21,401 nucleotides of DNA from a virus: positions 1-21,401 of IMG/VR virus record IMGVR_UViG_3300006926_000034. One strand, 5' to 3'. The position numbers and the translations under genes are program-made. Below, piece after piece: positions 1 to 21,401 of this stretch (the stretch's first letter is position 1; each line of letters starts with the position of its first letter). The notes under the pieces were generated by a model, which was not told the DNA's origin, made no database searches, and worked only from the letters and a program-made list of their open reading frames with translations.

Positions 1-222
1 AAGACAACAATAAAAAATGAAAGTTACAAGCAAAAAAAATCAGTTGTTCGTTGGAATTATAAAGTAAATGATCTTGTAAGGATAACTTATGGAGAAGAGA
101 GTATCGGTTTGATTATTTCTAACTTTGAATTTTTCTCTAAGAGAGTAGAGAAAAATTGTTTCTTTATTCTTGTTGATACTGCTGTCAAACAAATTGACGG
201 AAGATATTTACGACAGTTATAA
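1..222 (+). CDS. C-terminal part of a small SH3-barrel-like phage protein (cut by window start)
   Basis: An open frame runs from the first base to a TAA at 220-222 (73 codons before the stop) without any usable in-frame ATG, so the start lies outside the window. The visible product has the pattern xVNDLVRI followed by GLIIS and a late strand ending GRYLRQL. This resembles the short beta-rich VGDLV-type proteins encoded at 11398, 16212 and 21185. Such proteins resemble SH3-like barrels; their role in phages is unknown. It ends just before the palindrome and promoter that drive the RadA-like gene. Confidence 0.6.
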   Translation, partial: KTTIKNESYKQKKSVVRWNYKVNDLVRITYGEESIGLIISNFEFFSKRVEKNCFFILVDTAVKQIDGRYLRQL

Positions 223-229
223 CACTTAA

Positions 230-259
230 GTGTAAAAAAGAAAATTTTAATTTTATAAT
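230..259 (+). promoter_or_regulatory. Sigma70-like promoter, GTGTAA-N18-TATAAT
   Basis: The -35-like box GTGTAA (230-235) and -10 box TATAAT (254-259) are 18 bases apart, upstream of the RadA-like gene. The -35 lies in the perfect palindrome ACACTTAAGTGT (222-233), which could be an operator. The same boxes with 17 or 18 base spacing recur at several other gene-run starts in this window. They resemble T4-type early promoters, which host sigma70 reads. Confidence 0.65.
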
Positions 260-307
260 ACTAAGTAAAATAAATCACCCAAAAACTTTAAAAGGAATAT
301 TTTTAAA

Positions 308-1057
308 ATGAAACTCAATGTAAAAAGAGATGATATTGTCTTTGGCACCAACATTCTTGATCTTAGAGTTCCTGATAAACTTCGTGAGCGTTATCCTTGT
401 GGAATTGGGTATTTAGATTCTGCGTTTGGAGGAGAAGGATTTACTCCTTCAACAATGTCTTTGTTTACTGGAGAGCCAGGTGCTGGTAAAACAACATTAA
501 TGTTAGCACTAGCAAATGCTTTGACTTCACAAGGTTATACTTGTTTATTTAATACTGCTGAAGAAAGCTTATATCAAGTCAAGCTTACTTGTGAGAGGCT
601 AGATCTTTCATCTGGGTTTATCGCAGGACAAGAGTCATATGTTCCTAGACTAATTAAACATTGTGATATCCTTCGAAAAAGATATCCTAACAAACCTTTC
701 TTTTTAATTGTTGATTCATTACAAACATTAAATGACGGCAAGTATGGTGAGGAAAATACAAACAGCCAATCAGCTGTAAGATCTTTGCAGATATTAACTG
801 ATTACGCTAAAGAGCATTATATTAATGTTATTTGCATTGGTCAAGTTAACAAGAGCGGTAATATGGCTGGGTCCCAAAAGTTAAAGCATATGGTTGATGC
901 TATGATACACTTGTCTATTGAAAGAAAAGATGAGGATTTCAAAGGGTTGAGAGTTCTTGAGACTGTTAAAAACAGATTTGGTGGCGCAGGTTGGACTTTC
1001 TTCTTAGATCTGAAAAAGGAAGGGTTTAATGAAGTTGCTAGAGTTGGAGTAAAGTAG
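308..1057 (+). CDS. RadA/Sms-like RecA-fold ATPase core, without zinc finger or Lon-like domain
   Basis: A 249-residue ATPase of the RecA superfamily. Visible motifs are Walker A GEPGAGKTT (55-63), the AEESL segment (84-88) matching the catalytic-glutamate strand of RadA, Walker B FFLIVDS (131-137), the GQVNKSG...AG segment (178-188), and the RadA hallmark KNRFG (221-225). Bacterial RadA is about 450 residues, with an N-terminal zinc finger and a C-terminal Lon-like domain; both are absent here. RadA is a helicase that processes branched recombination intermediates. The stand-alone core therefore suggests a phage recombination or repair ATPase, though a DnaB- or KaiC-like role is possible. 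AAAGGA lies 5' of the ATG. The gene is preceded by a clear promoter and followed after 2 bases by the membrane protein gene. Confidence 0.88.
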   Translation: MKLNVKRDDIVFGTNILDLRVPDKLRERYPCGIGYLDSAFGGEGFTPSTMSLFTGEPGAGKTTLMLALANALTSQGYTCLFNTAEESLYQVKLTCERLDLSSGFIAGQESYVPRLIKHCDILRKRYPNKPFFLIVDSLQTLNDGKYGEENTNSQSAVRSLQILTDYAKEHYINVICIGQVNKSGNMAGSQKLKHMVDAMIHLSIERKDEDFKGLRVLETVKNRFGGAGWTFFLDLKKEGFNEVARVGVK

Positions 1058-1059
1058 AA

Positions 1060-1395
1060 ATGATAAAGGCTTTATTAGCCTACGTAATGGGTTCTTCCCT
1101 TGTATTCTTTCAACACAACCTACAGTTTATAAACGTCTACTTTAAAGACAAATCACATTTTCTTATTTTTACGTTAAGTATTCCTATTTCTTATTTGTAT
1201 TTGTATTCATGGACATATTTTGTTAATGAAAACAACGGATCTGTTTGGTCAGCTAGATTTATATTTTTTGGTTTATCATATTTCGTATATCCAATTATGT
1301 CTTATGCATTCATGAATGAAACACCCTTTACAGTTAAAACTGCACTTTGTACATTATTAAGTGTGATGATATTGGTAGTGCAATACAAATTATAA
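1060..1395 (+). CDS. Four-helix integral membrane protein, SMR/EamA-like
   Basis: A 111-residue very hydrophobic protein with about four predicted transmembrane segments (roughly residues 3-18, 34-54, 65-82 and 90-108). The second half has the arrangement GSVWSARF...NETPFTVKT, which resembles the last two helices of small multidrug resistance/EamA-type transporter subunits. That similarity is by eye, and a transport function is not shown. The start is 2 bases after the RadA-like stop, so both are probably co-transcribed; a GGAG about 11 bases upstream may act as ribosome site. It could instead be a phage membrane protein altering the host envelope. Confidence 0.65.
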   Translation: MIKALLAYVMGSSLVFFQHNLQFINVYFKDKSHFLIFTLSIPISYLYLYSWTYFVNENNGSVWSARFIFFGLSYFVYPIMSYAFMNETPFTVKTALCTLLSVMILVVQYKL

Positions 1396-1403
1396 ACACA
1401 CAA

Positions 1404-1433
1404 GTGTATTTAAGAAAAACAACATATTATAAT
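1404..1433 (+). promoter_or_regulatory. Sigma70-like promoter, GTGTAT-N18-TATAAT
   Basis: GTGTAT (1404-1409) and TATAAT (1428-1433) are 18 bases apart, upstream of the MoxR-like gene. The surrounding bases also match the promoter at 230-259: both have AAGTGTA, then an AAGAAAA run, then TATAATA and AAGTAA. The -35 again overlaps an ACAC..GTGT dyad. Confidence 0.6.
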
Positions 1434-1477
1434 ATAAAGTAATCACAATAAATCAACATTAATAAAAGGACATTAAT

Positions 1478-2560
1478 TTGAACATCAAAAGCTTTCTAAA
1501 AATTGTAAAAAATCTCCCTCCACATCATGCAGTTCTTATGCGAGCTAGTACTGGTGTTGGTAAGTCTGCTCTAGTAAATGAAATTTCAAAAGAAATCAAG
1601 TTACCGTTAATTGATGTTCGTGCATCGATTATGTCTGAAGGTGATGTTCAAGGTTACCCAGATCTTGAAGGAATGAAAGAGAAGGGCATAATGACGTTTT
1701 GTATGCCGTCTTGGTTTATTAGAGCTTGTAATGAGCCAGTTGTTTTATTCTTGGACGAGTTTAATCGAGGATTACCTGCAGTACAACAATCTTTCTTTCA
1801 AATAGTATTGGATAGACAGTTAGGCAATGATGAAAACGGCAATCCATATAATATCCATCCTGGGACGAGAATCTTTGCTGCCATTAATCATGGTAATGAA
1901 TATGATGTAAATGAAATGGATCCTGCGTTATTAAGACGTTTTTGGGCTATTGATCTTAAACCAACAAAAGCAGATTGGATTGATTGGGCAAAATCAAAGA
2001 AAGTTGATAACTTAATTATTGAGTTCTTAAAAACAAGATCTTCACATTTATTTGTTAATTTAGAAAAGGTTAAACCAGGAAATGTATTCCCAACTCCTGC
2101 TTCTTGGGCAAGATTTGATGAAGTGCTTAAGTTTAACAATATCGATTTATACGAGACAAAAGAAAAGTTTGATATATTCAATACAGCAATTGGATTTATA
2201 GGACAAGAAGCTGCTGTTGAATTTACTGATTTTGTTAAGAAATATGAAATTGTAGTAACACCTGAAGAAATTCTTAAGAGCTTTAAAGCTTGCGAAGAAA
2301 AGTTAAAAGCTATGTCAAATGATAGGATTAATTCTCTTATTGAAAGATTAGGTGAACACTCTGGTTCTAATGATTGGACAGTAACACAATCTAAAAACGC
2401 AGCAAAGTTAGGAAAAATGATTTCTGAAGAAATGCTTATACACTTTTGGTCTTGTGTTACTAAGGCTAAGAATATCAATAGCATTCAAAAGTTCCACAAA
2501 GAAATCGGACAATACGTTGTTGAAGTTGTTAACAGTAATAGAGTCTTACTAAGTAAATAA
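1478..2560 (+). CDS. MoxR-like AAA+ ATPase
   Basis: A 360-residue AAA+ protein of the MoxR/RavA type. Walker A is TGVGKS (25-30), with the first glycine position degenerate (Ala23). Walker B is VVLFLDEFNRG (88-98). A sensor-1 region AAINHGN (134-140) is followed by DPALLRRF (148-155), the usual arginine-finger helix. The start is TTG: AAAAGGA sits 7 bases upstream and there is no in-frame ATG until codon 21. MoxR ATPases act as chaperones with von Willebrand A partners to mature or insert cofactors into target complexes, and such a partner follows 9 bases downstream. The phage target is unknown. Confidence 0.87.
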   Translation: MNIKSFLKIVKNLPPHHAVLMRASTGVGKSALVNEISKEIKLPLIDVRASIMSEGDVQGYPDLEGMKEKGIMTFCMPSWFIRACNEPVVLFLDEFNRGLPAVQQSFFQIVLDRQLGNDENGNPYNIHPGTRIFAAINHGNEYDVNEMDPALLRRFWAIDLKPTKADWIDWAKSKKVDNLIIEFLKTRSSHLFVNLEKVKPGNVFPTPASWARFDEVLKFNNIDLYETKEKFDIFNTAIGFIGQEAAVEFTDFVKKYEIVVTPEEILKSFKACEEKLKAMSNDRINSLIERLGEHSGSNDWTVTQSKNAAKLGKMISEEMLIHFWSCVTKAKNINSIQKFHKEIGQYVVEVVNSNRVLLSK

Positions 2561-2569
2561 GGATTAACT

Positions 2570-3856
2570 ATGTCGAAACAAAACAATAACAATAGTATGT
2601 TAGGTACAAAAAAAGTTAGTCAAAAAAAGATTGATAGCTTTGATTTAACTCATCATCTAGTAAGCTTTCTATGGAGCGAACCTTTCTATAGCAGAATTTT
2701 AAGATCTTTAAACAAAGAAGAGACGACTACAATCCCAACAGCTGGTGTTACTTGTATAGACGGCGACATAACACTTTACTGGAACAGAGAGTTTATGGCT
2801 GGACTAAGCAAAAGTCAAGTTAACGGCTTGCTTAAACACGAATGTTTACACTTAGTTTTTGGTCATACAACTGAAAGAAGAAGAGATCCTCATCTAATCT
2901 GGAATTACGGAACAGATCTTGCAATTAACTCAACTATTCCTTCACATGAATTGCCTAAAGGCGGTTTGATTCCAGGAGAAAAGTTATATCTTGACAACGA
3001 CCAGAAATCAAATATGACTGATGACGAGCTTAAAAGATTTATGGGTTTATCAAATCTTATTGAAAGCTTCCCGAGAGATAAAACTTCTGAATATTATTTC
3101 AACAGATTAATGAGTGATCCAGATGTAAAAGAGTATCTTGAAGAAATGGAAAAAGGCTCTTCTGTTGGAATTGGGTTTGATGATCATGAAGGGTGGGATG
3201 AGATGTCAAATGAAGAAAAGGAATTGATTCAAGGTAAGATTAAGGAGTTAGTTAAGGACGCTGCAGAAGAAGCTGAATGTAGAAACTGGGGATCAGTATC
3301 ACAACATACTCGAGCTGAAATATATAAAATGTTATCAAACAAAATCCAGTGGCAATCTTTGTTAAAGAGATTTTGTGGTTATACTAAGAAAGATCAAAGG
3401 AACTCTTCAGTAAGAAAGCTACATAGAAAATACCCGGGTGTTCATCCTGGCGCTAAAAAGGTTTATCGACCAATGATTGCTGTATATATTGATGAGAGTG
3501 GTTCTGTTTCAAATAAAGAGTTAGCAGCATTCTATGCTGAACTGGATAATCTTTCTAGAAATACAGACTTTTATCTTTATAAGTTTGATCATTCAGTTGA
3601 TGACAAAGGAGGGTTTCTTTGGAAGAAAAATAAACGTCCTAACATGCACAGATCATTAACAGGAGGAACATCGTTTAAAGCTGTATCTAATCATGCAATC
3701 AAGAATAAAAGAAAGTTTGATGGTTATATAGTTTTAACAGATGGAGGTGCGCCAAAACCCGGGCCTTCATTTAGAATGAAACGATGTTGGATATTAGCCA
3801 AGAATTGCAAGTTAGCTTTTGAAGCTGACAAATCTGATGTTACAATAAACATGTAA
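2570..3856 (+). CDS. DUF2201-like protein: HExxH putative metallopeptidase domain plus VWA domain
   Basis: A 428-residue partner of the MoxR-like ATPase. The N-terminal domain has HECLHLVFGH (90-99), an HExxH zinc-binding pattern followed by a further histidine, and TDLAIN (115-120), as seen in DUF2201-type putative metallopeptidases. The C-terminal domain has a VWA metal-ion site: DESGS (308-312), GGTSF (365-369) and LTDGG (389-393). A charged linker (about 140-260) joins them. AAA+/VWA pairs remodel protein complexes; here the ATPase would drive and the VWA protein would recruit the substrate. Proteolysis is possible but not shown. The gene starts 9 bases after the ATPase stop, with AAGGATTAACT as ribosome site. 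Confidence 0.85.
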   Translation: MSKQNNNNSMLGTKKVSQKKIDSFDLTHHLVSFLWSEPFYSRILRSLNKEETTTIPTAGVTCIDGDITLYWNREFMAGLSKSQVNGLLKHECLHLVFGHTTERRRDPHLIWNYGTDLAINSTIPSHELPKGGLIPGEKLYLDNDQKSNMTDDELKRFMGLSNLIESFPRDKTSEYYFNRLMSDPDVKEYLEEMEKGSSVGIGFDDHEGWDEMSNEEKELIQGKIKELVKDAAEEAECRNWGSVSQHTRAEIYKMLSNKIQWQSLLKRFCGYTKKDQRNSSVRKLHRKYPGVHPGAKKVYRPMIAVYIDESGSVSNKELAAFYAELDNLSRNTDFYLYKFDHSVDDKGGFLWKKNKRPNMHRSLTGGTSFKAVSNHAIKNKRKFDGYIVLTDGGAPKPGPSFRMKRCWILAKNCKLAFEADKSDVTINM

Positions 3857-3879
3857 ATTAATTTATAAAAGAGATAATT

Positions 3880-4044
3880 ATGTTATATAATTTTAATACT
3901 GAGACATTTAAGTTTGTTAAAGAAAACAACAAAGTTAAATTATATCATAAAGCCCAAAATAAGTGGACCCAAGGTTGGACTTATATTGGAAAGTACGAAA
4001 ACACGCAAAAAGCAGAAGTTGCTGCAAAACAATACACAAATTAA
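3880..4044 (+). CDS. Small protein of unknown function, 54 aa
   Basis: A short frame between the VWA gene and the next small gene, running from ATG at 3880 to TAA at 4042-4044. The product is polar, with a central KWTQGWTYIGKY segment that looks like a compact beta unit and a C-terminal alanine/lysine helix. The upstream AAAAGAG is a weak ribosome site. It fills what would otherwise be a gap in a tightly packed run, which supports it being real. No family recognised. Confidence 0.55.
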   Translation: MLYNFNTETFKFVKENNKVKLYHKAQNKWTQGWTYIGKYENTQKAEVAAKQYTN

Positions 4045-4059
4045 AAAAGGATAAAAATT

Positions 4060-4284
4060 ATGATGCGTTACAAGCTTACTATTGATCGTCATGGTCTTGG
4101 AGAATATGAAAAGAGCATTGTAAACTATGTCTTTGATTCTTCTTCACCGAAAGATGCATTAAAGAGAGTTCAAGCTGTATATGAAAGATGTGAGAAAACT
4201 AACAAAAGAATTCCGTATAACTCAAAGTTATTCCTGGAAGCTGTAGCCATTTCAGCAGGTGCTGATTTAGATAAAATCAAATAA
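4060..4284 (+). CDS. Small protein of unknown function, 74 aa
   Basis: Begins with ATGATG after AAAAAAGGATAAAAATT, a good ribosome site 15 bases behind the preceding stop. The 74-residue product starts with a beta strand (RYKLTIDRHG) and continues into a helix with PKDALKRVQAVYERC and a second helix LFLEAVAISAGADLDKIK. The layout, one strand pair plus two helices, is common in small phage accessory proteins. No catalytic motif and no function recognised. Confidence 0.7.
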   Translation: MMRYKLTIDRHGLGEYEKSIVNYVFDSSSPKDALKRVQAVYERCEKTNKRIPYNSKLFLEAVAISAGADLDKIK

Positions 4285-4299
4285 AGCGCTGTTTATCAT

Positions 4300-4500
4300 A
4301 TGTTATATTACATTGGATTTATATTTATAGTTCTTTTTAATGTAGCAATATTTTACGATCAAACTCAACACAATGAAGAGATATACAAGTCAAACTATAG
4401 TTTATTTCTTTTTGTGTTGAGCTTTTTTTGTATTTTAGAGATAATGTTTTTTACTTTAATCTATGTTGTAATAAAAGATTTTATAGGATTTGTGCTATGA
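4300..4500 (+). CDS. Small two-helix membrane protein, 66 aa
   Basis: A 66-residue hydrophobic protein with two predicted transmembrane segments (about residues 3-18 and 34-62) separated by a polar loop with QTQHNEE. Its stop overlaps the ligase start in an ATGA arrangement at 4497-4500, which implies translational coupling and supports the frame. There is no convincing ribosome site before the ATG. It resembles many tiny phage inner-membrane proteins, such as holin-like or exclusion proteins, but nothing specific can be said. Confidence 0.55.
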   Translation: MLYYIGFIFIVLFNVAIFYDQTQHNEEIYKSNYSLFLFVLSFFCILEIMFFTLIYVVIKDFIGFVL

Positions 4501-5789
4501 TTACAGAAATCAATGAGTTTATAGAGAAAATGAATTCTTCAACGTCATCAAATGACAAAGTAGAAATTATAAGATTATCAGATAAAAACGTGTTAAGAGT
4601 TTTATATTATACGTACAATACTTTTATGCAATATAACATAACATCTAAAGTTCTTAATAAAAGAAAAGATCTATGTAACAAGCATACGAAATTTAGTTCT
4701 ATATTTGATCTGTTTGATTCTTTAAATCAAAGACTAATTACAGGACATAAAGCGATAGAAGAAACAAACGGGTTTATCTATTGTAATCCTACGTATGAAA
4801 AATTATTATGTCTAATGTTAGAAAGAAACTTAAAAGTTAGAGCATCAGTTAAGTTAATAAACAGAGCTGTGCCAAGTTTGATACCCACTTTTAACGTAGC
4901 ATTAGCAAACAAATATGATGAGAAGACAAAAAAGAAAGTCGATTTCGAAAAAGATATCTGGTATGTATCGAGAAAGCTTGACGGTGTTCGTTGTCTTATT
5001 GTTGTTGATGACAAAGGTAAAGCTAAATCATTCTCTAGAGCAGGAAAACAATTTCATACGTTATCCTTAATAGAAGAAGAAATAAAAAGTTTAGGTGTTA
5101 AAAACATTGTCTACGACGGTGAAATGTGTATAGTTGATGAAAATGGTAACGAAGATTTTCAAACTGTAATGAAAGAGATAGGTCGCAAAGACCACACTAT
5201 TCAAAAAGGTTTATACCAGGTATTTGACTTCATACCTTACGAAATGTTTAAAAGAGGAGATGCTACCTCAGGAACTTTTTCTCAAAGAGTTTTTGCATTG
5301 CAAAGTCTTATGCTAGGAGAAACTCTAAATTATCTAGACTTCTTAGAACAAACTCCGATATCAAATTTTGAAGAGCTTGATAAATTAACACAAAAGGCGT
5401 CTGAAAAAGGTTGGGAAGGCTTAATGTTGCGTAAGAACGATACTTATAAAGGTAAACGTTCTAATGACATCTTGAAAGTTAAAACATTTCATGACGCTGA
5501 GTATGATGTTAAAGATGTAGTTTACGGCCCGTTTAGATATATCAAAGAAGGTATTGAAGTAGAAGAAGAAATGTTAAGTGCTGTGATGATAGAGCATAAA
5601 GGAAACACAGTTAGGGTTGGTAGTGGTTTTTCAATAGAGCAACGACAAAAGTTTTTTAATAATCCACAAGACATTATTGGTAAAGAAATAACAGTTCAAT
5701 ACTTCGAAGAATCTCAAAATCAGAATGGAGAAAACTCGTTAAGATTCCCGGTTATAAAGGTTATTCATGAAGATAAAAGAAAGTATTGA
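4497..5789 (+). CDS. ATP-dependent DNA ligase
   Basis: A 430-residue nucleotidyltransferase-superfamily DNA ligase that seals nicks using ATP. Motif I is KLDGVR (160-165) with the adenylated Lys160, motif III VYDGEM (205-210), motif IV EGLMLRK (307-313) and motif V LKVK (326-329). Residues 1-130 are probably an alpha-helical DNA-binding domain, and about 335-430 an OB-fold. The frame is open 23 codons further upstream to 4428, but the ATG at 4497 has AGGA (4484-4487) at good spacing and the ATGA overlap with the membrane gene. Length is slightly below T4 gp30 (487). It probably serves phage replication and repair with the RadA-like and PolX-like proteins. Confidence 0.95.
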   Translation: MITEINEFIEKMNSSTSSNDKVEIIRLSDKNVLRVLYYTYNTFMQYNITSKVLNKRKDLCNKHTKFSSIFDLFDSLNQRLITGHKAIEETNGFIYCNPTYEKLLCLMLERNLKVRASVKLINRAVPSLIPTFNVALANKYDEKTKKKVDFEKDIWYVSRKLDGVRCLIVVDDKGKAKSFSRAGKQFHTLSLIEEEIKSLGVKNIVYDGEMCIVDENGNEDFQTVMKEIGRKDHTIQKGLYQVFDFIPYEMFKRGDATSGTFSQRVFALQSLMLGETLNYLDFLEQTPISNFEELDKLTQKASEKGWEGLMLRKNDTYKGKRSNDILKVKTFHDAEYDVKDVVYGPFRYIKEGIEVEEEMLSAVMIEHKGNTVRVGSGFSIEQRQKFFNNPQDIIGKEITVQYFEESQNQNGENSLRFPVIKVIHEDKRKY

Positions 5790-5964
5790 TCTAGTAGGGA
5801 ATCTATGCACTTTTAATAATATGTTAGTTTTAGTTATTTCAAAACATGTTATATTGAGACCATTTGGTAATAGAGAATACATAAAAAAAGAATCTTACTA
5901 CGTTCTCTTCCCGCAAGGAGGAATAGACACAGTCTCAAAAGAAAGTTTAAAAGTTATATGTTAA
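5767..5964 (+). CDS. Small beta-rich protein, 65 aa, overlapping the ligase 3' end
   Basis: Starts inside the last codons of the ligase gene (23-base overlap) and ends at TAA 5962-5964. The product (GNLCTF, LVLVIS, SYYVLFPQGG, SKESLKVI) alternates short hydrophobic strands and ends with an ESLKVI strand, like the SH3-barrel-like small proteins at 8122 and 21185. A ribosome site is not obvious; coupling to ligase translation is plausible. Function unknown. Confidence 0.5.
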   Translation: MKIKESIDLVGNLCTFNNMLVLVISKHVILRPFGNREYIKKESYYVLFPQGGIDTVSKESLKVIC

Positions 5965-6167
5965 TGATTAAGTGTGAATGGGATTATGTGTTTAAAAACT
6001 TTCCACATCACCAGAAAGGATACGTTTTTATGACAAACTTAAAGACGAACATAAGTGTAGCTGATTGTGGCGTAGAAGATTATAAAGCTAAAGGATATGA
6101 GTTGGGTTATTGTAAACCTTATATACATTGTAGGACACAAAAAAAGTATAAAATCTATGTTAAATGA
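5958..6167 (+). CDS. Small protein of unknown function, 69 aa
   Basis: Overlaps the preceding gene by 7 bases (ATGTTAA). A second in-frame ATG at 5964 shares a base with that stop, so the true start may be either, both suggesting coupled translation. The product has a WDYVFKNFPHHQKGY start, then beta-type segments and a basic C-terminus (TQKKYKIYVK) with four cysteines or histidines scattered through it. No recognised family. It is the last gene before the promoter at 6159-6187, which begins within its 3' end. Confidence 0.5.
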   Translation: MLMIKCEWDYVFKNFPHHQKGYVFMTNLKTNISVADCGVEDYKAKGYELGYCKPYIHCRTQKKYKIYVK

Positions 6168-6187
6168 TAATATATATAGTATATAAT
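6159..6187 (+). promoter_or_regulatory. Sigma70-like promoter, GTTAAA-N17-TATAAT
   Basis: GTTAAA (6159-6164) and TATAAT (6182-6187), 17 bases apart, lie 29 bases before the start of the acidic small gene. It is a variant of the GTGTAA/TATAAT promoter found elsewhere. The upstream box overlaps the 3' end of the previous gene. Confidence 0.5.
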
Positions 6188-6215
6188 AATAATAACAATA
6201 AAAAGAGGTATATAA

Positions 6216-6467
6216 ATGAAAATAACAGAAAGACGTTTGAGACAAATCATTAGAAGTGTTATAAAAGAAAACGAAAACGATCCTTATCTAGATCCAAATA
6301 GTCGTAAGCTCGAGCCAGAAGATGTTTTCCCGCCTATTGATGATGATGATAGATACCTACAAAATGACGAAGAAGATATACGCTATGATGAAGATGGCAA
6401 TCCGTATAACGCAGCTGAAGAAGTATACCGCGCTGATATGTGGAACGAACAATTCCTAGACTCTTAA
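6216..6467 (+). CDS. Acidic small protein with a basic amphipathic N-terminal helix
   Basis: An 83-residue protein of two very different halves. Residues 1-18 (MKITERRLRQIIRSVIKE) form a strongly basic amphipathic helix, a leader type I recall on many otherwise unrelated proteins of marine phages. Residues 19-83 are disordered-looking and very acidic, with DDDD and EDEED-type clusters. A similar start (MRKLLKEHFKELLKEE) is on the 727-residue protein at 19013. The leader may be a targeting or packaging tag, comparable in idea to T4 capsid-targeting sequences; this is inference. AAAGAGGT provides the ribosome site, the promoter at 6159-6187 drives it, and the terminator at 6501-6525 follows, so it may be a single-gene transcript. 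Confidence 0.75.
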   Translation: MKITERRLRQIIRSVIKENENDPYLDPNSRKLEPEDVFPPIDDDDRYLQNDEEDIRYDEDGNPYNAAEEVYRADMWNEQFLDS

Positions 6468-6500
6468 GTTATATGTAGAATAAAGTTTGTTATATTTATG

Positions 6501-6525
6501 AAGCCCGGTAATTCCGGGTTTTTTT
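6501..6525 (+). terminator. Strong intrinsic terminator
   Basis: CCCGG, loop TAATT, CCGGG, followed by a run of T (6519-6525). The G+C-rich stem stands out in this A+T-rich sequence. It ends the 6216-6467 transcript and insulates the exported-protein pair that starts at 6637. The spacer 6526-6636 holds no gene I can support. Confidence 0.9.
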
Positions 6526-6636
6526 GTATTCGCAGAAAGTCTTGAGTATTTGACGAAGCAGGGTATTAACACAGTAAATCACATACGTTTTATAAAAAGT
6601 GAAATATATTTATATTATAGTTAAACAGGAGATTTA

Positions 6637-7464
6637 ATGAAGTATAGATTTATGATGTTATTGTTGCCTTTTATGTTTAATTGTTCTGACGATCTTTCAT
6701 CTTATAAAGGATATGAAGTTGACTTTAGAGATAAAACTTATTCTGATACAAAGCACGTAGGTTCATCTTGTGATGTAAATTGTATATACTCAAGTTACGC
6801 AGTTAAGTACAACATACAGAACAAGCAGTATGATTGTATTGAAGGACCTTGCGCTTGTGTTGAAGAAGGAAATGCAAACAACTTATGTGATGTTAACTCT
6901 AATCCGCAAGACTTGTGGGAGCAAGAAGATATTAGTTCATCTCAAGAGACAATTAAAGTAGGTGTAATACCATACTACAATCAGTACGATAATATAAATT
7001 ACCCAAGTTCTACGTGTCAAAATACATCTATAGCTATGGTGCTAAGCAAATTTCAATATAAAATACATCCAGATGATATATTTGGTAGATGGGGAAAAGA
7101 TCTTGCACAGTCGCCGTCAGGATTAAATTATGTATATAAACATTATGCAACTAACAGTTCAATAAACACATACACTAATGCAACACCTGAAGATTTGACT
7201 AATGCGTTAGATAACGGTTATATAGTTATAGTGCATGGATATTTCACTTCTTTTGGACACGTTTTAATAATTAAAGGATACGATGATAGTTATTATTATG
7301 TTAACGATCCTGCGGGAGTTTGGGATGGTTGTTTTAAATGTGGGTATAGTCAAAGTTATAATGGTGTAACTCAATACCCACGTCAATCTTTAGAGAACGC
7401 AGTTTTTACATCTGACGGTTATTCTTATTTGCCTGGCTGGATCCACCTTATAAAAGGGAATTAA
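6637..7464 (+). CDS. Exported C39-like papain-fold peptidase
   Basis: A 275-residue protein with an N-terminal export signal (residues 1-16, LLLPFMFNC; an imperfect lipobox, since Asn precedes Cys16). A cysteine-rich part follows (C45, C49, C67, C72, C74, C84), suggesting disulfides outside the cytoplasm. Residues 105-272 match the peptidase C39-like (PF13529-type) pattern: Gln116 as oxyanion residue, STCQNTSIAMVL with nucleophile Cys127, GHVLIIKGYDD with His208, and VNDPAG with Asn223/Asp224. The family cleaves or modifies peptide bonds, and some members act on secreted peptides or cell walls. The ribosome site is CAGGAG. It is followed after one base by the repeat protein gene, so they form a two-gene unit. 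Unusual cargo for a phage. Confidence 0.75.
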   Translation: MKYRFMMLLLPFMFNCSDDLSSYKGYEVDFRDKTYSDTKHVGSSCDVNCIYSSYAVKYNIQNKQYDCIEGPCACVEEGNANNLCDVNSNPQDLWEQEDISSSQETIKVGVIPYYNQYDNINYPSSTCQNTSIAMVLSKFQYKIHPDDIFGRWGKDLAQSPSGLNYVYKHYATNSSINTYTNATPEDLTNALDNGYIVIVHGYFTSFGHVLIIKGYDDSYYYVNDPAGVWDGCFKCGYSQSYNGVTQYPRQSLENAVFTSDGYSYLPGWIHLIKGN

Positions 7465-7465
7465 A

Positions 7466-8101
7466 ATGAAGTCTTATTTTGCTGCCTGTTTATACTTTTT
7501 TATAATTATGAACAATATATCATATGGTCAAAGTTATGAATGCGACAATAATTTTGAAGAATGTGGAACACCCAATCAGTCCGGTGGTAGTGGAGGAGAA
7601 GGTTCTATTCTAATTGCAAATACTGACCTGGGTGATTCGTATCAACATGCTGATGACTTTGATGATGATGGTATAGAAGACCCAACAGATAATTGTCTAA
7701 GGTATCCTAATCCCGACCAGCTTGATAGAGACAGTGATAGTATAGGAGATATGTGTGACAACTGTTTAAATGTATGGAATCCAGAGCAGAGTAATATTGA
7801 TGGTGATGAGCATGGCGATTATTGTGATGATGATATAGATAATGACCAGATTTTAAATTCTGCTGACGAGTGTCCTCTTCATTGGGGAAACTTATCTTGC
7901 TTTAATTCTTATGAACCAGAATTAAAACCGACAAACAATCATCAACATAATTATAAAATGAATACTAACGTATCAACGTTGGGAAACACAAATCAAGTAA
8001 TTACAAATAGTTGTGTAACTTCATCACAGAAAGAATCACTGTTTTACTTTGTGATAATCTTTTTTACAATTCTTGTATATAAAAGAGTGAAAAAGATTTA
8101 G
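7466..8101 (+). CDS. Exported thrombospondin type-3 repeat protein with C-terminal membrane anchor
   Basis: A 211-residue protein with a signal peptide (about 1-21). Calcium-binding thrombospondin type-3 repeats follow at about 64-137, with units such as DFDDDGIEDPTDNC, NPDQ, DSIGDMCDNC, NPEQ and a final DNDQILNSADECP. After a polar region comes Cys183, then a transmembrane segment (about 191-205) and a basic end (KRVKK). The Cys-TM-basic tail recalls MYXO-CTERM-type sorting tails, in degenerate form. It likely sits on the cell or virion surface and binds calcium. AAAAGGGAA supplies the ribosome site, and it follows the peptidase gene by one base, which suggests a joint function such as protease plus surface anchor. 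Confidence 0.75.
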   Translation: MKSYFAACLYFFIIMNNISYGQSYECDNNFEECGTPNQSGGSGGEGSILIANTDLGDSYQHADDFDDDGIEDPTDNCLRYPNPDQLDRDSDSIGDMCDNCLNVWNPEQSNIDGDEHGDYCDDDIDNDQILNSADECPLHWGNLSCFNSYEPELKPTNNHQHNYKMNTNVSTLGNTNQVITNSCVTSSQKESLFYFVIIFFTILVYKRVKKI

Positions 8102-8121
8102 ATTTTGACGAAGCGTAACGT

Positions 8122-8298
8122 ATGAATATTGAGTCACGTAATAGGATTGGTATTATAAAGACGGGAAAGTTAAAAGGGAGTTTATGTTTAGTATTGTCTG
8201 AAAGTTGTTTTTTGACTAGCGACAATTTGAAGTGGTTTAGAATTTATGTAGATAATAAACTACTAAGAATGTATGAGAAAAATATACGTCTATTGTAA
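8122..8298 (+). CDS. Small SH3-barrel-like protein, 58 aa
   Basis: ATG at 8122 to TAA at 8296-8298. The product has RIGIIKTGKLKG, CLVLSES, WFRIYVDN and KNIRLL strands, the same succession of short beta strands as the protein at 21185, which also contains CLVLS. The ribosome site is weak (GAAGCG). Its position directly behind the exported pair, and the similarity to other small proteins here, support it. Function unknown. Confidence 0.5.
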   Translation: MNIESRNRIGIIKTGKLKGSLCLVLSESCFLTSDNLKWFRIYVDNKLLRMYEKNIRLL

Positions 8299-8321
8299 AA
8301 ACAAACTACTTGACATATACT
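8293..8321 (+). promoter_or_regulatory. Possible sigma70-like promoter, TTGTAA-N17-TATACT
   Basis: TTGTAA (8293-8298) and TATACT (8316-8321) are 17 bases apart, ahead of two small genes. The boxes fit the sigma70 form but differ from the GTGTAA set, and part overlaps the stop of the previous gene. Confidence 0.35.
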
Positions 8322-8347
8322 TACAAGACAAACATAAGGAGACTTGC

Positions 8348-8440
8348 ATGTTTAAAAAAGAAGAATCATACGCATATATTTATTTAGCAGTAACTTATTT
8401 TATTGCTTTTACAATACCAAGTTTAATTAAATTATTTTAA
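8348..8440 (+). CDS. Tiny single-span membrane protein, 30 aa
   Basis: ATG at 8348 has AAGGAG (8336-8341) at a 6-base spacing, one of the best ribosome sites in the window. The 30-residue product has a short charged start (FKKEE) and one transmembrane helix (about residues 8-26) ending SLIKLF. The strong ribosome site is the main support. Function unknown; it might be a regulator of a host membrane complex. Confidence 0.5.
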   Translation: MFKKEESYAYIYLAVTYFIAFTIPSLIKLF

Positions 8441-8457
8441 AAAAGAAAGAAGAAAAA

Positions 8458-8700
8458 ATGTCTGGTGGTTTTAACGAAGAAGTAGTAGTGTTAACAACAA
8501 ATCCAAAAGATAAGGTTGTGAGTTTTTTAAACGATCTAAGAGTGTTATTGAATAAACATAATGCAAAACTCTATGCTACAGATTGTGAATTATTTATGAA
8601 CGGATTAGGATATGTTGGAATGCTAGAAGACAATATAGAGACAACAGAAATATCAGATGGTAATGAACTGTTATATACTTCTAGTGTAAAATCACAATAA
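8458..8700 (+). CDS. Small conserved-looking phage protein, 80 aa
   Basis: An 80-residue protein with a long helix (KVVSFLNDLRVLLNKHNA) followed by two strands (KLYATDCELFMN, YVGMLEDN). The layout of a helix ending in KHNAKL, then D/E-rich strands, is common in small phage proteins of unknown role. Weak purine-rich ribosome site. It is the last gene of the plus-strand block, ending before the convergent terminator. Confidence 0.65.
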   Translation: MSGGFNEEVVVLTTNPKDKVVSFLNDLRVLLNKHNAKLYATDCELFMNGLGYVGMLEDNIETTEISDGNELLYTSSVKSQ

Positions 8701-8713
8701 AAGTTGCAAATAC

Positions 8714-8735
8714 AAAAAAACCAGCGAAAAGCTGG
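8714..8735 (-). terminator. Intrinsic terminator for the minus-strand block
   Basis: Read on the minus strand, stem CCAGC, loop TTTTC, stem GCTGG is followed by seven T (plus 8714-8720). It lies between the convergent genes ending at 8700 and 8769, so it ends the long leftward block. It may also slow plus-strand transcription. Confidence 0.85.
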
Positions 8736-8768
8736 CTTGTTAATGACTATAACTCTTGTATAGTTTTA

Positions 8769-9149
8769 TTATCTGAATGATATATTTTTAGCTGCATCTT
8801 TACCACACACAGGCATAGTAACAGTTAGGATTCCTTCGTTAAGTGAAGCATAGCTCTTGTCAGCGTCAATTGATTTTAATAAACTTATTTTTTCATTTAA
8901 AACCGATTTAAAGTCCTTATCAAATCTTTTATTGTCACTCTTTACAATTAAACTTTTCTTGTCAAAAGTAATATCGATATTTTCTTTTGACATTCCAGGC
9001 GCAAGACACTTAAAAATGATATTGTTGTCTTCTTCGAAAATCTTGTAAGAACTTCTTTGATAGTTTGTACTTTCATATTTAGGTTTAGCATTATAAGTAG
9101 AAAAACTCAATTCTTGCATTAACGTATTTAAAAAATTATCTGGTGTCAT
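8769..9149 (-). CDS. Small heat-shock protein (Hsp20/alpha-crystallin family)
   Basis: A 126-residue small heat-shock protein. The alpha-crystallin domain spans about residues 33-115, with the family signatures APGMSKENIDI (50-60) and LNEGILTVTMP (103-113). The C-terminal ISF may be a degenerate IxI motif used for oligomer assembly. These ATP-independent chaperones hold unfolding proteins. They are recurrent in large marine phages, where they are thought to aid virion protein folding. Purine-rich GAAAGG precedes the ATG. It is the last gene of the leftward block, next to the terminator at 8714-8735. Confidence 0.92.
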   Translation of the reverse strand: MTPDNFLNTLMQELSFSTYNAKPKYESTNYQRSSYKIFEEDNNIIFKCLAPGMSKENIDITFDKKSLIVKSDNKRFDKDFKSVLNEKISLLKSIDADKSYASLNEGILTVTMPVCGKDAAKNISFR

Positions 9150-9212
9150 ATTGTTCGCCTTTCAGAACGTTGTATGTATAGCTTAAACACCAAACTTAAA
9201 TTTGTAACCCCC

Positions 9213-9449
9213 TTACTGAATATTTTTTTTATATACATTAATAAGTTGACTCAAAAGAACCATGTCTATTTTACCACCCCAACTTTCTACTAAATTTTTA
9301 AGTTCTACAAAAGACAGTTTGTTGTCTTCTATAATATCACATAACTCTGATTTATACGATCCAACATCTTCAATTATCATTATTTTATTATTGCTTCCTA
9401 CATCGAATATCTGACCATCTCCAGAAAAAGTAAAAATTATTTTAGACAT
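9213..9449 (-). CDS. Small protein of unknown function, 78 aa
   Basis: Start ATG has an excellent ribosome site (AAGGAGG, 6 bases away). The product begins with beta strands (IIFTFSGDGQIFDVG, KIMIIEDVG) and continues as helices (LCDIIEDNKLSFVELKNLVESWGG). No motif recognised. It probably has its own or upstream promoter, since TATTAT elements precede it, but a clear -35 is not seen. Confidence 0.75.
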   Translation of the reverse strand: MSKIIFTFSGDGQIFDVGSNNKIMIIEDVGSYKSELCDIIEDNKLSFVELKNLVESWGGKIDMVLLSQLINVYKKNIQ

Positions 9450-9494
9450 TAGTTACCTCCTTATAAGATATAATAAGTAGGTTCAATTCTATGT

Positions 9495-9719
9495 TTAAAT
9501 AGAGTGATTAATCGCTATCTTTTTCCTAATCATCAGAACTCTTCCTTTGTAAAGAAAATTTATTAAATCATCTTCAAAATCATACTTTTCATCGTTTTCG
9601 TAAAAAGCTAAATAATATCCTGTTTCTAATCTGTAGTTTTTTATGTTTTTATTAGGACAATAAATATTGTAGCCTAAAACACAACTAAAATTGTCAATGT
9701 AAAACAGGAAATGTTTCAT
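9495..9719 (-). CDS. Small protein of unknown function, 74 aa
   Basis: Begins one base after the TAG of the RNase H-like gene upstream, so it is probably translationally coupled; the ribosome site itself is weak. The product is rich in aromatic residues (HFLFYIDNF, YYLAFYENDEKYDF), with a basic end (GRVLMIRKK). It may be a small beta-barrel-type protein like others here. Function unknown. Confidence 0.65.
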   Translation of the reverse strand: MKHFLFYIDNFSCVLGYNIYCPNKNIKNYRLETGYYLAFYENDEKYDFEDDLINFLYKGRVLMIRKKIAINHSI

Positions 9720-9720
9720 A

Positions 9721-10194
9721 CTATGATTTTCTAGTATGAAGATCTGCTATTGATGATGCAACGAAAGACAAAGGTTTAACCTTAACATCAAAGCCGCAAC
9801 CTGTTATATATCCTGATATCATATTTTTATATTTAGATGATAAGTGTCTAGAATCAGGATTGACGTCAGCGTGTATTTCTATGTTTGCTTTATCTATAAC
9901 ACTTTTGATTTCCATCGCTAAGTTTAAAGAGTCAGTAGTTTCTTTTAATAATCTTTTAGAAAGGTCTAAATAAGAATCGTCTTTGAACTTGTCTCTTAAA
10001 TAAAAATATCTTCTATCATAAAAGTCTTCGTTTAATACGCAAATTGCTTTTGTAAAAACATAGTGATAACCTAACTTAACACTATCAGTGCCAATAATTA
10101 TTTTATGATTATCTGATTTAGACACCTTTCTTAGTATATAAATAATCTCATTTAAATCAACAACTTCTTTATTCCCAGTTCGCCATGTAGTCAT
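9721..10194 (-). CDS. RNase H-like protein of the DUF458/YkuK family
   Basis: A 157-residue protein matching DUF458 (YkuK-like), whose fold is RNase H-like. Visible features are IIIGTDS with Asp37, a RYFYLRD strand (62-68), the helix RLLKETTDSLNLAMEI with Glu85, IEIHADVN with Asp110, and the end VKPLSFVASSIADLHTRK with Asp151. The four acidic positions fit an RNase H-like metal site, so nuclease activity is plausible though not demonstrated for the family as far as I know. AAAGAG precedes the ATG. The next gene starts one base after its stop. It may remove RNA primers or process recombination intermediates. Confidence 0.8.
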   Translation of the reverse strand: MTTWRTGNKEVVDLNEIIYILRKVSKSDNHKIIIGTDSVKLGYHYVFTKAICVLNEDFYDRRYFYLRDKFKDDSYLDLSKRLLKETTDSLNLAMEIKSVIDKANIEIHADVNPDSRHLSSKYKNMISGYITGCGFDVKVKPLSFVASSIADLHTRKS

Positions 10195-10246
10195 ATTTAA
10201 ACTCTTTTACGAAAAAACGTTTCACTGTTTAAGTATGCCAATATAA

Positions 10247-10798
10247 TCACTGTTTACTGTTTTTATAAAACTTTAAAGTTCCATTAAGCTTTCTACGATA
10301 ATCAATGCTCGAAAGACCAGATGCAGCAACTTCTTCTGTCCAGTCTTTATACATTGCATAACCAAGTTCAGTCAACTCTTCTTCAACAGGAGGATAAGAA
10401 ATAGGATCATAAAACCCGTCATCCGGCTTTCGCCAAGAACCTTTACTTTTTTCTCCTGTATTATATAACTTCATCGCTTTAGGCGTGCCATTTAACAAGT
10501 GAGAATCAAGTAAAACAGAAGGCTCTATAGAAATATCTATTTTGTTATTATTCTTGTCAACGATTTGACATAAACAATTGAAGTTTTTTCTACCCACTGT
10601 TTTAATAAATTTTAAAAAGACTTTCTCTTGTTTTTTAAAACATTTGACAATGTTAATTGCATCCTTGCTTTTTATTTCTTTACTGTGAACTTTAGCTGTA
10701 ATTGCATCTACAACATCATGAAAAGTCTTAGTATCAATATGATAATAAATCCACTTGTGCTTGACGCCATTAAACTTTTCTTTTATTTCGTCCTTCAT
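10247..10798 (-). CDS. Protein of unknown function, 183 aa
   Basis: A good ribosome site (CAGGAG) precedes the ATG. Residues 1-75 are lysine-rich helices (DAITAKVHSKEIKSKDAINI), and 78-100 have strands (LCQIVDKNNNKIDISIEP). The second half holds SWRKPDDGFYDPISYPPVEEEL, after which two helices and a basic end (YRRKLNGTLKFYKNSK) follow. No motif or family recognised; the basic nature would suit nucleic acid binding. It is among the larger genes of the leftward block. Confidence 0.75.
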   Translation of the reverse strand: MKDEIKEKFNGVKHKWIYYHIDTKTFHDVVDAITAKVHSKEIKSKDAINIVKCFKKQEKVFLKFIKTVGRKNFNCLCQIVDKNNNKIDISIEPSVLLDSHLLNGTPKAMKLYNTGEKSKGSWRKPDDGFYDPISYPPVEEELTELGYAMYKDWTEEVAASGLSSIDYRRKLNGTLKFYKNSKQ

Positions 10799-10843
10799 AA
10801 CAACTCCTGACTTAACATATAAAGACTAGTTTAGTTATCTGTT

Positions 10844-11059
10844 TTAATCATCTTTTTCCAGCTTGATCGATTTTACTTCAAAGCCATAGTTTTCTAACAG
10901 ATATTCAATAACGTCTTCATCTTCAGCATCAGAATCTAGTTCGTCTTCTTTTAACTTTAAACTCTTAGGCAGAATAGCAATTTTCCGTGATTCTTCATAA
11001 TTGCAATCTTCAAACTCTGTATCTGAAAAGTCCCATTTTATATTTTTTATTACTATCAT
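10844..11059 (-). CDS. Small acidic conserved phage-type protein, 71 aa
   Basis: The layout is an opening strand IKNIKWDFSD, a middle IAILPKSLKLKEDELD, and an end DEDVIEYLLENYGFEVKSI. I recognise this from many short phage and bacterial proteins of the pattern IxWDxD...LP...YLxxxYGFxVxSF, whose role is unknown. AAGGAG precedes the ATG at optimal distance. Confidence in the gene is high, in the family moderate. Confidence 0.78.
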   Translation of the reverse strand: MIVIKNIKWDFSDTEFEDCNYEESRKIAILPKSLKLKEDELDSDAEDEDVIEYLLENYGFEVKSIKLEKDD

Positions 11060-11103
11060 TATTACTCCTTAATTTCTTTTTATATATAAGAAGGAATTAA
11101 ATA

Positions 11104-11394
11104 TTAATTATTATTTTTTAATTCGTTGATCTGATGCTGTATATACCACTTAGCTTTTTCAAGATCTTCCATTGTTTTTTTAGCATCTTTTTTGCCCGAT
11201 CGAGCGATATACTTTATTGCATTTCCTAGTTCAAAATTTAAATCCCAAGAGTTAATAACGTCTATAACCTCATGTCCAGAGTCCTTAAGATAATGATCAG
11301 GATGATCTACGTTTTTGTTTTGTTTAGGACTTGTTGATTTACATTGGCAAAGAATGCCAGCTGTACAGGATGTACATCTTTTACATTTAGTCAT
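11104..11394 (-). CDS. DUF3310 family phage protein with an N-terminal cysteine cluster
   Basis: A 96-residue protein. Residues 29-85 match DUF3310: VDHPDHY (29-35), HEVIDVI (41-47), LGNAIKYIARSG (56-67), DLEKAKWYI (77-85). The family is common in phages and its biochemical role is not established. The added N-terminus has five cysteines (C4, C7, C10, C16, C18) in CxxCxxC and CxC order, which could bind a metal ion. GGAG provides the ribosome site. It is 3 bases from the upstream gene's stop. Confidence 0.88.
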   Translation of the reverse strand: MTKCKRCTSCTAGILCQCKSTSPKQNKNVDHPDHYLKDSGHEVIDVINSWDLNFELGNAIKYIARSGKKDAKKTMEDLEKAKWYIQHQINELKNNN

Positions 11395-11397
11395 TTT

Positions 11398-11616
11398 TTA
11401 CTCCAGCTTAATTAATTTTGAAAGCTTAGGTTTTTTGTCATCCCAGTATCTGATACAAGGAATCTTGTTAGGCGAGAATATTATATATTCTTTGTAACTT
11501 GTTGATTTACCGATAGTTTTAGTATTAACGCCTATTATTATAGAAAAACTATCAATTTTTTTATTATTATTTTTAACAATCTTAACTAAATCACCAACTT
11601 TAAATATTGTTTTCAT
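11398..11616 (-). CDS. Small SH3-barrel-like (VGDLV-type) protein, 72 aa
   Basis: The product starts FKVGDLVKIVK, has two middle strands (FSIIIGVN, YKEYIIFSP) and ends KLSKLIKLE. This is the clearest member of the VGDLV-type small barrel proteins in the window; compare 1-222, 16212 and 21185. Its start overlaps the 3' end of the upstream 210-residue gene by 17 bases, so it is probably coupled. Function unknown; it may be a protein- or RNA-binding module. Confidence 0.75.
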   Translation of the reverse strand: MKTIFKVGDLVKIVKNNNKKIDSFSIIIGVNTKTIGKSTSYKEYIIFSPNKIPCIRYWDDKKPKLSKLIKLE

Positions 11617-12232
11617 CTATTAAAATATCATCTATGGAAATTATTCCCAACATATCTAACTCATCTTTAGAAACTACTTTTTCTACTTTTTCTTTAATAC
11701 TAATATCATTTCTTAATAAGCCACTTTCAAGACCAAGATTATGTGGGACACCTTCTAGATTTTGTATAAACTTATCATTTACGTAATGATTATCTATATA
11801 AATCTTTATGTGTTTATCTAGTTTCGATCCCCATAGTCTAAGATGAAACTTAGTATACCCTTTAGATGAAGAACCAAATCTTATCCAAGCAATACCAGAA
11901 CTTTCAAACAAGTCTAACATATTAGAAGACAAACTAAACATTTCAGAATTAGTATCCGCAATCTTCATCTCAGTTGTTAATACTTCTTTTATCTTAACCC
12001 ACACAGGATTATCTTCATCAGCAGAAATTTTAGCCCAAGCTCTGCCCCTACCAGAAAATATAGACTTAATACTTGAATTATTAGTATGACTTATATTTAA
12101 TGCACCATTAATTGCTTCGTTAAATATATCTCTTAAGATTGTTAGTTTAACTTTTTGATTGCTTTGTTCGAGTTCATTGATTGCACTAGAAACAGCAGGA
12201 AAAATTATTTTTCTAATTGATTGAATGTCCAT
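11600..12232 (-). CDS. Unknown protein, paralogue A of the GRG/WIRF/GSK pair, 210 aa
   Basis: A 210-residue protein. Residues 1-55 are helical; then come SGRGRAWAKI (60-69), IAWIRFGSSS (114-123), a strand FHLRLWGSKLD (129-139), IKIYIDN (142-148) and LEGVPHNLGLE (159-169). The gene at 13384 shows the same landmarks in the same order, so the two look like diverged paralogues. Aromatic and basic residues in the conserved part suggest nucleic acid or ligand binding; no family recognised. It has the promoter at 12261-12289 and an AAAAGGAA ribosome site. Confidence 0.78.
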   Translation of the reverse strand: MDIQSIRKIIFPAVSSAINELEQSNQKVKLTILRDIFNEAINGALNISHTNNSSIKSIFSGRGRAWAKISADEDNPVWVKIKEVLTTEMKIADTNSEMFSLSSNMLDLFESSGIAWIRFGSSSKGYTKFHLRLWGSKLDKHIKIYIDNHYVNDKFIQNLEGVPHNLGLESGLLRNDISIKEKVEKVVSKDELDMLGIISIDDILIDENNI

Positions 12233-12260
12233 TTTAATATTCCTTTTCCTTGTTTTTATT

Positions 12261-12289
12261 ATTATAACACTACAATTTAAGAGTTACAC
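12261..12289 (-). promoter_or_regulatory. Sigma70-like promoter, GTGTAA-N17-TATAAT
   Basis: On the minus strand GTGTAA (plus 12284-12289) and TATAAT (plus 12261-12266) are 17 bases apart, with the 12232 start 29 bases beyond the -10. It matches the shared promoter form exactly. Confidence 0.7.
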
Positions 12290-12293
12290 TTTA

Positions 12294-12569
12294 TTATCTT
12301 CTTTCCTTCATTATCTCATTAAACTCTTTTCTTGATTGTAATAGCTTTGATACCATTCTTGCATTAGGCTTTTCAATTAATTCTGAAGTTTTCCCCATTC
12401 TATAACCACCGTTAACTAGACAATGGAAACAAAACAACTCTTCCTTTATTCCTTCATCGAACCACACTTCTTTTACCTCACCGTGGCCATAGTTTTGATC
12501 TGGACCTTTTAATTGAACCCAAATCATATCTCCAACTTTTAGATATAGTTCACTTGTAGAGGGTGACAT
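12294..12569 (-). CDS. Small beta-rich protein, 91 aa
   Basis: I chose the ATG at 12569, which overlaps the upstream gene by 20 bases; the frame is open to a TTG at 12590 but without a better ribosome site. The product begins LYLKVGDMIWVQLKG, close to the VGDLV-type barrel proteins. It then has GHGEVKEVWFDEG, a CFHCL segment and a basic helical end (KLLQSRKEFNEIMKERR). Function unknown. The promoter at 12261-12289 overlaps its 3' side. Confidence 0.65.
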   Translation of the reverse strand: MSPSTSELYLKVGDMIWVQLKGPDQNYGHGEVKEVWFDEGIKEELFCFHCLVNGGYRMGKTSELIEKPNARMVSKLLQSRKEFNEIMKERR

Positions 12570-12780
12570 AATTACCAAACCAAATATCAAAAGTTTTAAT
12601 TAACTGATCATAGTTACCCATCATCATCGTTTCCTTAACGTCATTTCTAATTTCTTTTGGTAATTTAATTTGTTTGCCAAGATTATCAACTAGTCCTAAT
12701 AAGTAAAAAGCATTTCCACATTCACTACTTAAATCTATTTCAATCTTTTTGTTTTGTAATTTACTTCTACATTCTATCAT
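12550..12780 (-). CDS. Small conserved phage-type protein (GNAF), 76 aa
   Basis: The segment IEIDLSSECGNAFYLLGL (13-30) with the later MGNYDQLIKTFDIWFGNYVTL (54-74) fits a short protein type I recall from large marine phages: D-L-S-P-x-GNAF, a helix, then DYxxLIxxFxxxFGxxVxL. Role unknown. It begins 4 bases after the upstream stop and overlaps the downstream gene. Confidence 0.72.
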   Translation of the reverse strand: MIECRSKLQNKKIEIDLSSECGNAFYLLGLVDNLGKQIKLPKEIRNDVKETMMMGNYDQLIKTFDIWFGNYVTLYK

Positions 12781-12784
12781 ATTA

Positions 12785-13111
12785 TTACACGCCTAAGCTG
12801 CTCTCGTTTGACTTACCAAAGTATTTATGTAATTGTCTTTCACTGACAGCGAACACCGTGCTGTCTTCGATTCTAGTTAGAAAACACTTTATTATTCTTT
12901 CACATCCGTCAACTTTTTGAACTTTAGAGTCTGTGAATATGAATCTCTCCATTTTCATGATTGGACTCTTTACACCTTTAATTCTCATACCAATCTTAGC
13001 AGGCATAAAATATCTTCCGTGATTTTCTGTTTTTACAACAGATCCTTCGCCAGTATTACCAATAAAGTAAACAGAGTCACCATTTCTTACTTCAACCCAT
13101 TTGTTATACAT
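12785..13111 (-). CDS. Beta-rich protein of unknown function, 108 aa
   Basis: GGAG precedes the ATG at 6 bases. The product opens with WVEVRNGDSVYFIGNTGEGSVV, again an SH3-like barrel start, then continues with strands and a helix (ERQLHKYFGK). It is larger than the other barrel-like proteins and may be a diverged relative. It lies 8 bases after the small membrane gene at 13120. Confidence 0.72.
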   Translation of the reverse strand: MYNKWVEVRNGDSVYFIGNTGEGSVVKTENHGRYFMPAKIGMRIKGVKSPIMKMERFIFTDSKVQKVDGCERIIKCFLTRIEDSTVFAVSERQLHKYFGKSNESSLGV

Positions 13112-13119
13112 AATTTCTC

Positions 13120-13266
13120 CTATTTAAATTGTAAGTAACTGAAGATCATAACAACTTCACACGCGATAAAAACAAAGAATACATCATATCTTTTTCTATT
13201 GTTATGATAAGAATGTAAGTAGCTAAATATTAATACGAATAATGTTATAAAAATTAAGTCAAACAC
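13120..13266 (-). CDS. Tiny two-helix membrane protein, 48 aa, GTG start
   Basis: A frame of 48 codons from GTG at 13266 to TAG at 13120-13122. The product has two hydrophobic helices (about residues 2-17 and 28-44) joined by a basic polar loop HNNRKRYD. The GTG overlaps the TGA of the gene before it by 8 bases (GTGTTTGA), which implies coupled translation. The next gene follows 8 bases on with its own GGAG. Without this gene and its neighbour there would be an unusual 270-base gap. Function unknown; holin-like or host-interaction roles are possible. Confidence 0.55.
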   Translation of the reverse strand: MFDLIFITLFVLIFSYLHSYHNNRKRYDVFFVFIACEVVMIFSYLQFK

Positions 13267-13384
13267 TGATTATGAAAAGTCCTGATAAGATAACATTGTT
13301 TATGATAAAAAATAAAATAGCTTCGCTATCGTTCTTTACCAGACAAGAAAAAACAAACAACAAGAAAACAAGAATAATGTGCAT
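13259..13384 (-). CDS. Tiny two-helix membrane protein, 41 aa
   Basis: ATG at 13384 shares its A with the TAA of the 185-residue gene upstream (TAATG), and its TGA overlaps the GTG start of the next tiny gene. The 41-residue product has two hydrophobic helices (about residues 2-15 and 22-40) around a polar turn KNDSE. The double overlap is the main support. A hairpin followed by T-rich bases (13304-13329) lies inside it, so expression of downstream genes could be attenuated here. Function unknown. Confidence 0.5.
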   Translation of the reverse strand: MHIILVFLLFVFSCLVKNDSEAILFFIINNVILSGLFIISV

Positions 13385-13941
13385 TAAAAGTTTTCTTCGT
13401 ATATATTATTAACTTTTAAGAACTCATACCACTCTTCTAATTCTCTGTCTGTAGGCTTTGTTAGTGATGCTTCTTTAATAACTCTAATTTCTTTTTCAAT
13501 GTTAACTTCAAGTACTTCTTCACTATCCTCTTTCTTAGCAATAAACTTTCTTGGATATTCTGTTTTCTTAGCTTTTCTACAGACAGGATCTATTTCATAC
13601 TGCAACTTGTAAGGTGTGTTACCTAACAAAGAAAAGTGTTGTGCAATTTTATCTTCAATTAAGACTGTAAAGTCTGGATGATCTATTTTTGAACCTTTAT
13701 ATCTTACTTCAAACCTTATTAAGGGATCACTGGAAGAACCTTCAACTCTAGTAAATCTAATCCAGAAAAACCCTTCTCTGTCTGTGTGATTTGTGTATTC
13801 TGATACATTATCTTTTGGTTGTGTATCAAGTAAATCTTGAATCTGTCTTGATCCTTCTTGATCCTTCATAACCTTGACCCAGGAGTTTCCTCTTCCTTTG
13901 TATCTTTCCTGAATTGTTTTTTTAAAAGAATTTTTCGACAT
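13384..13941 (-). CDS. Unknown protein, paralogue B of the GRG/WIRF/GSK pair, 185 aa
   Basis: A 185-residue protein. YKGRGNSWVKV (14-24), FFWIRFTRVEGSSS (58-71), IRFEVRYKGSKID (75-87), TVLIEDK (92-98) and LLGNTPYKL (105-113) parallel the landmarks of the gene at 11600. The C-terminal 70 residues are acidic and helical, unlike the other copy, and the N-terminal helical region of the other copy is missing here. Function unknown. It has a good ribosome site (AAGGAG) and the promoter at 13963-13991. Confidence 0.78.
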   Translation of the reverse strand: MSKNSFKKTIQERYKGRGNSWVKVMKDQEGSRQIQDLLDTQPKDNVSEYTNHTDREGFFWIRFTRVEGSSSDPLIRFEVRYKGSKIDHPDFTVLIEDKIAQHFSLLGNTPYKLQYEIDPVCRKAKKTEYPRKFIAKKEDSEEVLEVNIEKEIRVIKEASLTKPTDRELEEWYEFLKVNNIYEENF

Positions 13942-13962
13942 ATTATTTTCTCCTTATGATAT

Positions 13963-13991
13963 ATTATAAATAAAAAGTTTCCAATTTACAC
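13963..13991 (-). promoter_or_regulatory. Sigma70-like promoter, GTGTAA-N17-TATAAT
   Basis: Minus-strand GTGTAA (plus 13986-13991) and TATAAT (plus 13963-13968) are 17 bases apart, directly ahead of the 13941 start. The -35 overlaps the palindrome ACACGTGT, comparable to the dyads at the two leftmost promoters. Confidence 0.7.
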
Positions 13992-13994
13992 GTG

Positions 13995-14288
13995 TTAAGC
14001 ATTTCTAGATTTGAACCACTGTGATACTTTGTAGATTGCTTTTTCAAACAGAATTTCCAAACCTAAAACAATTTTTAAAATAAAAGAGTGATCTCCGGCA
14101 ACTACTAACATTCTTGTTGCAACACTTTTTTGAACCTTTGACATATCCCCGGTAGACATCATTACAACTTCTCCTTTATGACCAACATAGAATAATATAG
14201 AGCTATGTTTTTTAATGTTTGAAGTTATTTCTTTTGTTATGTTATCTATACTTTCAATGTCAAGCTTTTCTTCTTCTTTACTTTCCAA
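13995..14288 (-). CDS. Small protein of unknown function, 97 aa, TTG start
   Basis: The start is TTG at 14288, one base after the upstream TAA, with GAGG 7 bases before it. The product begins with a very acidic helix (ESKEEEKLDIESIDNITKEI), then strands (SSILFYVGHKGEVVMMSTGDMS), then a long helical end with a hydrophobic stretch (SFILKIVLGLEILFEKAIYKV) and a basic tail. That stretch might associate with membranes. No family recognised. Confidence 0.7.
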   Translation of the reverse strand: MESKEEEKLDIESIDNITKEITSNIKKHSSILFYVGHKGEVVMMSTGDMSKVQKSVATRMLVVAGDHSFILKIVLGLEILFEKAIYKVSQWFKSRNA

Positions 14289-14289
14289 T

Positions 14290-14529
14290 TTAAACCTCTT
14301 TATCTATGTCAACGTAAACAAGACGATTCCATTTAGGACCTAACTTTAAATGAACTATTCTAGCTTTACTTTTTTTTATAAACAAAGTGAATTCTCTGAA
14401 AGACATTGTTTTGTTTTTCTTGTTACTACCTCTAACTTGAAAAAGTTTAAGCATCCTTTTTTTATCGTAATTGTTTAGATTAAGATCACGAATCTTATTA
14501 ACAAATTGTATTATGTCGCTACCAGTCAT
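14290..14529 (-). CDS. Small basic protein of unknown function, 79 aa
   Basis: A 79-residue, strongly basic protein: helices FVNKIRDLNLNNYDKKRMLKLF, then SNKKNKTMSFREFTLFIKKSK, then two strands (ARIVHLKLG, RLVYVDID). The basic helices would suit DNA or RNA binding. A weak purine-rich ribosome site precedes the ATG. A TATAAT lies at plus 14553-14561 on the minus strand, without a matching -35. Confidence 0.65.
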   Translation of the reverse strand: MTGSDIIQFVNKIRDLNLNNYDKKRMLKLFQVRGSNKKNKTMSFREFTLFIKKSKARIVHLKLGPKWNRLVYVDIDKEV

Positions 14530-14592
14530 TACAGTTCTTTCAAGTAAAGTGGATTATTATATATGTAAAGTTTTTGACAGAATTAAAGCTGT

Positions 14593-14775
14593 TTAAAGAA
14601 AACTACTAATCTTTACACTTCTAATATACATTGTTTTGAATTCTAGCTCAGGTATCATTACTTCATAATAATCTTTGCCGTGAACAAGTTTTGCATGAGC
14701 AAAAACATTTTTATACATATCTTCTTTGTCATAGATATAGTCTATGATTATAGGAATCCAGCTTTTATCTTCCAA
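14593..14775 (-). CDS. Small beta-rich protein, 60 aa, TTG start
   Basis: A 60-residue protein starting with TTG inside the 3' end of the lipoprotein gene (11-base overlap), with AAGAGA before it. The strands IPIIIDYIYD, FAHAKLVHG, YYEVMIPELEF and MYIRSVKI suggest a small beta barrel like others in this block. Start choice is uncertain. Function unknown. Confidence 0.5.
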   Translation of the reverse strand: MEDKSWIPIIIDYIYDKEDMYKNVFAHAKLVHGKDYYEVMIPELEFKTMYIRSVKISSFL

Positions 14776-15019
14776 AACAGTCTCTTTTTAGATTGGCATT
14801 AATTCTATCACACGAAAGCAGTCTATCAAAACATCTATCTTTTTCATATAACTTTTCTTTTAATCTGGACTTAGCTCTTACAATTTCTAACTTTAGATGC
14901 TCATTTTCTAAACATTCGTTTTGCAACTTTTTATTTTTTTCAACAATATTATTGTAGGCATAACTAGAAACACAGCTACTAGATGTAGTTAATAATAATA
15001 ATAAAAGTATGTTTTTCAA
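14765..15019 (-). CDS. Small coiled-coil lipoprotein (possible spanin-like)
   Basis: An 84-residue protein with a lipoprotein-type signal (LLLLLLTTSSSC, Cys16 as lipid site), followed by a charged helix (about 24-78) rich in leucine, lysine and glutamate that may form a coiled coil, with further cysteines at 36, 63, 70 and 81. It overlaps the upstream gene by 4 bases (ATGA). Small coiled-coil lipoproteins in phages of Gram-negative hosts are sometimes outer-membrane spanins used in lysis. No matching inner-membrane partner or endolysin is evident next to it, so this is only a possibility. Confidence 0.65.
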   Translation of the reverse strand: MKNILLLLLLTTSSSCVSSYAYNNIVEKNKKLQNECLENEHLKLEIVRAKSRLKEKLYEKDRCFDRLLSCDRINANLKRDCFGR

Positions 15020-15306
15020 TATAAATCCCCTGGATCTGGTGAAGGATTGTGTGAAGGATACAAAATAGTGATCTCTTTTCTTTGAATGTCTGTAAACAGA
15101 TGTTTTAATGGAATAGCTCTAAGATAATAATCGCCTATTGTAATATCACAAAAAGTTTGCGGCTGATAACTTTCAAAAGAAATGCTGACAACTGGTGTAA
15201 AATTAAAACGATTTGCAATATCTATTTTTTTTTGTGTGCCTTCTTCGTTAGCTAATGACTTAGCATAACTCTGACCGTCAAAATATATTTTATTTAATTT
15301 TATCAT
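15016..15306 (-). CDS. Protein of unknown function, 96 aa
   Basis: A 96-residue protein with the strand-rich middle FTPVVSISFES and TFCDITIGDYYLRAIPL, and a proline-rich end (YPSHNPSPDPGDLY). Its stop overlaps the start of the lipoprotein gene (ATGA). AAAGGC is a moderate ribosome site. The promoter at 15329-15357 lies directly upstream. No family recognised. Confidence 0.68.
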   Translation of the reverse strand: MIKLNKIYFDGQSYAKSLANEEGTQKKIDIANRFNFTPVVSISFESYQPQTFCDITIGDYYLRAIPLKHLFTDIQRKEITILYPSHNPSPDPGDLY

Positions 15307-15328
15307 TGTTTAATTTGCCTTTTTGTTT

Positions 15329-15357
15329 ATTATATAATTCAAATTGTATAATTACAC
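15329..15357 (-). promoter_or_regulatory. Sigma70-like promoter, GTGTAA-N17-TATAAT
   Basis: Minus-strand GTGTAA (plus 15352-15357) and TATAAT (plus 15329-15334) are 17 bases apart. The -35 overlaps the stop region of the upstream gene at 15352, so a new transcript begins inside the gene run. Confidence 0.65.
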
Positions 15358-15771
15358 ATTGTAAAACTTGTTAAGCCTATTTTCTTTTGAATATTCGCTT
15401 CTACTTTTTCTCTTGCACTCCCATACATCAATTACATCTAAAACTTTGTTTTCATTTCTTTTTACAAGATAAAAATTAAATCCTGTTCTATTGATATAAT
15501 GCGTTTCATAAACATCGAAAAAGTCAAGTATACTATTCGCAGTTTCATTTCCACCGCTTATATCAATTGCGCGATGCGCAAAAAAGTCTTCAAACACTAA
15601 TCTGATATTGTCATACTTATTAGGATTAAGAATATCAGACATTAAATTCCTCATAATATCAATAACATTATCCCCATCACCGATATCATAAAAAGTTAAA
15701 TCTTTATGACTTAAATCTTCACCTATTCTTGGGTGAGTAATTCCTTGGAACATACTATATTTCATTTTCAT
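15352..15771 (-). CDS. Protein of unknown function, 139 aa
   Basis: A 139-residue protein: an acidic first half (LTFYDIGDGDNVIDIMRNLMSDIL), a middle LVFEDFFAHRAIDISGG, then strands (FNFYLVKRNENKVLDVIDVWECKRK) and a basic end. The start overlaps the upstream gene's stop by 4 bases (ATGA). No motif recognised. Confidence 0.7.
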   Translation of the reverse strand: MKMKYSMFQGITHPRIGEDLSHKDLTFYDIGDGDNVIDIMRNLMSDILNPNKYDNIRLVFEDFFAHRAIDISGGNETANSILDFFDVYETHYINRTGFNFYLVKRNENKVLDVIDVWECKRKSRSEYSKENRLNKFYNV

Positions 15772-15989
15772 CTTACCTCATATAATTCTGTTGTTAACAC
15801 AGTTTTAATTGACTTTTCAAATATAACATCGATAACATCATAAAGAGTGCCATCGATAGTATATTCAGCAAAGTCGTTATATCCTTCTAACTCGTGCTCA
15901 TCTTGTAAAGACAGCACTATAGATGTTGTTTGTTTGTTTCTTTCAAGTGAATAGTATTCATAATAGTAAAGATTATTCTTTTTTATCAT
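15768..15989 (-). CDS. Small protein of unknown function, 73 aa
   Basis: A 73-residue protein with an aromatic start (NLYYYEYYSLERNKQTTSIV) and strands later (AEYTIDGTLYDVIDVIFE). It overlaps the zinc-ribbon-like gene upstream by 17 bases and the next gene downstream by 4, a typical coupled chain. No family recognised. Confidence 0.62.
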   Translation of the reverse strand: MIKKNNLYYYEYYSLERNKQTTSIVLSLQDEHELEGYNDFAEYTIDGTLYDVIDVIFEKSIKTVLTTELYEVR

Positions 15990-16158
15990 GATTATCCCAA
16001 TCAGCTTTACAGTCTACGCACCAATTGTCGCAATCTATACAACCGTAGAATTCTTGAATTGATCTTTTGCACGCGTGAAAGTAAAAAGCAACAGTCTTTT
16101 TTTTACAAAAACAACACTTTGTCTTTTTAGATTCTACTTCTTTTGTTTTTTTTGTCAT
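15973..16158 (-). CDS. Small cysteine-rich, probably zinc-binding protein, 61 aa
   Basis: I placed the start at the ATG at 16158 because GGAGG (plus 16164-16168) lies 5 bases upstream; a longer frame exists to 16191 but lacks such a site. After a lysine-rich start the product has cysteines at 15, 16, 18, 30, 40, 43, 47 and 50 plus His28, arranged as CCxC...HxC...CxxCxxxCxxC. This suits one or two zinc sites, as in small phage transcription or nucleic-acid binding factors. The exact family is not recognised. Confidence 0.75.
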   Translation of the reverse strand: MTKKTKEVESKKTKCCFCKKKTVAFYFHACKRSIQEFYGCIDCDNWCVDCKADWDNHDKKE

Positions 16159-16211
16159 CTTTGCCTCCATATATGTTAAATATATTATCAAAGTCTGACA
16201 ATGTTGTCAAA

Positions 16212-16508
16212 TTAATATTTAAGATTTCTAAAATGTTTGACGTGATTATTAAACGCTTCTAGACTCTTGAATTTGTATTGTAAGCAAACAGACGTTTGAG
16301 GAAAAACTTTTGTTTGCAAAAAGTCACCTTCTGTTATTAATAAATCAACCCAGCTTTTGTCAACATAATACTCTTCACTTACTGATATGTCTCTTACATT
16401 AAAGTCATTTACATAACCAATAAAAAGACCAATTCCACAAGTAGCATTCCAAAAGTCATTCCAGTAAAGAAGATCACCTCTATTATAAATACTTTTTTCT
16501 AATTTCAT
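16212..16508 (-). CDS. SH3-barrel-like protein, 98 aa
   Basis: I used the ATG at 16508, which lies inside the 3' end of the upstream gene (26-base overlap); an earlier TTG at 16532 has no better ribosome site. The product starts SIYNRGDLLYW, as in the VGDLV-type proteins, then GIGLFIGYVND, and ends with a helix SLEAFNNHVKHFRNLKY. Function unknown. Confidence 0.65.
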   Translation of the reverse strand: MKLEKSIYNRGDLLYWNDFWNATCGIGLFIGYVNDFNVRDISVSEEYYVDKSWVDLLITEGDFLQTKVFPQTSVCLQYKFKSLEAFNNHVKHFRNLKY

Positions 16509-17235
16509 TAGAAGCCCAATCAGTAGTTCCAATATTTTCTAGGTAAAATCCATATTCCACAGGCACTTTTTTCATTATATTAGTTTCAAATCTTCCAACT
16601 AATATTGAAAGCTCGTCATCAGAAAGATCAATTTTCTCATGAACTCTTCTGATATAACACTCAGATAGCTGGTTTAAGTTGCCCAAAGGAGAAAATTCTT
16701 CTCCCCAATTGTTTGCTGATATTTTGTACAAATAATCTCTAATAGAATTAGAAGTTTCTGTACTATTGTTAAGCTCTTTAAACTTGTGTCTATATAGATA
16801 CTTTATTATTCTCTGTCCAAGTAAAGGTGAAATACACTTGTCTATGTTTAATAACTTCTGTTTATTTAAACGATCAGCACGATAATCCTTTAAAATCTTA
16901 AACTGATTATTTTCTTTGAATATTAAATACTTACAATTTGTAAAATCAAAGTTGTCTAGACATTCTTTGAAATTTTTGTATACAAACTGTAAAACCATCT
17001 GTACTTTTACAATACTATTTTTTTCTTTTGTTAAGTTAACTGCAAAAGGAGAAAGCCATGTGTAATTAAATACTTCGTTTTCATCGACAAATTGTCGAGC
17101 GTGATTTATATCTGACATAAAAATATCGATATCACCGTATTTGTTATGAAAATAGTCTTCAATTACTATTCTTGGATCTAGATTATTATGCTCTATCTCG
17201 CCAATGATTCTAGCAAATCCTCCTGCAATCCACAT
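16483..17235 (-). CDS. Nucleotidyltransferase-like protein, N-terminus uncertain
   Basis: A 250-residue frame from ATG at 17235. Right at its start is WIAGGFAR (2-9), and at 34-40 GDIDIFM. A GG...DxD pair is the hallmark of nucleotidyltransferase-fold proteins, seen in several phage proteins that annotate as putative nucleotidyltransferases. The rest is helical (ESIRDYLYK-type segments) without other clear motifs. The ATG has no ribosome site. In the same frame a further 33 codons without stop (to 17334) read like protein (VKVLPRNISDALSHTL, then IQDIFGYK), and AAAGGA lies at 17342-17347. The true start is therefore probably upstream, with a one-base indel or a non-ATG start. Confidence 0.68.
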   Translation of the reverse strand: MWIAGGFARIIGEIEHNNLDPRIVIEDYFHNKYGDIDIFMSDINHARQFVDENEVFNYTWLSPFAVNLTKEKNSIVKVQMVLQFVYKNFKECLDNFDFTNCKYLIFKENNQFKILKDYRADRLNKQKLLNIDKCISPLLGQRIIKYLYRHKFKELNNSTETSNSIRDYLYKISANNWGEEFSPLGNLNQLSECYIRRVHEKIDLSDDELSILVGRFETNIMKKVPVEYGFYLENIGTTDWASNEIRKKYL

Positions 17236-17374
17236 CTTATAGCCAAAAATATCTTGAATACCGTTAGCTGATAATGTATGTGATAGAGCATCTGAGATGT
17301 TTCGTGGTAAGACTTTTACTGTATAATTATTGATAACATATTCCTTTCAATAAAGTAAAACGTTGTGCTAACTG

Positions 17375-17644
17375 CTAACTTCTTAATAAAAAAGAATCAC
17401 TTCCGCTGTTTGCTCTTTCGTAAACTTCTTTTTCAACTAAAACCCAATACTTTTCGCAGTCTATATTCTTGAACATTTTATCTCTATTCCTATAATGGTC
17501 GATACCATTTAAGAACTTTACACATCCTAATGCTTTGACTTGATTACCTACTGCACCGATACAAACAGCGTATACATAGTCTTCAAAGTTAAGACAGCCT
17601 TTAAGATAATTATTTTCTCTTAATAAATCTTTATAAGAATTCAT
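17375..17644 (-). CDS. Protein of unknown function, 89 aa
   Basis: An 89-residue protein: start KDLLRENNYLKGCLNFEDYVYAV, middle CIGAVGNQVKALGCVKFLNG, end YWVLVEKEVYERA. The leading LLRENNYLK recalls VLRENEYLK in the gene between the tRNAs (17835), probably by chance. It is the first gene after tRNA-Tyr and has its own promoter at 17682-17710. Ribosome site weak. Function unknown. Confidence 0.65.
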   Translation of the reverse strand: MNSYKDLLRENNYLKGCLNFEDYVYAVCIGAVGNQVKALGCVKFLNGIDHYRNRDKMFKNIDCEKYWVLVEKEVYERANSGSDSFLLRS

Positions 17645-17681
17645 ATTAGTCTCACAATTTAAAGTGGTTGGTCTATAATAT

Positions 17682-17710
17682 ATTATAATTGGATTAATTC
17701 TTTTTTACAC
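17682..17710 (-). promoter_or_regulatory. Sigma70-like promoter, GTGTAA-N17-TATAAT
   Basis: Minus-strand GTGTAA (plus 17705-17710) and TATAAT (plus 17682-17687) are 17 bases apart, starting 4 bases past the 3' end of tRNA-Tyr. The spacer begins with the same AAAAGAA as the promoter at 230. It restarts transcription after the tRNA. Confidence 0.72.
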
Positions 17711-17714
17711 ATAA

Positions 17715-17797
17715 TGGTAGAGGCAGGATTTGAACCTGCGTACTCTTAAGAGAACGGGTTTACAGCCCGTCGCCTTTAACCACTCGGCCACTCTACC
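17715..17797 (-). tRNA. tRNA-Tyr (GUA anticodon)
   Basis: Minus strand, 83 nt. Acceptor arm GGTAGAG/CTCTACC with discriminator A and no encoded CCA. The anticodon stem ACGGG/CCCGT encloses loop CTGTAAA, giving anticodon GTA (plus 17761-17763). A long variable arm (TCTCTTAAGAGTA) makes it class II, as bacterial tRNA-Tyr should be. The T arm CAGG-TTCAAAT-CCTG is normal. Tyrosine codons are frequent in this window. Confidence 0.93.
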
Positions 17798-17808
17798 AAG
17801 ATATTATC

Positions 17809-17827
17809 TTCCTAGAAATGCTAGGAA
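17809..17827 (-). other. Hairpin between a gene and tRNA-Tyr, possible processing site
   Basis: Perfect 7-bp inverted repeat TTCCTAG, loop CATTT, CTAGGAA (minus strand), between the stop of the 67-residue gene and the tRNA 5' end 12 bases on. There is no T tract, so it is more likely a processing or stability element than a terminator. Confidence 0.5.
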
Positions 17828-17834
17828 AACAATA

Positions 17835-18038
17835 TTACTTCTTTGAAACGAAAGAATATAAAGTTTCTGCTGTCTTTAAGACTTCTTCAACTGTATACGG
17901 AGAAATTGAATCTCTATCACCCTCAGGCTTTAAATACTCGTTTTCTCTTAGCACGCTGTTTTTTTCTTGAAGAATTCCAACTGCAAGTCCTAGCAAACTC
18001 TCTCTAATCTCGTAGCCGTTTTTGTTCGTATCTCCCAT
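17835..18038 (-). CDS. Small conserved phage-type protein between two tRNAs, 67 aa
   Basis: A 67-residue protein with GYEIRESLLGLAVGIL (8-23), a charged middle, and YTVEEVLKTAETLYSFVSKK (48-67). I recognise this plan (GYEIR...LLxxAxGIL...ILxxAExLYxFVxxK) from short proteins of T4-related and marine phages; role unknown. AAAGGAG lies at ideal distance from the ATG. It is encoded between two tRNA genes and presumably shares their transcript, the hairpin at 17809-17827 lying just after it. Confidence 0.8.
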   Translation of the reverse strand: MGDTNKNGYEIRESLLGLAVGILQEKNSVLRENEYLKPEGDRDSISPYTVEEVLKTAETLYSFVSKK

Positions 18039-18086
18039 AATAAACTCCTTTCTATGTCTGTGTCTGTAATTGTTAAATTACGGGAA

Positions 18087-18171
18087 AGCTGGCGAGGGGA
18101 CTCGAACCCCTGATTGAGAATTAACTCTCCGGATTATAAATCCGGTGCAATAGCCACTATTCGACACCAGC
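18087..18171 (-). tRNA. Class II tRNA with UAU anticodon (unusual)
   Basis: Minus strand, 85 nt. Acceptor GCTGGTG/CGCCAGC (one G-U pair), discriminator U, no encoded CCA. The anticodon stem CCGGA/TCCGG encloses loop TTTATAA, so the anticodon is TAT (plus 18136-18138), reading AUA. A 17-base variable region with a GAG/CTC stem makes it class II, which is normal for Leu, Ser and Tyr but not Ile. The T arm AGGGG-TTCGAGT-CCCCT is standard; the D arm pairs poorly in the standard form. The amino acid cannot be assigned with confidence. Confidence 0.8.
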
Positions 18172-18193
18172 TTAGTGTGTATCTATATTATAT

Positions 18194-18406
18194 CTAAACT
18201 TCTCCACACAGTTTAATTTTATTTTTAAATTCTTGCCAAACTTCTTTTGAAATACAAATCTCAACTTCACTTACACACCCTTCAATTGTTGATAACTTAA
18301 CCTCTGTAGGCTGAAAGAATTTTATAAAGATACCTTTGTCTTCTTCAAATACTTCATTGAATATGTAAAAGTTTTCGCCTGTAATAATTTGATTTTTTGT
18401 ACTCAT
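18194..18406 (-). CDS. Small protein of unknown function, 70 aa
   Basis: A 70-residue protein, first of the long leftward block, with ribosome site CAGGAG. It has strands (NFYIFNEVFEEDKGIFIKFF, EVKLSTIEGCVSEVEICI) and an end helix WQEFKNKIKL. No family recognised. Its promoter region at 18435-18463 is shared with the divergent rightward genes. Confidence 0.68.
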   Translation of the reverse strand: MSTKNQIITGENFYIFNEVFEEDKGIFIKFFQPTEVKLSTIEGCVSEVEICISKEVWQEFKNKIKLCGEV

Positions 18407-18434
18407 ATTATTAATCTCCTGTTGTTTTTTTATT

Positions 18435-18463
18435 ATAATATAATATAAAAATATAATTTACAC
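18435..18463 (-). promoter_or_regulatory. Probable promoter, GTGTAA-N17-TATTAT, in divergent region
   Basis: Minus-strand GTGTAA (plus 18458-18463) is 17 bases from TATTAT (plus 18435-18440), with a TATAAT three bases further. The region 18407-18475 separates divergent genes and must also hold the start for the plus-strand genes, for which I see only TATAAT-like runs (18436-18448). Confidence 0.5.
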
Positions 18464-18475
18464 ATAAGGCACTAA

Positions 18476-19012
18476 ATGAGGATTAAACCTAACAGAATAC
18501 CTTGGGAAAATGCATACAGTTTATATCAGCTAGAGTCGAAAGATATTATTTTTGTTCTCGAACAAAATGGCATTCAAGTTAAAAACATTTCACCTGCTGG
18601 ATCTTTAAGAAGAGGAAGAAAAACAATAGGTGATCTAGATATTGTTATTGAAGTAGACAACCCACTTCTTGCCGGCAAAACGCTAGAAGACACAATGAAT
18701 TACCAGTTTTTTGCTAAAGGATCTTTTTATAAAGGACAAATACTTGATACTGGAATTGATTTGTTTGTTGCTGGGCATCACAATTATTATTCTATGCTTT
18801 TCTTCTTGACAGGTTGTGAAGATTGGAACTTAAGAATTATGAAATTCTTAAGAAATAATTCTGATATACGATATACGCCTTTTAGGTTTATTAATATAAA
18901 TACTAAAGAAGTCTATGACTTTAAGTCAGAGGAAGATATATTTAAGCTTATAAATCATAGTTATATATTACCAAAAGATAGAATACCACAAAGTATAAAG
19001 TTCGGAGAATAA
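18476..19012 (+). CDS. Minimal family X DNA polymerase-like nucleotidyltransferase
   Basis: A 178-residue protein with the palm and thumb signatures of family X polymerases: GSLRRG (42-47) with the metal-binding pair Asp53/Asp55 in GDLDIVIE, third aspartate Asp95 in GIDLFV, FLTGCEDWNLRIM (110-122) corresponding to the YFTGSxxFNxxMR element, and SEEDIFKLINHSYILPKDR (151-169) like the C-terminal part of Pol beta. The 8-kDa lyase and the HhH fingers of Pol beta are missing. The size recalls ASFV Pol X (174 residues). Gap filling in repair is the likely role, with the ligase at 4497. Terminal transferase activity is an alternative. Weak AAGG precedes the ATG. Confidence 0.82.
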   Translation: MRIKPNRIPWENAYSLYQLESKDIIFVLEQNGIQVKNISPAGSLRRGRKTIGDLDIVIEVDNPLLAGKTLEDTMNYQFFAKGSFYKGQILDTGIDLFVAGHHNYYSMLFFLTGCEDWNLRIMKFLRNNSDIRYTPFRFININTKEVYDFKSEEDIFKLINHSYILPKDRIPQSIKFGE

Positions 19013-21196
19013 ATGAGAAAACTACTGAAAGAACATTTCAAAGAATTGCTCAAAGAAGAAATTGATTTTAGTTCAAAAACAGCAACTGTATACCATTTAA
19101 CAGGTTTTAAAACTGCTGACTATGATCCTGTATATGCAGAAAAAATGAAGAAAACAAATAAAGATTTAAGAGGCCAAATTAAATCAAAATATGCAGGCAA
19201 GGAAAAAACAAGAGCACAAAGTATTTTATCTAAAGCAGAATATAAAACTGCTGCAAAAGAACTTAAGCAATTTAAAACTCCGCAAGGTCAAGCATATTAT
19301 ATAGGAAAACAAATTGAAAAAGGTGCTTGGGACTTAGGCAGTAATTACGTACCTGGTCACGGTAAGATGTATGCTAAAGGTCTTTACACATGTTATAAAT
19401 TAAACCCGACAATTGCAAGAACATACGGTAGCGTTATTTTAAGATTTGAAGCCGATATATCCTCAATGCTAATTTTTAACGCAGGAATAGCAAAGAGTAT
19501 ATACGGAAAAAACTTCAGATTAGAAGATCAGTTTCTAGAAATATGCAAAAAAATGAACGTTGATATTCGTGGCTTCTGGAATCAGGAAGCTTCTTTCGAC
19601 TTTTCAGCTGATGCTCAAGACGCTATAAGTGAATTTATTGAGATGTTAACATCAATATCAAATAGACCAGAGTTTTTAAATAGTAGTTATGACGCAGAAC
19701 TTAGAACTGCTCCATTTGCGTTGCAAGCCATAGAACAATATAGCAGACTATTTAAAAGAGGAAGAGGTTCTATACTAAGAAATGTTATAAACGGAGTAAT
19801 TTTTTGGGGAAGGGGAGATGGTCCTGTTTGTATTGTTTATAATCCGGAAATAACTTTACGTCACAAACTTACAGGTGCCGGATATTTTGACAAAAAAGGG
19901 GAACCTATAATTGAGGATGTAATTGAAAGATTAATAGGTAGATCAGGAACAAGTCTTGCAGATACTTTTGAATTTGCTCAAGAAATAGATGAAGAAGCAC
20001 AAGAAATTGAGAAAGCTCGAGCAGAAAACTTCAAGCAACAACTTGCAAATTTTTCGCAAGAAGAAGATTCAACAGACGATTTTTTAAATAACTTACCTTC
20101 CAAGTTAAATACAATATTATCGCCTATAACAAATCTTTATAAAGATGCATGTGATGATCTTATTATGTCAAGAGTAAAAGACACACAACCTGATTTTGAT
20201 AATTACTGTCAGAATGTAGCTGAAGGTTATAGATATGTACAATTTATCTGTTCAATTTTATCTGAACCATTCCTACAATTTGTTGATATTTTTGGACCAG
20301 GACTTGATATAGTTAGCAAAGATGAGTTTGAAAAATACTGCTATATATTTAAACAGTATTCTTCAAATCTCCTTTTTAATGATTATTCATTAGCTCCAAA
20401 GTTAGCAGACTTTGAGCTTAATGGTTTAAAATGTGCAGCACAAAACGAAGAAGAATTTGCTAAACTCGTAGAACAACATCTTAAACCTTTGACAGATAGA
20501 TTTAATGAAATGCTTAAAGAAGGTCTTGCAAGTGAATTTGTAAATGAAATTTCTCAAGAAGCAATTGGGTCTGGTGAAATCGGTGTATTCAATAACTCCA
20601 TTACTAAATTTGAAATAGGCGAAGTTAGTTTAAATACTACAAATGATGCTCAAACTCTCGAATCTTCTCTTGAAGGCAGTGGAACAATAATGCAAAAAGC
20701 AGAGCAAGAATTGCTCGACCTATTTAATGATGAAAGAGTTAAGACTCCTGAAGGGCAATCAGCTTTAGAAAGCATGCTTCAGTATAACAAAACTATAAAT
20801 ACCGATGGTACACTTGATTTTGGTGAGATTGTTAAAAGCTTTGGTTACTACTCTGACTATTGTCACGCAGGAGGTGATATATTTTATACTCTTTGTGAAC
20901 AAATTAGGTCATTAGACTATGCCGGTTTAGGTTCTTATAAGATAGATAGAGATAAATTTAATCCTGAGTTTATATTGCAGAGGATGTATGGTCAAAAAGA
21001 AGAGTGGAAAGTAAGAGACGCAGCTGGTTTATCCTTGTCAATGTTTAAAGATGGTAGAAAAGCGTATAACGATACTACTTTAGTTACAACTGAACTTGTC
21101 AAACAAAGAGTTATACAAGACAAATCAGGCAATCTTGAATGGGTTGTTGAAACAGTATTTGATTTGCCTAGACATAGAGAAAAATTAATTATTTAA
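19013..21196 (+). CDS. 727-aa protein with possible ADP-ribosyltransferase-like domain and packaging-type N-terminus
   Basis: Starts immediately after the PolX-like stop, with GGAG before the ATG. Residues 1-16 (MRKLLKEHFKELLKEE) are a basic amphipathic helix similar in kind to the one at 6216. VYHLTG (26-31, His28), then GHGKMYAKGLYTCYK (115-129, Tyr125) and YGSVILRFEADIS (138-150) look like the histidine and tyrosine strands of PARP-type ADP-ribosyltransferases; GPVCIVYNPEI (270-280) resembles the last catalytic strand, but with Val272 where PARP1 has glutamate. The region 340-727 is mostly helical with no recognised domain. I recall similar long proteins in marine phages. Function is inferred from shape only; it could be a structural virion protein. 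Confidence 0.6.
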   Translation: MRKLLKEHFKELLKEEIDFSSKTATVYHLTGFKTADYDPVYAEKMKKTNKDLRGQIKSKYAGKEKTRAQSILSKAEYKTAAKELKQFKTPQGQAYYIGKQIEKGAWDLGSNYVPGHGKMYAKGLYTCYKLNPTIARTYGSVILRFEADISSMLIFNAGIAKSIYGKNFRLEDQFLEICKKMNVDIRGFWNQEASFDFSADAQDAISEFIEMLTSISNRPEFLNSSYDAELRTAPFALQAIEQYSRLFKRGRGSILRNVINGVIFWGRGDGPVCIVYNPEITLRHKLTGAGYFDKKGEPIIEDVIERLIGRSGTSLADTFEFAQEIDEEAQEIEKARAENFKQQLANFSQEEDSTDDFLNNLPSKLNTILSPITNLYKDACDDLIMSRVKDTQPDFDNYCQNVAEGYRYVQFICSILSEPFLQFVDIFGPGLDIVSKDEFEKYCYIFKQYSSNLLFNDYSLAPKLADFELNGLKCAAQNEEEFAKLVEQHLKPLTDRFNEMLKEGLASEFVNEISQEAIGSGEIGVFNNSITKFEIGEVSLNTTNDAQTLESSLEGSGTIMQKAEQELLDLFNDERVKTPEGQSALESMLQYNKTINTDGTLDFGEIVKSFGYYSDYCHAGGDIFYTLCEQIRSLDYAGLGSYKIDRDKFNPEFILQRMYGQKEEWKVRDAAGLSLSMFKDGRKAYNDTTLVTTELVKQRVIQDKSGNLEWVVETVFDLPRHREKLII

Positions 21197-21388
21197 TAGT
21201 TCTAACGTTATATTTCTATTAAGCAGTGTTGTATCGTATATCTTAATCTTATTTTTGTACAACAAATTAAATAAGAAGTCATCGTCTAATTTTTCCCTAG
21301 ACAAAACAAGACAAGTATCTTCTTCTTTATCTATTTTTATTTTTCTTTTTATAAGAATTAAGTCACCAACTTTTATATGATCGTACAT
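21185..21388 (-). CDS. Small SH3-barrel-like (VGDLI-type) protein, 67 aa
   Basis: A 67-residue protein starting HIKVGDLILIKRKIK, then TCLVLSREKLDD and a final ITLELL strand, as in the other VGDLV-type barrel proteins (1-222, 11398, 16212). AAAGG lies 7 bases from the ATG. It converges with the 727-residue gene and overlaps its last 12 bases. Function unknown. Confidence 0.7.
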   Translation of the reverse strand: MYDHIKVGDLILIKRKIKIDKEEDTCLVLSREKLDDDFLFNLLYKNKIKIYDTTLLNRNITLELLNN

Positions 21389-21401
21389 TTAGCAACCTTT
21401 A

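What the first reader, a model, noticed from the sequence alone, without database searches (positions are those of the whole stretch)
19013..21196. Candidate phage-encoded ADP-ribosyltransferase-like effector with a packaging-type leader
The N-terminal half carries VYHLTG, then GKMYAKGLYTCYK, then a GPVCIVYNPEI strand, the order of the H-Y-(E) triad strands of PARP-type transferases; the glutamate position appears to be Val272, as in mono-transferase or inactive variants. It also has a basic amphipathic leader. T4 co-packages its Alt transferase in the head, so a virion-delivered effector is an attractive hypothesis. The long helical C-terminus (about 390 residues) has no known match I can see.
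Basis: inference. Interest (0 to 1): 0.7.

Follow-up and report, generated by a model that had tools for sequence, protein, structure and literature searches.

The report
Phage PARP-like protein with packaging tag
A marine phage gene encodes a protein that looks like a PARP-type ADP-ribosyltransferase carrying a short N-terminal tag of the kind phages use to load proteins into the virus head; relatives in other large phages form arsenals of such tagged enzymes, probably injected with the DNA to modify host proteins.

Summary
It has no significant match in Pfam, NCBIfam, PHROGs, PDB sequences or 50,697 named phages. Chained searches found its family in three distant groups of uncultured phage contigs. 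In all three a leader is followed at once by a core with invariant H-x-T, G-[LF]-Y-T, Y-G and D-G positions. A 257-kb phage has six copies reading VYHGT...YGKGLYT. An AlphaFold model of that core (pLDDT 64, pTM 0.67) finds PARP10 and tankyrases first in the PDB and a phage PolyVal ADP-ribosyltransferase first among viral models (E=1.8e-6). The PARP Glu position is Val (272 here) or Cys throughout, giving the H-Y-hydrophobic triad of mono-ADP-ribosylating PARPs. The leader class changes with the phage while the core stays. The 257-kb phage encodes T4-type gp21 protease and gp23 capsid, and ten more tagged proteins with R-S-ExE ART motifs. Best reading: a virion-packaged, Alt-like mono-ADP-ribosyltransferase effector. 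Shown: motifs, family, a relative's fold (moderate confidence), modular leader. Inferred: packaging, cleavage, catalysis, target.

The parts
19013..21196 (+). 727-aa protein: leader + ART-like core + helical C-terminal region
   Evidence: ORF; relatives at 65-100% identity in five contigs
19013..19060 (+). N-terminal amphipathic leader MRKLLKEHFKELLKEE; candidate capsid-targeting propeptide with L-x-E cleavage candidates after E7 and E15
   Evidence: Sequence; L/I-x-E is the T4 gp21 site (PMC9026906); leader followed directly by the core in three clades
19076..19888 (+). ART-like core, residues 22-292: H28/T30, G123-L-Y125-T, Y138-G139, D269-G270, V272 at the PARP Glu position
   Evidence: Alignments A8, A10; hhalign to the G010 family 97.8% E=9.8e-13 and to the freshwater family 98.3% E=2.1e-14; fold of the relative
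19106..19351 (+). Region of residues 32-113 between the His motif and the Gly-Leu-Tyr motif, enlarged only in the marine branch (most of it is an insertion relative to the other clades)
   Evidence: Alignment A10
19970..21193 (+). Helical C-terminal region, residues 320-727, no known relative outside the family; sits where other branches carry about 30-aa helical repeats or LRRs
   Evidence: No hit in Pfam, NCBIfam, PHROGs or PDB; helices in the low-confidence model
18476..19012 (+). Upstream neighbour: 178-aa minimal DNA polymerase X-like protein (palm + thumb), stop TAA immediately followed by the ATG of the ART-like gene
   Evidence: PDB hits to 174-aa pol X, best E=2e-4; Pfam palm/thumb below cut-off; TAAATG junction; pair present in all five marine relatives
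6216..6467 (+). 83-aa acidic protein with a leader of the same class as the 257-kb phage (MKITERRLRQIIRSVIKENEN)

Best explanation
This is a phage effector. Its short N-terminal amphipathic leader works like the T4 capsid-targeting sequence: it brings the protein into the prohead and is removed by a gp21-type protease after an L-x-E site. The mature protein enters the host with the DNA. Its core is a PARP-type ADP-ribosyltransferase with an H-Y-V triad. It transfers single ADP-ribose units from NAD+ to a host protein, the acceptor supplying the missing acid as in PARP10. The variable C-terminal region chooses the target. Shown: motifs, family, ART fold of a relative (moderate confidence), modular phage-specific leader in the relatives, gp21 and gp23 in one relative. 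Inferred: packaging and cleavage of this protein, catalysis, target choice by the C-terminus.
For: Three distant phage groups share leader + core; the marine profile matches the other two by hhalign at E=2.1e-14 and 9.8e-13. Model of the relative's core: PDB hits 1-4 are PARP10 (best E=9.7e-3, prob 0.94), most of the rest tankyrases and other PARPs; BFVD top hit PolyVal ADP-ribosyltransferase, E=1.8e-6, prob 1.00. The Glu position is Val or Cys in every member that reaches it; mono-ADP-ribosylating PARPs carry H-Y-hydrophobic and use substrate-assisted catalysis (PMC9189837). Leader class follows the phage: MxFxxWL type in 24 of 195 proteins of G006 versus 4 of 778 internal Met; LRxLIRxxLLxE type in 18 of 310 proteins of G010 versus 0 of 1,196 internal Met; each class absent or nearly absent from the other phage. 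G010 encodes a gp21-type protease (E=2.9e-15) and gp23 capsid (E=1.6e-63), and its gp23 precursor holds a QILKE/ANS site. In G010 the same leader and LRR tail are fused to R-S-ExE ART-motif cores. T4 Alt is the packaged precedent.
Against: No usable structure of the window protein itself. Foldseek TM-scores are low (about 0.3-0.4) and no PDB hit is below E=0.001. The window leader scores only weakly against a matrix built from G010 leaders (3.8% of internal 30-mers score as high). The window and its 39.5-kb copy show no gp23 or gp21; gp21 was not found in the incomplete freshwater contigs either. The Glu is missing, so an inactive pseudo-enzyme is possible.
Confidence: 0.66

Rival explanations
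1. Catalytically dead ART-fold protein: the fold is kept for binding NAD+, ADP-ribose or a nucleic acid, or as a scaffold, with no transfer. It could, for example, blunt an NAD+-based host defence by sequestering a signal.
For: The Glu position is Val or Cys throughout; a large insertion sits between the His and Tyr motifs in the marine branch.
Against: His, Tyr and the surrounding Gly are invariant across three very distant clades, unexpected if catalysis were lost; active mono-PARPs have the same H-Y-hydrophobic triad, while the inactive PARP9 and PARP13 lack the His.
Confidence: 0.18
2. ART-type effector made after infection in the host (like T4 ModA or ModB), not packaged; the N-terminal helix is just part of the fold or a partner-binding helix.
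For: The gene lies outside any recognised head-gene cluster and abuts a pol X-like gene; the window leader matches the G010 leader matrix only weakly.
Against: Leader class swaps with the phage while the core is conserved, and the same tag sits on many unrelated proteins of the same phages.
Confidence: 0.12
3. Structural head or ejection protein whose ART-like domain has been recruited for an architectural role.
For: A cyanophage A4 pre-ejectosome chain appears among the Foldseek hits (E=0.058); long helical C-terminus.
Against: Multi-copy, diverging clusters with swapped C-terminal repeats and interleaved R-S-ExE ARTs look like effectors, not one-copy structural parts.
Confidence: 0.04

Closest known systems
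T4 Alt (virion-packaged mono-ADP-ribosyltransferase)
   Same: Works like it: phage ART with an N-terminal propeptide, packaged in the head and injected (predicted here)
   Different: Alt is R-S-E class (own knowledge); this core is H-Y-hydrophobic and PARP-like. The ten R-S-ExE cousins in G010 are closer to Alt by motif
PARP10 and other mono-ADP-ribosylating PARPs (ARTD family)
   Same: Predicted fold (top PDB hits) and H-Y-hydrophobic triad
   Different: No detectable sequence similarity by HMM; large insertion between the His and Tyr motifs in the marine branch; different partner domains
ART-PolyVal / phage polyvalent-protein ARTs (PF18760)
   Same: Phage ARTs predicted to be injected; top viral structure hit
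   Different: PF18760 finds nothing in five records of the family even at E=10 (it rings only weakly in two controls); these are separate tagged proteins rather than large polyvalent chains
T4 internal proteins IPI-IPIII and their capsid-targeting sequence
   Same: Short phage-specific N-terminal tag, shared by otherwise unrelated proteins, ending in L/I-x-E
   Different: The leader here is longer and of a different sequence class; targeting not tested

Membership tests
ADP-ribosyltransferase superfamily, PARP-like branch | ART fold (split beta-sheet core) | tested here: met
   Met on a homologous core only: AF2 pLDDT 64, pTM 0.67; Foldseek top hits PARP10, tankyrases, PolyVal ART. The window protein's own model was unusable
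ADP-ribosyltransferase superfamily, PARP-like branch | Catalytic His and Tyr motifs in order | tested here: met
   H28-x-T30 and G123-[LF]-Y125-T kept in 15 sequences of three clades
ADP-ribosyltransferase superfamily, PARP-like branch | Third-position Glu (needed for poly-ADP-ribosylation) | tested here: not met
   Val272 here, Val in G010, Cys in the freshwater branch; compatible with mono-ADP-ribosylating members, not with poly-ADP-ribose synthesis
ADP-ribosyltransferase superfamily, PARP-like branch | Detectable sequence match to a known ART family | tested here: not met
   No hit in Pfam, NCBIfam, PHROGs or PDB by sequence or profile
ADP-ribosyltransferase superfamily, PARP-like branch | NAD+-dependent transferase activity | not testable with these tools
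   Needs biochemistry
T4-type capsid-targeted internal proteins | N-terminal leader ending in L/I-x-E, shared with unrelated proteins of the same phage | tested here: inconclusive
   Met clearly in G010 and G006; the window protein has L-x-E sites and one other window protein carries a G010-class leader, but the window protein's leader match is weak
T4-type capsid-targeted internal proteins | gp21-type prohead protease in the same phage | tested here: inconclusive
   Found in G010; the window contig and its 39.5-kb copy are fragments without recognised head genes
T4-type capsid-targeted internal proteins | Presence in virions with leader removed | not testable with these tools
   Needs virion mass spectrometry
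DNA polymerase X (upstream gene) | Palm and thumb with the catalytic aspartates | tested here: met
   GDLDIVI and GIDLF motifs; alignment to 174-178-aa viral pol X over residues 33-170, best E=2e-4

The most novel reading that the evidence does not exclude
Large uncultured phages carry multigene arsenals of head-packaged ADP-ribosyltransferase effectors built from interchangeable parts: a phage-specific packaging tag, one of two ART cores (a new PARP10-like H-Y-hydrophobic family or an R-S-ExE family), and a swappable recognition tail (LRRs, helical repeats or unique helices). The window protein is the marine branch. One phage would deliver about 16 different modifying enzymes at once.
Probability: 0.5. 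Interest if true: 0.8.

Novelty: new variant of a known kind. Interest (0 to 1): 0.62.

Why it matters
Head-packaged ARTs are known from T4 Alt, and a survey predicted that they are common in myoviruses (PMC9503650). This adds a PARP10-like family that sequence libraries do not see, with a consistent H-Y-hydrophobic triad. It also shows an architecture of tag + catalytic core + exchangeable tail expanded to about 16 genes in one phage. The phage-specific leader gives a direct way to list candidate injected effectors in uncultured phages, and the LRR or helical tails suggest that each copy has its own host target.

Tried and rejected
Pfam, NCBIfam, PHROGs and PDB sequence/profile searches of the window protein: nothing significant. 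tblastn against 50,697 phages: no match. Weak hits of the relatives to Cellulophaga phi19:3, Streptomyces Sitrop and Bacillus PS1 were read and rejected, as those proteins lack the motif sets. Two genome-contig scans gave no relative in 84,980 prokaryote species, so a host-toxin or prophage origin is not supported. Full-length AF2 of the window protein with seven rows failed (pLDDT 33) and was not interpreted. A leader-pattern scan of viral contigs returned only the near-identical contig. A first PF03420 search rang nowhere, controls included, and was set aside; the family did ring in G010. The freshwater EPTQ-type neighbours (A7) showed no profile similarity to the core, so they are not counted as members. 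The PDB 'Cake' hits of A10 are a 16-residue coincidence.

Full report
Observation. The window is a 21.4-kb virus record. A copy that differs at one residue lies in a 39.5-kb contig, and relatives at 65-76% identity lie in four other contigs (L003, L005, L045, L047). Directly upstream, with stop and start abutting (TAAATG), is a 178-aa minimal DNA polymerase X (PDB hits to the 174-178-aa viral pol X, best E=2e-4). The pair is kept in all five marine relatives.

Finding the family. Direct searches gave nothing named: Pfam, NCBIfam, PHROGs, PDB sequences and 50,697 phage genomes. Alignment-based scans of viral contigs reached two distant groups. The first ('freshwater' is my label, not a record field) holds contigs of 39-165 kb (L006-L011; 23-24% identity, E about 1e-9), with four copies per phage in three contigs. 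The second is a 257-kb contig (G010; L066-L068) with six copies. The two ends of G010 carry overlapping, slightly different copies of one such gene, so it may be close to a full circle (inference). Profile comparison of the marine set with these two groups gave 98.3% (E=2.1e-14) and 97.8% (E=9.8e-13). No relative was found in 84,980 prokaryote species genomes at the sensitivity used.

Core. Over 15 sequences the invariant positions are H28-x-T30, G115-x-G117, Y120, G123-[LF]-Y125-T126, Y138-G139, F155 and, in the rows that reach that far, D269-G270 and a later Tyr (window numbering). In G010 the same places read VVYHGT, YGKGLYT and VVYDP. The G010 core (216 residues, 15-row alignment) gave an AlphaFold2 model with pLDDT 64 and pTM 0.67; the leader, loops around 46-73 and the end are poor. 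Foldseek against the PDB put four PARP10 chains first (E=9.7e-3 to 1.4e-2, probability up to 0.94), followed mostly by tankyrases and other PARPs. Against viral models the first hit is a PolyVal ADP-ribosyltransferase (E=1.8e-6, probability 1.00), with further ART-annotated proteins below. TM-scores are low (about 0.3-0.4), so the fold call rests on the consistency of the list and on the motifs, not on one score. The window protein's own full-length model failed.

Catalytic triad. Aligning the last core strand with the PARP strand that begins with the catalytic Glu (from my knowledge of PARP sequences) puts Val272 at the Glu place. It is Val in G010 and Cys in the freshwater group. PARPs with H-Y-hydrophobic are mono-ADP-ribosylating, and PARP10 is described as using a glutamate of its substrate (PMC9189837). 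The invariant Asp three residues upstream (D269) is a further candidate, untested.

Leader. In all three groups the leader runs straight into the core, but its sequence type differs by phage. G006 carries the M-x-F-x-x-W-L class on 24 of 195 proteins (against 4 of 778 internal methionines); G010 carries the L-R-x-L-I-R-x-x-L-L-x-E class on 18 of 310 (against 0 of 1,196); each class is absent or nearly absent from the other phage (the patterns were written after seeing the leaders). The same core thus wears the tag of whichever phage it lives in, which is how a capsid-targeting sequence behaves. T4 gp21 cuts after L/I-x-E, and ten leader residues suffice for packaging of T4 IPIII (PMC9026906). 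G010 encodes a gp21-type protease (E=2.9e-15) with an intein-like insert and a gp23-type capsid protein (E=1.6e-63) whose precursor holds QILKE/ANS. In the window the leader has LKE at residues 5-7 and 13-15. A second window protein (6216-6467, MKITERRLRQIIRSVIKENEN) carries the G010-class tag, and L005 has another candidate (MILREYIENVLKEN). The window leader itself fits the G010 matrix only weakly, and no head genes were recognised on its contigs, so packaging of this protein is inference.

Company. In G010 the six H-Y proteins are interleaved with proteins that share the tag and the LRR tail but have a YRG...SW[TS]...E-x-E-[VI] core, the R-S-ExE pattern of arginine-type ARTs. Ten such genes were found, five of them with LRRs. 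The class is assigned by motif only; Pfam gave at best SidE_mART at E=0.15. The LRR tails match solved LRR proteins (E=1.7e-26). The freshwater copies carry about 30-residue helical repeats instead, and the marine branch a unique helical region. This swapping of cores and tails behind a common tag is what one expects of injected effectors with different targets (inference).

Known context. T4 Alt is a packaged, injected ART. A 2022 survey argues that ARTs are often packaged in myoviruses and notes phage G with at least ten ARTs (PMC9503650). The present family is not recognised by the library models tested and differs from Alt in class, so I rate it a new variant of a known kind.

Verdict. What remains open is whether the protein is in the virion, whether it is cut, whether it is active, and on what.

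Noticed in passing
window 18476-19012: 178-aa minimal DNA polymerase X (palm + thumb, no 8-kDa domain), similar in size to the smallest known viral pol X; abuts the ART-like gene in all marine relatives, no PHROG match.
   Followed up: partly
L066 2452-5893, 7256-8263; L067 3081-4088; G010 227.9-233.9 kb: Ten tagged genes with R-S-ExE ART motifs in one 257-kb phage, not recognised by Pfam or PHROGs (best SidE_mART E=0.15).
   Followed up: partly
L011 7051-8499, 11862-13256: Tagged proteins with GIYxYP...GTGTIHPxExTQxVVF and the same helical repeats as the freshwater family; a relative lies in a 735-kb uncultured phage record (E=8e-11). Possibly another ART-like core, but no profile similarity to the core studied here.
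   Followed up: partly
L089, G010 about 88.4-90.1 kb: The gp21-like prohead protease of G010 appears to be interrupted by an intein-like insert (GECVPPGTEILTLSGWKKIENI).
   Followed up: no
L067 start and L068 end (the two ends of contig G010): The contig ends carry overlapping, slightly different copies of one LRR-bearing ART-like gene, suggesting a circle or an assembly collapse within a repeat cluster.
   Followed up: no
window 6216-6467: 83-aa acidic protein with a G010-class packaging-type leader.
   Followed up: partly
window 17714-17798 and 18086-18172: tRNA-Tyr and tRNA-Ile (tat anticodon) genes on the minus strand.
   Followed up: no
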